DNA from: Bacteroidia bacterium
GTDB lineage: Bacteria > Bacteroidota > Bacteroidia > Chitinophagales > UBA2359
Length of the DNA: 64,000 nucleotides
Assembly (NCBI GenBank): GCA_030427245.1
Contig: JAUHXA010000009.1
Coordinates: 98,438 to 162,437, forward strand
Reading direction: 5' to 3'
Position numbers and translations under genes: made by a program. Shown here piece by piece: positions 1 through 64,000 of this stretch (position 1 is the first letter of the stretch; each line of letters opens with the position of its first letter). The notes below the pieces were generated by a model that worked only from the letters and a program-made list of their open reading frames with translations, had not been told where the DNA came from and did no database searches.

Positions 1-946
1 CTTTAAAAAAATAACAATCTCCTATCTTCTGCAAGCTATGTGCGATATTGGGATGTTCGCCTCCTAAATTTTTTTTCCAAATCTTCAAACAAGTTTCATA
101 ATAATTAAGTGCTAAGTCATAATCCGCTATGAATAAATGGCAATTACCTAATTTTAGTAAACTCGATGCCACATGGAAGTGTTCCTTACCATATTCTTGC
201 TCGATAATATCCAAAGCCAATAAATTGTATCTAATAGCCAAGGCATAATCACCTTTTGCTTGATAGCTATCTCCAATATTGCTTAAACTAACACCTACTT
301 GAAAATGTCTTTGTCCATAACCTTTTTTGCGAATAACCAATGCTTTCAATTGATGGTCAATAGCTAAATCATAGTTGCCTTTATTATGGTAACAAAGCCC
401 CAAATTCATCATAGAATTTCCCACCATTATATGGTTTTCACCAAAATTTGCTTTGTAAAGTAGCAAAGCCTGTTTGGTATAATTTGTAGCTAATTCATAA
501 TCCCCTTTTTGGAAATAAATACCTCCTATACTGTTTATACTTTTTGCAACACTAAAATGATTTGCAGCTAAATTCTTTTTACGAATGACTAAAGAATGTT
601 GAAAATAATGAATAGCAAGTTCATATTTCCCTAAAAAATCATAATCCAGCCCTAATTCGTAGGCACAATCTCCTAACAAGAGATGCTCTTTTCCCAATCT
701 TTTTTTTATCTCATCAAAAATCTGTAGTCGCCTTTTTATTCCTTCATTATTCTTAGTTAAGTAGTAGAATATATGCACTATCTCATTGCTTGTTTTTACC
801 CAATCTTCCCATATCTCCCATTTCTCATAAATTGCGATAGCTTGCTCATATAGTTTCACTCCATCTTCAAGTTTGCGTGCTTTTGTTTGCGCTTTCCCTT
901 CTTCAAAATAAATTTTAGCCTGCTTTAGCTCTTTTTGCTTAGACAT
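1..946 (-). CDS. TPR-repeat protein, 3' end cut by the window edge
   Basis: The minus-strand frame is open from an ATG at 946 to the window edge, about 315 residues with no stop. It begins MSKQKELKQAKIYFEEGKAQ and continues as consecutive 40-42-residue tetratricopeptide repeats of the kinesin-light-chain type (motifs such as ALNYYETCLKIWKKNLG and GEHPNIAHSLQKIGDCY). These repeats normally form a superhelical protein-binding surface. It resembles the N-terminal half of the TPR-CHAT protein at 2656-5652, including the MSKQ start, so it may be a paralogue with a CHAT domain beyond the edge; that part is inference. It is divergent from the lectin-like gene at 1158. Confidence 0.85.
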   Translation of the reverse strand, partial: MSKQKELKQAKIYFEEGKAQTKARKLEDGVKLYEQAIAIYEKWEIWEDWVKTSNEIVHIFYYLTKNNEGIKRRLQIFDEIKKRLGKEHLLLGDCAYELGLDYDFLGKYELAIHYFQHSLVIRKKNLAANHFSVAKSINSIGGIYFQKGDYELATNYTKQALLLYKANFGENHIMVGNSMMNLGLCYHNKGNYDLAIDHQLKALVIRKKGYGQRHFQVGVSLSNIGDSYQAKGDYALAIRYNLLALDIIEQEYGKEHFHVASSLLKLGNCHLFIADYDLALNYYETCLKIWKKNLGGEHPNIAHSLQKIGDCYFFK

Positions 947-1032
947 GATATTCAGTTCGTTTAGAGTTATTTATGAGTTGAAATGAAGTTTACAAAACTA
1001 CAATTTAATAAAATTAAAAAAAAACGCCGTTT

Positions 1033-1064
1033 AATTTTACAAATCGCCTATCCCATTCCGTCTA
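1033..1064 (+). promoter_or_regulatory. ECF-sigma-like promoter, copy A
   Basis: AATTTT (1033-1038) and CGTCTA (1059-1064) are separated by exactly 20 nt. The same arrangement with AACCTT lies upstream of the genes at 5879, 7126 and 8711. CGTCTA resembles the -10 element of ECF sigma factors. Downstream is a leader containing GTTAGCCGAAAATCC, which recurs before 5879 and, slightly altered, before 8711. The upstream box is the weakest of the four copies. Confidence 0.55.
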
Positions 1065-1157
1065 ACCCGAGCGAATCAACCAAACACGACAGGAGTTAGC
1101 CGAAAATCCTCTAAAAGAGTAAGCACTAATATTATTACCTCATTTAATTCTTTTCTA

Positions 1158-2504
1158 ATGAAAAACTTAAATTTATTCTTATTAGTTGGTCTTGTCTTTT
1201 TTTGTACTGGAGACCTATTCGCACAAGTAACACATACTCCCTGGCAAATACACAAAGGAGAGGGACCTATCAATTTCGATGTCAGAACAAATAAAAATGG
1301 ATATAATGGCAAGGGACATGGCGATCCCAGAGCGTACGAACACAAAAATATTCCGCCCAAAAATGATGCTGGATGGAAACCTGCTCCAATGCAGAATGGG
1401 AAAGTCTTCTTTGCAGAAACATCTACTCTCCCATGTCAACAGCAAATTGATTTCACCTATTTTCAAACCATCATAGATGTTCCTTCAAATGTTAAGGTCA
1501 ATGAGCTTACCATTTCTTATGATAAAGCAGATGATGGTGCCCGTATTTATTTCTTCAATTCCAAAAACCCCAATGGTCATTTTAACCCTGACGCTGATTT
1601 GAGATACAATTATCCCATCAACCTTGACAACATCAACTTAGCCAACCAAGTGGCAGTCGGTGAAAATCGAGTAGTAATTGTGCAATTCGATGACTGTGCG
1701 ACTGGAAACAATGTATCTGGAATCAATATCAAAGTAAATGGTGAAGAAATTCAAAGTCCTCCAGAAGAAAAAAGTACCACTGACCTTGACGGCAAAGTGT
1801 TCTTCATACAAAGCAACGCTGCCAATGCAGGCGGTAGGGTAATAGATGCAGGAGACAGCAATGCGGGAAGAGCAGGGTCTCGAGTCTACCTTTGGACTTT
1901 ACACAGAGGTCACCAACAACAATGGAAATTCATAGCTTCTGACAAAGGACCAGATGTTTACCAAATGGTATCCTTATACTCAAATACAGGTTCTGTCAAA
2001 TACTTAGATGCACATTTAGCTCAATTGGCATCTGATGGGGGTACAGTTCATCTTTGGCAAGACAACAAAGGGGAAAATCAGCTTTGGAAAGTTTCAATGA
2101 ACCCCAATGGAACCTATCGTTTTGCTGTTTATCATCCCAATGAAGGAGATAAGGTATTGGATGCTTCTACTCCTACGCAAATGAACAATGGCGGAAAAAT
2201 TCATATGTGGCACTACATGAAAGGAAACAAAAATCAAGAATGGAAACTCCTACCAGTTACACCCTCTATTAAGATTTTATCTGCTACCTACGGAATAGAC
2301 AAAACAGTAGATGTGACAAAAATAATTCAAGAAATGGTAGATAAAGGGGAAACAGAAATTGAATTGAGAAATCACATTATCATATACCCTTATAAACTGG
2401 CTGACCCAGCAGCAGGACAAAGAAAATCTCTGAAAATAAGCTACACCAAAGATGGACAAGAGGTTACCAAAACAGCTATGGAAGGAACTATACTGACATT
2501 TTAG
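1158..2504 (+). CDS. Secreted ricin-B-type (beta-trefoil) lectin-like protein
   Basis: This 448-residue protein starts MKNLNLFLLVGLVFFCTG and has a signal peptide ending near LFAQ, so it should be exported. Residues about 40-195 form a domain I do not recognise. Residues about 210-370 carry the QxW-type repeats of a ricin B beta-trefoil (HQQQWKF, ENQLWKV, NQEWKL), a carbohydrate-binding fold. The C-terminal about 80 residues (ILSATYGIDKTVDVTKII onward) resemble a small domain found in DnaJC11-type proteins (DUF3395-like); that match is from memory. The gene follows an ECF-like promoter and shares a 3' hairpin region with the gene at 8711. The ligand is unknown; surface glycan binding is inference. 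Confidence 0.8.
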   Translation: MKNLNLFLLVGLVFFCTGDLFAQVTHTPWQIHKGEGPINFDVRTNKNGYNGKGHGDPRAYEHKNIPPKNDAGWKPAPMQNGKVFFAETSTLPCQQQIDFTYFQTIIDVPSNVKVNELTISYDKADDGARIYFFNSKNPNGHFNPDADLRYNYPINLDNINLANQVAVGENRVVIVQFDDCATGNNVSGINIKVNGEEIQSPPEEKSTTDLDGKVFFIQSNAANAGGRVIDAGDSNAGRAGSRVYLWTLHRGHQQQWKFIASDKGPDVYQMVSLYSNTGSVKYLDAHLAQLASDGGTVHLWQDNKGENQLWKVSMNPNGTYRFAVYHPNEGDKVLDASTPTQMNNGGKIHMWHYMKGNKNQEWKLLPVTPSIKILSATYGIDKTVDVTKIIQEMVDKGETEIELRNHIIIYPYKLADPAAGQRKSLKISYTKDGQEVTKTAMEGTILTF

Positions 2505-2560
2505 GTTCTACAAGCAAGAACAGCTCTAAACTTTGTCGATTTTTCCTCAACAAACTATTT

Positions 2561-2655
2561 TCATTGGAAAAGTTGATTCGACAAAAGTGAAAATGTGCAA
2601 TCATTGGGCTTTTTGTCAAAGTCGTTGTTATCTGGAGATAGCGACGACTTTTTTC
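2561..2655 (+). terminator. Shared 3' UTR and terminator hairpin, copy 1
   Basis: A segment of about 95 nt starts TCATTGGAAAAGTTGATTCG and ends in a hairpin (AAAGTCGTTGTTATC pairing with GATAGCGACGACTTT) and a T-run. It recurs at 10821-10920 with compensatory differences in the stem. It ends immediately before the stop codon of the convergent CHAT gene. Confidence 0.75.
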
Positions 2656-5652
2656 TTATCCCCCCACCAATGCAAACCCCGCCCAATCCATCGGCTCCAT
2701 CATTTCATCTGCAATTAACTCCAATTTTGCCTTACGCAAAGCCTGAGCATAACTCCCCCCCTTCAATATATACTGAAACAAAGCTTGAGTTAATCGGCTT
2801 GTGCTATCTTGAGGCACTTTGAAAAGTGAATAGACAATATTCGATGCTCCTGCATACAAAAAACCCCGATTCAGTGCCATCATTCCCTCGCCTACCTTCA
2901 ATTCTCCAACGCCGCTCTCGCAGCTACTCAATACCACCAAATCTGCATTGAGATTGAGGTGATAGGTTTCGGAAGTGTGTAAAATAAAATTATCTGATTC
3001 TATAGATGCTGTTGATGCTTTGTGGATACTTGATGGATGCTCGGTGGATGCTTCGATACTCAATGGACTCTTAATGGATGTTTTGGATACGGTTGAATTG
3101 GAGGGGGCAAGGTGGATGCCTGAAAGGGTACTTTTGCCCATTTCTTGAAGAAAACCATGAGTAGAAATCAGCACATATTTATAGTCTCCAATATACTCCT
3201 GCAAGTTCTGCTTATTGGCTTGGTCGTAAAAAAGGGCGATGGCTTCTTTTCCTTCTTTTTCAAAGAGTTGATATACTTCTTTTACTTCCACCTCTGTCTC
3301 CTCCAAATCCTGCAATGCGGCTTGGTCATTGCCCGATGACTTCAATATTCGCCTTCTATGGTGTTCTTGTTTTCCACTACTACTCTTGACCACATAACCT
3401 TCCCTCTTTTGGCTGTCCTTCTCGCCTCCAAATTGAATGGGTGCAAACCCAAAAAAACTATCTATTTGCTGGTTCGTTTGCTGTTGTCTTTTATGACTGT
3501 GCAAAAGTAAGGTAGCGGAATAATGGTAGCTAATATCAAAATCCCGAATCAAATAGGATAGTTTTTCAAAATTATTGACATCTGTGATTTGGTGTTGGTT
3601 GAGTAGCACATCGAAAGGCAAATAGTAGAGTTCTCCATGAGGAATAATGATGAGTTTGTTTGCTGACTGAAGGAAAGACCAAACGGGGCGAAGCAATGAC
3701 TCAAAGAGTTGTGTAGAACATTTGATGAAGTTTTCGATATGCCCCAACTGTATGGAGTTTTGGAGTTTTTCGATATTTTTTGAAAAATCCCTTGGCTTAG
3801 AAACCTTGACTATTTTGTATTCATTGGAGGTAATGGCGAAGATGTAGATTTGTTCCTCCGCAATGTGGTAGGAAAGGATGGCTGAATTGTTGGGACGTTT
3901 TTTCCCGTTTGGAGTAGTTTGTGTACTAAGATACAATTGCAGGTCTTGAACAGTAGCAGTTGTTATGGAATATTTCAATTGGTAGTATTCAGGGTAGTCT
4001 TTTTCAAATTTTGCAATAAGCTGGTCGTAAACTTGCCTTTGTTGGAGATATTCCTTTTGAATTGTAGAAAACAAACCTTCATTTTTTTTCTCACCTTTTG
4101 ATTCCTCTATATTCATGCGATTCTCCAACTCACTCAGTTTTTTCACCAAGTTCTTTTCTGTATCAAGGAGCTTATCGGGAATCTTCGCAGTAGTTTTGGC
4201 TTCATTGTCCTTGAGATTAGAGAACAACAAAACTGCTTTGCACTGCTCAGAAAAATCAAAGGTCAATGCCTTAATCTCTTCGGAAGTGTAAGGGATGTGG
4301 GTAAATTCTGGGTATTGAGGAGTAACAGGCAGATTTTCATACAATTCTGAAATTTCTACCCCCCTTTCAATAGCAAAGTCATACAGCTCGGCGACATCTT
4401 TCATCAAAACATGTTTAGAACCTTCCATTTTGTGGCTTTGCCGCTGATAGGCAATAAATTCAGCAATCACTATGGCAGTCTCCAAGCTAGCTTGCAAATC
4501 TTTGAGGTTTTGGGTTTGCTCTCTATATTTTCTTGAAAACACATCTACCTTGGTCTCAAATAGGTAGCGAAAAATATTTGTTTTTTGGTAATTGTGTGTT
4601 TTAGAAATAACGGGATTTCGATAAAAATTGGTGTCAGAAAAGTGGGGACTGAGTAGTATCAAGCCCTGTTGAAGGTGTTCTAAGGATAGGTCATAATTTT
4701 CTTTGAAGGCATAACACCTACCAATATTCAAAAAACTACGAGCAAGTTCTGGATTTTGATTCCCAAAATGCTCCTTACTTATCTCTAAGACTTCTTGAAA
4801 GCAGACAATAGCCTGGTCATACTCTCCTGTTTCAAGCAGACACAAACCTATTCCTTCTATACTCAATAAGACATCAGGATGCCGACCGCCCAGAATTGCC
4901 TTTTTAATTCTCATTGCTTCTTCATAATGAGGAAGTGCGTTTGCAAAATCCGCCTTGGTTAAGTAGGTACGAGCAAGATAATGATGAGCTGATGCAACAG
5001 TAGGATGCTCAGGAGGATAAATTTTTCTTTTGATGTCCAATGATTTTTTACAATTCTCAATACCAAGTTCGGTTTCTCCTTTTCTGCCCAAACACATGCC
5101 CATATTTCCCAATACACTTGCCACAAATTCGTCTTCATTTTCGTGGTATTTCTGATGAATCCTCAATGCTTCTTGGTAATGAAGAACGCTTAGGTCAAAG
5201 TCTTCGAGGTCAGAATAAATTCCTGCAATGTTGTTATTTACCAAAGCCATCTGCGGATGGGTTTCAAAATCAATCTTCCAAATTTCCAATGCCTTTTGAA
5301 AGAAAATCAAAGCCTCCTCAGAATTGCGAATCATATCATGACAAAGCCCCATACTGTTCAAGCAATTAAGTGTAATGGGGTGACGCTCCCCAAAGTGTAT
5401 TCCACTCATTTTAAGAACATCCTGCATATACTTTACTGCTTCCTTGTACTTCCCTATATAACAGTAAGTTTTTGCTATATCATTGCCTACTGCTACCCAG
5501 TCTTTCCATAGACTCCATTTCTTGTAGAGCGCACTTGCTTGTTTCGAAAGCTTCATGGACTCTTCATATTTTGCTTGCGTAAACAATGATTCTGCTTCTT
5601 CAAGGCATTGTTTCGCAAGTTCAATATCATTTTTATCTGTTTGCTTAGACAT
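2656..5652 (-). CDS. TPR-CHAT domain protein (caspase-like protease fold)
   Basis: This is a 998-residue cytoplasmic protein with no signal peptide. Residues about 1-370 are kinesin-light-chain-type TPRs (for example GERHPITLNCLNSMGLCHD). A mixed helical linker follows, then a C-terminal CHAT domain from about residue 640. The catalytic pair is visible: His832 in LISTHGFLQ and Cys911 in VVLSSCESGVGELKVGEG. CHAT proteases are caspase relatives that cleave partner proteins when the TPR part senses a ligand; several act in bacterial immunity (for example with gasdermins or type III-E CRISPR). No obvious substrate gene is adjacent, so the role here is open. It is convergent with 1158 and divergent from 5879. 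Length and organisation are typical of Bacteroidota and cyanobacterial TPR-CHAT proteins. Confidence 0.9.
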   Translation of the reverse strand: MSKQTDKNDIELAKQCLEEAESLFTQAKYEESMKLSKQASALYKKWSLWKDWVAVGNDIAKTYCYIGKYKEAVKYMQDVLKMSGIHFGERHPITLNCLNSMGLCHDMIRNSEEALIFFQKALEIWKIDFETHPQMALVNNNIAGIYSDLEDFDLSVLHYQEALRIHQKYHENEDEFVASVLGNMGMCLGRKGETELGIENCKKSLDIKRKIYPPEHPTVASAHHYLARTYLTKADFANALPHYEEAMRIKKAILGGRHPDVLLSIEGIGLCLLETGEYDQAIVCFQEVLEISKEHFGNQNPELARSFLNIGRCYAFKENYDLSLEHLQQGLILLSPHFSDTNFYRNPVISKTHNYQKTNIFRYLFETKVDVFSRKYREQTQNLKDLQASLETAIVIAEFIAYQRQSHKMEGSKHVLMKDVAELYDFAIERGVEISELYENLPVTPQYPEFTHIPYTSEEIKALTFDFSEQCKAVLLFSNLKDNEAKTTAKIPDKLLDTEKNLVKKLSELENRMNIEESKGEKKNEGLFSTIQKEYLQQRQVYDQLIAKFEKDYPEYYQLKYSITTATVQDLQLYLSTQTTPNGKKRPNNSAILSYHIAEEQIYIFAITSNEYKIVKVSKPRDFSKNIEKLQNSIQLGHIENFIKCSTQLFESLLRPVWSFLQSANKLIIIPHGELYYLPFDVLLNQHQITDVNNFEKLSYLIRDFDISYHYSATLLLHSHKRQQQTNQQIDSFFGFAPIQFGGEKDSQKREGYVVKSSSGKQEHHRRRILKSSGNDQAALQDLEETEVEVKEVYQLFEKEGKEAIALFYDQANKQNLQEYIGDYKYVLISTHGFLQEMGKSTLSGIHLAPSNSTVSKTSIKSPLSIEASTEHPSSIHKASTASIESDNFILHTSETYHLNLNADLVVLSSCESGVGELKVGEGMMALNRGFLYAGASNIVYSLFKVPQDSTSRLTQALFQYILKGGSYAQALRKAKLELIADEMMEPMDWAGFALVGG

Positions 5653-5752
5653 AATATATATTATTCACTTACAGTGTTTTAGATAGACAAAAACAAAGAT
5701 AATCAATTTCCAAAAAAATAATTTCTCAAAAAAATAAAAAAACTTTCCTGTA

Positions 5753-5784
5753 AACCTTACAAATCAAAAACCTCCAATCGTCTA
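5753..5784 (+). promoter_or_regulatory. ECF-sigma-like promoter, copy B
   Basis: AACCTT (5753-5758) is followed after 20 nt by CGTCTA (5779-5784). About 95 nt of leader then run to the ATG at 5879, including the conserved GTTAGCCGAAAATCC near 5815. Confidence 0.6.
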
Positions 5785-5878
5785 ACCAAAGCGAATCAAC
5801 AAAATGATTACAGGAGTTAGCCGAAAATCCTTCAATAGAGTAGGCAGAAATCTTTTAACCTCATATAATTATTTTCTA

Positions 5879-6868
5879 ATGAAAAATTTCATCTTAGTAG
5901 TTTGCGTATTGTTTTTTTCTTTTGATGCTTATGCACAGGCACAAAAATTTGATGGTTGGTATCGCCTCAAAACTCAGTTTCAAGGAGAAAACAAATGTCT
6001 CGAAGGCAATGAAAAAGCTTCAAAAGTACATGGTGGAGCAGCATTTATGGACAATTGCCAAAACGTATCAGGGCAGTTATGGAAAATCGAAGATGCTGGA
6101 AATGGCTACTACCGCCTCAAAACTCAATTCCGTGGTGAAGGTGAATCTTTGGAAGGCAATAATGGAAAGAGTCCTGCCTTTATGGATAAACAACAAAACG
6201 TGTCGGGTCAGTTGTGGAAAATCGAAGATGCTGGAAATGGATGGTATCGCCTCAAGACTATGTTCCGTGGCGAAGGTGAATGTTTAGAAGGAAATCAAGC
6301 AAGTTCTGAATATATGGGCGGAGCAGCATTTATGGACAAATGTCAAAACGTATCTGGGCAACTTTGGAAGCTTGAGAAGGCAGAGCAGCCTGTTGCAGCA
6401 GCAGCACCTAAATTTGGCGGTTGGTACCGATTAAAAACACAATTTCAAGGTGAGGGCAAATGCCTTGAAGGCAATCAAGCGGATTCTAAACATCATGGAG
6501 GAAATGCTTTCATGGACAATTGCCAAAACGTTTCTGGACAACTTTGGAAAATCGAAGATGCTGGAAATGGTTACTACCGCCTCAAAACACAATTCCGTGG
6601 TGAGTTGGAATCTTTAGAAGGCAATCAAGCAAGTTCTAGTCATCATGGTGGAAATGCTTTTATGGACAAACAACAAAATGTGTCGGGTCAGTTGTGGAAA
6701 ATTGAAGATGCTGGAAATGGCTACTATCGTTTGAAAACCATGTTCCGTGGCGAAGGTGAATGTTTGGAAGGCAATCAAGCGGATTCTAAGCATCACGGCG
6801 GCAATGCATTCATGGACAAATGCCAAAACGTTTCGGGTCAATTGTGGAAATTGGAGAAGGTTCAATAA
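5879..6868 (+). CDS. Secreted protein of six tandem lectin-like repeats
   Basis: The start at 5879 is chosen because MKNFILVVCVLFFSFDAYAQ is a good signal peptide. The frame is open to 5804, but those 25 codons fall in the conserved non-coding leader. The mature protein is almost entirely six repeats of about 45-50 residues, each with GWYRLKT or GYYRLKT, an F-x-G-E segment, LEGN, FMD and a closing QNVSGQLWK. The closing motif resembles the QxW core of beta-trefoil lectins, so two three-lobed trefoils are plausible (inference). A short AAAAPK linker between repeats 3 and 4 supports two domains. Repeats 1-3 are nearly identical in DNA and protein to those in the gene at 8711. Export is by Sec; there is no T9SS sorting domain. 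Confidence 0.85.
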   Translation: MKNFILVVCVLFFSFDAYAQAQKFDGWYRLKTQFQGENKCLEGNEKASKVHGGAAFMDNCQNVSGQLWKIEDAGNGYYRLKTQFRGEGESLEGNNGKSPAFMDKQQNVSGQLWKIEDAGNGWYRLKTMFRGEGECLEGNQASSEYMGGAAFMDKCQNVSGQLWKLEKAEQPVAAAAPKFGGWYRLKTQFQGEGKCLEGNQADSKHHGGNAFMDNCQNVSGQLWKIEDAGNGYYRLKTQFRGELESLEGNQASSSHHGGNAFMDKQQNVSGQLWKIEDAGNGYYRLKTMFRGEGECLEGNQADSKHHGGNAFMDKCQNVSGQLWKLEKVQ

Positions 6869-6959
6869 ACCTGCCCCGAAATCTCGGTGGTTTTGTTTTA
6901 ACAGTTATAGAATGTAACAAAAACTCATGAAGGAGTAAACTTCAAAAACATTCATCTCA

Positions 6960-6993
6960 ATAGGCTGTCTCAAAAGGGCAGCCTATTTTTTTT
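6960..6993 (+). terminator. Rho-independent terminator
   Basis: TAGGCTG (6961-6967) pairs with CAGCCTA (6979-6985) and is followed by eight T. It lies 92 nt after the stop of the repeat protein. Confidence 0.85.
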
Positions 6994-7028
6994 CACTATT
7001 TCCCAAAAAAATAAAAAACTTTCTCGCC

Positions 7029-7060
7029 AACCTTACAAATCAAACAGCTCCAATCGTCTA
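7029..7060 (+). promoter_or_regulatory. ECF-sigma-like promoter, copy D
   Basis: AACCTT (7029-7034), 20 nt, CGTCTA (7055-7060). The upstream A-rich tract ending AACTTTC and the sequence ACAAATCAAA after AACCTT match copies B and C. The leader downstream of CGTCTA is shorter and diverged and lacks the GTTAGCC block. Confidence 0.6.
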
Positions 7061-7125
7061 ACCTAATCAAGTTGAAGCCTATTCCTGCAATCCAATCTTA
7101 TAACCTCAAATAATAACATTTCGTC

Positions 7126-8550
7126 ATGAAAAACCTTTATTCCTCTTTCTTAATCCTTTTCGTACTTTTTTCATCCTTCAATGCCTATGCACAAGAAAGC
7201 TACGAACCCGAAACAACAACTGAAGGAGATACTTCAAACACAACAGTCAAAATCACTCAGCTATACAGCAAGTTTTTTGAATTCGAGAACCAAAACAAAC
7301 TCATTACCACAGAAATAAAGTCCAGTTTCACAGGGCTTCAAGGGAATGTCGAGCAAATTACAGGCACTATTGAAGCCATCACCACCGAAATGGATTCTAC
7401 ACTAACGGGAGTCAAAAGCAGCGTAAATGAAATCACAGGCACGGTCAAGTCATTGCAGGTCATGCAAACCGATGTAGAAAAAGCCATTGAAGACAGCAAG
7501 ACCCAACTCGAAACCTTGAACGACCAACAACGAGAAATGCACGAAGCACAAGTTGCTCAAATGAAAGCAGAACTCGACGAACGCCGTCACCGAGTTGTCG
7601 AAACAGCCGCCTTTGTCAAAACCGCCAATGTAAGCCTCAATACCCTCGTTCTCTCCAATGCGCTCACCGACTACCTCAACAAAGTAGGAGACCTCAACAA
7701 TCCAACGAATGAAGATTTGGGTTTTTCTATTACCGAAAAAGTGAGTGAAATGGTCGAAAACGACATCTTCAAAGACAAGAAAAAACTGGGCAGCAAAAAG
7801 AAAGGCAGATTCTTAGGTATCGTTGGCAACCTTATCAACAACCCGCTCACCCAAACCTTGACACTCGGAATGAGCGGCGTAGTCACCTCCCTCACAGGAA
7901 TCGACCAAATGGTCACCAACACTGCTCTCGAAACCGATGATGTCAGTATTGACGAATTGCAGATTTTTAGAGAAAAACTAAAACAGTATGTCGTTCATTA
8001 TCAATCGCTAAGTCACGCCAACACACAGTTTGAACACAAACTCACCAACATCAAAATACGCATAGAAGCCCTTCAACAATTGATGAAAAACTTTGTCAAC
8101 GAACGCATCAATACACTCTATAACCAAAAATCCTCCGCAGACGACCTAACACTCACCCAACTGATTCAAAAACAATACGATATCAGAGACATTGAGCAGC
8201 ATGTAGAAAAACTAAATGTAGCTTATACCCAAAATGGAGAACTTCAATACGAAGAAATATTAGCCGATGCAAGACTGAATTACCCTTCTTATGCCCTCAC
8301 CCAAACCCGATTTGTGTACGACGAATTGGATGCCCTCACCAAAGAATACATTTTAGCATTGAAGGAATACCAAACCAATCTCGAAACCGTCCTCAACAAA
8401 GCAAAAGCCTTTGGAGAAGCTTCCAAAATTGACCAAAAAATTGAAGTACTTCGAGAGCAATTGGTTTCAGTAGAAAAAGCACTGGTTGATGCAGTGAATC
8501 TGGAAGATGTAAAAACACAGTTTCAAGCTTTGTCAAACATCGAAAAATAA
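7126..8550 (+). CDS. Secreted all-helical protein, possible alpha-pore-forming component
   Basis: This is 474 residues with a signal peptide (MKNLYSSFLILFVLFSSF to AYAQ). The mature part is predicted as long helices and coiled coil (residues about 35-160 and 270-470). Near residues 225-275 lies one hydrophobic, glycine-rich stretch (GRFLGIVGNLINNPLTQTL and TLGMSGVVTSLTG) preceded by lysines. A helical bundle with one central hydrophobic hairpin is the layout of ClyA/Hbl/Nhe-type alpha-pore-forming toxins. That comparison is my inference; no family signature was recognised. It shares its promoter type with the flanking lectin-like genes and lies between two of them. It could instead be a structural envelope protein. 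Confidence 0.65.
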   Translation: MKNLYSSFLILFVLFSSFNAYAQESYEPETTTEGDTSNTTVKITQLYSKFFEFENQNKLITTEIKSSFTGLQGNVEQITGTIEAITTEMDSTLTGVKSSVNEITGTVKSLQVMQTDVEKAIEDSKTQLETLNDQQREMHEAQVAQMKAELDERRHRVVETAAFVKTANVSLNTLVLSNALTDYLNKVGDLNNPTNEDLGFSITEKVSEMVENDIFKDKKKLGSKKKGRFLGIVGNLINNPLTQTLTLGMSGVVTSLTGIDQMVTNTALETDDVSIDELQIFREKLKQYVVHYQSLSHANTQFEHKLTNIKIRIEALQQLMKNFVNERINTLYNQKSSADDLTLTQLIQKQYDIRDIEQHVEKLNVAYTQNGELQYEEILADARLNYPSYALTQTRFVYDELDALTKEYILALKEYQTNLETVLNKAKAFGEASKIDQKIEVLREQLVSVEKALVDAVNLEDVKTQFQALSNIEK

Positions 8551-8584
8551 GATTTTTCAAAAGAAATAAAAAAACTTTTCTCCA

Positions 8585-8616
8585 AACCTTACAAATCAAA
8601 ACCTCACAATCGTCTA
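8585..8616 (+). promoter_or_regulatory. ECF-sigma-like promoter, copy C
   Basis: AACCTT (8585-8590), 20 nt, CGTCTA (8611-8616), followed by a leader with ATAGCCGAAAATCCTTCAAT, close to copy B. The ATG of the gene is at 8711. Confidence 0.6.
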
Positions 8617-8710
8617 ACCAAAACGAATCAACAACATGGGAGATAGCCGAAAATCCTTCAATAGAGTAGGTGTAAATTATTAATACCTTATAACTTAAAT
8701 TTTTTTTCCA

Positions 8711-10780
8711 ATGAAAAATCAAATTTCAGTAAAACTTCTATCCTTTTTATTTATTACACTTTGTTTTTTACTAACTGAAAACAAAGCATTTTCTCAAACA
8801 AATCTTGCTAAAGGCAAAAGCACCAAACAATCTTCGACAGCCTATGGTGGTGCTTCAAGCAGAGCTGTAGATGGCAATACCAACGGTGTTTATGGAAATG
8901 GTTCTGTTACCCATACAGACGATAGAAATGACCGCAACCAATGGTGGGAAGTGGATTTGGGACAATCCTACAACATCGGTAGCATCAAAATCCACAACCG
9001 TACAGATTGCTGTGCAGAGCGTTTGAAGGATATATATATATTGGTTTCAGAATCTCCCATTCAATCCAACAATTGGCAAGATCAACCTCTAAATGCTTAT
9101 TATGGCTACAACGAAACTTATAAGTCAGGTCCAATTGTGCATACAAAAAATGCAAAAGGACGATATATTCGGATTTTCAGACAAGCAGGTGAAGCACTAT
9201 CTCTTGCAGAAGTAGAAGTTTTTGAGGGCAAAGCCACCCCTGAATTTTCAGGATGGTATCGCCTCAAAACACAATTTCGTGGAGATGGCGAATGTTTAGA
9301 AGGCAATCAAAGGACCTCAAAAGTTCATGGCGGCGCAGCTTTTATGGACAAATGCCAAAACGTGTCTGGACAGTTGTGGAAAATCGAAGATGCTGGAAAT
9401 GGTTATTACCGTTTAAAGACACAATTTCGTGGTGAAGGCGAATCCTTGGAAGGCAACAATGGAAAGAGTCCTGCCTTTATGGACAAGCAACAGAATGTAT
9501 CAGGACAGTTGTGGAAAATCGAAGATGCTGGAAATGGATGGTATCGCCTCAAGACCATGTTTCGTGGCGAAGGTGAATGTTTAGAAGGAAACCAAGCCAG
9601 TTCTGAATATATGGGCGGGGCAGCTTTCATGGATAAATGCCAAAACGTATCTGGGCAACTTTGGAAATTCGTAAAAGAAGAACCTACGAGAGGAACGGGC
9701 ACAAACACCAAAGTAGAAACAGGAGACAGAGTTGACACCCGAACACCTATAAAAAGACCAGTAGAAAGACCCAAATCTCCACCATCAACAACCAATGCTT
9801 CTCAAAACATTAGTGCCTTCGTATGGTATGACCAACCTACCAAACCTTCTTTTGCTCCAAGTAAATCGTATCAATACAACTCAGTCGGAGGCGCTATAAC
9901 AGGAACACGTTTGGGACAAGGACACTACAAATTAACCTTCCCCAATATGGCAAAACATTATGATGGCGCATTCCATACCACAGCTTATTCAGGAAACCAC
10001 TCCGCACAAGTCGAGCGATGGGCAGCATCTGGCAGCAATTTGGATGTATATGTACGTGTTTTTGATGCCAATGGCGCACCTACCGATGGTCGTTTTTCAG
10101 CCATGTACCAAAAAGAAACCTCTCCAAATTCTAACTCTGCCTATCTATGGGCATCTGCTGAAGGCACACCTAAACATAAGTACCAATACAATGGAAAAGG
10201 AGGAATCAGTATGAAAAAAACAGGTACAGGTGTTTATCAAGTGACCTTTGAAGGAATGCAATCAGATAAAAGCATTGAAGGAAATGGTGGAAATGTAATC
10301 GCAACTCCTTACGGTAGTACGCCACGTCGAATTGAAGTAGCAAGTTGGGGAAATAACACAATCAATATCCGTACTTATGACTTCAATGGACAACCTGCTG
10401 ACACCAAATTTGTAGTCAGTTACAACAGTACTTGGAACAATCAAGCCGCTTATGTATGGGGTAATGAAGCGACCAAAACGACTGCTTATAATGCCTCTAA
10501 AATGTATCAAATGAACAATGCCAGCACAACTGAGAATACGATTACTCGTATGGGAGTTGGTGTTTACAAAATCACTTTGCCAGGAATCAAAAACTCCAAC
10601 TCAAGCAATGCAATCGCTGTTGCTTACGGCGGACAAAAGGCTTATGCTTCTGTTCAGAGATGGGGAGCTAATCCAGGCGTACAAGGAACGGATGTCTATG
10701 TGAACACCTATTCGGCAGATGGGAAGCCTGTTGATAGTCGATTTTCACTCTTCTACTCCACCAATGATGCCGTCAAGTAA
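8711..10780 (+). CDS. Secreted F5/8-type lectin with tandem lectin repeats and beta-domain repeats
   Basis: This is 689 residues with an N-terminal signal peptide (MKNQISVKLLSFLFITLCFL, ending near AFSQ). Residues about 30-172 match an F5/8 type C (discoidin/fucolectin) domain: NLAKGKSTKQSSTA, ASSRAVDGN, QWWEVDLG and YIRIFR. Residues about 178-325 are three copies of the WYRLKT/SGQLWK repeat also found at 5879. After a Pro/Thr-rich linker, residues about 365-689 contain three repeats of about 105 residues starting SAFVWYDQPT, SAYLWASAEG and AAYVWGNEAT, probably beta-sandwiches. The protein looks like a multivalent glycan-binding adhesin or effector; ligands are unknown. It has an ECF-like promoter and shares its 3' hairpin region with 1158. 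Confidence 0.85.
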   Translation: MKNQISVKLLSFLFITLCFLLTENKAFSQTNLAKGKSTKQSSTAYGGASSRAVDGNTNGVYGNGSVTHTDDRNDRNQWWEVDLGQSYNIGSIKIHNRTDCCAERLKDIYILVSESPIQSNNWQDQPLNAYYGYNETYKSGPIVHTKNAKGRYIRIFRQAGEALSLAEVEVFEGKATPEFSGWYRLKTQFRGDGECLEGNQRTSKVHGGAAFMDKCQNVSGQLWKIEDAGNGYYRLKTQFRGEGESLEGNNGKSPAFMDKQQNVSGQLWKIEDAGNGWYRLKTMFRGEGECLEGNQASSEYMGGAAFMDKCQNVSGQLWKFVKEEPTRGTGTNTKVETGDRVDTRTPIKRPVERPKSPPSTTNASQNISAFVWYDQPTKPSFAPSKSYQYNSVGGAITGTRLGQGHYKLTFPNMAKHYDGAFHTTAYSGNHSAQVERWAASGSNLDVYVRVFDANGAPTDGRFSAMYQKETSPNSNSAYLWASAEGTPKHKYQYNGKGGISMKKTGTGVYQVTFEGMQSDKSIEGNGGNVIATPYGSTPRRIEVASWGNNTINIRTYDFNGQPADTKFVVSYNSTWNNQAAYVWGNEATKTTAYNASKMYQMNNASTTENTITRMGVGVYKITLPGIKNSNSSNAIAVAYGGQKAYASVQRWGANPGVQGTDVYVNTYSADGKPVDSRFSLFYSTNDAVK

Positions 10781-10820
10781 AAAGCACAATTCTTATTGTC
10801 GAATCCAAAATCAAATATAC

Positions 10821-10920
10821 TTTCATTGGAAAAGTTGATTCGGCAAAAGCATAAATGTGCAATCATTACGCTTTTCGCAAAGTCGTCGTTATCTTTTGGT
10901 AGCGGCGACTTTTTTTTTCT
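10821..10920 (+). terminator. Shared 3' UTR and terminator hairpin, copy 2
   Basis: This is the second copy of the segment at 2561-2655. AAAGTCGTCGTTATC pairs with TAGCGGCGACTTT before a run of nine T. Stem differences from copy 1 are largely compensatory, which supports a real RNA structure. Confidence 0.75.
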
Positions 10921-11042
10921 TTTTCAAAGAACGATATTTTTTAGTCGCTACTAACAATCAAAAATTGATAGAAAACCACAAACTTTTGGTAGCTTCGGAC
11001 TTCATTTTTTTTTTTTAGAAACCACCAAAAGAAAAGTACAAT

Positions 11043-12260
11043 ATGAGCCATTCAAGAGAATTTGACATCATCGTATGGGGCGCATCTGGATTCACAGGCA
11101 GATTGGTAGCCGAATACTTATTTGACAAGTATGGCGTAGGCAACTCCATCAAATGGGCAATGGCGGGCAGAAACAAAGACAAACTCGAAAAGGTGAGAAC
11201 CCGAATGGCGAATGCAAACATTCCCATTATCATTGCAGACAGTCAAGACGAAGAGAGCCTAACTGCAATGGTAAAACGTGCAAAAGTTATCTGTACAACC
11301 GTTGGACCTTATGCCAAATACGGTTCTAAATTGGTGGCTGCTTGTGTAGCGAATCAAACCGACTACTGCGACTTGGCAGGAGAAGTACAGTGGATGCGTC
11401 GAATGATTGACCAACACCACGAAACCGCCAAAGCCAATGGCACCAAGATTGTCCACACTTGTGGTTTCGATTCCATTCCTTCCGATATGGGCGTTTACTA
11501 CGTACAGCAAGAAGCCAAAAATATCTCAGGAAATTATGCCAAAGACATCAAAATGCGGGTCAGAGCCTTCAAAGGTGAAATGAGTGGCGGCACTTATGCC
11601 AGCCTCGGCAATGTGATGGCAGAAGCCCAAAAAGACAAAAGCATCTACAAAGTTTTGACCAATCCCTACGGACTCAATCCTGAAGGCGAACAAAGCGGTC
11701 CCGACAAGAAAGACCTTCAAAGCGTGGTCTATGACAAGGCAACCCAAAACTGGATTTATCCCTTCATCATGGCGGGCATCAACACCAAAGTTGTGCGTCG
11801 AAGCAACGCACTAATGGGCTATCCCTACGGCAAAGATTTTCGATATGAAGAAGCCGTCATGGGCGGAAAAGGAATCAGCGGGAGAGTCAAAAGCACCATT
11901 ACTGCTCTTGGAATGGGCGTGATGATGCTCGCAAAACCTGGCTCTTTGGTGAAAAAAGGAGTTGATGCTGTGCTTCCAAAGCCGGGCGAAGGTCCCAACA
12001 AAAAAGCAAGAGAGGAAGGTTTTTACAACCTCAAGTTCATCGCTACTCTAAAAGACGGTTCTATTCTCAATGGAAAAGTGACAGGCGACATGGATCCAGG
12101 CTATGGCTCGACCTCCAAAATGATGGCAGAAAGTGCGATTTGTTTGGCAAAAGATGATTTGCCTGATATTGGAGGAATGTTGACTCCTTCTGTGGCGATG
12201 GGTGATGCGCTTTTGAAGCGACTGCAAGACAATGCTGGCTTGACTTTTACTTGTGAATGA
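11043..12260 (+). CDS. Saccharopine-dehydrogenase-like NAD(P)-binding oxidoreductase
   Basis: This is a 405-residue cytoplasmic protein. The N-terminus FDIIVWGASGFTGRLVAEYL is a Rossmann dinucleotide-binding motif (GxSGFTG), followed by WAMAGRNKDKLEKV. CTTVGPYAKYGSKLVAACV and DYCDLAGEVQWMRRMID are typical of the saccharopine dehydrogenase / trans-acting enoyl reductase family (human SCCPDH, mycobacterial Rv2449c). HTCGFDSIPSDMGVYYVQ is another family hallmark. The substrate is unknown; lipid-linked reduction is likely from the family. It overlaps the next gene by four bases (ATGA), so the two are probably co-transcribed. Confidence 0.9.
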   Translation: MSHSREFDIIVWGASGFTGRLVAEYLFDKYGVGNSIKWAMAGRNKDKLEKVRTRMANANIPIIIADSQDEESLTAMVKRAKVICTTVGPYAKYGSKLVAACVANQTDYCDLAGEVQWMRRMIDQHHETAKANGTKIVHTCGFDSIPSDMGVYYVQQEAKNISGNYAKDIKMRVRAFKGEMSGGTYASLGNVMAEAQKDKSIYKVLTNPYGLNPEGEQSGPDKKDLQSVVYDKATQNWIYPFIMAGINTKVVRRSNALMGYPYGKDFRYEEAVMGGKGISGRVKSTITALGMGVMMLAKPGSLVKKGVDAVLPKPGEGPNKKAREEGFYNLKFIATLKDGSILNGKVTGDMDPGYGSTSKMMAESAICLAKDDLPDIGGMLTPSVAMGDALLKRLQDNAGLTFTCE

Positions 12261-12631
12261 GTTTTTATAGAAAGGCTTTTGAACTTCTATCTTCGGTTGG
12301 AATTGATGCAAACTCCAATTCTTTTTACCTACGCTCAAAAGGAGAATTGGTGGAAGAAATCAAAGCCCTTCAATTTGAAAGATTCAGTGTCTTTCAGCCT
12401 TCCATGATTCTGACTCCGACCAATAGATATGGGCTTTTGCAAGGGATAACCCTAAAGGTATGGCCACTTTTGCAACCCTTTTTGAGGGGAAAACTCCAGA
12501 AATACCGAGGGATTCCTGTTGAAGTATTGGGTAAAGCCATGGCAATAAATGTATTGAAGGAGCAAAATGGAGTAGAGCATTTGCAGTGGGATGATTTTTA
12601 TGCGATTGTAGAAACAGATGGAATGGGTTAA
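12257..12631 (+). pseudogene. C-terminal remnant of an HTATIP2-like NAD(P)-dependent oxidoreductase
   Basis: The 124 residues match the C-terminal half of short-chain NAD(P)H-binding oxidoreductases of the HTATIP2 type: SSVGIDANSNSFYLRSKGEL, then EEIKALQFERFSVFQPSMIL, then LRGKLQKYRGIPVEVLGKAM. Full members are about 210-220 residues and begin with a TGATGxxG Rossmann motif, which is missing here; the match starts at about residue 100 of the family. The ATG overlaps the stop of the upstream oxidoreductase, so a deletion may have fused the remnant into that transcript. It may still be translated, but it cannot bind NADP as the family does. Confidence 0.7.
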
Positions 12632-12678
12632 TTTTGCTCTTTTCAAACAACCTTCTCTCTTTAAAATAGAAACCCAAT

Positions 12679-13140
12679 ATGCCACTCTCCCACTCCACCA
12701 AAGAAAAACTCTACCAAGCCTGTCAAACCTATATCACTCACAGAATCGACAACATCCAACAACGATTAGACTCCATCAAGGAATCACTCAAAGAAGAAAC
12801 CAAAAGCAGCGTGGGAGACAAGCACGAAACGGGCAGGGCTATGATGCAACTTGAAGTAGAAAAAACACAAGTTCAGCTTTCAAATGCCTTGCAGACCAAA
12901 AGTGCCTTGTACGGCATAGATTTAGAAGCCTCCTCTCCTACTGTTCAAAAAGGAAGTTTGATACTCACCAATCTTGCCAATTATTACATCGCCATTGGAG
13001 TGGGAAAAGTAGTTGTTGACGACACGGTTTATTACTGTGTATCACAAAATTCCCCCATTGCCAAAATACTCATCGGCAAAAAAGCAGGAGAAGAAATCAA
13101 CTTCAATGGCAAAAAGATAGTGTTGAAGCAAGTTCAATAG
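12679..13140 (+). CDS. GreA/GreB-like RNA polymerase-binding protein
   Basis: This is a 153-residue cytoplasmic protein. Residues 1-75 form an antiparallel coiled coil with the conserved turn SSVGDKHETGRAMMQLEVEK, and residues about 90-150 form a small beta domain (GSLILTNLANYYIAIGVG). This is the Gre-factor architecture. Bacteroidota homologues are often misnamed 3-oxoacyl-ACP synthase. Gre factors insert the coiled coil into the RNA polymerase secondary channel, where acidic tip residues stimulate transcript cleavage. Here the tip region (VGDKHETG) keeps Asp and Glu, but its activity is not established. Confidence 0.8.
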   Translation: MPLSHSTKEKLYQACQTYITHRIDNIQQRLDSIKESLKEETKSSVGDKHETGRAMMQLEVEKTQVQLSNALQTKSALYGIDLEASSPTVQKGSLILTNLANYYIAIGVGKVVVDDTVYYCVSQNSPIAKILIGKKAGEEINFNGKKIVLKQVQ

Positions 13141-13233
13141 AAGATAGAAGTTTTTGAAAAAAAAATTACCCCTGCCGAAGGATTTACCAAAGCTCATTGT
13201 CTAAAGAGCAATTCTAAACACAAAAAATAGACA

Positions 13234-14328
13234 ATGAAACAGTTAGTTCTTTCCTTCTTTCTCCTTTCGGCAATAACCATTTTTTTCATTGCTTGTGATA
13301 AAGACGACGATACTCCTTGTACCGAATCCACTTGGTATCAGGATGCAGATAGCGATGGATTGGGCAATCCCGATGTCAGTCAAAGTGCTTGCGACCAACC
13401 TACAGGTTATGTCTCCAATTCGGATGATTCAGACGATGTTTGTAGCGGAACAGTTGATGTTTGTGGAGTTTGCAATGGCTCTGGCCCTGCTAATTGGTAC
13501 CAAGATTTAGATGGTGACGGATTGGGCAATCCCGATGTCAGTCAAAGTGCTTGCAACCAACCCGAAGGTTATGTAGCAGACAATACAGATACCAATGACA
13601 GTGGCGAAACGGGCTTACACGCTGCTTTCAGTGAGTTTGACAGTGAAAGCTACACCATATTTTTGGATGGAGATCAAGTAGTCATCGAAACCGACGGATT
13701 GCCGAATCACACCTCCCCTTATTGGTCAAATACCACAGAAAGATGCATTCAAGGCCCAATGGGAGAAATGTGTACCAATGGAAACACAACTGAAAATCAT
13801 CCACTCTTTGTAGAACCAACTGCTACTTCTTATGGACAGATGGCTCCAGGAAATATCGATAACTTCAATGGTTCTTATACCTTGCGAGTGCCTGTCAGTC
13901 CTCAATTGGCTTCCAATAGTTCCTCAACAGGCTTGGGCGCAATTGGCATGGCTGTCAGTGGTTCGGTAATCTATAACGATGAGGAAGGTCCCAATGTACC
14001 ATTGGACAATGCAGTTGGGTCTTTGGATTATACCGCTGCCCACACAGGGCCTCAAAGCTACCACTATCACTTAGAGCCCAAAGCTTGGTCTGACGATGAC
14101 GACAAACTCATTGGAATCATCTCGGATGGATTTTTCTTGTACGGCAGAAAGTGTCATTCCACAGGAACTTACCCAACCGACTTGGACGAATCGGGTGGAC
14201 ACACAAGCAGCACACAACACAACGATGGTGGAGAATACCACTACCACATTCAGAACGAATTGTACCTCAATCAATATTATATTCTATTCCCTGGAGACTA
14301 TAAAGGTACTCCCAACAATATTCAGTAA
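13234..14328 (+). CDS. YHYH-domain lipoprotein with calcium-type acidic repeats
   Basis: The 364-residue protein has a lipoprotein signal (LLSAITIFFIACDKDDD, lipobox Cys about residue 21). Two repeats WYQDADSDGLGNPD and WYQDLDGDGLGNPD with acidic DxDxDG-like loops resemble thrombospondin-3 type calcium sites. Residues about 125-345 form a YHYH domain, named for the HYH motifs seen here as SYHYHLEPK and GGEYHYHIQNE. Such proteins are exported and surface-bound in Bacteroidota and planctomycetes; the biochemical role is unknown. The gene follows the GreA-like gene but has its own gap of 93 nt. Confidence 0.85.
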   Translation: MKQLVLSFFLLSAITIFFIACDKDDDTPCTESTWYQDADSDGLGNPDVSQSACDQPTGYVSNSDDSDDVCSGTVDVCGVCNGSGPANWYQDLDGDGLGNPDVSQSACNQPEGYVADNTDTNDSGETGLHAAFSEFDSESYTIFLDGDQVVIETDGLPNHTSPYWSNTTERCIQGPMGEMCTNGNTTENHPLFVEPTATSYGQMAPGNIDNFNGSYTLRVPVSPQLASNSSSTGLGAIGMAVSGSVIYNDEEGPNVPLDNAVGSLDYTAAHTGPQSYHYHLEPKAWSDDDDKLIGIISDGFFLYGRKCHSTGTYPTDLDESGGHTSSTQHNDGGEYHYHIQNELYLNQYYILFPGDYKGTPNNIQ

Positions 14329-14331
14329 AAT

Positions 14332-14540
14332 GTGAGAAGCAAGAGGTAAGATGCAAGAACTAAGGCAAACTAAAATATTAAATTAGGCATTTCTGCAATT
14401 TACTTTGCTCGCTTACAAAGTATTGTTTGAATCCCGATTAAAATGCGGGACAAGTTTTGCATTTGAGTTTTTAATTTGAATTTGCCTAAGACTTTCACAT
14501 TATCGGACATCTTTCTTCCTACCTCTTGCCTTTTATTCCT
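14332..14540. repeat. Palindromic intergenic repeat (MITE-like), copy 1
   Basis: The left arm GAAGCAAGAGGTAAGATGC and the right arm (TCTTCCTACCTCTTGCC) are inverted repeats about 150 nt apart. An embedded CCCGATTAAAATGCGGGAC hairpin belongs to a second small repeat seen at 56004 and 60650. Related copies are at 53118, 55060 and 62322. Confidence 0.6.
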
Positions 14541-14552
14541 AAAATCAGCCGA

Positions 14553-15173
14553 ATGTATTTTAATAGAATAACTATCCTGTTATTCATAATAATAGGATTT
14601 TTTACTTCAATAGCTTGTCAGAGAGCAAAAAACGACACGGTTTCTGCCGCATCTACTTCCTATGTTGAAGGACTCACCGTAGCAGATTCTTTGCTGAATT
14701 TAAGACCTGAAATAGGGCTTGTTTACCACGAAAACAAGCCCTTCACAGGCACTTCAATGACTCATTATACCAACGGAAATCCCTCTGTTTCTATTCACTA
14801 CTTCAATGGAAAAAAACAAGGTTTGTACCGCAAATGGTTTGAAGAAGGTACGTTGAGTTTTGAAAGTGCTTATGTAGATGGCAAGAAGGAGGGCATCGCC
14901 AAAAGTTGGTGGAGGAACGGCAATTTACGCACAGAATCCAATTACAAACAAGGCGTTCCACAAGGGCTACAACTGCAATGGTACAAAAGCGGTGCAAAGT
15001 TCAAACGTCTTCAATTGGTAGACGGGAAGGAAGAAGGATTGCAGCAATCGTGGCGAGAAAACGGAAAATTATACAATAACTACGAAGCCAAAAACGGACG
15101 AATTTTTGGCTTAAAAAGAGCAAGTTTGTGTTATGCTTTGGAAGATGAAACCGTTCAATATAAAGGAGAGTAA
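14553..15173 (+). CDS. YwqK/MORN-repeat lipoprotein
   Basis: The ATG at 14553 is chosen because MYFNRITILLFIIIGFFTSI followed by ACQ is a lipoprotein signal; a TTG nine codons upstream is less likely. The mature part has five or more repeats of about 23 residues, such as HYFNGKKQGLYRKWFEEG, AYVDGKKEGIAKSWWRNG and NYKQGVPQGLQLQWYKSG. These are MORN_2/YwqK repeats. Members are often labelled toxin-antitoxin YwqK antitoxins, but in Bacteroidota most are envelope lipoproteins of unknown role. The gene overlaps or abuts the SCO1-like gene, which suggests one transcript. Confidence 0.85.
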   Translation: MYFNRITILLFIIIGFFTSIACQRAKNDTVSAASTSYVEGLTVADSLLNLRPEIGLVYHENKPFTGTSMTHYTNGNPSVSIHYFNGKKQGLYRKWFEEGTLSFESAYVDGKKEGIAKSWWRNGNLRTESNYKQGVPQGLQLQWYKSGAKFKRLQLVDGKEEGLQQSWRENGKLYNNYEAKNGRIFGLKRASLCYALEDETVQYKGE

Positions 15174-15906
15174 AGTAAGAAGGGAGTTGATAGGATTTAA
15201 TTCCCCCTTTGAAGGGGGCAAGGGGGATGTTAGCGTAAAACTGTGGAATAAATTTTTAACCACTTTCTTCTTCCTAATAATCCTACCATCCTGCAATCAA
15301 ACCCAAAACCCCGAAAAACAAAGCCGTGTGGATTCCCTTCCCTACTACTGCGAAGCCACATTCACCCCTCATTGGCTTTCCTCCAATGACAACAAAAATG
15401 TTTTAGATACTCTCCATCGCATTTCCCCTTTTATGCTCTTCAACCAAGAAGGCGACACCGTCACCGAAAATACCTTCAAAGACAAAATCTATGTCGTCGA
15501 CTTTTTCTTTACAACCTGTCCTGGCATCTGTCCCAAAATGACCGACAATATGGCAATTCTTCAAGAGGAATTTTTGGAGGATTCTGAAATACTATTGGCT
15601 TCTCATTCCGTCACCCCAAAATACGACTCCATTGCAGTCCTAAAAGAATACGCAGAACTCAAAGGCATTCGCTCCGAAAAGTGGCACTTGTTGACAGGAG
15701 AACGAGAACAGATTTACAAATTGGGTAGAAAAGACTATTTTGTAGAAGAAGATTTGGGATTGCAGAAAGATGTGGACGATTTTCTACACACCGAAAATTT
15801 TGTCTTGATTGACAAAAACAGGCACATTCGAGGCATTTACAATGGGCTCAATAAGGTTTCTGTGAATCAATTGATTGCGGATATATGGACTTTGAAAAAA
15901 GAGTGA
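15133..15906 (+). CDS. SCO1/SenC/PrrC family copper chaperone-like protein
   Basis: The thioredoxin-like fold carries the copper-binding motif FFFTTCPGICPKMTDNM (CxxxC, codons near 15517 and 15529) and a downstream His in DDFLHTENFVLIDK, as in SCO proteins that metallate cytochrome oxidase CuA. A hydrophobic stretch FLTTFFFLIILPSC gives a membrane anchor or lipoprotein signal. The start is uncertain: the frame opens inside the preceding gene (ATG 15133 or 15145, TTG near 15187). The usual signal start seems to have been disturbed by the intergenic repeat at 15197-15230, which is translated here as NSPFEGGKGD. Confidence 0.85.
   Translation: MLWKMKPFNIKESKVRRELIGFNSPFEGGKGDVSVKLWNKFLTTFFFLIILPSCNQTQNPEKQSRVDSLPYYCEATFTPHWLSSNDNKNVLDTLHRISPFMLFNQEGDTVTENTFKDKIYVVDFFFTTCPGICPKMTDNMAILQEEFLEDSEILLASHSVTPKYDSIAVLKEYAELKGIRSEKWHLLTGEREQIYKLGRKDYFVEEDLGLQKDVDDFLHTENFVLIDKNRHIRGIYNGLNKVSVNQLIADIWTLKKE
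15197..15230. repeat. CCCCCTTT/AAGGGGG intergenic repeat inside the SCO1 N-terminal codons
   Basis: TTCCCCCTTTGAAGGGGGCA followed by AGGGGGATGTTA belongs to the same family as repeats at 37660 and 62185. Here it lies within the open reading frame upstream of the SCO1 signal sequence. Confidence 0.6.
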
Positions 15907-16043
15907 TTTGGTTTCTCACCACAGAGGACTGTCTATTGAAGCCAAAACCCAAACATGAAAACATAACGGAGATTTGTTATTTTTGACGTATTGGAGAGTA
16001 GGCTTTTCACAAGCTGCTGACACTGTTGAGTAATCAAAACAAA

Positions 16044-17210
16044 ATGACAAGAAATAGATTCATCAAAATTTGTGGAGTACTTGGAGTGAGCATTCCACTT
16101 CAAGCTTCCTTGAGTTCCTGTGAAAAAGAGGACATAGATACGCCTAATTTTTCGGGCAAAGTACTCATTATTGGTGCTGGGGCAGGTGGGCTGTCTTCGG
16201 GCTATTTACTCCAACAACAAGGAATAGAATTTGAAATATTGGAAGCATCGTCAAACTATGGTGGGCGAATGAAGATAAACACCGACTTTGCTGATTTCCC
16301 GATACCTTTGGGAGCAGAATGGCTTCATTCAGATACCAATGTCTTTCAAAAAATGGTGAACGATTCGGCTATTGAAGTCAAGGTAAACACTGTTGGCTAC
16401 AATAGTGAAACAGACACCAATGGACATTGGAAGGATGGAGAATTGACGGTCGGTGAACTCGATGATTCAGACATCAAATTTATCAACTATTCTTGGTTCA
16501 ATTTCTTTGAAGAATACATCCTTCCTTCAATTATTGACCACATAAGCTACAATACGATTGTTCAATCCATTGATTATTCAGGCGAACAAGTGCTTGTCCA
16601 CACACAAAATGGACAGCATACAGCGGATAAGGTGATTGTCTCCGTTCCACTCAAAATTCTACAAGATGGAGACATCAGTTTTGAGCCGACATTGCCACAA
16701 GACAAAGTAGATGCCATTGAAGATACTCTTGTTTGGGGTGGATTTAAGGCATTTATCGAATTCTCCGAAAAATTTTACGATACCCAAATTGACGTTGAAA
16801 TCAGCCCTGCAAGTGATGGCGAAAAACTGTATTACGATGCTGCCTATGGTCAAAATACCTCCAAACATATTCTCGGCTTGTTTGCAGTAGGCAAACCTGC
16901 AATGGATTATATAGCTCTTTCGGAAAATGAATTGAAGGATTTTATGCTCAGTGAATTGGACGAAATATATCCTAATCAAGCAAGTCCCAATTATGTGAAA
17001 CACATCAGTCAAAACTGGAACAACGAACCCTTCATCAAAGGAGGATATATGACCTCTCATGCAGATTGGAGAACAGTAAGGGAATTGGGTAAGTCCGTAG
17101 CAGATAAAATTTATTTTGCAGGTGGAGCTTACACCGATGGCGAAGATTGGGTGGCAGTTCATACCATTGCACAGTCTGCAAAAGATGCAGTGCAAGAAAT
17201 CATCAACTAA
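16044..17210 (+). CDS. FAD-dependent amine oxidase, exported
   Basis: The start is taken as ATG 16044 (MTRNRFIKICGVLGVSIPLQ); a TTG at 16026 is in frame. The N-terminus resembles a twin-arginine-like or lipoprotein signal ending SLSSCEKE. The FAD-binding motif is VLIIGAGAGGLSSGYLLQQQ with the partner EILEASSNYGGRM. The C-terminal FAD motif is KIYFAGGAYTDGEDWVAVHT. These place it in the flavin amine oxidase (MAO/polyamine oxidase) family, length about 390. The substrate is not predictable. It is 0 nt from the next gene, so the two form an operon. Confidence 0.85.
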   Translation: MTRNRFIKICGVLGVSIPLQASLSSCEKEDIDTPNFSGKVLIIGAGAGGLSSGYLLQQQGIEFEILEASSNYGGRMKINTDFADFPIPLGAEWLHSDTNVFQKMVNDSAIEVKVNTVGYNSETDTNGHWKDGELTVGELDDSDIKFINYSWFNFFEEYILPSIIDHISYNTIVQSIDYSGEQVLVHTQNGQHTADKVIVSVPLKILQDGDISFEPTLPQDKVDAIEDTLVWGGFKAFIEFSEKFYDTQIDVEISPASDGEKLYYDAAYGQNTSKHILGLFAVGKPAMDYIALSENELKDFMLSELDEIYPNQASPNYVKHISQNWNNEPFIKGGYMTSHADWRTVRELGKSVADKIYFAGGAYTDGEDWVAVHTIAQSAKDAVQEIIN

Positions 17211-18134
17211 ATGCAATTCAGATACGCAAGACATACCAACAACCTTATCACAATCACCGATTTTTACACCCAAATAATTGGATTGGAAAAGCTCGGAAGT
17301 TTTGAAAATCACTCCAATTACAATGGTGTCTTTCTTGGTCTCAAAAATGCAGATTGGCACTTAGAGTTCACCGAATCCGACGAAAGCGCAAATCACCATC
17401 CAGATGCCGATGATTTACTCGTTTTGTATGTCCATTCCAACGAAGAACTAAATGCCATACGGAAAGATGCCGAAAAATCGGGGCTGAGATTGGCGAAGTC
17501 AAAAAATCCCTATTGGCAAACCAACGGAATCGAACTAAAAGACCCTGATGGCTTTGGACTTATCATAAGCGTAAAACAAAAAGAACTGCAATCGGAGGAC
17601 GCAACGACCCAACTTATCAAAGCCAAAGGAATCCATACTTGGGAACAGTTTCTAAGCTATGTAAAGAACATCCCCTATGGAAGAAATTCGGATAGAACCG
17701 ATTTTGAATGGGTGGTGAAGGAAAACAAAGGGACTTGTAGCTCGAAGCACGCACTGACAAAACAAGTGGCTGATTTAAACCAAATGCAAGGAGTTCAACT
17801 GATAATGGGAATTTACAAAATGACCCAATCCAACACCGAAGGAATTGGGAATCATTTGAAGGAAAATGGTTTGGAATACCTACCCGAAGCTCATTGTTAC
17901 CTAAAAGTTAACGGCAAAAGAATAGACCTTACCCATCCTACATCAGACATCCAAAAAATACAAGCCAATATAATCGAAGAGAAGGAGATAGAACCTTTTC
18001 AAGTCGGAGTATACAAGGTGAATTTCCACAAAGCATTTCTTAGAAATTGGCGGGAACAGGTTGGTTTGAGCCTTTCGTTTGATGAAGTTTGGGAGGTGAG
18101 GGAGAGGTATATTGGGGAATTGGCAATAGCTTGA
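17211..18134 (+). CDS. VOC (glyoxalase-like) domain fused to a transglutaminase-like domain
   Basis: Residues 1-125 form a vicinal oxygen chelate domain: RYARHTNNLITITDFYTQII starts the first half and GIELKDPDGFGLIISV ends the second. Residues about 140-300 contain NKGTCSSKHALTKQVADL, with a Cys in a helix-start context as in transglutaminase/papain-like folds, and later EAHCYLKVNGKRIDLTHP, giving possible His and Asp partners. These parts are usually separate genes in Bacteroidota (from memory), so this looks like a fusion. The ATG directly follows the amine oxidase stop. Substrates are unknown. Confidence 0.7.
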   Translation: MQFRYARHTNNLITITDFYTQIIGLEKLGSFENHSNYNGVFLGLKNADWHLEFTESDESANHHPDADDLLVLYVHSNEELNAIRKDAEKSGLRLAKSKNPYWQTNGIELKDPDGFGLIISVKQKELQSEDATTQLIKAKGIHTWEQFLSYVKNIPYGRNSDRTDFEWVVKENKGTCSSKHALTKQVADLNQMQGVQLIMGIYKMTQSNTEGIGNHLKENGLEYLPEAHCYLKVNGKRIDLTHPTSDIQKIQANIIEEKEIEPFQVGVYKVNFHKAFLRNWREQVGLSLSFDEVWEVRERYIGELAIA

Positions 18135-18200
18135 TAATGAACATTTTCTTCTTTTGACAATTTGACTTTACATTCTCCTATCCCAAACCCTTTATTCCCA

Positions 18201-18428
18201 AACCGTTTGCCTAATGCACAAAGAGTTCAATCACTGGCTGTCTTTAGCCGTTAGGGGGAAAAGGTGTTTGAACGCCTTGATTTTGATCCAAATGATTCAA
18301 CGGCTTTTTGGGATGGCACTTATAAAAGCAAGGAAATGGGGGTTGGAGTGTTTGTGTACTATTCGGTGGTGGAGTTTCGGGATAGGAGTACGGAGGTTTT
18401 TAAGGGGAATTTGACATTGGTTCGATAA
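18201..18428 (+). pseudogene. Decayed CHU_C (gliding-motility C-terminal) domain with internal stop
   Basis: In one frame the DNA reads RVQSLAVFSR-stop-GEKVFERLDFDPND, then WDGTYKSKEMGVGVFVYY and VFKGNLTLVR before a final stop. This is the T9SS type-B CHU_C sorting domain, in which the stop replaces the invariant Trp of SRWGE (TAG at 18252 for TGG). No upstream body of the protein is present between 18135 and 18200. Confidence 0.75.
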
Positions 18429-18472
18429 AATAAATATTTTCAAGTCACTTCATTTTTCATTATCTTCATCAA

Positions 18473-20080
18473 ATGAAAACACCACTATCCAACTATACTT
18501 TCAAAACGCTGTTGGGCCTATTCACTCTGGGCTTAATGAGTTTTTTGCCTTTGAATTTTTCCTCCAATGTAGTCTTGATGGAGGAAATATGCGACAATGG
18601 CATAGACGATGACAACGACGATTTGATAGATTTAAACGATCCCGATTGTCCTTGTGAAATCATTGAAACAAAATCTCTTATTCCCAATCCCTCTTTTGAA
18701 GACATCAACTGTTGTCCGAATGACCACAGTCAATTGGGCTGTGCAGACGTATGGATACAGGCTTCTGAGCCTACTACCGATTTGCTACATGCTTGCGATT
18801 GGACAGGTTGGAGTCAGTTTCCGCCTCCTTTGCCTTTTCCTGATGGTGAGGGAGTGATGGGTTTTCGAGATGGACGGGTTCGAGATGGCGTATTGGAGCC
18901 AAATTGGAAGGAATATGCAGGGGCTTGTTTAATCAATCCTTTAGAAGCCAATCAAAGCTATCGAATAGAATTTTATTTGGGCTTTGTCAACAATGAAAGG
19001 TCGCCGCCCATTAACATTACTATTTTCGGAACGACCAACTGTGACCATCTTCCCTTCGGAGTAGGCAATGAAAGTCTTGGCTGTCCGACAAATGGACCGA
19101 ATTGGGTGCATTTGGGAGATACTTTGGTTTCTGGTGGAGCGGGTAATAAATGGGTGCGAACAGCTATTGAATTGAGACCTGAAGAAGACATTACAGCGAT
19201 TGCGATTGGTCCCGAATGTCGCCAAATTCAAACTAATGTAAGTTTATACTATTTTTTCGATAGTTTTCTTTTAGCCGATTTTGGTTTATTTGATTTGCAA
19301 ATTTCGGAGGTTTCTCACCCTTGTCAAGCGGATTTTTCATTGAAGGTAGCCGAAAATGGGTTCTTTTCTTACCAATGGTACAAAGAGGGAATTGCATTGA
19401 TTGGAGAAACAGAACCTCAGCTAAGCCAAATGTATGGTGAAGGAGCGTATCAGGTCAGAATTGAAGATGGAAATTCGTGCAGGCTTTCAGTTGCTTACCC
19501 TTTCACCATTCCTGCTTTCACCACTTCTGCTTCCAGAACCATCTGCAATGAAGACGTATATGATTTTGGAAATCAGGTATTGAACGAAGCAGGTGTTTAC
19601 ACAAATACATTTAAATCCATAGACAATTGCGACAGCACTGTTACCCTCAATTTGCAGGTTTTGGGACTTGCGGCAGATACCGTTCAAGCAAGAATTTTTG
19701 AGGGGGACATTTACGAAATCGAAAATCAAAAGCTCAGTAAAGAAGGAAATCATTTACTCACTTTGACTTCAGAACAAGGTTGCGATAGCCTTGTTTTTCT
19801 CCAATTGAAGTATCATAATATAGTGATTCCAAATGCTTTTTCACCCAACAGCGATGGAATCAATGATGTTTTTGAAGTTACGACCGAAAACGAGTTTGTA
19901 CAGACTGTCGAACTCAATATTTTTGACAGATGGGGCAACAAGATTTTTAAGGGTGAAGAATGGGATGGTCGGTATGATTTTAGGTTCGTTGATATTGGAG
20001 CGTATGTGTATTTCGTGAAAGTGAATATGAGAGATGGCACAGAAAAACAGTTTTCGGGATGGCTTACGGTATTGAGGTGA
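18473..20080 (+). CDS. T9SS type-B sorted surface protein (CHU_C C-terminal domain)
   Basis: The 535-residue protein has an N-terminal hydrophobic signal (TLLGLFTLGLMSFLPLNFSS). An acidic EEICDNGIDDDNDDLIDLND motif follows, as in many Bacteroidota surface proteins. Residues about 60-270 look like a beta-sandwich with many Cys, and residues about 275-440 contain Ig-like or PKD-like repeats. The C-terminus VIPNAFSPNSDGINDVFEV then NIFDRWGNKIFKGEEWDG is a complete CHU_C domain, the sorting signal for type IX secretion and surface attachment. The mature function is unknown. Confidence 0.9.
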   Translation: MKTPLSNYTFKTLLGLFTLGLMSFLPLNFSSNVVLMEEICDNGIDDDNDDLIDLNDPDCPCEIIETKSLIPNPSFEDINCCPNDHSQLGCADVWIQASEPTTDLLHACDWTGWSQFPPPLPFPDGEGVMGFRDGRVRDGVLEPNWKEYAGACLINPLEANQSYRIEFYLGFVNNERSPPINITIFGTTNCDHLPFGVGNESLGCPTNGPNWVHLGDTLVSGGAGNKWVRTAIELRPEEDITAIAIGPECRQIQTNVSLYYFFDSFLLADFGLFDLQISEVSHPCQADFSLKVAENGFFSYQWYKEGIALIGETEPQLSQMYGEGAYQVRIEDGNSCRLSVAYPFTIPAFTTSASRTICNEDVYDFGNQVLNEAGVYTNTFKSIDNCDSTVTLNLQVLGLAADTVQARIFEGDIYEIENQKLSKEGNHLLTLTSEQGCDSLVFLQLKYHNIVIPNAFSPNSDGINDVFEVTTENEFVQTVELNIFDRWGNKIFKGEEWDGRYDFRFVDIGAYVYFVKVNMRDGTEKQFSGWLTVLR

Positions 20081-20194
20081 AAAAACAGCATAACTTTTTT
20101 GCCGCAACTTGAAAGGGTAAATATGATTGCATTGTTCGATTACGAAAAAAAACATCCTAACGCATTAATAATCAAAAATTTAAGAAAGATATTT

Positions 20195-20968
20195 TTATTT
20201 TAAAAATTCTGCAACCTCCTCCAAAACCACTTCTATCTGACTCCGATGTGGCGTATGACCACAATCCTCTATTAATTTTGCAGTAGCATTGGAACCTATT
20301 TTTGAAGCAATTTCCCACAAATGTGATTCGGTAGCGTATTCATCCTGCCTCCCTTGCATCAACAATACAGGACATTCTACGTGAGATAGAAGGGCGGCAA
20401 TGTTCCAGTCTTGAAAGTCAGGCAGCAGCCAAGTATTTGCCCAAGCGTAGAACAAATCATCTGTTTTGTGGAAATGGTGTTTTTGCAGCTTGGTGCGAAG
20501 ATTGGAATCGGGATTTTGATAGCGTTTCACCGCTTCTTCAATGCCTCTTTTCGTAATATCTTCGACTTTGATGTGAGCAGCTTCGGCGACAACCGCTCGA
20601 ACTTGCTTTGGAAAAGATGCCGCATAAATCAAGGCAATGGTTGCGCCATCACTGTGCCCCATCAAAATAGGATTTTGGATTTGTAGTTTTTGGAGCAGTT
20701 GGGGCAAGTATTGAAGGGCTTCAATGTGGAGATAATCCGTTCCTCGTGTTTCAGTCATTGCATCCGATTGCCCATGCCCTTGACGGTCATATACAATGCC
20801 ATTCCACCCCAATTTTTCACACAACCTTTGTGGAAAATCCTTCCATTGTGCCACCGAACCCAACGCTTCGTGTAGGAATACAAGGGTCGGCAATTCAGGT
20901 TTTGAAGTGATTTGTATAGAGTGAATCCATAGCTTTTTTTGTAGTATCGTAAGGGGGTATTTTTTCAT
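20195..20968 (-). CDS. Alpha/beta hydrolase
   Basis: This is 257 residues with the alpha/beta-hydrolase order: oxyanion region LVFLHEALGSVAQWKDF, YDRQGHGQSDAM, nucleophile elbow GHSDGATIALIYAAS (Ser in GxSxG), acid in LLMQGRQDEYATE and final His in IEDCGHTPHRSQ. It most resembles esterases of the MhpC/BioH/3-oxoadipate enol-lactonase type. No signal peptide is seen. The substrate cannot be read from context; the gene is isolated between two plus-strand secreted proteins. Confidence 0.9.
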   Translation of the reverse strand: MKKYPLTILQKKLWIHSIQITSKPELPTLVFLHEALGSVAQWKDFPQRLCEKLGWNGIVYDRQGHGQSDAMTETRGTDYLHIEALQYLPQLLQKLQIQNPILMGHSDGATIALIYAASFPKQVRAVVAEAAHIKVEDITKRGIEEAVKRYQNPDSNLRTKLQKHHFHKTDDLFYAWANTWLLPDFQDWNIAALLSHVECPVLLMQGRQDEYATESHLWEIASKIGSNATAKLIEDCGHTPHRSQIEVVLEEVAEFLK

Positions 20969-21066
20969 AAAAATAAGTTATGATTTTTTTGTGTAATTTA
21001 GCATAATTATAAATAGGCTTTAGAAGTTTTGAAAACCGCTGAAGTCTTCCAATTGCTTTAGCTATG

Positions 21067-21131
21067 TGAAACGTCTATGATTAAATCATAGACCTTCCAT
21101 CTGACCTTCAAAAAATAAAAATAAACAGATG
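21067..21131 (+). promoter_or_regulatory. Conserved 5' leader element, copy 1
   Basis: TGAAACGTCT is followed by a perfect hairpin (GTCTATGATT with AATCATAGAC), then CATCTGACCTTCAAAAAATA and CAGATG, whose ATG is the start codon. The same block precedes the genes at 35277 and 48773 (minus strand). Confidence 0.55.
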
Positions 21132-22868
21132 AAAAAATCAATACTTATACTACTATCCCATTTATTGATAGTCCTTTCTTTCTCTTTCAATGCACAAGCT
21201 CAAAGCACAGGTGAGCGAGTGTATAACATTTTCCAAACACATTGCAACAATGCAGGATGTCACAACAACACAGATGCAATGTTTGGTTTGGATTTACAAG
21301 GCGTAGGAGCAAATCCTCTTTTAGACGTTTACAACAATGTTTACCAACAACAACCTAAAAATACGTCTGCAAAAGAGGCCGATTTTCAGCTCATCTATCC
21401 AGGAGATCCTTATCGTAGCAGTATATTTCGATACATGAACAATGGCTTAGCAGGAGATGTGGATTTGTTGGATTCAGAGGATATTACAAATATTCACACC
21501 AATATTGAAGTCTCAGATGTCGAGAAGGAGCTACTACGGCAATGGATTGTTTTTGGTGCACCGAGTAGTGGAGAGGTGATTGACCCAGAATTGATTGAAG
21601 AGTTTTATGCGGGAGGCGGTATTTGGGCGAGTGACCCACAAAATCCGCCAGCCAAACCCGACCCGAGTGAGGGTTTTCAGATTCACTTAGGGCCCATCTT
21701 TTTAGAGCCTTCCGATTTGTCTTCGGGTTTGTTGGAGGATGTCGAATATTTGTCCAAGTATTATTTACCCGATTATTTGGGTGATGTAGAGGTGAAAGAA
21801 ATTGAAACTTTTATTGGCAGTTCACATCACTTTATTATTTATGAGTTTACCGACCAAAACGCCGCCAACAATATGGCGTATGGTCTGAGAGATGTGAATC
21901 ACGACAATGTGGTTTTGGTGGATGCCTATCAAGAGAGTCGTTCAACAGTTTTGCCGCAAGGGACAGCTTTTAGATGGCCACAAGGAACGGCTTTGGATTT
22001 AAATGCCCATGTAATCAACTACACCAATACAGCGATTACGGCAACGGATGTTTACATCAATGTCTATACGCAAGAATATGGTACGGCTGCCCAAAAAATG
22101 AATGTGCAACTGCTGCCCAATTTTGGAATCTCGATTCCGAATGATGGAGAACTAGAAATAGAAGAAGCGGATTATTTCTTGAGTTTTTTGCCGCAACAAA
22201 TACACGTTTGGCAAATGACTTCACATACCCACAAATACGGCAAAAGCTTTGATGTGTGGCTTCGCAATCCCAATGGCACGAAAGGCGAACATATTTTTAG
22301 TGCCACAAACTACAATGGAATTCCTACTTGTGAACCGATTGAATACGACTATCTACATCCACCGACTCGTACTTTCAGCCCATTCTTGCCGTTGCGTTTG
22401 TCGGAAGGACTGATTCACCAAGCGACTTATATCAATGATGGTCAGCAAAATGTATTTTGGGGAGATACTGCCGATGATGAAATGATGATTACGGTGATTT
22501 CTTATGTCACAAGCCTCAATGGAGTGGAAATGCCCAAAGCTTCGGTTTGTTTTGCAGAAGAAATCACGGATGTCGAAGAAATTCCTGTCAGCACTTCATC
22601 TGATATTCAGTTGGCTTTGCAGCCCAATCCTGCCAATCATTTCACAACAGTTCAAATCAGCAGCCCCAATACTTCAAAGGGTCATTTGGCGATTTATGAT
22701 ATGGTGGGCAGGCAAGTACAGTTTCATGAAAATATTTCTTTTCATAGAGGCATGAACAATGAGTTTCAATTGGATGTCAGCAAGTTAGACAGCGGCGTTT
22801 ATTTGCTGCAATTGGAGGATGCGAATGGAAAAAAATCGGGGGTAAAAATGGTGGTTCGGGGCTATTGA
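21129..22868 (+). CDS. Secreted copper type II monooxygenase-like protein with T9SS sorting domain
   Basis: This is 579 residues with signal peptide MKKSILILLSHLLIVLSFSF ending AQAQ. An N-terminal cytochrome-like segment has THCNNAGCHNNTD, a CxxxxCH arrangement rather than the usual CxxCH. The middle (about 215-470) resembles the dopamine beta-hydroxylase/PHM fold, with IGSSHHFIIYEF and WQMTSHTHKYGKSFDVWL providing His ligands for two copper sites. The C-terminus (about 505-579: LQPNPANHF, AIYDMVGRQVQ and SGVYLLQLED) is a T9SS type-A sorting domain. The substrate is unknown. The start is fixed by the leader element that includes the ATG. Confidence 0.8.
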   Translation: MKKSILILLSHLLIVLSFSFNAQAQSTGERVYNIFQTHCNNAGCHNNTDAMFGLDLQGVGANPLLDVYNNVYQQQPKNTSAKEADFQLIYPGDPYRSSIFRYMNNGLAGDVDLLDSEDITNIHTNIEVSDVEKELLRQWIVFGAPSSGEVIDPELIEEFYAGGGIWASDPQNPPAKPDPSEGFQIHLGPIFLEPSDLSSGLLEDVEYLSKYYLPDYLGDVEVKEIETFIGSSHHFIIYEFTDQNAANNMAYGLRDVNHDNVVLVDAYQESRSTVLPQGTAFRWPQGTALDLNAHVINYTNTAITATDVYINVYTQEYGTAAQKMNVQLLPNFGISIPNDGELEIEEADYFLSFLPQQIHVWQMTSHTHKYGKSFDVWLRNPNGTKGEHIFSATNYNGIPTCEPIEYDYLHPPTRTFSPFLPLRLSEGLIHQATYINDGQQNVFWGDTADDEMMITVISYVTSLNGVEMPKASVCFAEEITDVEEIPVSTSSDIQLALQPNPANHFTTVQISSPNTSKGHLAIYDMVGRQVQFHENISFHRGMNNEFQLDVSKLDSGVYLLQLEDANGKKSGVKMVVRGY

Positions 22869-22872
22869 GGTG

Positions 22873-23529
22873 CTATGGTGCAAGCCTTTCTATCTTCCAC
22901 ACCCCATTTTCAGTAAGTTCATACTGCAATCTATCGTGCAGTCGGCTGGGTCGTCCTTGCCAAAATTCAAACTTAGAAGGTACAATCAAATAACCTCCCC
23001 AATGGTCAGGTCGAGGAATTTGCTCTAAGTTTGCGTACTTTTTAGTTAGTTCTTCCACATTTTCTTCAATAATCTCTCTACTTTCAATCACTTGACTTTG
23101 GGGAGAAGCAAGTGCCCCAATCCTACTGCCTTTTGGACGCTTATTGAAGTAATTATCAGAGTCTTCTGCCGAAAGGCAATGAACTTTTCCTTCAATACGA
23201 ATTTGACGCTCCAATACATCCCAAAAGAACAAGATGGCCACATACGGATTTTCCGCCAACTCTTTGCCCTTACGACTCTCGTAATTGGTATAGAATGTGA
23301 AGCCCTCCTCACCATAGCCTTTAAGCAAGACTGTTCGTGCAGAAGGACGCCCTTCTTTGGAAGCAGTCGCAATCGTCATGGCATTGGGTTCTCGAATCTC
23401 GCTTTTCAAAGCATCTTCAAACCAAAGCTTGAATTGTTCAAAAGGATTGGCTTGGGCTTCCGACTCTGAAAGGGTATTGATTTGGTAGTTTTGTCGTAGA
23501 TTGGCGACAGTGTCTCTTTTTTTATCCAT
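22873..23529 (-). CDS. pdxH: Pyridoxamine/pyridoxine 5'-phosphate oxidase
   Basis: This 218-residue FMN enzyme makes pyridoxal 5'-phosphate from PNP or PMP, the last salvage and de novo step of vitamin B6 synthesis. Motifs include AMTIATASKEGRPSARTVLL, GFTFYTNYESRKGKELAENP, GSRIGALASPQSQVI and the C-terminal signature FWQGRPSRLHDRLQY, with residues binding phosphate and FMN. The length equals the family norm. It is convergent with the monooxygenase-like gene, four bases away, and divergent from 23645. Confidence 0.97.
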   Translation of the reverse strand: MDKKRDTVANLRQNYQINTLSESEAQANPFEQFKLWFEDALKSEIREPNAMTIATASKEGRPSARTVLLKGYGEEGFTFYTNYESRKGKELAENPYVAILFFWDVLERQIRIEGKVHCLSAEDSDNYFNKRPKGSRIGALASPQSQVIESREIIEENVEELTKKYANLEQIPRPDHWGGYLIVPSKFEFWQGRPSRLHDRLQYELTENGVWKIERLAP

Positions 23530-23644
23530 ATTTTAATAATTGTTGAAGCCTATAAAAGTTTAAAAAAATATTGAGTTTCTTTAAAAATTCATTACTACCT
23601 TTATAGTTAGATAATGATTCTAATAAAAAAAACAATACTCCATT

Positions 23645-23977
23645 ATGAGTGAAACCAACACTACTCCCAACACACAGCCTCAGATTGATGCGATTCGCAA
23701 CATCATTTTTGGTCAGAATATGCAGGATTATGACCAAAGATTCAAAGAAGCGAATGACAACTTGAATCGAAACCGTCAGGAAATAGAGGATTTGATTGAG
23801 CAAACCAAAAATTATTTATTGGAGGAAATGCGTCAAATGGAACATCGCTTAAGTACACAATTGCAGCAACTGAACGACAAATTGGTTCAAGAATCGGACC
23901 GATTGGAGGACAAAAAACTCAACCGAAAAGAGTTGGGTTCGCTTTTGGTTGATATTGGCAATAAAATTTCTGCTTAA
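23645..23977 (+). CDS. Small coiled-coil protein of the Rab-GTPase cluster
   Basis: This is 110 residues, highly charged and heptad-rich (RFKEANDNLNRNRQEIEDLI and MEHRLSTQLQQLNDKLVQES), with no signal or membrane segment. The C-terminus KKLNRKELGSLLVDIGNKIS is a short amphipathic region. I do not recognise a catalytic family. It heads a run of four co-directional genes ending with a Rab-like GTPase and a PAS-like protein, and may be a scaffold or GTPase partner (inference from position). Confidence 0.75.
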   Translation: MSETNTTPNTQPQIDAIRNIIFGQNMQDYDQRFKEANDNLNRNRQEIEDLIEQTKNYLLEEMRQMEHRLSTQLQQLNDKLVQESDRLEDKKLNRKELGSLLVDIGNKISA

Positions 23978-24044
23978 TAGTAGAATGAATTCTTTCGCCC
24001 TATTCCTCCCTCCAATAATACAACTTGTAATGTAATGATTGACA

Positions 24045-24980
24045 ATGGATAGCAATGCCCAAATAAATCAGTTAAAATATCTTTTATTCAAAGAAGAACA
24101 AGAAGCTACACAGCACTTGAAGGAGGAAATTAGGGTTTTGCGTCAACAAATCAACCTCTTGGAAGTAGAACTGCAAAAATATGAGCAGCAGGTACTGAAG
24201 ATGGAGGAAGAGGCTCGTGATCCTTCCCGATTACAAGCTAAAGTAAACCCTATCATCAATGAGAAAATAAAAGAACTTCAAGCTAATTTTTACGACTTAT
24301 TTGGAGGAGAAGTAAAAACAACCGTTAATCTCGAAATTCGCAATTCACAAGATGAATTTATTGAAGCGGTTTATCCAATCATCGGTAAGTTGGTGAGGCG
24401 ATATGTGAGTTATCAGTTTGAATTGTTCATGGAAGCGATGGAAGAACAGCGAAAAAATGCTTTTTCGTTTAAGAGTTGGAATTACCGCTTCAAGAGGTGG
24501 TTTGGAAAAGGGGACGAAGCAGATATCATTGAAGAATTGTTGGCACCTTCCATCGAAGAAGTCTATTTAATTCAAAAAGATTCAGGTTTACTATTGGGTT
24601 GTTTTTCTGCCAACAATATCACAGATATGGATATGGTAGCAGGGATGTTTTCTGCCATAAAGTCTTCAGCAGAATACGTTTTTTCAAAGCAAACCGAGGA
24701 ACTAAGAACCATTGAATATCAAAATTTTAAAGTAATTATACACGACTATTACAAATATTACTCAGCAACGGTCATTGATGGAACCTCTACCCCTTCTTTC
24801 CTACAAAAATTAGAAATCATACTCAATGAATTTGATGAAAATAAGATGCCAAAACTTATCATGGACGTGGACGATGTCTTGTTCAAGCAAGTTTCTAAGA
24901 ATTTAAAAAAATCTTTTGAAGGTTTTGAAAAAAATAAACCTTCTCCTTTCACTCAACAAAAGGAGCTACCTTCAAAATAA
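24045..24980 (+). CDS. Coiled-coil protein of the GTPase cluster (OmpA-annotated family)
   Basis: The start at ATG 24045 (MDSNAQINQLKYLLF) is preferred to a TTG two codons upstream. About 311 residues: a long coiled coil (30-70), then SRLQAKVNPIINEKIKELQA, and a C-terminal alpha/beta domain (about 175-300) including VYLIQKDSGLLLGCFSANNI and MVAGMFSAIKSS, which resembles a roadblock/longin-like fold. Bacteroidota homologues are often named cell envelope biogenesis protein OmpA, but no OmpA domain is visible. Roadblock/longin proteins often regulate Ras-like GTPases, matching the gene 59 nt downstream. Confidence 0.7.
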   Translation: MDSNAQINQLKYLLFKEEQEATQHLKEEIRVLRQQINLLEVELQKYEQQVLKMEEEARDPSRLQAKVNPIINEKIKELQANFYDLFGGEVKTTVNLEIRNSQDEFIEAVYPIIGKLVRRYVSYQFELFMEAMEEQRKNAFSFKSWNYRFKRWFGKGDEADIIEELLAPSIEEVYLIQKDSGLLLGCFSANNITDMDMVAGMFSAIKSSAEYVFSKQTEELRTIEYQNFKVIIHDYYKYYSATVIDGTSTPSFLQKLEIILNEFDENKMPKLIMDVDDVLFKQVSKNLKKSFEGFEKNKPSPFTQQKELPSK

Positions 24981-25039
24981 GTAGCCATTTAAAATATATT
25001 TTGTATTCTAATCGGGATTCAATTACACAAATTTAAAGA

Positions 25040-25528
25040 ATGAGATCAGTTAGCAAGAAAGTGATTTTAACAGGCAGTTTTGCGGTAGGAAAAACCTCCT
25101 TAGTAAGTCAGTTTGTTTATCGAAAGTTTCCAGAGAGTTACAAAACAACTCTTGGTGTACGCATTGATAAGAAGGTGGTTGAATTAGAAAATGTCAAAAT
25201 CAACATGATTATTTGGGACATTGGTGGTGAACAATCTCAAATCCGTATTCCCGATTCTTACTATTTGGGCAGTAGTGGGGTGATTTATGTATTTGATTTG
25301 TCTCGTCCTGCCAGCTTTTTAAACATGTCAGAAAACATAAACTATATTCGACAAAAACTGCCCAATGTTCCCATCATTATTGTTGGGAACAAGATTGATT
25401 TATTGGATGAACGTACCTTCCAACAAATCAAAGACATTCTCCCGATTCCTGCCGACTTTTTTACCAGTGCACTGCAAGGTGACAATGTTGAAAATATGTT
25501 TTTAGAACTCGCCCAACAAATCATATAA
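25040..25528 (+). CDS. Rab/Ras-like small GTPase
   Basis: This is 162 residues with the full set of G motifs: G1 GSFAVGKTSLV (P-loop), G2 Thr in YKTTLGVRID, G3 WDIGGEQ, G4 NKID and a G5-like SALQGDN. There is no C-terminal prenylation signal. Prokaryotic Rab-like GTPases of this type cluster with roadblock/longin proteins and control polarity or motility in MglA-like systems; a role here is inferred only. G3 has Gly-Gly-Glu where Ras has Ala-Gly-Gln, as in Arf-like proteins. Confidence 0.92.
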   Translation: MRSVSKKVILTGSFAVGKTSLVSQFVYRKFPESYKTTLGVRIDKKVVELENVKINMIIWDIGGEQSQIRIPDSYYLGSSGVIYVFDLSRPASFLNMSENINYIRQKLPNVPIIIVGNKIDLLDERTFQQIKDILPIPADFFTSALQGDNVENMFLELAQQII

Positions 25529-25533
25529 TAAAA

Positions 25534-25935
25534 ATGTCCATAGTAACCCAAAAAACCAACTACCTTTCTAACAAAGTCCAAATTGTATTTTTCTCTAATG
25601 AGGGGATTTTATTAGACACCTGCAATGCCTTGATAGATATCTTGCACTTGAAAAACAAAAGTTTGTGGGGTATTTTTCCGATGATTGAAAGCATTGCAGG
25701 TGTGCTGAGCGACCTAACTATTGAAGATGGAGAAATGTATTTTCCAAGAGTAGAACTTTCTCTATACCAAAAGATTTGGCTTTTTGATTTCACCTTTTAT
25801 CGGCATCCTACACGAGTCAATACCCTCGTGTGGATTCTTCAAGATTTCACAAGGCACTACGAATACCTACGAGTTATTCAGCAAGAACGGAATGAGGCCA
25901 TAGCACGAGAGGAAACCTCACAAAAAATTCATTAA
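25534..25935 (+). CDS. PAS-like sensor protein of the GTPase cluster
   Basis: This is 133 residues, starting six bases after the GTPase stop, so it is surely co-transcribed. The sequence VQIVFFSNEGILLDTCNALI, then MIESIAGVLSDLTIEDGEMY and WLFDFTFYRH, has the strand-helix order of a PAS domain. It ends in a charged helix (LRVIQQERNEAIAREETSQK) like the linker of signalling kinases, but no output domain follows. It is possibly an adaptor that senses a ligand for the GTPase (inference). Confidence 0.7.
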   Translation: MSIVTQKTNYLSNKVQIVFFSNEGILLDTCNALIDILHLKNKSLWGIFPMIESIAGVLSDLTIEDGEMYFPRVELSLYQKIWLFDFTFYRHPTRVNTLVWILQDFTRHYEYLRVIQQERNEAIAREETSQKIH

Positions 25936-25947
25936 TTAAAAGTCTCT

Positions 25948-27720
25948 CTAATCCACCACCAACTTCCCCCCCTTCAATGTCCGCCCCTCACTCACCAACC
26001 GATACAAATACATGCCCTCTACCAAATCTCCAATATCCAATATCTTTTCAGAATTATTAATTAACAATTGATAATTATTAATTAATCGTCCTTGTAGGTC
26101 ATACAATTCCAACCGCCCTTCCCTCGGCAAATCATAATCAATCCGAAGCTGTCCGTCACTCACAGGATTGGGATAAAGCTTAAAAGAAAAAGCAGGCAAA
26201 CCCTCAACTTCTTCAATCCCCACAATCTCCTCCCCTGCAATTATCTTAATATCCATTATCGAGCTATCTGAACACACCACAGCCGTCAAAGTCACAATAT
26301 ACGACTCCCCTTTCTCCGCAAAAGTATGGCTCGGATGCAGTTCCTCCGAAGTCGTGCCATCTCCAAAGTCCCACAAAAAATGCCCACCGTCTATGCTGTC
26401 GGGATAGACGTATTGACTGTGATTCGTGAAGTGATAGGTGAGGGAATTTTCAGCGTCTTGTTCGGCGGAGAAGGAGGTTTGGGGTTCGGTGAGGAGTCCG
26501 AGGCAGTTGGTTTTGATGAATAAGGCATCTGCTGGTCCTCCCTCCAAATAAGCACGACCGGCCATGATAAACCCATCTTTTCCATCCATTCGATTGTTGG
26601 TAATCGCCATAGCATAAGCTTGGTCGGGGTAAAAATCATCTCCATATTTTCGCTCCCACAATAAATTTCCATTCCTATCTAACTTCAAAATTTGAACATC
26701 TGTATTGAATATTGTTCCTTCATGTACATAACTCCCCGCACAAATAAAAGTACTGTCTGAAAGTTGATACATATCTCCCAGTACTTCCTCATAGAACAAT
26801 TCATCTTCGTTTACCCACTCGATTTCCCTATCTGAGTTTAACTTCAAAAACACCATGCCGTCATAGACCGCTTGATAACCCGACCAAGTTTTAACTGCCA
26901 ACAAAAAACCTCCATCTAAGGTCTGTATCATCTTAGTAGATTGGTCTTCTCCTGCAATAAAGTCATCATGGGGCAAAATATCATCTATATCAATCACTTT
27001 TTCCCAAATTCGATTGCCATATTGGTCTATCTTTGCCAACGCCACATCTCCCGAACCCAAATGCCATTCTTTTGTACCAAAGGCATAGAAATGGTCTTCT
27101 TCATTGGGAACAGGTTGAACATCGGTATAATAGCTGTTGCTTCGATAGTCTCCAAAGATGGTATCTGACTGAGGCTCAAAATTTTGATTGGTTTTGATAA
27201 AATAGGGAAACCAACCAATCAAATCATTTATATTTTGAATGTATACGCCATTTATTAAATACCCTTGATCCGAAGTTGGTAAAAAATGCCAAAATAAACT
27301 GTAATGGCTTGTCGTATCTGCCCTTCCACTTTGAAGTACGTTTCCAAACTCATCTGTTGTAAAATAATGACCATAAGCATCTACAACACCCACATTTTGA
27401 ATATAGGGAGATAATATAAATCCATTTTCAATAGGATTTATCATACCATGTAAATTATTTAAGGTATCATACTTATAAGCCGTATGGTAGAGTATTTCTC
27501 CTTGATTGTTTATAATCGTTGATTGCGTGTACCAAACATCAGGAGGATTTACGGTAGTTCCCGATAGGAAGTAAGTACTATCAGGTTTTACATAAATATC
27601 CGCAAAATAATCTGTTCGATTCCAATTGTATGTATTTATAAAATATTTTGAAGTTTGGGCAGGTAAAAGCATTGAAGATAACAGAAGCAAAATAAGGTAT
27701 AAATAGTATTTGTTTTTCAT
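25948..27720 (-). CDS. T9SS type-A sorted PKD-domain protein, paralogue 1
   Basis: The start is placed at 27720 (MKNKYYLYLILLLLSSMLLP, signal peptide) rather than six codons upstream. About 590 residues: a beta-propeller-like N-terminal region with repeated LNSDREIEW, LDRNGNLLWERKYG and MIQTLDGGFLL segments. Residues about 435-510 form a PKD domain (GGHFLWDFGDGTTSEELHPS). The C-terminus FKLYPNPVSDGQLRIDYDLP is a type-A sorting domain with final GKLVVD. It is secreted and anchored by T9SS. It is nearly identical to the next gene over about 1.0 kb in the middle and differs at both ends. Confidence 0.9.
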   Translation of the reverse strand: MKNKYYLYLILLLLSSMLLPAQTSKYFINTYNWNRTDYFADIYVKPDSTYFLSGTTVNPPDVWYTQSTIINNQGEILYHTAYKYDTLNNLHGMINPIENGFILSPYIQNVGVVDAYGHYFTTDEFGNVLQSGRADTTSHYSLFWHFLPTSDQGYLINGVYIQNINDLIGWFPYFIKTNQNFEPQSDTIFGDYRSNSYYTDVQPVPNEEDHFYAFGTKEWHLGSGDVALAKIDQYGNRIWEKVIDIDDILPHDDFIAGEDQSTKMIQTLDGGFLLAVKTWSGYQAVYDGMVFLKLNSDREIEWVNEDELFYEEVLGDMYQLSDSTFICAGSYVHEGTIFNTDVQILKLDRNGNLLWERKYGDDFYPDQAYAMAITNNRMDGKDGFIMAGRAYLEGGPADALFIKTNCLGLLTEPQTSFSAEQDAENSLTYHFTNHSQYVYPDSIDGGHFLWDFGDGTTSEELHPSHTFAEKGESYIVTLTAVVCSDSSIMDIKIIAGEEIVGIEEVEGLPAFSFKLYPNPVSDGQLRIDYDLPREGRLELYDLQGRLINNYQLLINNSEKILDIGDLVEGMYLYRLVSEGRTLKGGKLVVD

Positions 27721-27810
27721 AGTGCAAAATATTGTCATTGAAGGAGATATGGTTCACAATATCTACATAACAGAACGCTATTTTGTTTTCACTCCACCAC
27801 CAATACCGAG

Positions 27811-29580
27811 CTATCGGCACAAGACTTTCCCACTCTTCAAAGTCCGCTCATCACTCACCAACCGATACAAATACATCCCCTCCGCAAAATCCCCCAAATC
27901 CAATTCCACCCAATCATTAACCATTAACAACTGATAATTAACCATTAACTTCCCTTGCAGATCATACAATTGCAGCAAGCCCTCTTTTGGCAAATCATAC
28001 TCCACCCGAAGCTGTCCGTCACTCACAAGATTGGGATAAAGCTTAAAAGAAAAAGCAGGCAAACCCTCAACTTCTTCAATCCCCACAATTTCCTCCCCTG
28101 CAATTATCTTAATATCCATTATCGAGCTATCTGAACACACCACAGCCGTCAAAGTCACAATATAAGATTCTCCTTTCTCCGCAAAAGTATGACTCGGATG
28201 CAGTTCCTCCGAAGTCGTGCCGTCTCCAAAATCCCACAAAAAATGCCCTCCGTCTATGCTGTCGGGATAGACGTATTGACTGTGATTCGTGAAGTGATAG
28301 GTGAGGGAATTTTCAGCGTCTTGTTCGGCGGAGAAGGAGGTTTGGGGTTCGGTGAGGAGTCCGAGGCAGTTGGTTTTGATGAATAAGGCATCTGCTGGTC
28401 CTCCCTCCAAATAAGCACGACCGGCCATGATAAACCCATCTTTTCCATCCATTCGATTGTTGGTAATCGCCATAGCATAAGCTTGGTCGGGGTAAAAATC
28501 ATCTCCATATTTTCGCTCCCACAATAAATTTCCATTCCTATCTAACTTCAAAATTTGAACATCTGTATTGAATATTGTTCCTTCATGTACATAACTCCCC
28601 GCACAAATAAAAGTACTGTCTGAAAGTTGATACATATCTCCCAGTACTTCCTCATAGAACAATTCATCTTCGTTTACCCACTCGATTTCCCTATCTGAGT
28701 TTAACTTCAAAAACACCATGCCGTCATAGACCGCTTGATAACCCGACCAAGTTTTAACTGCCAACAAAAAACCTCCATCTAAGGTCTGTATCATCTTAGT
28801 AGATTGGTCTTCTCCTGCAATAAAGTCATCATGGGGCAAAATATCATCTATATCAATCACTTTTTCCCAAATTCGATTGCCATATTGGTCTATCTTTGCC
28901 AACGCCACATCTCCCGAACCCAAATGCCATTCTTTTGTACCAAAGGCATAGAAATAGTCTTCTTCATTGGGTACAGGTTGAACATCGGTATAATAGCTGT
29001 TACTTGAATAATCTCCAAAGATAGTATCTGTCTGAGGCTCAAAATTTTGGTTGATTTTGATAAAGTAAGGAAACCTACCACTAACTTCACCTTCACTATA
29101 TATATATACACCATTGATTAAGTAGCCTTTATCAGAAGTCGGTAAAAAATGCCAAAAGAAACTGTCATAGCCTATTGTATCTACTATATCGCTTTGAATT
29201 ATATTCCCTATACTATCTACTACTAAAAAATGACCATGAACATCTGTCCTCTCTAAGTTTCGGGTATAAGGACTTAAAATGAAATTTTCTCCAATAGGAT
29301 TTATCATGCCATTCGCATTATTTAAAGTATCGTATTTATAATCCGTATTGTAAAGTATTTCTCCCCGATTGTTGATGATTGTTGATTGAGTGTACCAAAC
29401 ATCAGGGGGATTTACGGTAGTTCCCGATAGGAAGTAAGTACTATCAGGTTTTACATAAATATCCGCAAAATAATCTGTTCGATTCCAATTGTATGTATTT
29501 ATAAAATATTTTGAAGTTTGGGCAGAAAGGGTTTGAAGAATCATTAATCCTAAAAAGGCAACAAAAATATATTTGCTCAT
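27811..29580 (-). CDS. T9SS type-A sorted PKD-domain protein, paralogue 2
   Basis: This is a 589-residue paralogue of the preceding gene. The signal peptide (MSKYIFVAFLGLMILQTLSA) differs, but the mature start TSKYFINTYNWNRTDYFADI is identical. Residues about 195-520 are almost identical to paralogue 1, including the PKD domain. The C-terminal sorting domain differs (YPNLVSDGQLRVEYDLPKEG) and ends KSGKVLCR, with Asn-Leu-Val instead of the usual PNPV and no VVD/VVR-type end. The changed tip might weaken T9SS recognition. The two genes lie in tandem 90 nt apart. Confidence 0.88.
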   Translation of the reverse strand: MSKYIFVAFLGLMILQTLSAQTSKYFINTYNWNRTDYFADIYVKPDSTYFLSGTTVNPPDVWYTQSTIINNRGEILYNTDYKYDTLNNANGMINPIGENFILSPYTRNLERTDVHGHFLVVDSIGNIIQSDIVDTIGYDSFFWHFLPTSDKGYLINGVYIYSEGEVSGRFPYFIKINQNFEPQTDTIFGDYSSNSYYTDVQPVPNEEDYFYAFGTKEWHLGSGDVALAKIDQYGNRIWEKVIDIDDILPHDDFIAGEDQSTKMIQTLDGGFLLAVKTWSGYQAVYDGMVFLKLNSDREIEWVNEDELFYEEVLGDMYQLSDSTFICAGSYVHEGTIFNTDVQILKLDRNGNLLWERKYGDDFYPDQAYAMAITNNRMDGKDGFIMAGRAYLEGGPADALFIKTNCLGLLTEPQTSFSAEQDAENSLTYHFTNHSQYVYPDSIDGGHFLWDFGDGTTSEELHPSHTFAEKGESYIVTLTAVVCSDSSIMDIKIIAGEEIVGIEEVEGLPAFSFKLYPNLVSDGQLRVEYDLPKEGLLQLYDLQGKLMVNYQLLMVNDWVELDLGDFAEGMYLYRLVSDERTLKSGKVLCR

Positions 29581-29664
29581 GGTTTTTATTTTTGAGTTTT
29601 AGTAGAAACACAGCTAAGCGAAATATTTTAAAACTTCGCTTAACTGCTGTTATTGAAAGAATAA

Positions 29665-30062
29665 TTATTTGATAATCAGCAATTTTCCCCTCTGTATAAT
29701 TTGGTTTTCTACTTCGACGGTATAAAAATAAATGCTATTTTCATATTTACTCACATCTAAGGGGAGTTCGCCTTGTCCATGAATAGAAATACGTTCATAA
29801 ACCTGACCAGTAGCATCGTAAATGCGTAAAATTCCTGTTTGGTTTTTCAATAACTCAAAAGAAATCACTACTTGGTTGCTGGCAGGATTGGGACTGAAAT
29901 CCATTTTGAGAAAAAATATTGCCGGCAGGTTGATCTGATTGTTGACCATTATTACACTTCCCCTGTGGACCTAAACTTCCCAACTCTCCTCCCCATGCTA
30001 TCGCCCCTATTCCAGCATAGAGGTTAGAAGTAAATTCATATTTGCGCCAAATACCCCTGAAT
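29665..30062 (-). pseudogene. Remnant of a third T9SS-sorted protein
   Basis: A frame at 29665-29949 encodes only a type-A sorting domain (FSPNPASNQVVISFELLK, GILRIYDATGQVYERIS, IYFYTVEVENQIIQRGKLLI). Upstream in another frame the DNA reads YEFTSNLYAGIGAIAWGGEL, so the body appears frameshifted and truncated. It lies just upstream of the two intact T9SS paralogues and probably represents a decayed neighbour. Confidence 0.6.
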
Positions 30063-30498
30063 TTACATTGTTAAATGTACATCCAAAAACTGAAAATCGA
30101 ATGGGAGAATGGGATTCAATAGGTTTTGCGTCCATATTCCCGCTTCCATTCGGTCAGTTATCTCATTGAAAGGATACCTAAACACATCATAAAGAGTAAA
30201 CAAGACAAATGAATCCCTTGGATTGAAAAATTTTTCATAATAAAACAATTTTTAGAAATTAAATAATAGTTAGGTTTATAAGCAGATTCAATTTACTATA
30301 AAAAAGTGATAACTACAATATTTAATTTCTATACACCATAAAGTAAATATAGTTTTTGTTATGAAAAAACATTAAACAACATCAAATCATACAAATATAA
30401 ATAATTTGAAAATCATTTCATCTTGTTTTATGACATAGCAATGACAAAAAAGCATCAACCAAATTTTCAAAGAACCCAAATCATTCACAATCAATTCT
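30063..30498. other. AT-rich intergenic stretch without a supported gene
   Basis: A 61-codon minus-strand frame (30063-30248) has no recognisable features and may be further debris of the T9SS remnant. The rest is very AT-rich; I see no hairpin with a T-run, tRNA or repeat. Confidence 0.5.
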
Positions 30499-31185
30499 CT
30501 AATCACCAATCTCCCCTTTCCCTTTTCTCCCCTTCACATCCTTGTCCAAATCCAAATTGATAGGCGGTGCATTCAACTGCCCTCCGCCAATATCATCCAA
30601 CCACAAGTCTGCGTCCTTGTTCATAAATGCTACAATACGTTCCTTGATAAAGTTGGCTTGTTGAAGCGTGTCAATATCATCCAAAATATCCACTGTCTTG
30701 CCATTACACAGCTTGGCTTTCAAGGTGAAAGCATTGGCAAAAGAAGCTCGATGAATAAATTGTCCCTTTTTTCGCTCAACAATAAACTCTTCAATGTCTT
30801 CCACCTGAATTTCCTCTTTCTTCAATCTCGAAATACCTCGTGCGTATTTTTTCTCAATATTGATTCGGTAAGGATTCACCTGAATAGTAGCCGATTTGAT
30901 GCGAGTACGATCCCTTATTTTCTTGTTTTTGAAAGCACTCGTCAGCACAAAAATCATTGGAATCAAGGTAAACATCAAACTCGCAATACCCATATTCATC
31001 AGAGGCATTCCGACCCAAAGCATACTCCAAATAATAATAAAAATACGCCCGAATATATCCCCAGGATTTCTATTTCGAGAACGTCTTCGTTTTTGTCCAT
31101 CGTACTTAATTTCCAAAAAACTTCGCAGTTCAAACATGTCTATACCCTCTGGAAGTTTTATTTCATTGTCAAATCTATCGCTCAT
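30499..31185 (-). CDS. Membrane protein with two transmembrane segments
   Basis: This is 228 residues. The N-terminal cytoplasmic region is rich in Arg (KYDGQKRRRSRNRNPGDI). Two adjacent membrane helices (IFIIIWSMLWVGMPLMNMGI and ASLMFTLIPMIFVLTSAF) follow, then a basic loop KNKKIRDRTRIKS. The C-terminal half is a beta-rich domain (INIEKKYARGISRLKKEEIQ) like PH/bPH membrane-associated domains. I do not recognise a named family. It is transcribed towards the T9SS remnant and is separated by 109 nt from the histidine kinase gene. Confidence 0.75.
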   Translation of the reverse strand: MSDRFDNEIKLPEGIDMFELRSFLEIKYDGQKRRRSRNRNPGDIFGRIFIIIWSMLWVGMPLMNMGIASLMFTLIPMIFVLTSAFKNKKIRDRTRIKSATIQVNPYRINIEKKYARGISRLKKEEIQVEDIEEFIVERKKGQFIHRASFANAFTLKAKLCNGKTVDILDDIDTLQQANFIKERIVAFMNKDADLWLDDIGGGQLNAPPINLDLDKDVKGRKGKGEIGD

Positions 31186-31294
31186 TTTTTTCGATTATAT
31201 TTATAGAATAGAACGCTCTCACAAAATAAGTATTTTTTGTAAGATAGAGGAATTGTAGGATTGTTGGCTTGTTTACAATATCATCATCACGCCC

Positions 31295-32647
31295 TTAGAT
31301 TTCTACATTAAAAGCCACCCCTCGCTCCAACTCATTGAACCAAATCCGCCCTTTGTGCAAGCGTATAATTTGGCGTGAAAGACTCAAACCAATCCCCGAA
31401 CCTTTTTCTTTGGTTGTAAAAAACGGAATAAAAATCTGCTCCTTCAATTCTTCGGGAATCCCTCCGCCATTGTCCTGTACTTGAATAATTGTACGGTTTT
31501 CGGCAGTGCGGAAAGCAATTAGGCGTATGCATCCATCTGATTGACTTCCAACAGACTGCATGGCATTTTTAAGAAGATTGATCAGCACTTGCTCCAATAA
31601 TTGAGGATCGGCAGTCATCACCATTTCATAAGGAGGCATTTCGATGTCGAATTGAATTTTTCGTTGTTGCCATTCACTTTTGAAGAGCATTGCCAAACGT
31701 TGCAGCAATTCTTGTACGACTACTTTCTGGAAGTTGGGTTTGGGTTGTTTGTAGATACTTCGATAGGCATTCACAAATCGCAGCAGCCCTTTACTTCTAT
31801 TTTCAATCGTATGCAAGCCCTGGCGAATGTCCTCGATGTCTTCAGGGTGAATATCTTCCAAAGGTTTTTGCTTTCCCGATTCATCTTCAATCAAGGTGTT
31901 GATGAGTTCGGTGAGTGAAATAATAGGTGTAACCGAATTCATAATCTCATGCGTAGTCACACGAATCAATTTTTGCCAAGCCTCCAATTCCTTTTCGTCC
32001 AATTCAGGGCGAATATTTTGCAGAGAAATCAGCTTAAAATATTCGTTTTGCAGCTTAAATTCGGTGGCTTCAACCGATAGATTCAACAGTTCTTCCCGAA
32101 TGACCAATTTCACCAATTCCCGTTCGCCTGACTTCATTTTTTGCAGCATATAAAGCAAATCCGCATCAACATGCTTCAAGGCTTCAATATTCTTCAAATA
32201 GGGTTTGTGCAACATTCGTTGGGCGGCATGATTCATCAGTTGAATATTGCCACTTTCATTGAAGCAAATCAGGGCTACTCCTACATGCTCGACCACATTT
32301 TGAAGGTATTGGTGATTGGATTCTTTTTCAGCTCTGAGGTTTTGAAATTCACTGGTGATGATGTTAAAGGCTTCCTTCAATTCATTGTGAGAAGGGCTCA
32401 AATTATTGATAGTAAAAGTATTGGCGAAATCTCGGTATTTGATAGCAAGCAGAAAATTTTTGAGATCTCGATTGGTACGCTCTACATAATAAATCAGTTC
32501 TACAATCAAAGCCACCACTACCAAGCCCATTACCACATTGGTAATCAACCATTTTGTTTCGGTCAAACCATAGACCACCCCAAATGCCAACAAGCATATA
32601 ATACTAACCCGAATAATTACATTGATACTGAACCGCCTATAAACCAT
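31295..32647 (-). CDS. NtrY-like sensor histidine kinase
   Basis: This 450-residue inner-membrane kinase has two N-terminal membrane helices ([15 protein letters not shown] and [20 protein letters not shown]). A PAS-like domain follows ([20 protein letters not shown]), then H-box [21 protein letters not shown]-box [14 protein letters not shown]1 [13 protein letters not shown] and G2 [13 protein letters not shown]. It overlaps the upstream NtrC-type regulator by 11 bases, so they form a two-component operon. The signal is unknown; the short periplasmic loop suggests membrane or cytoplasmic sensing. Confidence 0.93.
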
Positions 32648-34016
32648 ATTTTGTCATTTTGCGATACAAAGTCGTTCGCCCCAAGCCCAGCTCTTTGGCT
32701 GCTTTGCTGAGGTTGCCATCGTGCTTCAAGATAGCATTTTTAATCGCCAATTTTTCCATATCCTCCAAATTGAGCGTTGGACTCACCTGTTTTTGTGAAG
32801 AACTCATAGAACCGTGTTGATGCAACAAGAAATCATCGGGCTGCAAGACTATTCCTTCCGCCATGATGACTGCCCGTTCCAAAGCATGTTGCAATTCTCG
32901 CACATTCCCTTGCCAAGTATATTGCTGCAATTTTTGAAGGGTTTCGGCTGCAAAGTCCATGCCTTCCTTCTGATATTTTTGGCTGTAAAGTTTCAAAAAA
33001 TGCTGAGCCAAAAGTGGGATATCCTCCAAGCGTTCTCTAAGCGGAGGCAGTTGAATTTCAACAGTATTGATTCTATAAAGGAGGTCTTGACGAAATTCTT
33101 TTTGACGCACCATTTCATAAAGAGGCATATTGGTCGCACACACCAAACGCACATCTATGTCAATTGGGCGATTCGTTCCGACTCTCACAATACGTTTGTT
33201 TTGAAGAGCAGTCAGCAACTTTGCTTGAAGGGGTAGAGAAACATTGCCGATTTCGTCCAAAAATAGTGTGCCTTTTGATGCCACTTCAAAACGCCCTTCT
33301 CTATCGTTTTTGGCATCGGTAAACGCTCCTTTTTTGTGACCAAACAATTCGGATTCAAACAAACTTTCGGGAATCGCTCCCAAATCTACTTTTACAAACT
33401 CTTGTTTGCTTCGATTGGAGTGATGGTGTAAAGCACTTGCTACCAAATCCTTACCCGTTCCATTTTCGCCCAAAATCAACACATTCACATCTGTCTTTGC
33501 CACCTTATCTATCAGTGCAAAAACCTTTTTCATCGCCAAAGATTCGCCGATAATCGCACTAAAATCTGCTTTTGAAGTTTTGGAAGAGGCCCTTTGTCCT
33601 GTCAGCTTTTCATTTTGAGTTCCCTCAAGTTCTCGGGGTTTATTCAAAAAGGCATTTTGTACAGTTTCCAATAGCTTCTGATTATCCCACGGCTTCACGA
33701 CAAAATCACTTGCTCCTTCTTTCATCGCCTTCACTGCCAATTCAACTTCGCCATGTGCGGTAATCATTACCACATTCGTATTGGGCATATTTTGACGAAT
33801 ATACTTCAACCATCGAATCCCCTCAGAACCCGTCTCTCGCCCCCTCGCAAAGTTCATATCCAACAACACCACATCATAATGGTCTTTTTCAAACAATGTC
33901 TGAATACGATGTGGGCTTGTAGTTGTCTGCACATGCTCAAAATGCCGCTTTAGCAACATTCTGGCGGTAAGCAAAATATCTGGGTCGTCGTCAATGATAA
34001 GTATGTTGCCTTTCAA
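32637..34016 (-). CDS. NtrC-family sigma-54 response regulator
   Basis: This 459-residue protein has a receiver domain at 1-120 (phosphoacceptor Asp in VVLLDMNFARG), an AAA+ domain (Walker A GENGTGKDLVASALHHHS, Walker B GTLFLDEIGNVSLPLQAKLL, sensor PLRERLEDIPLLAQHF) and a C-terminal Fis helix-turn-helix (NLSKAAKELGLGRTTLYRKM). The sigma-54 contact loop reads GAFTDA instead of GAFTGA, a variant found in functional members. It activates sigma-54 promoters after phosphorylation by the cognate kinase directly downstream. Targets are not evident here. Confidence 0.95.
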   Translation of the reverse strand: MKGNILIIDDDPDILLTARMLLKRHFEHVQTTTSPHRIQTLFEKDHYDVVLLDMNFARGRETGSEGIRWLKYIRQNMPNTNVVMITAHGEVELAVKAMKEGASDFVVKPWDNQKLLETVQNAFLNKPRELEGTQNEKLTGQRASSKTSKADFSAIIGESLAMKKVFALIDKVAKTDVNVLILGENGTGKDLVASALHHHSNRSKQEFVKVDLGAIPESLFESELFGHKKGAFTDAKNDREGRFEVASKGTLFLDEIGNVSLPLQAKLLTALQNKRIVRVGTNRPIDIDVRLVCATNMPLYEMVRQKEFRQDLLYRINTVEIQLPPLRERLEDIPLLAQHFLKLYSQKYQKEGMDFAAETLQKLQQYTWQGNVRELQHALERAVIMAEGIVLQPDDFLLHQHGSMSSSQKQVSPTLNLEDMEKLAIKNAILKHDGNLSKAAKELGLGRTTLYRKMTKYGL

Positions 34017-34217
34017 TTTTTTTTTGTTTTTAAATGTTTGGGTCGTATTTTATGATGCTAATTTAAACACAGATTTCGCAGATATTTCAGATGTCAAATA
34101 TAAATAATCATTTGAATAATTAAGATACTGAAATACAAAAACATATATTTCTGTTTATCAATATTCAATATTTTACATTTAGACCTACGAAATGTAGACT
34201 AAAAGCTCTCCTCATTT

Positions 34218-35051
34218 TCAAGTCTTTTCCAGTAAGCCCCTAAACAAATTAGGATAATCCGTAATCACTCCATCCACCCCCATCTTTAACAATCGCTGAA
34301 TATCTTCCAATTCATTGACCGTCCAAGTAATCAACAATAGTCCTTTTTCATGTGCTTTTTGCAGCAGTTCAGGAGTGACAGACTTGTAGTAAGGAGCGTA
34401 AACATTGGGCAAAAATCCCAATTTGCTCAGATTCCATTCGAGGCTTTTATCGTTGTCGACCAACAGAGAAAGCGGTAAACTTGGGTTGATTTTTTTGAAG
34501 GCCTGCACAATTCGCACATCAAAAGACTGCACCAATACTCTATCTGCAATGCCGCAATCAAAGATTAAATCATACACCAACTGAGCAAACTCAGCAGGTG
34601 GTGGCTGAAAAATGTGGTCTCCCTCCTCCCCTTCTGTCTTCACTTCTATATTGTAAAACACTTTCTGAAGGCCTTGTTTTGCAGTATATTCGTCACAAAC
34701 TTCAATAACCTCCTTCAATAGTGGCTTGTATACAGGCATTGTTTGTTGCCGAGGGAAACGAGGATTTTGCCGCTGTCCACAATCGTATTGCCGTATTCGA
34801 TCGTAGGTCATGTCATACAATCGCAGATTTTTTTCCTCTGATTCCGATACGGGTTTGCCGTTGGGCTTGGAACAAAAATGATGGGAAAACCATCCTTCAT
34901 GAGAGACAACGACTTCTTGATCAGCACTGATAACCACATCAAGTTCAAAAGTAGTCACGCCGTATTCGAGCGACTTCAAAAAGGCAGGAATGGTGTTTTC
35001 GGGCATCAAACCCCTTGCTCCTCTGTGGCTTTGAAAGGTAAATGAATTCAC
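34218..35051 (-). CDS. Glycerophosphodiester phosphodiesterase
   Basis: This is 277 residues. The N-terminus QSHRGARGLMPENTIPAFLK carries the catalytic HRG and PENT motif, ELDVVISADQEVVVSHE the metal ligands, and ITWTVNELEDIQRLLKMGVD with GVITDYP the C-terminal TIM-barrel signature. It hydrolyses glycerophosphodiesters to sn-glycerol 3-phosphate and an alcohol. No signal peptide is visible, so it appears cytosolic. It is transcribed alone, divergent from the patatin lipoprotein gene. Confidence 0.95.
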   Translation of the reverse strand: MNSFTFQSHRGARGLMPENTIPAFLKSLEYGVTTFELDVVISADQEVVVSHEGWFSHHFCSKPNGKPVSESEEKNLRLYDMTYDRIRQYDCGQRQNPRFPRQQTMPVYKPLLKEVIEVCDEYTAKQGLQKVFYNIEVKTEGEEGDHIFQPPPAEFAQLVYDLIFDCGIADRVLVQSFDVRIVQAFKKINPSLPLSLLVDNDKSLEWNLSKLGFLPNVYAPYYKSVTPELLQKAHEKGLLLITWTVNELEDIQRLLKMGVDGVITDYPNLFRGLLEKT

Positions 35052-35177
35052 TTTTTGTAGATTTTAGTCGCAAATATAAAACAAATTGGTTGTTTAGAAT
35101 CTGTAAATGAGAGTTTGGAGGTTTAGTTCTCAAATATTAATGAATTGTTTATTTTTGTTCAAACAATTCAAATTGCC

Positions 35178-35279
35178 ATGAAACGTCTTTGATTAAATAA
35201 TCATTAAAACAAGAAGGCAAATGATTATTTAATCATGGTAAGTTCTATCTGACCTTCAAAAAATAAACATGAACGGATG
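35178..35279 (+). promoter_or_regulatory. Conserved 5' leader element, copy 2
   Basis: CATGAAACGTCTTTGATTAA and TAATCATT, spacer, AATGATTATTTAATCATGG, then AAGTTCTATCTGACCTTCAA and a block ending CGGATG at the start codon of 35277. The two AT-rich arms are inverted repeats able to form a stem of 13 or more bp. Confidence 0.55.
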
Positions 35280-36740
35280 AAAAAAAGTTACCAAATAATT
35301 GTCTTTTGTACAAGTCTTTACCTGTTTTCTTCATGCAGTCAACAAATCATTCCCGATCGTAATATTTTTTTAAAAGATGGTGAGCCTGTACCTACCGTCA
35401 AACTCCACAAATACAAATCTGCTCAAGAACGTCCCAATCAAAATCCCGATTTGGCGGTTGCTTTAGCCATATCAGGTGGAGGCTCAAGGGCTTCCAATTT
35501 TGGAGTGGGCATTATGTTGGGATTGGAACAGATAGTCCAAGCAAATGGCAACAATGTATTGCAGGAGATAGACTATCTATCTACTGTATCGGGAGGAGGT
35601 TTTGCAGGAGGAGCGTATATCAGTTCGCTTTTTGAACAGCATTACGACAAAAAGGACGAAGAATACCGATTGAAGAAGTGTTTGGATGAATGTATCAAGG
35701 CAGATTTGGAACATTCCTTTATGGGAGCAATTTTGAGGAATTACCTCAACCCTACCCTGTGGATTACCTTTGCAGACGATGGAGATGCCCTCGAAAGAAC
35801 GGTGAACAATACCGTCTTGGGCTACAAAAGGAGAAAACACGACCCTGCGCTTCGGCACACACCTCAAAGGAGCATATTGCTGCGAGATTTGTTTGTAGCC
35901 AAAGAAGACACGAGTAGAGAAGTTTTGTTTCCGATGATGTTTGCCAACGGTGCGATTATGGACAAAATGGTGATTTTCCCTTTTTCGCCCGACATTTTGG
36001 AGACTTACAAAATCAACGGAGTCACCCATCAATTGAAGAAACTCTATCCGATTGACCCTTACGATGTACCACTTTCGGTAGGCATCAAGGCGAGTGGAAG
36101 TTTTCCTGTTTTGATTTCCAATACTACTTTGCTCAGTGATTACGATGAAAAATACAGGTACCTACACGTTGTAGATGGTGGATTGGCAGACAATTATGGA
36201 TACGAAACGGCTTTGGATATTTTGCGACAAGACAAGGTAGCGAACAAAAAAGTGATGATTATCATTGATGCCAACAATGAGGGAATGACCAAGACTTTCT
36301 CCAAGACTCAAAGCGGACGAAACATGTTCAAAGTATATGCTTCTCTGCCTTACAGCGGATTGAGTGCCAAAAGTGCGACCTTGAAGCCAGAAGTATTTAC
36401 AGAAAGTAGTGTGGCAGATGTCTACCCCATTTTTATGAGTTTCAATGTGTTGATAGACAACAACGATGCTTTGCCTCCCGAAAAAATTGAAGTAAAGAAA
36501 GAACAAAAACGCTTGATTGAAGAAATGGAAAACAATATGGATAATCTCTCGAAAGAAGATATGCAGATATTGTATGAGCTATTGACCAACATTGGTACTA
36601 AATACACGATTACCCGCAATGAACAAGATTTGCTGCTGTTGGCTGGGCAAAAAATCGTTTTGATGCAGACGGATAAGATTTTGGAGGCATTGAAGGGAGT
36701 AGAACCTGAAGCGCCTGAGGGGGTGATTGAGAAACAATAG
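35277..36740 (+). CDS. Patatin-like phospholipase lipoprotein
   Basis: This is 487 residues. The signal is a lipoprotein type (LYLFSSCSQQ, Cys about residue 20). The patatin core is visible: glycine-rich oxyanion loop LAISGGGSRASNFGVGIMLG (about 63), nucleophile Ser105 in YLSTVSGGGFAGG (a GxSxG variant with Thr-Val before Ser) and catalytic Asp about 300 in VVDGGLADNYG. Patatins are Ser-Asp dyad lipid acyl hydrolases. Outer-membrane or periplasmic location is inferred from the lipobox. It is preceded by the leader element shared with 21129 and 48773, so these may be co-regulated. Confidence 0.9.
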   Translation: MKKSYQIIVFCTSLYLFSSCSQQIIPDRNIFLKDGEPVPTVKLHKYKSAQERPNQNPDLAVALAISGGGSRASNFGVGIMLGLEQIVQANGNNVLQEIDYLSTVSGGGFAGGAYISSLFEQHYDKKDEEYRLKKCLDECIKADLEHSFMGAILRNYLNPTLWITFADDGDALERTVNNTVLGYKRRKHDPALRHTPQRSILLRDLFVAKEDTSREVLFPMMFANGAIMDKMVIFPFSPDILETYKINGVTHQLKKLYPIDPYDVPLSVGIKASGSFPVLISNTTLLSDYDEKYRYLHVVDGGLADNYGYETALDILRQDKVANKKVMIIIDANNEGMTKTFSKTQSGRNMFKVYASLPYSGLSAKSATLKPEVFTESSVADVYPIFMSFNVLIDNNDALPPEKIEVKKEQKRLIEEMENNMDNLSKEDMQILYELLTNIGTKYTITRNEQDLLLLAGQKIVLMQTDKILEALKGVEPEAPEGVIEKQ

Positions 36741-36743
36741 CTT

Positions 36744-37115
36744 TTAATTGTCGATATACAAATTTCTTCTTTCCATCTTCACTTCCTCTCCATTCTCAAA
36801 AAACTTTGTTGGCTTTCGAGATTTGGGCATAAAGGCGATTAAAAAGGGAGTAGCCGTTCCGTCCTGTGAGGTTGTCGATTCACCATCTTCATTATCCCCC
36901 TCTTTTGAAGTTTGATAATACAACTTTATCAAATCTTTATTTTCCTCTATCTTGTCTATACGGATGTCTGTATTGATAGACGAATTGCTGCCCAAAAATA
37001 TTTCTACCAACATATTTTCTCTAAAATCGACTGTATTCAGATTGTGACGGCTGATAAAATCGCTATCAAATTGGCTTTCATTGAAGTATTTGTTGTAAGC
37101 GACCTTGAAATTTAA
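36744..37115 (-). pseudogene. Truncated PrcB-like protein C-terminal domain
   Basis: The frame from 37115 reads FKVAYNKYFNESQFDSDF and DFRENMLVEIFLG, then IRIDKIEENKDLIKLYY, SQDGTATPFLIAFMPKS and EVKMERRNLYIDN. This resembles the PrcB (protease complex) C-terminal domain. The first usable ATG is at 37013, and the region upstream runs into the end of the next gene, so the N-terminus with its signal peptide is missing. It may have been cut off when the 37112-37534 gene was acquired. Confidence 0.5.
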
Positions 37116-37534
37116 AAAGATAACTCTTTCATTTCAATCAATGCTTCTGTCGCCAACTGTCTCACTCTTTGCCATAATGGATGATTTTGAAAAGAACCAT
37201 AGGTCAACTCCATATTTGAAATATTCAGATCTACCTGTACATAACATTCCAGTATTAGTTGTACTGCTTTAAATGAAACTTTTTTTTGCTCCATTATTTG
37301 AGGTAAAAGTATAAAAGCATTGTAAAAATCAGAAACTATATCATCTTGAATGTTTACAATAAAATCAGGAACTACATTTCTCTGTTCTTTATAAGAAAGC
37401 CTAAGTAAATTTAAACTTTCTACTAATGTTTTATATTTATACATACCAATATCTTTGCTGTGTTGTTTCAGAAATAATTTAAGGTTTTGATGTGGTGTCT
37501 TGAAGTAAAAACAAAGGTATAACCCCAAGACCAA
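37112..37534 (-). CDS. Unknown helical protein, candidate immunity protein for the RHS toxin
   Basis: This 140-residue protein is mostly helical (TLVESLNLLRLSYKEQRNVV, DIVSDFYNAFILLPQIMEQK) without a clear signal; the first hydrophobic residues MVLGLYLCFYF may belong to the true N-terminus, or translation may start at Met31. I do not recognise a family. It is the first gene downstream of the orphan RHS-Hint toxin on the same strand, the usual place of a cognate immunity gene, but 217 nt containing a repeat separate them. The assignment is inference. Confidence 0.5.
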   Translation of the reverse strand: MVLGLYLCFYFKTPHQNLKLFLKQHSKDIGMYKYKTLVESLNLLRLSYKEQRNVVPDFIVNIQDDIVSDFYNAFILLPQIMEQKKVSFKAVQLILECYVQVDLNISNMELTYGSFQNHPLWQRVRQLATEALIEMKELSF

Positions 37535-37654
37535 CAGCGAGGTGTCACCTTCTTCGTTCCTCCGAAGATTATACCTCGTTCTGTAAATAAATTTTTAAAA
37601 TATTGTATTTGTACACAATAATATAAATAATTTAATACTTCCTTAAAGCTAACA

Positions 37655-37702
37655 TAACATCCCCCTCACCCCTTTTAAGGGATTTAGGGGGATGTTAATT
37701 GA
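37655..37702. repeat. TAACATCCCCCT/AGGGGGATGTTA inverted repeat
   Basis: TAACATCCCCCTCACCCCTT and GGGATTTAGGGGGATGTTA form a perfect-armed inverted repeat. It is the same family as 15197 and 62185. It lies in the 217-nt gap downstream of the RHS toxin cassette. Confidence 0.7.
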
Positions 37703-37751
37703 GAGTTTTGCTCACAGGTAAATATTAAGAAAATCATTTTATCTTAGTTTC

Positions 37752-39890
37752 TTACAAATTTGCAAGAAACTTACTAACTCCTTTAATACCATTAGATACT
37801 TTCCAGTAAGGTCTTCCTCCAAAATGTCTATGAGTACCAGGATGATATTGAATCATCCGACCAGTTGGGTGTCCACGTACGCTAACTTCCCTAAATACCC
37901 AACCTTTATCAGCCCAACGTGTTTTATTCATTGTACTATGAACCCACCCTTTAGAATTACTTACAATTCCCCGCACCTGAGCATAACTCATTTTATCTAT
38001 AAGTGATGGATTTGCCATTACATCATGAACGCTCTCAAATACTTGTCCTACTTTTCTAAGGGCTGTTGTGGTAGTAGGCATAGCACTATTATTATGCACC
38101 AATACCTCACTCTCAGATACTAAAAAATTATGTTCCCGATACACCTCCAAATTGAAAACCTTATGCTGCCCCTCCAATTTTTCCTTAGCCAAAAGCGAAG
38201 AAACCCCTTCAATAGTTTTCACCCTTTCGCCTATCTCCAACTCTCCTACTGCTACCCAATCGGCCCTATCTAATGACCAAAAGGGGTGCACAAAAGTAGC
38301 TTCAATGGGTTCATCCAATCCTTCAAAATAGTAATTAAAAACGTCTGAACTAATATGCTCAAATATACCTGTAATTGGACGGTTTACATAATCTCCCTTT
38401 CGTTTTTCGTTCCAAAACCTCGTATCTAATTGATTTGGGGTAATTGCAATGACAACAGCTTGTCCTTCAATTTCCATTTCAGGTAAGAAAAGACAGATGG
38501 TAGCTCCTATTTTATCAGCATTATTTTGTAAAATCCACCAATTAGGTCTTCTCAAAGATATTTTACTAATAGTACCATTTTGCTTCTTTACTTCTAACTC
38601 TATCCATTTCCATGTGTAAGGAGTAATTTCCTCATAATCAATGTCTAAATAATTTTTTTCTTGATTAATAGGAGCATAAGTAATGATTCCATACTCATGA
38701 CTGTTGATTTTTTTCTGAATCTCTACTTCTTTATCGGAGTAGTTTTCAATGGGAGTTGGATTGTATTTCCATTCGTTGACAAGTTGTAATGGTTCTTCAA
38801 AATAGCATATCGGATGTTCACTATTTTCAATCTCTGTATTTTCATTGATCGATACATAAACCTCTTGATGATAGAAAATTAAATCAGTAGATTTGATTTT
38901 CTCAATAGCTACCTTATATGTGGAAGTAGAAATTAATGTTCCTTCAGTAAAGCAGCCAGGTAGTTTTAACTTTGTAACATTCCCCACAGTCGAAGCCGTA
39001 CTTTTCACCAATTGCTCTGTAGTTGTTTTTACAGCTACAGCCTCAACAGCATATGGCAAAGCTGATGGGTATGCCAAGTCATCTGCAGATGCTGCAACAA
39101 CTCTACTGAATTCCGTCCAACCCGATTGTTGAAGCAAACTGAATGCACCTTTGCCAAGTTGAGCTGCACTTGGAGCTCCTGTTGCTTCTAATAAAGACCA
39201 TGCAGTATGACTTGCCCAGTCTCCTAAACTACTTAATTGCGATAGTGTACCATTTGCAAAGTCCGTTGCGAAATTGCCAATTCCTAAGATTGCCATCCCC
39301 GCTCCGGGGTTGTTTACTGCTACTGCTCCGCCAACAGCACCATTAACCAAATAATTTAGACCATCCCAAAAACCCTTGACATCACCCCAGTTGGCATGAA
39401 GATTTAAACCGCCGCCAATAATAGCTGCTCCAATATAAACCCCCGCAGCAAATGGCAGCGCATCCCCATTCGGGTCATTCAACATCACAGGATTATTGCC
39501 CATTCCCGTATAAACACTCATCCCCATATAATCCTCCGCCTTAGGATCCACCTGCCACCACCTTCCAATCGCAGGGTCATACGACCGATAAAAAGCAAAA
39601 TTGATATTCAAATCCAAATCCTCAAACAACTCAATACCATTGAATTGGTAGTGGTTTTTGGTGGAGTTTACTGCATCGATGCACCAAGGCCCCTCCATGT
39701 TCATTCCAAAAGGATAGTAGTGATTCTCCTGTATCACTTCCGAACCATCTACTTTGCCGTCCTTGTTGAGGTCAGAGAACAGCACTCTGGCATTGCCTAA
39801 ATGGTCGGATAAGACGTATTCGATTTGAGGGAAGGTTTCTCCTGTATCCTCGTCGGTTTGTTGGGTGATTCTACCTTCTGAAAACTAAAT
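37752..39890 (-). CDS. Orphan RHS core-Hint toxin cassette (5' truncated)
   Basis: The frame is open from about 39890 just after a stop; the first ATG is 39785. Residues read [52 protein letters not shown] and [13 protein letters not shown], the RHS-associated core that precedes toxin tips. About 180 residues later comes a Hint self-cleaving domain: start CFTEGTLISTSTYKVAIEKI, inner ATFVHPFWSLDRADWVAVGE, end NFLVSESEVLVHNN. The last about 110 residues (from SAMPTTTTALRKVGQVFESV to QYHPGTHRHFGGRPYWKVS) are the presumed toxin, of a type I do not recognise; conserved His/Arg suggest a nuclease (inference). The thousand-residue RHS shell is absent, so this is a displaced tip, not a full RHS protein. 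Confidence 0.85.
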
Positions 39891-39908
39891 ACTATAGATG
39901 ATATGAGA

Positions 39909-39943
39909 TAAAAGGCGATTGTCTCCAAAAACACAATCGCCTT
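39909..39943 (-). terminator. Terminator hairpin between RHS cassettes
   Basis: AAGGCGATTGT and ACAATCGCCTT pair perfectly; on the minus strand the stem is followed by TTTTATC. It ends the transcript of cassette 2 and its lipoprotein before the truncated start of cassette 1. Confidence 0.75.
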
Positions 39944-39982
39944 CTCTTCATAGCTGCTCAGACAATATTAAAAATCTAATAA

Positions 39983-40414
39983 TTAGCAAATTTCATATAT
40001 AATACTAACATCATTATTTCTTTTTCCATTAATAAAATGTAACCGAATAATACCAATATTTGGAATATTATTCAACATAAAGATAGTCGTATAAAAATAC
40101 ATCTTCTTCATACTTCTATCATCTATTATATAGATATTAGGAATGACCAATTCATCTCCACCCCATTTGACTAGCTTATTTTCCATAGAATACAAACTAA
40201 AGTAAAAATCATCACGGTTTAATATAACAGTTTTACCTAACTTATTTTTCACATGTAGCTTAATACCCACGTTATTTACCTCTAATTTATCGATACATAT
40301 ACTATCTATGGAAATTTCAATATCTAAATCATCCCAATCAGAAAACTGTACTGCTTTCTTAGTCGAAAAACATCCAGTAAGAATAAATACAATGCTTAAA
40401 ATAATAACTCTCAT
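39983..40414 (-). CDS. Lipoprotein, candidate immunity protein of RHS cassette 2
   Basis: This is 143 residues with a clean lipoprotein signal (MRVIILSIVFILTGCFSTKK, lipobox LTGC). The mature part is beta-rich (DLDIEISIDSICIDKLEVNN, LHVKNKLGKTVILNRDDFYF), resembling Ig-like/LEA-type domains. I do not recognise a named family. It begins 12 nt after the stop of the RHS cassette-2 toxin on the same strand, so the two are co-transcribed. A periplasmic lipoprotein is a sensible immunity protein if the toxin acts outside the cytoplasm (inference). Confidence 0.65.
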   Translation of the reverse strand: MRVIILSIVFILTGCFSTKKAVQFSDWDDLDIEISIDSICIDKLEVNNVGIKLHVKNKLGKTVILNRDDFYFSLYSMENKLVKWGGDELVIPNIYIIDDRSMKKMYFYTTIFMLNNIPNIGIIRLHFINGKRNNDVSIIYEIC

Positions 40415-40426
40415 AATAATAAAATT

Positions 40427-41402
40427 TTAAAATCTTCTAGGAATTAAGTGAAGCCACTTTTTAGCACCATAAGCTTTCCATGCCTTGTTTTGAAATGGTG
40501 ATTTAAACTTATAACCTTTACCCAAAGCTGTCGCTTTGAAATTAATATGGTATTTTCCAGCCTCTCGAATTGAATCGTTGTACCCTACAGTTCCATGCCC
40601 CCGAATTATATCTGTTCCTTCCAATTTAGGACCATATATTCTGTGGTAATTCTCATGAATAAGACCATTTTTGGTCATACTAACTCCACTAACCAAAGAA
40701 TATTCTCCTAGTAATAGCTCATCAGTAGAAAAAATATATTTACTATTATCTCCCTCAAGGAATCCATTAATTGCAATACTATACCTTTCTTTTGTAAATT
40801 TGACCAATTGAAGTATTTTATCCTTATTGATAATCCATGTCTCTGCAGCCTTATCTACTGTTACCGATTCTTTTATCAGCTTATTCCATCTTCCCATATT
40901 CGTTCCAAAACCATATCCATCAACAGCATTTTGAATAGCTTGTGGTAAATTATATGCAAATGTAGCTACTCCACCTATCAAAGCACCTTTTTTGAAACCA
41001 TCCCCAAATTTGCCTCCATTTAATTTTGAACTAATCCCTCCAGTAATTCCTCCTTCAACTGCTCCCCAAATAACATCCTCCATTAATGAACCTCCTCCTA
41101 AAGGTGAAAAAGCTCCTCCAATAGCACCTGTAATAGTAGATTGAATTGCATTATCAAAAAAGTTTTTGTCGTTCAATACGTTTCTTATACCATTAGTTAA
41201 TAAGCCAACTGCAGCACCAATCAATATAGGACTATCCCCATTCGGGTCATTCAACATCACAGGATTATTCCCCATCCCCGTATAAACACTCATCCCTACA
41301 TAATCCTCCGCCTTAGGATCCACCTGCCACCACCTACCAATAGCAGGGTCATAAGACCGATAAAAAGCAAAGTCAATGTTTAAATCAAGGTCTTCAAAAA
41401 AG
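40427..41402 (-). CDS. Orphan RHS cassette 2 with an HExxH toxin domain
   Basis: The open frame begins near 41402 with [20 protein letters not shown] and continues as [20 protein letters not shown]. About 165 bp of DNA here are nearly identical to cassette 1, after which the two diverge completely. First ATG 41323 (298 residues). A Gly-rich region ([25 protein letters not shown]) follows the core. The C-terminal domain contains [12 protein letters not shown] (His about 223), an HExxH zinc-metallopeptidase motif. There is no Hint domain and no RHS shell, so it can act as a toxin tip only if recombined onto a full RHS gene elsewhere. Confidence 0.8.
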
Positions 41403-41514
41403 TAATCTATTATTTATTCATTTTTTTCCAATTAATCCCAAAACAATTCCAATGCCTCAACAATTTACCAATAAAGCAATCAAATCATTTTAACCATTTC
41501 AAATACTTATTATC

Positions 41515-44500
41515 ATGTCCAAAAAAAATCTCTATGCTCTATTAGTTGGCATCAATCAATATGACCAACGCAGTGTCTCCAACCTCAGAGGATGTGTCAA
41601 TGATGTAGAAAATATAGAAAAATACCTCCTAAAACGGTTTGACAATCCCGATATCAAAACCTTGAAAGACCAACAAGCCACCTACCAAAACATCATTCAA
41701 ACCTTTAGAAGCCATCTCACTGCAAAGGCAACCAAAGACGATGTGGTATTTTTTCATTACAGTGGACATGGCGCAAGAGAAATTGCAGCCACTGAGTTCA
41801 AACCCTTTTTTCCAGAAGGTAGAGAAGAAACTTTGGTCTGCTACGATAGCCGAAAGCCAGGCGGCCACGATTTGGCAGATAAGGAACTAGCGGTACTCAT
41901 CAACGAAGTAGCCCAAACGGGAGCACATGTAGTGATTTCCTTGGATTGTTGTCATTCGGGTTCAGGTACTCGCAATACAGATGACATTTATTTGGGAGCC
42001 ACTCGCAAAACCTATGACCGGCACGATACAAGACCACTGGACACCTATATAGATGGCTACTATCAGCAGGAATTGAAGGATACAGGTAAGGTAGTCATTC
42101 CGCAAGGCAAGCACTTACTTTTGGCGGCTTGCGACCGAAAAGAACTTGCCAAAGAAACCAGAACCCATCAAGGCGTTTTTACAACCACTCTGTTGGAAAC
42201 ACTCGAAAAAGCAAAAGGTGAAATCAGTTATGCGGATTTGTTTTTGAAGTGTCGAATCAACATTGTCAATCAAGCATTGAAGCAAACACCGCAGTTTGAA
42301 GCCATTAGTCACTTCAATGCCCATAGCAAGTTTTTGGACGGGCAGGACATGGCGGACATTGACCGAAAAGAAGTGCATTATGAAGACGGTGAATGGGTCA
42401 TCAATTATGGAGCAATTGACGGTTTGGAAATCACCGACGATTTTGTACCAGTTTTTGAAATATATTCCCAAGCAGATGGAACAGAGGCATTGGGGACTGC
42501 TCACGCAAAAGAGATTTACCCAGAAAGAACCTTCTTAGACTTAGACTTCAGGGTACGAACCATGACCCGTTTTTATGCCAAACCCATCAGCTTACCCGCC
42601 CCCAAAATGGCGGTTTATGTGCATGGGGAAGAAGAAAGTGTACTGCGCTTCAAAGAAAAGGAAACGGATTTTGTGAATGTCTTGTTCGCCGATTCGCTAA
42701 GGGGAACAAAGTACAACATTGAAGTGAAAGAAGACGGGATTTATACCTACTTCAATCACTCGAATCAACTCATTCAGGGATATGAAAACGATTTTTTTGA
42801 CAACAACGTAAAATTCACCATTGACCTATTGGCACATATTCTTCGATGGGAAAATGGTATCAGCCTTCAAAATAGAAATACCCAACTCCAAGAAGAAAAA
42901 ATAGAATTTTATATAACCGATTCCAATGATGAGAAAATTCTCAGCGATAGAGAAGTCGCAAAAGAACGTGGAGAAGCCGTTGAAGAAACCGATTTATCCG
43001 ACTTTTTTACGCTTTACCTCGATAAAGATTCTCCCAATGGAATGGTGAAAGTGAATGTAAAAGCGGAACATCACTATCCCCAAAAACTGTATTTCGCTTT
43101 GGTCTATTTCTCCGAAGAATTTGAAATTGCGGTCTATCGAAACGAGCCAATGGATAAAAACAGCGGTGTGATTACTCTTTGGGGAGAAGGTGAACACGAT
43201 TTTTTGTGGTTGGAAGATGAAGACGAATACCACGACATTTTCAAGTTGGTGGTCAGTACCGAACCTATCCAAGATTTTTTGCTGCAACAAAGTCGCATTA
43301 AACTGGGCGAAATCAAAAGATCTCCACGAAGAACAGGCAACAATCGAGGCATAACTCTTCGCTCCAATGACTGGCTCACTAAAACCGTTCACATTCGATT
43401 GTTGAAGCGCAAAAACAAGGTAAAAGAAACGCCTACCAAATTGGGCGATAAAAACACATTGGTCATTGGTGGACACCCTGATTTTCAAGCCAAGTTGAGC
43501 CTATCCGCAGCCCAAACCAATAGCCGAAATGTGGATGATATTTACACAATAGCACAGGTGTTTTCGCAGCAAAATGGAGAGATGTTGTCCTTTGGAGCGA
43601 GTCATGGGCACAATGGAAATGTATTGGTTCTAAACGAAATAGATGCCGACGAAAGCCTCAAAGAACAGCCTTTGGAGATTGATGTAAATGTAGCAACCGA
43701 CAAAGACGAAATGATTTTGTCGTTTACGATGGACGATGGAGTTATTGTGCCGATAGGGCAAGCACAGACAGCAGAGGATGGAAGCAGCACCAAGATTGTC
43801 ATTGACGAAATTCCCAATATTGCATATCCCGATCAAAAGCGCAGCCTGAAAAAAGCCTTGAAGTTGGTCTTTTTCAAGTTTATGAAATGGGAGGACAAAA
43901 CGCAGCAATTGCGAAAAGTGATTTATCACGAAGATGGAACGGCAGAACGTAGCAGCGAAGGGGTAAAAGAAGCTGTAGAAAAAGCTGATTCCATTTTACT
44001 ACTGGTGCATGGCATCATTGGCGATACACAGCAGATGGCAGAGGCTTTTCGGGCTGCAATTGATTCTGAAAAATACGATTTGGTCTTGACCTATGATTAC
44101 GAAAACCTCAATACTTCGATTATAGATACAGCCGATTGGCTCTACAATAAGTTGGTGAACGAACTAAAACTGCCCCAATCCCCTGACAAAAAACTGGACA
44201 TTGTGGCACATTCGATGGGTGGTTTGGTGTCTCGCTACATGATCGAAAAGTTGGGCGGCGACCAAATGGTGAATCACCTGTTTATGTGTGGTACCCCCAA
44301 CAATGGTTCGGCTATTTCGGAAGTGCCACATTACCGCAATATGTTGATTACCTTGCTGACGTTGGGCATCAATTTTGGATTGGCGATTCCGTGGGTAGCG
44401 GGTTTGGTAGGGGTGTTAGACAGAAGTAAAAAACTAACCCTAACCTTGGAGGAAATGCGAACAGAGGGAACGTTCATCCCCAAACTGCGCATCACTCCAC

Positions 44501-44781
44501 AGCCCAAAACGACTTATAGCATTATTGCGGGAGATTTGGGGGCATATCGAGACAAGTCGGATGAATATACTCAAGGGATTGTCAATAAACTGCTCAACTA
44601 TGTCAGTAGAACCTTTTATGGAGATGCGCCCAACGACATTGCAGTGAGTGTAAACAGCATTCAAGGAATTTCGCATTTTGACCAGCCCAAACCCAAAAAA
44701 TTGGAAGCAGCTTGTCACCACATGAATTATTTCACAGAAGATGGCGGTTTTGAAGTAGTTCGGAAAGAGATTGGATGTTAA
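41515..44781 (+). CDS. Caspase-like (C14) protease fused to an alpha/beta-hydrolase (lipase/esterase)
   Basis: This is a 1088-residue protein without a signal peptide. Residues 1-270 are a metacaspase-type C14 domain: start YALLVGINQYDQRSVSNLRG, catalytic His85 in FFHYSGHGAR and Cys146 in VVISLDCCHSGSG. The middle about 550 residues are beta-rich with charged segments; I recognise no named domain. Residues about 810-1088 are an alpha/beta hydrolase of PGAP1/lipase type: ILLLVHGIIGDTQQMAEAF, nucleophile Ser900 in IVAHSMGGLVSRYM and MCGTPNNGSAIS. Two hydrolytic activities in one chain suggest a regulated effector, with the caspase perhaps releasing the lipase (inference). It stands alone next to toxin cassettes. 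Confidence 0.9.
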   Translation: MSKKNLYALLVGINQYDQRSVSNLRGCVNDVENIEKYLLKRFDNPDIKTLKDQQATYQNIIQTFRSHLTAKATKDDVVFFHYSGHGAREIAATEFKPFFPEGREETLVCYDSRKPGGHDLADKELAVLINEVAQTGAHVVISLDCCHSGSGTRNTDDIYLGATRKTYDRHDTRPLDTYIDGYYQQELKDTGKVVIPQGKHLLLAACDRKELAKETRTHQGVFTTTLLETLEKAKGEISYADLFLKCRINIVNQALKQTPQFEAISHFNAHSKFLDGQDMADIDRKEVHYEDGEWVINYGAIDGLEITDDFVPVFEIYSQADGTEALGTAHAKEIYPERTFLDLDFRVRTMTRFYAKPISLPAPKMAVYVHGEEESVLRFKEKETDFVNVLFADSLRGTKYNIEVKEDGIYTYFNHSNQLIQGYENDFFDNNVKFTIDLLAHILRWENGISLQNRNTQLQEEKIEFYITDSNDEKILSDREVAKERGEAVEETDLSDFFTLYLDKDSPNGMVKVNVKAEHHYPQKLYFALVYFSEEFEIAVYRNEPMDKNSGVITLWGEGEHDFLWLEDEDEYHDIFKLVVSTEPIQDFLLQQSRIKLGEIKRSPRRTGNNRGITLRSNDWLTKTVHIRLLKRKNKVKETPTKLGDKNTLVIGGHPDFQAKLSLSAAQTNSRNVDDIYTIAQVFSQQNGEMLSFGASHGHNGNVLVLNEIDADESLKEQPLEIDVNVATDKDEMILSFTMDDGVIVPIGQAQTAEDGSSTKIVIDEIPNIAYPDQKRSLKKALKLVFFKFMKWEDKTQQLRKVIYHEDGTAERSSEGVKEAVEKADSILLLVHGIIGDTQQMAEAFRAAIDSEKYDLVLTYDYENLNTSIIDTADWLYNKLVNELKLPQSPDKKLDIVAHSMGGLVSRYMIEKLGGDQMVNHLFMCGTPNNGSAISEVPHYRNMLITLLTLGINFGLAIPWVAGLVGVLDRSKKLTLTLEEMRTEGTFIPKLRITPQPKTTYSIIAGDLGAYRDKSDEYTQGIVNKLLNYVSRTFYGDAPNDIAVSVNSIQGISHFDQPKPKKLEAACHHMNYFTEDGGFEVVRKEIGC

Positions 44782-44966
44782 TCTTGGGAATCGAGAACCG
44801 ATATTAGCTTATTGTATCTCTACTCTCGCTTCGCTTTCTAAATTAATAAAGTCTTTGCATGAAAATTTTAAATATACCAAAAAGGTAGCTGAAAATTTCG
44901 GAAATAAAAAAAGACTTGCGAAGTTTAAGACTTCATTCACGTTCATTTATTAAAAAAATCTATTCC

Positions 44967-45872
44967 ATGATAAAGAATATCCTATTATTCTGTTGCATTT
45001 TATTGCTTACCCTTAGTTCATGTTCCAAAAAGAAAATGGCGGCCCTTCAAACAGAGTTGAGTGAATACAAAGCCGATTGTATCAATAAGGTCAACAAACT
45101 AGAAGAAGAAAAAGAAGCGTTGCGTGGCAATATTCAAATTGTTCAGCGAGATTTAGACCTGTGTAGAGAGAGTCTCAAAAACGAACAGGATAAAATCAAA
45201 GGTCTGAATGAGCAGCTTCAATACATGAAAACGACCAATACCGACCTTTTGGATCGAATGTCTGACCTTTCTATCATCAGTAAAACGGGTGCGGAAAGCA
45301 TCAAAAAATCGTTGGAAGCCATCAACCAACAAAGCGGTTATATCCAAGAACTAAACAAAAGCATTAACCGCAAAGATTCAACCAACCTTGCTCTGGTCAT
45401 GAACCTCAAACGTTCGCTTGGCAACATCAACGATGAGGATGTAACCATTGAAGTCAAAAAAGGAGTGGTCTATGTGTCTTTGTCCGATAAAATGCTCTTC
45501 AATTCGGGTAGTGCCAATGTTTTACCAAGAGCGCATGAGGTCTTGTCAAAAATTGCGAAAGTGGTGAATGATCACCGTCAATTGGATATTTTAGTGGAAG
45601 GCCACACCGACAATGTGCCGATTTCTAATAGCTGTGTGGTGGATAATTGGGACTTGAGTGTGAAACGTGCTACGGCTGTTGTGCGAATCCTTCAAAAACA
45701 ATACAATGTCGCTCCAAGTCGCATGACTGCTGGTGGACGCTCTGAATATTCCCCAAAGACGAGTAACGATTCTGTCGCAAGTCGTTCTATCAATCGTCGA
45801 ACCGAAATCATCATCTTACCTAAGTTGGATGAATTTTTCGAGTTGAATACCTTGCCTGAAACGGGGAGGTAA
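44967..45872 (+). CDS. OmpA-family peptidoglycan-binding lipoprotein with coiled coil
   Basis: The start is set at 44967 (MIKNILLFCCILLLTLSSCS, lipobox LSSC); an in-frame ATG at 44916 lacks a signal context. About 301 residues: an N-terminal coiled coil (residues 25-165, for example NKVNKLEEEKEALRGNIQIV) and a C-terminal OmpA domain (DKMLFNSGSANVLPRAHEVL, VEGHTDNVPISNSC, NWDLSVKRATAVVRIL, GRSEYSPKTSN). It should link the outer membrane to peptidoglycan. This family is common in Bacteroidota. Confidence 0.9.
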   Translation: MIKNILLFCCILLLTLSSCSKKKMAALQTELSEYKADCINKVNKLEEEKEALRGNIQIVQRDLDLCRESLKNEQDKIKGLNEQLQYMKTTNTDLLDRMSDLSIISKTGAESIKKSLEAINQQSGYIQELNKSINRKDSTNLALVMNLKRSLGNINDEDVTIEVKKGVVYVSLSDKMLFNSGSANVLPRAHEVLSKIAKVVNDHRQLDILVEGHTDNVPISNSCVVDNWDLSVKRATAVVRILQKQYNVAPSRMTAGGRSEYSPKTSNDSVASRSINRRTEIIILPKLDEFFELNTLPETGR

Positions 45873-45893
45873 TAATAAATCATCTTGATGACA

Positions 45894-45958
45894 AAAAAAA
45901 AACTTCCTGACCCATAGTCCCCTTTTCAAAGAGAGGTTTTGGGTCAGGAAGTTTTTTT
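45894..45958. terminator. Bidirectional terminator hairpin
   Basis: AACTTCCTGACCC (45901-45913) pairs with GGGTCAGGAAGTT (45941-45953). An A-run precedes and a T-run follows the stem. It lies between the OmpA-like and Rpn genes. Confidence 0.85.
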
Positions 45959-45997
45959 GTATTTTAGCTTTGGTAACTCCAATAAAATTTAAAGAAA

Positions 45998-46891
45998 ATG
46001 TATCAGCAAAAGCATGTAAGATTTGATTGGGCAATCAAACGTCTGTTAAGACAAAAGGCAAATTTTAATATTTTAGAAGGTTTTTTGAGTGAACTACTCA
46101 AAGACGATATTCATATTTTGGAGATTATTGACACGGAAAGTAACCAAGAAACAGAAACCGATAAGTTCAATCGGGTGGATATTCTGGTGAAAGACAAAAA
46201 AGGGGAAATCATCATTATCGAAATCCAAAATTCCTATGCCATTGATTATTTTTTGAGAATATTGTTTGGCATTTCCAAAGCTATAACGGAGCATATAAAG
46301 ACTGGGGATGAATGGACATCAGTTAAAAAAATAATTTCTATCAATATCGTTTACTTTGACTTGGGTAGAGGCGAAGATTATATTTACAAAGGAACAACTA
46401 CTTTTTTGGGGATGCACCAAAACGATGAATTGCAGCTATCCAATGCCCAAAAGAAACTATTCAAAAAAGAGAAAGTAAAAGACTTGTATCCAGAAATTTA
46501 CCTCATAAAAGTGAACAATTTTAATGACATAGCCAAAGATACTTTAGATGAATGGGTATACTTTTTGAAGAACAGTGAGATAAAAAAAGACTTTACGGCT
46601 AAAGGTTTGAAGGAAGCGGAAGAAGTACTAAAGGTAGCCAACATGGAAGATGCTGAAAGAAGAGAATACCAGCGTTTTGGGGAAGTGCTTTCTGACAGAG
46701 CAAGTCAAGCTTTGAGTATTAGAATGGAAATTGAAATGGGGATAGAAAAAGCAAAAAGAAAAGCACATGAAGCAGAAGATAGGGCAATTCAGGCTATGAT
46801 TGAAAATACGAGCCTTTCCGATAAAGAAATTGCAGTTATTTTGAAGGTTAAAGAAGAAAGAGTCACTGTTATTCGAAGAAGTGAAAAATAA
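45998..46891 (+). CDS. Rpn-family recombination-promoting nuclease (PD-(D/E)XK)
   Basis: This is 297 residues. The N-terminal nuclease domain starts VRFDWAIKRLLRQKANFNIL and contains FNRVDILVKDKKGEIIIIEI, in which Asp and the E-I-Q element (ideal D-x(n)-ExQ of PD-(D/E)XK) form the metal site; IQNSYAIDYFLRILFGISKA follows. The C-terminus is helical (EMGIEKAKRKAHEAEDRAIQ) with a final DNA-binding-like segment SLSDKEIAVILKVKEERVTV. Rpn proteins (PDDEXK_2, formerly transposase_31) are DNA nucleases that promote RecA-independent recombination and have been implicated in phage defence. Confidence 0.88.
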   Translation: MYQQKHVRFDWAIKRLLRQKANFNILEGFLSELLKDDIHILEIIDTESNQETETDKFNRVDILVKDKKGEIIIIEIQNSYAIDYFLRILFGISKAITEHIKTGDEWTSVKKIISINIVYFDLGRGEDYIYKGTTTFLGMHQNDELQLSNAQKKLFKKEKVKDLYPEIYLIKVNNFNDIAKDTLDEWVYFLKNSEIKKDFTAKGLKEAEEVLKVANMEDAERREYQRFGEVLSDRASQALSIRMEIEMGIEKAKRKAHEAEDRAIQAMIENTSLSDKEIAVILKVKEERVTVIRRSEK

Positions 46892-47017
46892 AAATCTACT
46901 CTATTATACACTCCCCTGCAAATCTATCGCTATACTCTGCAAAACACATCAGCCAACAACAACGTCTGCCTAATCAAACCCATGCTTAAAAATGAATCTT
47001 GATTTTTTGAAAATTCA

Positions 47018-47051
47018 GTTCTTTGAAGGAAATGACTTTCCTTCAAAGAAC
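47018..47051. terminator. Terminator hairpin between convergent genes
   Basis: GTTCTTTGAAGGAAA (47018-47032) pairs perfectly with TTTCCTTCAAAGAAC (47037-47051), loop of four. It is placed between the stops of the Rpn gene and the S41 protease. Confidence 0.75.
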
Positions 47052-47081
47052 CAACGTTATTTTATTGAGTAATCCTTACTT

Positions 47082-48773
47082 CTACTTCGCTACCGTCAAT
47101 ATTTCCTTATAGCGGCTCTCGTCTTTGATTACTTCAATGGCTTTTTTCACCTCCACATCCTTTTCCAAATTCGCCTGAACTGCACCATTTTGGTAGTAGT
47201 AGCGTTTGATGATTTCTGCTTGAAGTAGATCTTTTAGCTCATTTTTATATTTGCGTAGATCTTGCGACTTTTCCTTTGCAATTTTCTCCTCCAAACTACT
47301 GAGGCTTTCATCAATTGCCGCAAAGTACTTTTCCTGTTCCGCACTTTTTCGCAGTTTCTCTAAGACCTTTTCAGTACTCGTTTTGTAGTTGTATTGTTTA
47401 TCTTCTAAAAACTGGACAAAATCTTCAAAATCTGCATCCGTAAAAGCATATTCTTTAGGAGGAGCAATGCTATCGTGCTTCAGACGGTACTTTGTAGCAT
47501 AGTCAAAAATCAAATGTTTTTTACGAAGGCTTTCGGTAATATTGCTGTACTTAGGAGCATCCGTAAACACATCGGGTTCGACACCGCTACCATCATAGAC
47601 AGTACGCCCATTGGCAGTTTTAAACTTGGTACGCAAAGAATCGGGAACACTGATGGTTCCGTCTCGATAGCGACCTGAATAGTCCAAAGCCTGAACACAA
47701 CGTCCACTTGGAAGGTAGTATTTGGCAACGGTCAATTTTATTTGGGCATCGTTTCCAATCCCAATGATGTTCATTTTTTTGCTTTGCTGTACCAACCCCT
47801 TACCAAAACTTCGTTGTCCGATAATCACCCCTCTGTCCAAGTCTTGAATCGCTCCTGATACAATCTCCGAAGCCGAAGCCGAGCGTTCATTCACCAAAAC
47901 CGTCACTGGTAAGTCCCCAAACCGAGCTCCTGAATTGGTTTTATATTCTTTGTCCCAAGATTTGATTTTACCTTTGGTGCTGACCACCATATTGCCGCTC
48001 CCCACAAAAATATTGACCATACTGATTGCTTCATTTAGAAGTCCTCCACCATTGCTGCGAAGGTCAAAAACCAAACCCTTCAATTCCGAACCATGCTCTT
48101 TTTCCAACTCCGCAATTGCATCAATCACCTCAGCTGTACAGCCATGCTTCAAAAAAGTTTTGAGTTTTACATACGCAATGCCATCTTCCAACAATCCATG
48201 ATAAGGAACACTCGTCACGACTTCCTTACTTCGGGTAATCGTTGCTTCAATTGGGTCGGATTGCCCCATTCTTTTCACCGAAATTCGCACATCTGTATCT
48301 GTCTGTCCTTCTAAAACTTGGGTAATCTCGGCCACACTTCTACCTTCTGCCGATTTTCCATTGACCTCCAAAATCACATCACCAGCCATCAAACCAGCCG
48401 CTTGTGCGCCCATGTCTTCAATGATTTCCTCAATCACCACATCCTCGCCATACTGCATCAATTCTGCCCCAATCGCACCCGCCGCACTGTTTTGCTGCAT
48501 ACGGTAGGTTTCGATTTGTGCCTCCGAAATATAATTGGTATAAGGGTCTAAAGACTTCAACATCGCATCAATACCCGTTCGCATCAACTTTGAAGGTTCG
48601 ACATTGTCGACATACGTGTTGTTCAGTTCTTTATACAGTTTGCTGTACAAATCCATGTTTTGAGCAATCACAAAATAGCGACTTCCATTTCCCAAAAAGG
48701 AGTAGGAAGTAAAGGCAATTACTGCTATCAAAAACAGCGTTAAAATGGATTTTTTATTGGAAATATATTTCAT
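47082..48773 (-). CDS. S41-family C-terminal processing protease, paralogue 1
   Basis: The start is set at 48773 (MKYISNKKSILTLFLIAVIA) because the conserved leader ends there. About 563 residues: signal/anchor helix, N-terminal helical region (MYSKLYKELNNTYVDNVEPS-type), PDZ domain (GDVILEVNGKSAEGRSVAEI) and the Ser-Lys protease core with nucleophile in NERSASASEIVSGAIQD and lysine in RSFGKGLVQQSK. CtpA/Prc-type proteases trim C-termini of periplasmic proteins. About half identical to the paralogue at 48925. Confidence 0.93.
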   Translation of the reverse strand: MKYISNKKSILTLFLIAVIAFTSYSFLGNGSRYFVIAQNMDLYSKLYKELNNTYVDNVEPSKLMRTGIDAMLKSLDPYTNYISEAQIETYRMQQNSAAGAIGAELMQYGEDVVIEEIIEDMGAQAAGLMAGDVILEVNGKSAEGRSVAEITQVLEGQTDTDVRISVKRMGQSDPIEATITRSKEVVTSVPYHGLLEDGIAYVKLKTFLKHGCTAEVIDAIAELEKEHGSELKGLVFDLRSNGGGLLNEAISMVNIFVGSGNMVVSTKGKIKSWDKEYKTNSGARFGDLPVTVLVNERSASASEIVSGAIQDLDRGVIIGQRSFGKGLVQQSKKMNIIGIGNDAQIKLTVAKYYLPSGRCVQALDYSGRYRDGTISVPDSLRTKFKTANGRTVYDGSGVEPDVFTDAPKYSNITESLRKKHLIFDYATKYRLKHDSIAPPKEYAFTDADFEDFVQFLEDKQYNYKTSTEKVLEKLRKSAEQEKYFAAIDESLSSLEEKIAKEKSQDLRKYKNELKDLLQAEIIKRYYYQNGAVQANLEKDVEVKKAIEVIKDESRYKEILTVAK

Positions 48774-48876
48774 CTGTTTATTTTTGTTTTTCAAAGGTCA
48801 GATGGAACTTACCATGAGTTAAATAATCATTTCTCTTTGTGTCTTAATAATTATTTAATCATGAACGTTTCATCTC
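48774..48876 (-). promoter_or_regulatory. Conserved 5' leader element, copy 3
   Basis: Read on the minus strand: GATGAAACGTTCATGATTAA, AT-rich arm, spacer, AATGATTATTTAACTCATGG, then AAGTTCCATCTGACCTTTG and CAGATGA at the start of 48773. It is the same block as upstream of 21129 and 35277. Confidence 0.55.
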
Positions 48877-48924
48877 GATTGATTGGAATTTTCTCGTTTG
48901 TATTAAATTCTGACACCTGACACC

Positions 48925-50586
48925 TCAATTAGCCTTCAATAGCTTCTTGTATTTATCCGTATCCGCAAAAACCTCCATTGCAGCAGCAACTTCCTTCGTA
49001 TCCTCCAAAGACTCTTGAATACGACCTGTTTGATAATAATACCTAGATACGATTTCGTACTCCAATAATTGTTCGATTTCCTCTTGGAATTTGTACAAAT
49101 CCTTTTGTTTGTCGTGTTTGATTTTTGAAGTCAGATTTTCCAAATCATCTTCAATAACTGCCAAATACTGTTCTTCTTTTGCACTCTCCTCCAAGTCCTT
49201 CAATAACTGCTCACTTGAAGTCGTGTAGTCGTAATCTTCTTTGGAAATGAATTTTACAAAATCATCGTAATCCGCTTGCGCCAATTCAAATTTATCAGGT
49301 GTTGGAATTGTGGAATGTTTCAAACGATATTGATTCACATACCCAAAAATCAATTGTTTGTTCATCAAACTTTGTGTGATATTGGCATACATTTCTATGT
49401 CTATGTCAATATCGGGATCCACACCACCCGCATCATAAACCGTTCTGCCGTTGGTTGTTTTGAAAGAAGTTCGCAGCGAATCGGGAATTTTTTCTAAGTT
49501 GTCGTTGTAGCCACCTGAGTAGTCAATCGCTTGAATACAGCGACCACTCGGCAAATAATATTTTGCAGTTGTCATTTTGACCTTAGAATTGTAGCCTACC
49601 ACTTTAGTCGTTTGCACCAAACCCTTGCCAAAACTTCTTTGCCCAATAATCACACCTCTATCCATGTCTTGAATCACACCAGCCACAATCTCTGAAGCTG
49701 AAGCCGAACCTCTGTCTATCAAAACCGCCAATGGAATTTCTGTATCAACAGGCGCAGATTTACTTTTATAGCTATTGCTCCACTCTTGCTTTCTACCTTT
49801 GGTACTGACGATCTCCTGCCCTTTGTCCACAAAAATATTCGCTACCGAAATCGCTTCATTCAACAAACCTCCTGGATTGCCTCGCAAGTCCAAAACAACC
49901 GATTGAATATTGTGTTCTGACTTCAATTCCTTCAAGGCATCGCTGACCTCTTTACTACAATCTTCCGTAAAATTGCTCAAACGGATAAAGCCCGTTTTAC
50001 CATTTTCCAAAACACCATAATAAGGCACGTTCTTGATTTTCACCTCATCTCTCGTCAAAGTTTTTGTCATTGGAGTCTTATCTCCAAAACGTTCAATTTT
50101 GAGTTCGACATCGGTACCGGGTTTTCCTTTCAACATTTTACTTACATCGTCTGTTGATTTGCCCTTTGCAGGAACACCATCAATTTCCAGAATTTTATCC
50201 CCCGCCATTAATCCCGCTTTGAAGGCTGGGAAACCTTCATAAGGTTCAGAAATTATCACATAATCATCCGTCCTACGAATCAAGGCGCCTATTCCGCCGT
50301 ATTTACCCGTTGTTTGCATACGATAACCTTCCATATCTTCTTCCGAGTAGAAAGTCGTGTAAGGGTCGAGGGAATTGAGCATGGCATCAATACCCGTACG
50401 AATCAATTTTTCGGGATCTACTTCATCCACATAGAACATATCCAACTCCTTAAACATAGTCGCAAAAATGTCTAAGTTCTTGGTAATCTCAAAATAATTG
50501 TTGCTGGTCTTGGCTACAAAAGAAACGGAGAATATCGAGAATAGGATGATGGCAAGTACATTCAATCCACTGTATTTTTTGAGCAT
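48925..50586 (-). CDS. S41-family C-terminal processing protease, paralogue 2
   Basis: The start is set at 50586 (MLKKYSGLNVLAIILFSIFS, membrane anchor); the frame extends 15 codons upstream without signal features. The PDZ domain is at GDKILEIDGVPAKGKSTDDV, the catalytic Ser in DRGSASASEIVAGVIQD and the Lys in RSFGKGLVQTTK. The C-terminal helical region (DYDDFVKFISKEDYDYTTSS) matches paralogue 1. It lies 150 nt upstream of paralogue 1 on the same strand, but paralogue 1 has its own leader element, so separate transcription is likely. Confidence 0.93.
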   Translation of the reverse strand: MLKKYSGLNVLAIILFSIFSVSFVAKTSNNYFEITKNLDIFATMFKELDMFYVDEVDPEKLIRTGIDAMLNSLDPYTTFYSEEDMEGYRMQTTGKYGGIGALIRRTDDYVIISEPYEGFPAFKAGLMAGDKILEIDGVPAKGKSTDDVSKMLKGKPGTDVELKIERFGDKTPMTKTLTRDEVKIKNVPYYGVLENGKTGFIRLSNFTEDCSKEVSDALKELKSEHNIQSVVLDLRGNPGGLLNEAISVANIFVDKGQEIVSTKGRKQEWSNSYKSKSAPVDTEIPLAVLIDRGSASASEIVAGVIQDMDRGVIIGQRSFGKGLVQTTKVVGYNSKVKMTTAKYYLPSGRCIQAIDYSGGYNDNLEKIPDSLRTSFKTTNGRTVYDAGGVDPDIDIDIEMYANITQSLMNKQLIFGYVNQYRLKHSTIPTPDKFELAQADYDDFVKFISKEDYDYTTSSEQLLKDLEESAKEEQYLAVIEDDLENLTSKIKHDKQKDLYKFQEEIEQLLEYEIVSRYYYQTGRIQESLEDTKEVAAAMEVFADTDKYKKLLKAN

Positions 50587-50907
50587 GGTACTTTTGCTTT
50601 GATTTGTGAAGGACAAAAAAATAGTTTCCAAAAAAAAAATTGTAGAGTAATCAAAAGGTATTCGATACCTTCTCAGTTACAATCAAATCGATTTGCAACC
50701 TATATTCAATTTTTTAGAAAATTTAGGTATCAAATACCTAAATTAGAAAAGCTTCAATTTCCACAACTTGTTGGAAAATAAAAAATAATTAACAGCTTTT
50801 AACACCAAATAGCTTACAATAAACTATTTTCGGGCAGATTTTAGTATAATATTTGAAGAAATGTCACTGCATCTTCAATATTTTAATTTTCATTGATTAC
50901 TAATCCC
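50587..50907. other. AT-rich divergent intergenic region
   Basis: It separates the S41 protease gene (minus) from the deacetylase-like gene (plus). Imperfect palindromic text (AAAGGTATTCGATACCTT and AGGTATCAAATACCT near 50655-50740) might be operator-like. No gene is seen. Confidence 0.45.
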
Positions 50908-52218
50908 ATGCTGCTGATTTATTCTCCAAAAATAACCAACCGCCTTCGATACATCTTCGAACACATCTTTGAAGAAATGCTTGGCATCAACTTTTCTATT
51001 ACTACAGACAAAGAAATCTTCATAGAGTTTGATGGAGCAAAATTGAATTACAGCAGCCGTCAATTTGAAGACGAATTGTTTTTCTATGCCAGCCCACTGC
51101 TTTTTGAGCGAGGCATCAAACAACAACGCATCAAAGTAGAAAGCTTTGAGGACACCAAAATGTTCTACATCAGCCGAAGCAATTCCGATTTGCCTTTTGA
51201 TCCCTTTGCCGCCAGTTTTTATCTCATCAGTCGCTACGAAGAATACCTTCCTTTTACTCCTGATAAACACAAGAGGTTTGCGGCTGGAAATAGTCTCGCC
51301 TTTAAAAATGATTTTTTGCAAGAACCCATCATAGACAAATGGGTTATCAAGCTCAGAGATAGCCTGAAAAAACGCTATCCAGAAATTTCTTTTCACCCAA
51401 AAAAATACAAATTCATACCTTCCTATGATATTGATATTGCTTATTCCTATATCAACAAAGGACTTTTAAGAAATTTTGGCGGTTATTTTGTTGACTTAAA
51501 AAACCTGAATTTTAAAAGTATCAAAAATCGTACTAAAGTGTTATTAGGGATGCAAAAAGATCCTTACGATACCTACAATTGGCAATTGAAACTCCAAAAA
51601 ACCTATAACCTTCAACCACTTTATTTCTTCTTGGTGGGAGAATATGGTGCTTATGACAAAAATATTTCCATTGAAAGTTTCAGTTATCAAGATTTGATTC
51701 AATCTATTGGCGATATATGTGAAGTCGGAATTCATCCTTCTTATGCCTCTAATAAAGATATTCTTCGTCTGGCTCATGAGGTGAAGTCTCTCGCCAAAGT
51801 CCTTAAAAAAGAAATTCATCGCAGTCGCCAACATTACGTCAAACTTCAAATCCCCGAAACTTATCAAAACCTCATAGACCTAGACATCACCAAAGACTAT
51901 TCAATGGGGTATCCCTCTCAACTGGGATTCAGAGCAGGAACGGCTTCGGCATTTTTGTTTTACGACTTAACCCTTGAAATCAAAACCAAATTGAAAGTCT
52001 ATCCTTTCGCTGCAATGGATGTCACTCTCAAAGATTACCTTCAATTGACTCCCGAAGAAGCGAGTAAAAAACTACAAAAGATTATTGAAGAAATCAAAGA
52101 AGTTCAAGGATTGTTTATTTCTATATGGCACAACAATTCCCTCTCGGATACCAATGATTGGAAAGGCTGGAGAATAGTGTATGAAGAAATGGTGAAAGAG
52201 GCAGTCAAAATTAATTGA
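50908..52218 (+). CDS. Polysaccharide-deacetylase-like protein (DUF7033 type)
   Basis: The start is taken as ATG 50908 (MLLIYSPKITNRLRYIFEHI). About 436 residues, cytoplasmic. The N-terminal domain ends with PFDPFAASFYLISRYEEYLP, typical of a Bacteroidota family annotated as polysaccharide deacetylase (DUF7033). The NodB-like core shows IPSYDIDIAYSYI (metal-binding Asp pair) and CEVGIHPSYASNKD (His of the H motif), and LFISIWHNNSLSDTND near the C-terminus supplies a further His. Metal-dependent deacetylation of a sugar polymer is the family expectation; the actual substrate is unknown. Confidence 0.8.
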   Translation: MLLIYSPKITNRLRYIFEHIFEEMLGINFSITTDKEIFIEFDGAKLNYSSRQFEDELFFYASPLLFERGIKQQRIKVESFEDTKMFYISRSNSDLPFDPFAASFYLISRYEEYLPFTPDKHKRFAAGNSLAFKNDFLQEPIIDKWVIKLRDSLKKRYPEISFHPKKYKFIPSYDIDIAYSYINKGLLRNFGGYFVDLKNLNFKSIKNRTKVLLGMQKDPYDTYNWQLKLQKTYNLQPLYFFLVGEYGAYDKNISIESFSYQDLIQSIGDICEVGIHPSYASNKDILRLAHEVKSLAKVLKKEIHRSRQHYVKLQIPETYQNLIDLDITKDYSMGYPSQLGFRAGTASAFLFYDLTLEIKTKLKVYPFAAMDVTLKDYLQLTPEEASKKLQKIIEEIKEVQGLFISIWHNNSLSDTNDWKGWRIVYEEMVKEAVKIN

Positions 52219-52307
52219 CAACAGAGTTGATGTAAAGACTTTTGATTCTTTGAAAATTTTGACTAATTTAGAGTTATTGTATTCATTCCAAACAACCAAA
52301 CTGCAAC

Positions 52308-52460
52308 ATGACAAGCAATTCAGAACAAATCAACTCAGAAATAGAAAACGATGAAACTCCTCCTGCTTTCCAAAAATGGAATCAGGTTTATGCCTTTGTA
52401 TTGATTCTACATGCATTTATCATCGCCTTGTTCTACTTTTTTACCCATGCTTATGCCTAA
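52308..52460 (+). CDS. Small single-pass membrane protein
   Basis: This 50-residue protein reads ETPPAFQKWNQVYAFVLILH, with a C-terminal membrane helix (VLILHAFIIALFYFF) and tail THAYA. The pattern PPxFxxWxxxYxxVL is characteristic of a tiny protein often encoded beside sodium:solute symporters in Bacteroidota (from memory), but no symporter follows here. It may be an orphan of such a pair. Confidence 0.7.
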   Translation: MTSNSEQINSEIENDETPPAFQKWNQVYAFVLILHAFIIALFYFFTHAYA

Positions 52461-52650
52461 GTTCTTTTTTTCTAATTTTCTATATTTGCTTTCAAACACC
52501 TGATTATCAAAATATTATTACAATATTTCTAAAAGGTCTTTAATTTTTTTTCAGAAAAAAATTAAGACGATGGAACTATATCCGCCCTCTCACAGTTTAT
52601 CAACACGTATTACATACACAAACAACCTAAAAAAATAAAAACATTCAAAG

Positions 52651-52791
52651 ATGACAAAATACTTCCCACATATTATTTGCCTCGAAAATGAACTACCCCA
52701 ACCGATAGAATTAAAATCGGAAGCTGGCAGTTTTGTGGGCAGTGATAATGGAAGTACAAAAATAGGTGGGTTAAAACATCTGCATGGTTAG
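52651..52791 (+). CDS. 46-residue peptide of unknown function
   Basis: The ORF MTKYFPHIICLENELPQPIE to STKIGGLKHLHG is preceded by an A-rich leader and followed by a terminator at 52827. There is no signal, membrane segment or double-Gly leader cleavage site. It sits at the left border of the tRNA/Y-like RNA region. Confidence 0.45.
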   Translation: MTKYFPHIICLENELPQPIELKSEAGSFVGSDNGSTKIGGLKHLHG

Positions 52792-52826
52792 CTATAAAAA
52801 ACAATGCAATTTGATGAATCAACACG

Positions 52827-52861
52827 ACCCACTGAGCAAAAATAGCAAAGTGGGTTTTTTT
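52827..52861 (+). terminator. Rho-independent terminator
   Basis: ACCCACT (52827-52833) pairs with AGTGGGT (52849-52855) before seven T. It closes the small-peptide transcript. Confidence 0.85.
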
Positions 52862-52915
52862 GTGTCCACTAAAAACTAAAACTCAATTGTTTAATCTTAA
52901 ATAAATATAAAAATC

Positions 52916-53116
52916 ATGATTCACGTTCGATACAATGGTCAATCTTACGATATCAACCGTCAAAACCTTCGACTAAACGGCAATCTATCTGCCCAAGCTG
53001 TCAAGCAAGCAGTTGCTCAATACCTCGAAGTCGGCACAAACCAACTACAAAATTATGTGGTAGATTTTCGACCAAGTGGTGATATCATCGTGCGACCCGA
53101 AGCTGTATATGGATAA
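52916..53116 (+). CDS. 66-residue ubiquitin-like-sized protein of unknown function
   Basis: The sequence MIHVRYNGQSYDINRQNLRL to DIIVRPEAVYG suggests beta-beta-helix-beta (strand IHVRY, helix AQAVKQAVAQYL, strands YVVDFRP and IIVRPEA). This is the size and order of small ubiquitin-like folds and ends in Gly, but I cannot assign a family. It is the last protein gene before the RNA array, suggesting but not proving membership of the same module. Confidence 0.6.
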   Translation: MIHVRYNGQSYDINRQNLRLNGNLSAQAVKQAVAQYLEVGTNQLQNYVVDFRPSGDIIVRPEAVYG

Positions 53117-53240
53117 GAGGAGGTAGGAAGCAGGAGGCAAGAAGAAGGATTTTTCTTACACTGAAACGGTCTCACACCAAAGCGTTCCTATTTCATACAG
53201 CACAGTGGTCTAAAAAAAATAGTTAGTAATCATCAAATAT

Positions 53241-53318
53241 AGGTATTGGCAAACAGACAAAACTGACCTTGGCAATAATGGAAGAAAGTACAGAAAAAGC
53301 ACTGCCAATACCTTTTTT
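53241..53318 (+). ncRNA. Candidate small hairpin RNA with terminator
   Basis: AGGTATTGGCA (53241-53251) pairs perfectly with TGCCAATACCT (53303-53313), followed by T residues. The about 50-nt loop carries a second TTGGCA copy that could pair alternatively. It lacks the AAAGC/TTACATACT signature of the seven scaffold RNAs just downstream. It could be an independent sRNA or only a long terminator. Confidence 0.5.
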
Positions 53319-53402
53319 AGAAAAAATAACAATAAATGAGGCTTAGATTTTGAATACCTCATAACAACGAGTTCTTTGAATGCAATAAGATAAAAACAAA
53401 AA

Positions 53403-53646
53403 CAACATCGCACCCCAATCGTTGAAGCTTACATACTTTCTGATTGAAAATCAAGGTGTCGCAGGTTCGAGTCCTGCCAACTCCACTACAATAAAAAAGC
53501 GATTTATCTTAGCCACTCTAAGTACCTTCAATGGAAAAGTACGATAAGAGCGCAGGATAAGTCGGTCAAAGACATGGAGTTGTAGCTCAGTAGGTAGAGC
53601 ACTTAGTTATACCGCTTTTACAACTTGTGCGAGACGTTGTTTTTTT
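53403..53646 (+). ncRNA. Y-like scaffold RNA 1 with a circularly permuted tRNA-Phe(GAA)
   Basis: The outer stem CAAC-TCGCAC (53403-53413) pairs with GTGCGA-GTTG (53627-53639), followed by seven T. AAGC (53425-53428) pairs with GCTT (53614-53617). After the constant TTACATACT comes the tRNA 3' part: anticodon loop TTGAAAA (GAA at 53446-53448), T arm GCAGG/CCTGC (53461-53477), acceptor strand CAACTCC (53478-53484), A485. A 90-nt linker follows. Then comes the 5' part: GGAGTTG (53576-53582), D arm GCTC/GAGC (53585-53600). GGAGTTG and CAACTCC pair perfectly. The tRNA halves are therefore in reversed genomic order, broken between D and anticodon arms, and the scaffold helix sits at the break. Confidence 0.85.
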
Positions 53647-53657
53647 CAAGATATTTT

Positions 53658-53784
53658 ACCGCATCCCAACAGTCAAAGCTTACATACTAGCTCAATTGGT
53701 AGAGCAATGGATTGAAGATCCGTTTGTCGCAGGTTCGATCCCTGCGTATGACACACGCTTTTACAACTTATGCGGTATTTTTTT
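53658..53784 (+). ncRNA. Y-like scaffold RNA 2 with nested tRNA-Phe(GAA)-like body
   Basis: ACCGCAT (53658-53664) pairs with ATGCGGT (53770-53776), followed by a T-run. AAAGC (53675-53679) pairs with GCTTT (53757-53761). Inside, in normal order: constant TTACATACT, D arm GCTC/GAGC, anticodon arm ATGGA-TTGAAGA-TCCGT (GAA at 53714-53716), T arm GCAGG/CCTGC and GTATGAC. The acceptor stem is reduced to CATAC/GTATG, whose 5' strand belongs to the constant scaffold, so the tRNA-like body is stacked on the long helix rather than having free ends. Confidence 0.85.
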
Positions 53785-53873
53785 ATTAGAGTTATATGAG
53801 TTCAAAAAAACTCATACACCTAAATACATAAATGCAATTATCAACTTAAACACATAAAAACAAAATAAAAAAA

Positions 53874-54128
53874 CAGCTTCGCACCCTCACCGTCAAAGCT
53901 TACATACTGTTTCGACTTTTAATCGAGAGGCCGTAGGTTCGATTCCTACCAGTTCCACAAAAAGATAAGAACGGCGCATCCTCGTTTTCTCCTTGTAGGG
54001 AACACATAACAAATTCCTACAAGTCAGCAACAGGATACGTCATCAATGATAAAAATGGGACTGTAGCTCAGTGGTAGAGCATTCTTAGTAACAATGCTTT
54101 TACAACTTGTGCGAGATGCTGTTTTTTT
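53874..54128 (+). ncRNA. Y-like scaffold RNA 3 with a circularly permuted tRNA-Lys(TTT)
   Basis: CAGC and TCGCAC (53874-53884) pair with GTGCGA and GCTG (54109-54121), then seven T. AAAGC (53895-53899) pairs with GCTTT (54096-54100). First comes the anticodon arm with loop CTTTTAA (TTT at 53918-53920), T arm GTAGG/CCTAC, acceptor CAGTTCC (53950-53956), A957. A 99-nt linker (53958-54056) contains a strong hairpin CTTGTAGG/CCTACAAG. Then come GGGACTG (54057-54063) and D arm GCTC/GAGC. The acceptor pairs fully with one G-U at position 3:70, the alanine identity pair. Same break point as RNA 1. Confidence 0.85.
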
Positions 54129-54213
54129 ATCACAGATAATTTTGATATTCGCAGATGCTTCAAAACCTAAAAATAGATTTGCATTTGAGTTTTGAAATTG
54201 ACTTTGTAAAATA

Positions 54214-54287
54214 GGGTTCTTGTGGTAGCCAGGACATCCTGCCTGACTGTCTATCAGGCGACACGGGTTCGAATCCCGTAGGACCCG
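54214..54287 (+). tRNA. tRNA-Asp(GTC)
   Basis: Acceptor GGGTTCT/AGGACCC, anticodon arm CCTGA-CTGTCTA-TCAGG, T arm ACGGG/CCCGT, discriminator G. The D arm (TGTGGTAGCCAGGACATCC) is atypical and pairs poorly. CCA is not encoded (GCAA follows). No scaffold arms flank it. Confidence 0.85.
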
Positions 54288-54380
54288 CAATATTACTGTA
54301 TGTTCGTGTGCCTAGGTGTTTACGTGTATTAAACATAAACACAACTATCAACACAAACACTCAAACACAACAAAAAAAAT

Positions 54381-54452
54381 AGCGGGGTAGAGCAGCGGTA
54401 GTTCGCTTGTCTCATAAGCAAGAGGTCGTGGGTTCGAGTCCCACCTCCGCTA
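54381..54452 (+). tRNA. tRNA-Met(CAT)
   Basis: Acceptor AGCGGGG/CTCCGCT with one G-U, D arm GAGC/GTTC, anticodon arm CTTGT-CTCATAA-GCAAG, T arm GTGGG/CCCAC. No initiator features (no GGG/CCC anticodon stem). It could also be an Ile-CAU (lysidine) tRNA. CCA is not encoded. Confidence 0.85.
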
Positions 54453-54480
54453 CAATTAATTAACATTGAAGAAATAAAAA

Positions 54481-54616
54481 TCATTGTATCCCAACGTGTA
54501 AAGCATACATACTTGCCAAACTGGTATAGGCGACGGAGTGCAAATCTGTTGAACGAAAGTTCATTGTGGGTTCGAATCCCACGTAATAACACACGCTTTT
54601 CTGACTTGTACAATGA
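54481..54616 (+). ncRNA. Y-like scaffold RNA 4 with nested class-II-like tRNA body, Cys(GCA) anticodon
   Basis: TCATTGTA (54481-54488) pairs perfectly with TACAATGA (54609-54616); AAAGC (54500-54504) with GCTTT (54595-54599). The outer stem sequence differs from other copies yet stays paired. Inside: D arm GCC/GGC, anticodon arm ACGGA-GTGCAAA-TCTGT (GCA at 54540-54542), a long variable arm GAAC-GAAA-GTTC, and T arm GTGGG/CCCAC. The acceptor is almost lost (TAC/GTA). A Cys anticodon with a long variable arm is abnormal for tRNA-Cys. The 3' T-run is weak (TTATTTA). Confidence 0.8.
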
Positions 54617-54765
54617 TTATTTATCACAGATTTCGTAGATAACGCTGATGATACACAGATACTTAAAAACCTAAACACAAAATTAACACAAGTACAGTTA
54701 CCAACATAAACACCTAAAAACCTAAACACAACTATCAACTCAAACACCCAAACACAACAAAATAT

Positions 54766-54843
54766 AGTGGAGTAGCGCAGTTAGGTTAGCGCATCTGGTC
54801 TGGACCCAGAGGGCCGTAGGTTCGAATCCTACCTCTGCTACCA
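54766..54843 (+). tRNA. tRNA-Pro(TGG)
   Basis: Acceptor AGTGGAG/CTCTGCT with two wobble pairs, D arm GCGC/GCGC, anticodon arm TCTGG-TCTGGAC-CCAGA, T arm GTAGG/CCTAC. CCA is encoded (54841-54843). Position 33 is C rather than the near-universal T. Confidence 0.8.
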
Positions 54844-54885
54844 AAGAAAATTAATATTAACTAATCAATTCAAAATCATTCAACA

Positions 54886-55053
54886 ATGAAAAGATTACTA
54901 TTACAATTGTGGGGAAAAATCAAAGTTTTTCTTGCTTCTCACCCCAAGCCAGAAGAGTTCAAAGAATGGGAACCTGGTCACAAAGAAAGAGAGGTTTACA
55001 AGCAAGAAAAAGCCAAATGGAAAGCATTGCAGTATATCAATATGCTCTTCTAA
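54886..55053 (+). CDS. 55-residue basic protein inside the tRNA array
   Basis: MKRLLLQLWGKIKVFLASHP to WKALQYINMLF: a short amphipathic N-terminus, then a charged helix (GHKEREVYKQEKAKWKALQY). No family recognised. It starts 42 nt after tRNA-Pro and precedes the 275-residue gene, so it may belong to the same array-embedded transcript. A clear ribosome binding site is not seen, as is usual in this phylum. Confidence 0.5.
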   Translation: MKRLLLQLWGKIKVFLASHPKPEEFKEWEPGHKEREVYKQEKAKWKALQYINMLF

Positions 55054-55057
55054 AATT

Positions 55058-55152
55058 TAGATGGGAAGCAAGAGCAAAGAGGCAAGAAGTAAGAAAATTT
55101 TCCCAATAGAAATTGGTCTTACTTCCTGCTTCCTACATCTTGCTTCGTAAAA
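55058..55152. repeat. Palindromic intergenic repeat (MITE-like), copy 2
   Basis: Left arm GGAAGCAAGAGCAAAGAGGC and AAGAAGTAAGA; right arm TCTTACTTCCTGCTTCC and TCTTGCTTC, inverted. Same family as 14332-14540; half copies are at 53118 and 62322. Confidence 0.6.
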
Positions 55153-55162
55153 ACCTTCAATC

Positions 55163-55990
55163 ATGAACACACAAAATTTACAAAAACAGTTTGCCCGAAT
55201 CGGTGCAAAACTTCAAATAGAAGTCCAAAAACGAAAAGTAGCCGAAACATCTTTTAGCTTAGACATTGTAGAAAACGTCCGCAAGGAATACTTCAAACTG
55301 CAAGTTATTCAAGCACAAAAAGACAAAGAATTGGTGCTTTATGCTACGGATATTCAGCCAAAAATGAGGCATTTGATTTTGGTGGGTATCAATGAAAACA
55401 CCAATTTGAATCCAAAAAACAATGAGGTCCAAAAGTTTCTCTGTGGGCACGACGAACGGCATTGGTTTGCAGCTTCGGTAAGCAACAACATCACCAAAGT
55501 TCACCAAGCAATGGACGACCTCAAACCTATTGCAGTAACACAAGCATTGCAGCGAAAAGGTGTCAAATTGCAAAACCGAAACAAGCGACATAACAAAGCA
55601 TTTATTCGACAAGGTGAATGGTTTTTTGTTCCACAGCCCAAAATGGTACTACACAAAACCGAAAAATTCTTGACCCTCAAAAATGAACCTTTGAGACGAG
55701 CAGGAGGTGGAAAGCCCCACATCATTCAAGAGGTTTTCCGAACAGGTGGCACACAGGTATATGTTTGTCACAAATTTCCAGAAGGTTTGCTTACACCAGA
55801 ATACAAAGCTTACCTTCAAACCAATCCAAAGGCGAAGAAATGGAATTGGACGGTGATGCGTAGAAATCCAGGTGTGTATGCTCGTGGAACGGTCAAGCAT
55901 CTCGACCACGCTACGATTTACCTTCCGTGTTGGCACCAAGTCGTGATGAATACCGAATCACGTACAGAAAGCTTGGCATTCTTGGATTAA
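55163..55990 (+). CDS. 275-residue protein of unknown function encoded within the tRNA array
   Basis: This is a basic cytoplasmic protein, with no signal or membrane helix. The N-terminal half is alpha/beta (LQIEVQKRKVAETSFSLDIV, ELVLYATDIQPKMRHLILVG), then the distinctive VQKFLCGHDERHWFAASVSN, and a basic middle ALQRKGVKLQNRNKRHNKAF. GEWFFVPQPKMVLHK and HIIQEVFRTGGTQVYVCHKF follow, with Cys/His residues near PCWHQVVMNTESR. I do not recognise the family. Its location between scaffold RNAs 4 and 5 and its basic, Arg/Lys/His-rich character suggest an RNA-associated protein (inference). Confidence 0.75.
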   Translation: MNTQNLQKQFARIGAKLQIEVQKRKVAETSFSLDIVENVRKEYFKLQVIQAQKDKELVLYATDIQPKMRHLILVGINENTNLNPKNNEVQKFLCGHDERHWFAASVSNNITKVHQAMDDLKPIAVTQALQRKGVKLQNRNKRHNKAFIRQGEWFFVPQPKMVLHKTEKFLTLKNEPLRRAGGGKPHIIQEVFRTGGTQVYVCHKFPEGLLTPEYKAYLQTNPKAKKWNWTVMRRNPGVYARGTVKHLDHATIYLPCWHQVVMNTESRTESLAFLD

Positions 55991-56072
55991 TCTTGATGAA
56001 ACTCCCGAGAAATCGGGACAAGTTGTGACAACGGCTGGAAGCCTTGTCAACAGTTGAAGAAAAATAAACAAA

Positions 56073-56202
56073 AACATCGCACCCCAACGCTGTAAAGCAT
56101 ACATACTAGCTCAATTGGTTAGAGCGTCCCGATAAGAATCGGGAAGGTTACAGGTTCAATTCCTGTGTTCAACAACACGGCTGTTCCAACTTGTGCGATG
56201 TT
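56073..56202 (+). ncRNA. Y-like scaffold RNA 5 with nested tRNA-like body and replaced anticodon arm
   Basis: AACATCGCAC (56073-56082) pairs perfectly with GTGCGATGTT (56193-56202). AAAGC pairs with GCTGT (one mismatch). Inside: constant CATACATACT, D arm GCTC-AATTGGTTA-GAGC, T arm ACAGG/CCTGT. Instead of a normal 7-nt anticodon loop there is CCCGATAAGAATCGGG, a self-complementary hairpin like the small CCCGAT/ATCGGG repeats at 14433, 56004 and 60650. No anticodon can be assigned securely. The 3' end runs into TTTCTTTATT. Confidence 0.8.
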
Positions 56203-56297
56203 TCTTTATTACAGATTTCTAAGATAACACTGATGACACACAGATATTTGGGTCTATGAATACATTTATCAACCCAAACACTCAAATACAAAAAAAT

Positions 56298-56372
56298 AGG
56301 TGAGTAGCTCAGTCGGTTCAGAGCAACGTCTTTACACGGCGAAGGTCATAGGTTCGAATCCTATCTTGCCTA
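56298..56372 (+). tRNA. tRNA-Val(TAC)
   Basis: Acceptor AGGTGAG/CTTGCCT with two wobble pairs, D arm GCTC/GAGC, anticodon loop TTTACAC on a CGTC/GGCG stem, T arm ATAGG/CCTAT. CCA is not encoded. Confidence 0.8.
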
Positions 56373-56393
56373 CAATACTTTCATTATCTTTTA

Positions 56394-56512
56394 TTTGTCA
56401 TGCTGTAAGCATCTTGTGGGTAGTTAGAGCAGGTTTGGAAAATAGACTAAAGTTTTGTGAAAGACAATAAGCCCAGTGTGTAAACCAAACAAGATTTCTA
56501 CGAAATGACAAT
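56394..56512. repeat. TTGTCATGCTG/ATGACAA intergenic repeat, copy 1
   Basis: It starts TTTGTCATGCTGTAAGCATC and ends CGAAATGACAA. The ends are short inverted repeats. A second copy is at 57072-57147. Confidence 0.6.
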
Positions 56513-56538
56513 TGAAGGAAAAAGACACAATCAAAAAA

Positions 56539-56612
56539 GCAGATATAGCATAGTGGTAATGTGAAGGTCTTCCACACCTAGGAGGAGAGTTCGATTCTCT
56601 CTATCTGCTCCA
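56539..56612 (+). tRNA. tRNA-Gly(TCC)
   Basis: Acceptor GCAGATA/TATCTGC perfect, anticodon loop CTTCCAC on AGGT/ACCT, T arm GAGAG/CTCTC, discriminator T, CCA encoded (56610-56612). Confidence 0.85.
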
Positions 56613-56670
56613 AATCAATAATTATTTGAACTTGAATTTGTACTTTGAAGTTGAGTTTGAATTTCACAAA

Positions 56671-56743
56671 GCTCCTGTGGGCAAATGGCTAAGCCACTGC
56701 ACTTTCTATGCAGTTATTGCGGGTTCGAGTCCCGTCGGGAGTT
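56671..56743 (+). tRNA. tRNA-Glu(TTC)
   Basis: Acceptor GCTCCTG/CGGGAGT with wobbles, D arm GGC/GCC, anticodon arm CTGCA-CTTTCTA-TGCAG, T arm GCGGG/CCCGT. Position 37 is T rather than a purine. CCA is not encoded. Confidence 0.8.
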
Positions 56744-56771
56744 CAAAATAAGAATGAGATTTTATTTCAAC

Positions 56772-56844
56772 GTTGGTGTAACTCAGCGGTCAGAGTGTTG
56801 CACTGTTAATGCAAGAGTCGTGGGTTCGAATCCCTCCGCCAACG
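56772..56844 (+). tRNA. tRNA-Asn(GTT)
   Basis: Acceptor GTTGGTG/CGCCAAC, D arm ACTC/GAGT, anticodon arm TTGCA-CTGTTAA-TGCAA, T arm GTGGG/CCCTC with one mismatch, discriminator G. CCA is not encoded. Confidence 0.85.
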
Positions 56845-56859
56845 CTAATTAAGAAAATC

Positions 56860-56933
56860 GGGTGTATAACTCAGATGGCTAGAGTAGCTGACTTTTAATC
56901 AGCGAGTCGTAGGTTCGAGCCCTACTACGCCCA
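56860..56933 (+). tRNA. tRNA-Lys(TTT)
   Basis: Acceptor GGGTGTA/TACGCCC with one G-U, D arm ACTC/GAGT, anticodon arm GCTGA-CTTTTAA-TCAGC, T arm GTAGG/CCTAC. CCA is not encoded. Confidence 0.88.
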
Positions 56934-56947
56934 CAAAAAGTAACAAC

Positions 56948-57059
56948 AGTCGCATCCCGACCGATAAAGCTTACATACTTTATAGGGCAGTATGTGTGGG
57001 AGAAAAACCCATCTACTGATAAGTTTTAAACGCTTTACCTACTTATGTGACTCATTTTT
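56948..57059 (+). ncRNA. Y-like scaffold RNA 6 with a non-tRNA insert
   Basis: AGTCGCAT (56948-56955) pairs with ATGTGACT (57045-57052, one G-U), then CATTTTT. AAAGC (56966-56970) pairs with GCTTT (57032-57036). After TTACATACT the body has no D, anticodon or T arm and no TTCGA loop. Instead CATACT pairs with AGTATG and TGGG with CCCA, giving two small hairpins. It is a complete scaffold without a tRNA mimic. Confidence 0.75.
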
Positions 57060-57071
57060 AGACTTTTTTCA

Positions 57072-57147
57072 TTGTCATGCTGAAAGCATCTTGGTTGTTG
57101 CTTCAACGAACTTGGATTATTAGCAACCAGGCTCTACGGAATGACAA
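57072..57147. repeat. TTGTCATGCTG/ATGACAA intergenic repeat, copy 2
   Basis: ATTGTCATGCTGAAAGCATC to ACGGAATGACAAA; a shorter relative of 56394-56512. Confidence 0.6.
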
Positions 57148-57172
57148 ATAAAGGTTTGGAGTTCTAAAAAAT

Positions 57173-57246
57173 GCTCTGGTAGCCCAATTGGCAGAGGCAA
57201 ACGGCTTAAAATCGTATCAGTGTGGGTTCGAATCCCTCTCAGAGTA
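57173..57246 (+). tRNA. tRNA-Leu(TAA)-like, short variable loop
   Basis: Acceptor GCTCTGG/TCAGAGT, D arm GCC/GGC, anticodon loop CTTAAAA on ACGG/TCGT, T arm GTGGG/CCCTC (one mismatch). The variable region is short, whereas cellular tRNA-Leu is class II. CCA is not encoded. Confidence 0.75.
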
Positions 57247-57324
57247 CTGGATTATAGTCATTCTACAGCAATGATAAATAAGGGTTTGCAATTGAGTTTT
57301 GAATTTGAGGTTGAATTTTAAAAT

Positions 57325-57398
57325 GCTCTGGTAGCCCAATCGGCAGAGGCATGCGGCTTAGACCCGTACCAGTGAGGGTTCGAATCCCTCTCAGAGTA
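57325..57398 (+). tRNA. tRNA-Leu(TAG)-like, short variable loop
   Basis: Near-copy of the preceding tRNA (same acceptor and D arm) with anticodon arm TGCGG-CTTAGAC-CCGTA and T arm GAGGG/CCCTC. Short variable loop. CCA is not encoded. Confidence 0.78.
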
Positions 57399-57485
57399 CA
57401 GATTTTGTGATTGGTTGAATAGTGATTCGTAACAGTTAGGTTTGAAATGACAAATCACCAGTCACCATTTACAAATCACTAAAAT

Positions 57486-57560
57486 AGGTAAGTAGCACAG
57501 CTTGGTTAGCGCATCGCTCTGATACAGCGAAGGTCATTGGTTCGAGTCCAATCTTACCTA
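57486..57560 (+). tRNA. tRNA-Ile(GAT)
   Basis: Acceptor AGGTAAG/CTTACCT perfect, anticodon arm TCGCT-CTGATAC-AGCGA, T arm ATTGG/CCAAT. D stem GCAC/GCGC has one mismatch. CCA is not encoded. Confidence 0.85.
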
Positions 57561-57618
57561 CTTCAATATGAAACTTTGACAACGGCTGCAAGTCTTGTCA
57601 ACAGTTGAAGCAACAAAA

Positions 57619-57692
57619 GCAGATATAGCACAATGGTAGTGCATCGGCATGCCACGTCGAAAATGAGCGTTCGATTCGTTCTATCTGCTCCA
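57619..57692 (+). tRNA. tRNA-Gly(GCC)
   Basis: Acceptor GCAGATA/TATCTGC perfect, D arm GCAC/GTGC, anticodon arm TCGGC-ATGCCAC-GTCGA, T arm GAGCG/CGTTC. CCA encoded (57690-57692). Two nt later scaffold RNA 7 begins, so they may share a transcript. Confidence 0.85.
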
Positions 57693-57693
57693 A

Positions 57694-57827
57694 AAAAATC
57701 GCATCCCAACCGAGGAAGCTTACATACTATTTGAGGAGTAGATACTCAACAGTCTTATAAACTGTGTACGCAGGTTCGATTCCTGCATAGTGAACCAAAC
57801 ACAGCTTCATCTACTTGTGCGATTTTT
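57694..57827 (+). ncRNA. Y-like scaffold RNA 7 with nested Ile(TAT)-anticodon tRNA-like body
   Basis: AAAAATCGCAT pairs with GTGCGATTTTT (57817-57827); AAGC (57716-57719) with GCTT (57804-57807). Body: acceptor-like TACTAT/ATAGTG, D arm TTGAG/CTCAA, anticodon arm ACAGT-CTTATAA-ACTGT (TAT at 57756-57758), T arm GCAGG/CCTGC, then GTGAACCA, so a CCA-like end is present inside the scaffold. The TAT anticodon is rare in bacteria, which usually read AUA with a lysidine-modified CAT tRNA. Confidence 0.82.
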
Positions 57828-57840
57828 CTTTATCAGATTC

Positions 57841-58065
57841 AGACTACGGTAGTATTTAGTCCCGAAAATAAGTTTTTAATATTCATGTCGAAGTTTGCAA
57901 GCAATATATTGGAACCCACCCCTGCCCCTCCCAAGAGGGGATTTCCTTACTCTGCACGAGTATTCCCCTCCTCGGAGGGGTTGGGGTGGGTTAAACCGTA
58001 CAAGTACATAGTTTGCAGAGGGATATTAATTATTTATTTGCTACACTATAAAACTACCGTAGTCT
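57841..58065. mobile_element. MITE-like element with 13-bp terminal inverted repeats
   Basis: AGACTACGGTAGT (57841-57853) and ACTACCGTAGTCT (58053-58065) are perfect inverted repeats bounding 225 bp. Inside is a second inverted pair (AACCCACCCCTGCCCCTCCC with GGAGGGGTTGGGGTGGGTT). No transposase is encoded. It lies between scaffold RNA 7 and tRNA-Lys(CTT). Confidence 0.6.
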
Positions 58066-58080
58066 AGAAGTTTTCAAAAT

Positions 58081-58153
58081 TGGCTCGTAGCTCAATCGGC
58101 AGAGCTGCTGACTCTTAATCAGTAGGTTGTGGGTTCGAATCCCTCCGAGCTAA
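58081..58153 (+). tRNA. tRNA-Lys(CTT)
   Basis: Acceptor TGGCTCG/CGAGCTA with one G-U, D arm GCTC/GAGC, anticodon arm GCTGA-CTCTTAA-TCAGT, T arm GTGGG/CCCTC (one mismatch). CCA is not encoded. It is the last tRNA of the dense array. Confidence 0.83.
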
Positions 58154-58168
58154 CTATAAATTAATATC

Positions 58169-58201
58169 AGAATACAAAAGTTTTCAAAACTTTTGTATTC
58201 T
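58169..58201. terminator. Long perfect palindrome between the tRNA array and the vWA gene
   Basis: AGAATACAAAAGTTTT and AAAACTTTTGTATTCT form a 16-bp arm palindrome with a one-base centre. It ends the array or acts as an operator just before the vWA gene at 58231. Confidence 0.55.
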
Positions 58202-58230
58202 AAAAATCAAACTAACAAAACCTACAATCT

Positions 58231-59109
58231 ATGTTCAGTTTCTTCAAAAAAACAAATACAGTCTCTACTGCAATGACTGCAACAAAAAGCAGCCTTGAAG
58301 CGCAACTGAATCAGGTAGATATCTGCTTTGTGATAGACACAACAGGAAGCATGGGCGGTTTTATCAATGCAGCCAAAGCACAGTTATTGAAGGTATTGGA
58401 AAGACTATCAGCAAATAATGATGTGAATTTGCTAATTGGATTGGTGGAGTTCCGAGATCATCCACCACAAGACAAAAGTTTTGTGACAAGGATTTACCCT
58501 TTGACGGTTAACTTGAAGAAAATGCAAAAAAGCATCAACCAATTGAAGCCAGGTGGGGGTGGAGATGCACCCGAAGCGGTCTATCAAGGCGTTTATGATG
58601 CCTGCAATGAGATGAAATGGCGGAAACATAGTTACCGTTTTGTCTTATTGGTCGGAGATGCTCCGCCTCACGCTTTTGCGAAATGGTTGAAGGAAGTGAC
58701 AGGTGGAACGGAGAAATTTGCAAGTCATGGGGATGCTTGGTCGAATCAATGTCCAAGTGGTTTGGATGTCTATTCAGTGACTGCAATGGCAGAGCAAAAT
58801 AGGGTGAAACTCTATGGTCTTGCCATGACTGCACCTGCTGCCCAAGTGCCTTTTGAAGTGATGGCGAAAATGACTGGTGGAGAGTGTTTTTTGAGTAATC
58901 GAGGGGATGGAGTGATTGAGAAGATTGAAGCGATATTGAAGGGCGAGTTTGACAACTTGCATTTTGATAAGAAGGTTTTGGAGGCGATTACTGCAATGGG
59001 AAATGATGATTTCGAAGTGGAAGGTTTGGCGGAGGAATTGAAGGTGACGGTGAATGAGGTGGTGGCTTCGATTACGAGGTTGGGAAAACGTGGTTTTTTG
59101 GATGGCTAA
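58231..59109 (+). CDS. von Willebrand factor A protein with C-terminal winged helix
   Basis: This is 292 residues, cytoplasmic. The vWA domain (about 25-225) has the MIDAS motif CFVIDTTGSMGGFINAAKAQ (Asp36, Ser40), the Thr/Asp region GGGGDAPEAVYQGVYDACNE and YRFVLLVGDAPPHAFA. The vWA part resembles VwkA/alpha-kinase-associated vWA domains. The C-terminus (about 245-292: KKVLEAITAMGNDDFEVEGL then AEELKVTVNEVVASITRLGK) is a winged-helix-like domain. It lies directly downstream of the tRNA array and upstream of the TROVE-vWA gene, so it is a likely partner of that system (inference). Its 3' end is duplicated at 60040. Confidence 0.88.
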   Translation: MFSFFKKTNTVSTAMTATKSSLEAQLNQVDICFVIDTTGSMGGFINAAKAQLLKVLERLSANNDVNLLIGLVEFRDHPPQDKSFVTRIYPLTVNLKKMQKSINQLKPGGGGDAPEAVYQGVYDACNEMKWRKHSYRFVLLVGDAPPHAFAKWLKEVTGGTEKFASHGDAWSNQCPSGLDVYSVTAMAEQNRVKLYGLAMTAPAAQVPFEVMAKMTGGECFLSNRGDGVIEKIEAILKGEFDNLHFDKKVLEAITAMGNDDFEVEGLAEELKVTVNEVVASITRLGKRGFLDG

Positions 59110-59180
59110 ACTGTTGTATGGCTGTATTGTTATATGGTTTTATCTCAGTTTAGTTTTTAAAGTCTCAATTTTAATTCCCA

Positions 59181-60026
59181 ATGAGAAATATATTTTTGTT
59201 TGGTTTATTACTCTTGTTTTTTTGTCCTTTGTTGAAGGCAGATTATGGAGTTTGTGTTGTTTACTATGCTCAGTTTTATTTGAAGGATGGAGATAGCTTC
59301 AAAGGTTATTTTGAATGTTCACTTGTAGACACTGGTTCTTATTTGAAAGAAGGAACAAATGAATATTGTAGTGATGAAGGGGTTTTGAAATTATTTAAAG
59401 CTTACCAAAAAGAAAACACATTAAATGGAGGGGATGGGGGATATTGGTTGAGGGGGAATTATTCTAAGGTTATTGTTTACAAGAGTTTACAAATTTTGAC
59501 TCCTCAAAAAATGAAATCTAATCAATTGGAGAGAGTACAATATGGAGGGTATGGAATAGTTGAAGAAGAATCTATTGTCTTTTTAGATTCCACTGAAATT
59601 GAGAAAATGCAGTTTGTCAATGCTGTGCTTTCTAAAAGAGGATGGTTTAACTCTGAAATAATTGTAGGGGATAGAAGTATGATTGATGCTATGAAGTATC
59701 AACAATACTGGAATGAATTATTTGTGGATTTAAATAATAGTAAGCCAGATTCGATTACATTTTATGGCAAAGGAACGGATTGGGGTTATCACCTTATTAA
59801 TTATAACCCAAATAACAACATCGCAGAATTGAAGCGATTGGCAAATTTGAAATTGAAGTTTTTGACAAGACCAAATCCTTATTGGGAAGCATTGAAGGAA
59901 GAAGAAATTATTACGAAAAAAATGCAGCAGATGGCTCGTGAAAAGTTTGAACGAGATATTCAAGCAGTGAAGGATTGGTTTTGGGAGAGAGGAATCGTGA
60001 TGGTGAGGGTGAATGGGACTTGTTGA
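59181..60026 (+). CDS. Secreted protein of unknown function
   Basis: This is 281 residues with signal peptide MRNIFLFGLLLLFFCPLLKA. The mature part begins DYGVCVVYYAQFYLKDGDSF and is mixed alpha/beta, ending in a charged helix (MQQMAREKFERDIQAVKDWF). I recognise no family. The gene is bracketed by the 3' end of the vWA gene and a second copy of that 3' end, as if inserted during a local duplication. Its base composition is more AT-rich than the vWA gene. Confidence 0.75.
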   Translation: MRNIFLFGLLLLFFCPLLKADYGVCVVYYAQFYLKDGDSFKGYFECSLVDTGSYLKEGTNEYCSDEGVLKLFKAYQKENTLNGGDGGYWLRGNYSKVIVYKSLQILTPQKMKSNQLERVQYGGYGIVEEESIVFLDSTEIEKMQFVNAVLSKRGWFNSEIIVGDRSMIDAMKYQQYWNELFVDLNNSKPDSITFYGKGTDWGYHLINYNPNNNIAELKRLANLKLKFLTRPNPYWEALKEEEIITKKMQQMAREKFERDIQAVKDWFWERGIVMVRVNGTC

Positions 60027-60035
60027 AGTGAAGAA

Positions 60036-60262
60036 ATCGTAGTGATTGAGAAGATTGAAGCGATATTGAAGGGCGAGTTTGACAATTTGCATTTTGATAA
60101 GAAGGTTTTGGAGGCGGTTACTGCAATGGGAAGTGATGATTTTGAAGTGGAAGGCTTGGCGGAGGAATTGAAGGTGGCGGTGAATGAGGTGGCTTCGATT
60201 ACGAGGCTGGGAAAACGTGGTTTTTTGGATGGCTAAACTGTTGTATGGCTGTATGGTTTTCC
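60036..60262 (+). pseudogene. Duplicated 3' end of the vWA gene
   Basis: The frame 60042-60236 encodes IEKIEAILKGEFDNLHFDKK to ASITRLGKRGFLDG, almost identical to the last 65 residues of the vWA protein, minus one Val. The similarity continues past the stop (CTAAACTGTTGTATGGCTGT). It cannot encode a vWA domain. It might be translated as an isolated winged helix, but is probably debris. Confidence 0.8.
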
Positions 60263-62153
<1,891 letters not shown>

Positions 62154-62184
62154 TGCCTTGTGCTGCAACTGTTGAGAAGGCTTA

Positions 62185-62218
62185 ACATCCCCCTAACCCC
62201 TTCAAAGGGGGGATTTGT
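62185..62218. repeat. TAACATCCCCC/GGGGGG repeat
   Basis: TAACATCCCCCTAACCCCTT and CAAAGGGGGGATT; same family as 15197 and 37655. It follows the TROVE stop by about 30 nt. Confidence 0.6.
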
Positions 62219-62374
62219 CAAAGTTTTGCACTTAGAAAAAAGCATAGTTGAATGTTGATTAGATAGTTTGTTAAATGCCCCCGAAGTCGGTTGGTTTTGG
62301 GGGTTATTTTTCAATTTGGAAGCAAGAAGTAAGAGGCGAGAAGCGAGACAAAAAATAAAAATATTGATATAACT

Positions 62375-62461
62375 GGAGAGTTGTCCGAGTGGTCTATGGA
62401 GTCTCACTGCTAATGAGATGCACGAGTAATTGTGTCGAGAGTTCGAATCTCTCACTCTCCG
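62375..62461 (+). tRNA. tRNA-Ser(GCT)
   Basis: Class II tRNA: acceptor GGAGAGT/ACTCTCC perfect, anticodon loop CTGCTAA on TCTCA/TGAGA, long variable arm GCAC/GTGT, T arm GAGAG/CTCTC, discriminator G. CCA is not encoded. Unlike the compact tRNAs of the array it looks like an ordinary chromosomal tRNA. Confidence 0.93.
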
Positions 62462-62561
62462 CTGTTTTATAATTTTGAATGATATAGTTCTTTGAATTGG
62501 AGGATTAGAAACTAAGGAATGATTATATTTGTTTTCTTATTTCAACAAATAAATTTACAAA

Positions 62562-62756
62562 ATGCAAAAGAGAGTTCGTATAGTGAAAAAAGGAGAAGAT
62601 AATTCTAACTTGTTATATTGGATTTCTCTGACGGGAATAGAACGGTTGAAAGAGTTAGAGGATTTAAGAGAACAATACAATCAATGGCGATATGGTACTG
62701 AACAAGGATTTCAAAGAGTTTATCGAATTGTTAAACTTAAATCGGCTTCGAGATGA
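62562..62756 (+). CDS. Small conserved protein of a two-gene NTase pair
   Basis: The 64-residue sequence MQKRVRIVKKGEDNSNLLYW then ISLTGIERLKELEDLREQYN and TEQGFQRVYRIVK matches a small Bacteroidota family normally encoded just upstream of a nucleotidyltransferase-like gene, probably a toxin-antitoxin-type pair (from memory). Here the partner is truncated (62692-62844). Confidence 0.65.
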   Translation: MQKRVRIVKKGEDNSNLLYWISLTGIERLKELEDLREQYNQWRYGTEQGFQRVYRIVKLKSASR

Positions 62757-62844
62757 CACCTTTTCCGTTTCACTCCAAAGATTTCACCTCGAACCCTCAA
62801 AGTTTAGTATCTGTGAACATCTGTTTCATCCAAAAAATCTGTGA
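62692..62844 (+). pseudogene. Truncated start of a nucleotidyltransferase-like gene
   Basis: ATG at 62692, overlapping the small gene in another frame, reads MVLNKDFKEFIELLNLNRLR. This resembles the N-terminus of MNxDFKEFIxLLN nucleotidyltransferases, whose next residues (YLVVGGYAV) are missing. The frame then continues through unrelated sequence to a stop, so the gene was cut at its 20th codon. Confidence 0.6.
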
Positions 62845-62847
62845 TAA

Positions 62848-63840
62848 ATGATTCCCTCAACCAAACGACTCTACAACGACCAAATCCTCTCCGAAGCTGC
62901 AAAACGCTTTGGAAGTTCCATGCAGCAAACAAAAGACTTAGGCGGTTTTGAAAGTTTTGTGTATGAAATAGAACGGGGTGATGGACGGCAATTTATTATG
63001 AAAATCACCCATAGTGTTCGCCGAACGAAAGACTACCTGATGGGAGAATTGGAGTTTGTCAATTATTTGGCTGCAAATGGGGTGCAAACGTCTGTTGCTG
63101 TTCCTTCGGTGAATGGGGAGTTGATTGAAATGATTGAAGCAAAGGAAGGTTATTTTTTGGCTTATGCTTTTGAGAAAGCGGAGGGGAGATTGATTGAAGT
63201 GACGGATTGGAGTGAGAGTTTGCTGCAAGAATGGGGCAGGGTGATTGGACAAATGCACCGTTTGACCAAAGATTACACTCCTTCAAATCCAGCTTACAAA
63301 CGACAGGAATGGTCGGAAGAAGATGTTTTTGCGAATCGAAAAAAGTACATTCCTGCGGATGCAAAACATGAAAAAGCATTGGAGGTGTTTGATGCTTTAT
63401 TGAAGGAAATCGCTGAACTTCCCAAAACAAAGGATTCTTATAGTTTGATTCACAATGATTTGCATCAAAGCAATTTCTTTCTTACACCAAATCAAAAAAT
63501 CATTCCTTTTGATTTTGACGATTGTGTATATCATTACTTTATCAACGATATTGCGATTGTGATGTACCATTTGATGCTACACAATAAGTTTGGATTTTTG
63601 CAGAGAGACAAGAAGGAAAGTGCGGAATTTATATTGGCGAATTTGATGGAGGGTTATAGAAAGGAAAATAGCTTGGATGATTTTTGGCTGCAAAAACTAC
63701 CTCTTTTTGTACGCAAACGACGTGCATTGTTTTTGTCTTTGTGTCATCAAGTTTGGCAGGGAGAAATGAATGAAGGACAAGTGGAACGGTTGGAGATGAT
63801 TAGGAAGCAGGTGGAGGAGGCAGATGAGTTGTTTTTTTGA
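62848..63840 (+). CDS. APH-family phosphotransferase
   Basis: This is a 330-residue cytoplasmic kinase-like protein. The catalytic loop SLIHNDLHQSNFFLT (Asp, Asn) and metal-binding IIPFDFDDCVYHYFINDIAI are the aminoglycoside phosphotransferase/choline kinase signature (HxDLHxxN and DFD). The N-lobe has FIMKITHSVRRTKDYLMGEL with the ATP-binding Lys. Bacteroidota members are commonly annotated as phosphotransferase; substrates may be small alcohols, amino acids or sugars. There is no evidence for antibiotic resistance. Confidence 0.88.
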   Translation: MIPSTKRLYNDQILSEAAKRFGSSMQQTKDLGGFESFVYEIERGDGRQFIMKITHSVRRTKDYLMGELEFVNYLAANGVQTSVAVPSVNGELIEMIEAKEGYFLAYAFEKAEGRLIEVTDWSESLLQEWGRVIGQMHRLTKDYTPSNPAYKRQEWSEEDVFANRKKYIPADAKHEKALEVFDALLKEIAELPKTKDSYSLIHNDLHQSNFFLTPNQKIIPFDFDDCVYHYFINDIAIVMYHLMLHNKFGFLQRDKKESAEFILANLMEGYRKENSLDDFWLQKLPLFVRKRRALFLSLCHQVWQGEMNEGQVERLEMIRKQVEEADELFF

Positions 63841-63848
63841 CATATAGC

Positions 63849-63998
63849 CTTGAACATGAAGGTTAATAGAAATGAATTTCCTCATTGAACGCAATCACAT
63901 TCATATTCACGTTGTACCAGCTTCTTTTTGATTATGTGTTCTTGTTCAAAGCTATACAGATACTTGAACATGAAGACTAATAGAAAGGAATTTCCGCA
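63849..63998. repeat. Direct repeat pair at the window edge
   Basis: CTTGAACATGAAGGTTAATA (63849) and CTTGAACATGAAGACTAATA (63963) begin two copies of about 36 nt that differ at about five positions and are 114 nt apart. No gene is recognised here; the second copy runs to the window end. Confidence 0.5.
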
Positions 63999-64000
63999 CT

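Follow-up and report, generated by a model that had tools for sequence, protein, structure and literature searches.

Circularly permuted tRNA-shaped modules in a Bacteroidia tRNA array are probably parts of bacterial Y RNAs linked to a predicted Ro60-fold protein

Results

Scaffold copies in a tRNA array

The window, by which we mean the whole stretch of 64,000 nucleotides that was analysed, contains seven copies of one RNA scaffold, which precede and interleave with a tRNA array (Table 1). The 13 ordinary tRNA genes of the array are those that remain of 16 ARAGORN calls once a tRNA-Ser (62375) and two modules of the scaffold (53681 and 57724) are subtracted. The two subtracted modules had been called as "tRNA-Phe" (53681-53754) and "tRNA-Ile(TAT)" (57724-57797).

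Table 1. Coordinates of the scaffold elements, their parts and the associated genes in the window.
Feature	Position	Strand	Basis
Element 1: Y RNA-like scaffold holding a permuted module of tRNA-Phe(GAA) type	53409..53631	+	Left arm 53409-53437, right arm 53614-53631; ARAGORN after rejoining
Element 1, 3' part (rest of the anticodon stem-loop, then T arm and 3' acceptor strand)	53442..53485	+	
Element 1, structured linker of 90 nt, caps acceptor stem	53486..53575	+	
Element 1, 5' part (5' acceptor strand, D arm, anticodon stem start)	53576..53604	+	
Element 2: scaffold with normal-order tRNA-Phe(GAA)-like module, acceptor replaced by scaffold helix	53660..53774	+	
Element 3: scaffold holding a permuted module of tRNA-Lys(UUU) type	53880..54113	+	
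Element 3, 3' part of module	53911..53957	+	
Element 3, structured linker of 99 nt, caps acceptor stem	53958..54056	+	
Element 3, 5' part of module	54057..54081	+	
Element 4: scaffold with normal-order tRNA-like module, long variable arm	54485..54612	+	By eye and fold; no ARAGORN call
Element 5: scaffold with degenerate normal-order tRNA-like module	56078..56197	+	Rfam tRNA 37 bits; no ARAGORN call
Element 6: scaffold with hairpin module, not tRNA-like	56951..57049	+	
Element 7: scaffold with normal-order tRNA-Ile(UAU)-like module, acceptor replaced by scaffold helix	57700..57821	+	
Ro60-fold gene, 482 aa: predicted helical-repeat ring and vWA domain	60705..62153	+	Fold match, linkage
66-aa protein, predicted beta-grasp-like fold, invariant C-terminal Gly	52916..53116	+	
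13 ordinary tRNA genes lying among elements 4-7	54214..58154	+	ARAGORN

The scaffold consists of a left arm of approximately CGCAYCCC-N-AAGCWTACATACT and a right arm of approximately GCTTTTACAACTTGTGCG. The left-arm pattern occurs seven times in the window against a mean of 0.00 in shuffled sequence (none in 100 shuffles). An eighth match to the scaffold core, elsewhere in the genome and outside these seven pattern matches, lies inside what by eye appears to be an efflux-pump gene, and was set aside as a chance hit. The two arms are joined by a closing stem (5' CGYRC, 3' GYRCG) with a conserved 3' ACUU adjoining it.

The pairing of this stem is supported by covariation. All five closing positions are paired in 139 of 151 distinct scaffolds, a count that places no requirement on the outer arms. 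Pairs 3, 4 and 5 are formed in 144, 143 and 143 of the 151 scaffolds, respectively, compared with maxima of 117, 121 and 139 in 500 shuffles, and exchanges from C-G to T-A and from G-C to A-T are frequent among them. Pairs 1 and 2 are nearly invariant and are not above their shuffles in the same set of 151. Inner-helix positions that played no part in the selection also covary. We take these counts as support rather than proof, because related sequences inflate them.

Permuted order of elements 1 and 3

A preliminary description of the locus had presented elements 1 and 3 as two circularly permuted tRNA genes, and its account of their architecture was borne out. The 3' half of each tRNA shape precedes the 5' half, and the two are separated by linkers of the lengths described. 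When rejoined, the halves form complete cloverleaves, which ARAGORN calls as tRNA-Phe(gaa) of 73 nt and tRNA-Lys(ttt) of 72 nt, with full acceptors (GGAGTTG/CAACTCC and GGGACTG/CAGTTCC, paired at 7/7 positions with one G-U counted) and a discriminator A. A trimming scan across both inserts left the top answers unchanged, and no permuted tRNA was called by ARAGORN in 250 single-base shuffles (50 inserts, five shuffles each). The two breaks fall in a common region, as had been claimed: a single register in the anticodon stem, 29/30 in our own numbering, rebuilds both elements. For element 3 the break could also be placed at 26/27, because TTC stands on both sides.

The suggestion that the scaffold stands at the break was also borne out. 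The described structure of element 3 is present in its minimum-energy fold (z -3.44). For element 1 (z -2.50), an outer stem and the T arm, acceptor and D arm are seen in the centroid, whereas the minimum-energy fold differs and is without the inner scaffold helix. Ordinary genes for tRNA-Phe(gaa) and tRNA-Lys(ttt) are also present in the genome. The rejoined modules were compared with 38 distinct tRNAs, part of the complement of the genome, taken from 30 of its loci. Their nearest counterparts in that set are a Phe tRNA (76% identity) and a Lys tRNA (73%), respectively, and the modules are therefore not recent copies of those tRNAs.

Recurrence in other phyla

A pattern scan of a genome collection with one genome per species (84,980 species) yielded 88 loci, 43 of which contain the full scaffold according to a right-arm and pairing test. 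The remaining 45 loci, and all 13 loci found on viral contigs, failed this test and were dropped as chance matches. Cyanobacteria account for 41 of the 43 loci, Blastocatellia and Desulfococcaceae for one each, and the window adds the Bacteroidota; three pairs of loci come from the same organism (Trichocoleus FACHB-40, Scytolyngbya HA4215-MV1 and Laspinema D3b).

Among 145 distinct elements from 44 loci, ARAGORN recognized 66 as normal-order tRNAs, 15 as permuted tRNAs and 64 as neither. An independent filter for a T arm, an acceptor hairpin and the start of a D arm also gave 15 permuted elements, and picked up no element from the 66 in normal order. The acceptor stem is paired at 7/7 positions in 13 of the 15, although the filter demanded only six. 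Both orders thus occur among the relatives, and inspecting them left the described order of elements 1 and 3 standing. The permuted order is seen again in 13 elements of other genomes, which makes an assembly error improbable; the preliminary description had argued against such an error too. In these 13 elements the acceptor is capped by just 4-10 nt.

Other inserts resemble pieces of 23S rRNA. Nine of them share a core close to TAACGGTTCTAAGGTAG, and one of this type is 96% identical over 27 nt to a 23S gene of another cyanobacterium, a gene that scores 1475.8 bits with the LSU rRNA model. In locus L044, an insert is 86% identical over 50 nt to the 23S genes of its own genome. The regions imitated are presumably helices H69-71 and the GTPase centre. 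No exact match to the sarcin-ricin or the 16S decoding-site motif was found in the 145 elements. In the cyanobacteria, the modules on this RNA scaffold are tRNA shapes, whether normally ordered or scrambled, or else rRNA-like stretches. Inserts of at most 60 nt number 29.

A third type of insert, GGTGCGTA...TACGC.GCA, was seen in L056 (2710), L066 (6686), L074 (6434), L095 (6514), L121 (5162) and L124 (4629). It is the element nearest to ro60 in five of the six, the fetched piece of L095 being without the gene. Extra hairpins appear by eye in the T loops of elements in L061 (2442), L116 (3868) and L077 (418), for example GGGTACCCTTCGGGAACACCTTCGGTGAACAAATCCC in L077.

A predicted Ro60-fold protein linked to the scaffold

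The product of the gene downstream of the array is predicted by a full-length model to adopt a Ro60-type fold, with a helical-repeat part followed by a vWA domain. Its identity to Ro60/Rsr structures is only about 13-16%. The Pfam TROVE model (PF05731) had no match in this protein or in this genome, while a Deinobacterium control was matched. Where a source names one of the 120 homologues listed, the name is hypothetical protein, vWA/VWFA protein or a bare label, and the nearest named homologue among the matches listed is from a Chitinophagales bacterium (92%).

The gene is linked to the scaffold. A Ro60-like gene is present in 33 of the 43 scaffold loci, the other ten being fetched pieces in which it is missing, compared with none of the 45 loci without the scaffold. 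The elements lie on the ro60 strand in 157 of 157 cases, and an element is found upstream of ro60 in 42 of 47 loci; the sole element of L169, a Bacteroidota locus, lies downstream of the ro60-like gene. The protein occurs without an element in four loci. L161 and L168 are weak tests of the linkage, since the former is a 5.4-kb contig and the gene reaches the contig end in the latter, while the ro60-like genes of L163 and L165 are shortened, the one in L165 having two stops.

Neighbouring genes

Two further families accompany ro60. In 31 of 47 loci, ro60 is preceded by the gene for the 66-aa protein, which ends in ...RPSGDIIVRPEAVYG and gave no match to Pfam. A ThiF/E1-like gene lies downstream of ro60 in nine of 47 loci, for example L164 (1155-1790) and L056 (6722-7354); these two members were tested and show sub-threshold similarity to PRTRC ThiF.

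The window also encodes a 275-aa protein (55163-55990) without a confident family, whose sole relative among the fetched loci compared adjoins the ro60 of the other Bacteroidota locus, L169. A vWA-domain gene near ro60 (58231-59109) has its C-terminal end repeated in a fragment at 60039-60236, which suggests a duplication. Further away, three DUF805b RNAs score over the Rfam cut-off within 8 kb (1090-1125, 5811-5846 and 8637-8672), and the product of the gene at 41515-44781 is caspase-like (Peptidase C14), with a C-terminal part that resembles alpha/beta-hydrolases.

Discussion

Elements 1 and 3 are probably bacterial Y RNAs, in which a permuted tRNA-shaped module would be displayed on a predicted Ro60-fold protein and not be spliced into a tRNA. 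That a bacterial Y RNA can contain a permuted tRNA shape is already known. YrlA, as described in PMC8394870, is a Y RNA whose basal stem holds the Ro60-like protein Rsr and whose tRNA-like domain is built from a D, a T and an acceptor arm. In the same account YrlA connects Rsr with PNPase, and DusA and TruB act on it as modifying enzymes. Its structure superposes on tRNA by circular permutation, as described in PMC11472068, and the statement in the preliminary description that permuted tmRNA is the only such case among bacteria was therefore incomplete. Like YrlA (RF02553; structure 6CU1), the permuted elements have a closed basal stem followed by a T arm, a capped acceptor and a D arm, an arrangement found in elements 1 and 3 and in 13 relatives, and the candidate partner is, by its predicted fold, a Ro60 protein.

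The 3' strand ACUUG before the closing stem is common to the YrlA consensus and the scaffold, whereas the remaining arm differs. The YrlA model scored 46.1, 35.2, 33.5 and 27.6 bits on four permuted relatives, below the gathering score of 69, and had no match to the elements in the window. A match by itself is weak, as the model also hits seven of 14 control genomes at E <= 0.001. It is therefore the gene linkage and the fold that carry the argument for a Y RNA. The scaffold furthermore differs from YrlA in that it comes in arrays of up to nine per locus, can carry 23S-like pieces or tRNA shapes in normal order as well, and has a putative partner outside Pfam TROVE. This partner shares the predicted helical-repeat part and vWA domain with Ro60/Rsr proteins such as Deinococcus Rsr (2NVO), but is missed by the TROVE model. 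Several features of the window count against the Y RNA reading: linkers far longer than the caps found elsewhere, a minimum-energy fold of element 1 that lacks the inner scaffold helix, 13 tRNAs separating the elements, and a ro60 gene that starts 2.9 kb past the last element, further than in most loci.

We also considered the possibility that elements 1 and 3 are tRNA genes after all, as was originally proposed. The scaffold would then have to be cut off and the two sides of the anticodon-stem break ligated into a circle, and RNase P and a 3' nuclease would take out the linker, to yield an extra tRNA-Phe and tRNA-Lys. The complete cloverleaves, full acceptors and discriminator A agree with this, and permuted tRNA genes in algae and archaea have the same order of 3' half, intervening sequence (1-74 bp) and 5' half, with maturation via a circle in the algae (PMC3978253). 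The permuted genes described in that source, however, need a bulge-helix-bulge junction and a eukaryal or archaeal tRNA-splicing endonuclease, whereas the junction here is a scaffold stem that is shared with hairpins and 23S-like modules and is linked to a Ro60-fold gene, a linkage that tRNA genes leave unexplained. Considering also the ordinary Phe and Lys genes and the low identity of the modules to the tRNAs of the genome, we find this explanation very improbable. A self-splicing permuted intron-exon arrangement was considered because the scaffold brackets the break, but was rejected, since the scaffold is merely about 60 nt long and brackets hairpins and 23S-like pieces as well.

Still less credible is the notion that the elements are non-functional tRNA pieces rearranged by recombination, in spite of the setting in a tRNA array, the degenerate module of element 5 and the lack of tRNA likeness in element 6. 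Debris would hardly show a scaffold conserved across phyla with compensatory changes, a strand shared with ro60 in every case and fully paired acceptor stems in nearly all permuted elements. A two-piece, permuted ssrA gene, in which the T arm and 3' acceptor also precede the 5' acceptor strand, has next to no likelihood. With the Rfam model RF04321, the T arm, linker and acceptor score 24.3 and 22.8 bits, short of its gathering score of 47, and the matches span no more than positions 36-95 of the 213 in the model. Nor does a tmRNA fit a pair of paralogues that have Phe and Lys anticodon loops, D arms of ordinary tRNA type and a shared Ro60-linked scaffold.

If the elements are Y RNAs, the modules may serve as tethers. 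The closing stem with its adjacent 3' ACUU would be the grip for Ro60. In elements 2, 4, 5 and 7 the tRNA shape is opened at the acceptor, which would expose the anticodon arm, while in elements 1 and 3 it is opened in the anticodon arm, which would expose the capped acceptor and T arm; the two openings could suit different partners, because opposite ends of the tRNA shape are left free. Each module might then recruit onto the Ro60 ring the protein that normally handles that part of a tRNA or of 23S rRNA, for example a nuclease, a modifier or a repair enzyme, and the array would provide several interchangeable tethers for one Ro60 in RNA quality control. A precedent is the Y RNA that links the Ro60-like Rsr to PNPase (PMC8394870). 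Taken alone, we give this putative tether function about an even chance. The broader picture is held a little more tentatively: a so far uncharted Ro60 system, in which a single ring would be served by Y RNAs from a cassette array, with swappable displays (acceptor-opened tRNA, anticodon-opened permuted tRNA and 23S pieces). These displays may offer the two ends of the L-shaped tRNA, together with ribosomal hotspots, to proteins that handle or attack RNA, and a ubiquitin-like protein and an E1-like enzyme may be coupled to the system.

The main functional rival to recruitment of proteins by the modules is that they act as decoys or sensors. They would mimic the parts of tRNA and 23S rRNA that are hit by RNA-cutting toxins, and either absorb the attack or report it via Ro60 and the ubiquitin-like and E1-like neighbours. 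Anticodon arms, acceptor ends and pieces of 23S are indeed represented among the modules, the two neighbouring families recur beside ro60, and the ThiF member in L056 matches the PADLOC models for E1-E2 defence systems (best E 3.5e-15). It has also been suggested that YrlA might be a competitive inhibitor of an anticodon nuclease, but in the work described there the Salmonella nuclease did not cut YrlA (PMC7790460). The two motifs sought, sarcin-ricin and the 16S decoding site, are absent as exact matches from the elements, and the PADLOC models gave no match to the Ro60-like, 66-aa, vWA or 275-aa proteins. We consider a decoy or sensor role unlikely. In the open literature that we searched, which did not extend to the main Y RNA papers, no report was found of Y RNA arrays that combine both topologies with 23S-like modules and a Ro60 protein missed by Pfam.

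Our findings assign what had been claimed as permuted bacterial tRNA genes to the Y RNA family, where they most likely belong. They also widen that family to one scaffold with two opposite tRNA topologies, rRNA-like modules and a Ro60 protein that Pfam misses. A practical implication is that tRNA gene finders seem to report Y RNA modules as tRNAs, as suggested by the Phe call at 53681, the Ile call at 57724 and the cyanobacterial modules called tRNA-Asn(att) and tRNA-Pyl(cta), and the tRNA annotations in such arrays are therefore likely inflated. Since a single genome offers several modules on one scaffold, the purpose of the modules in bacterial Y RNAs becomes testable.
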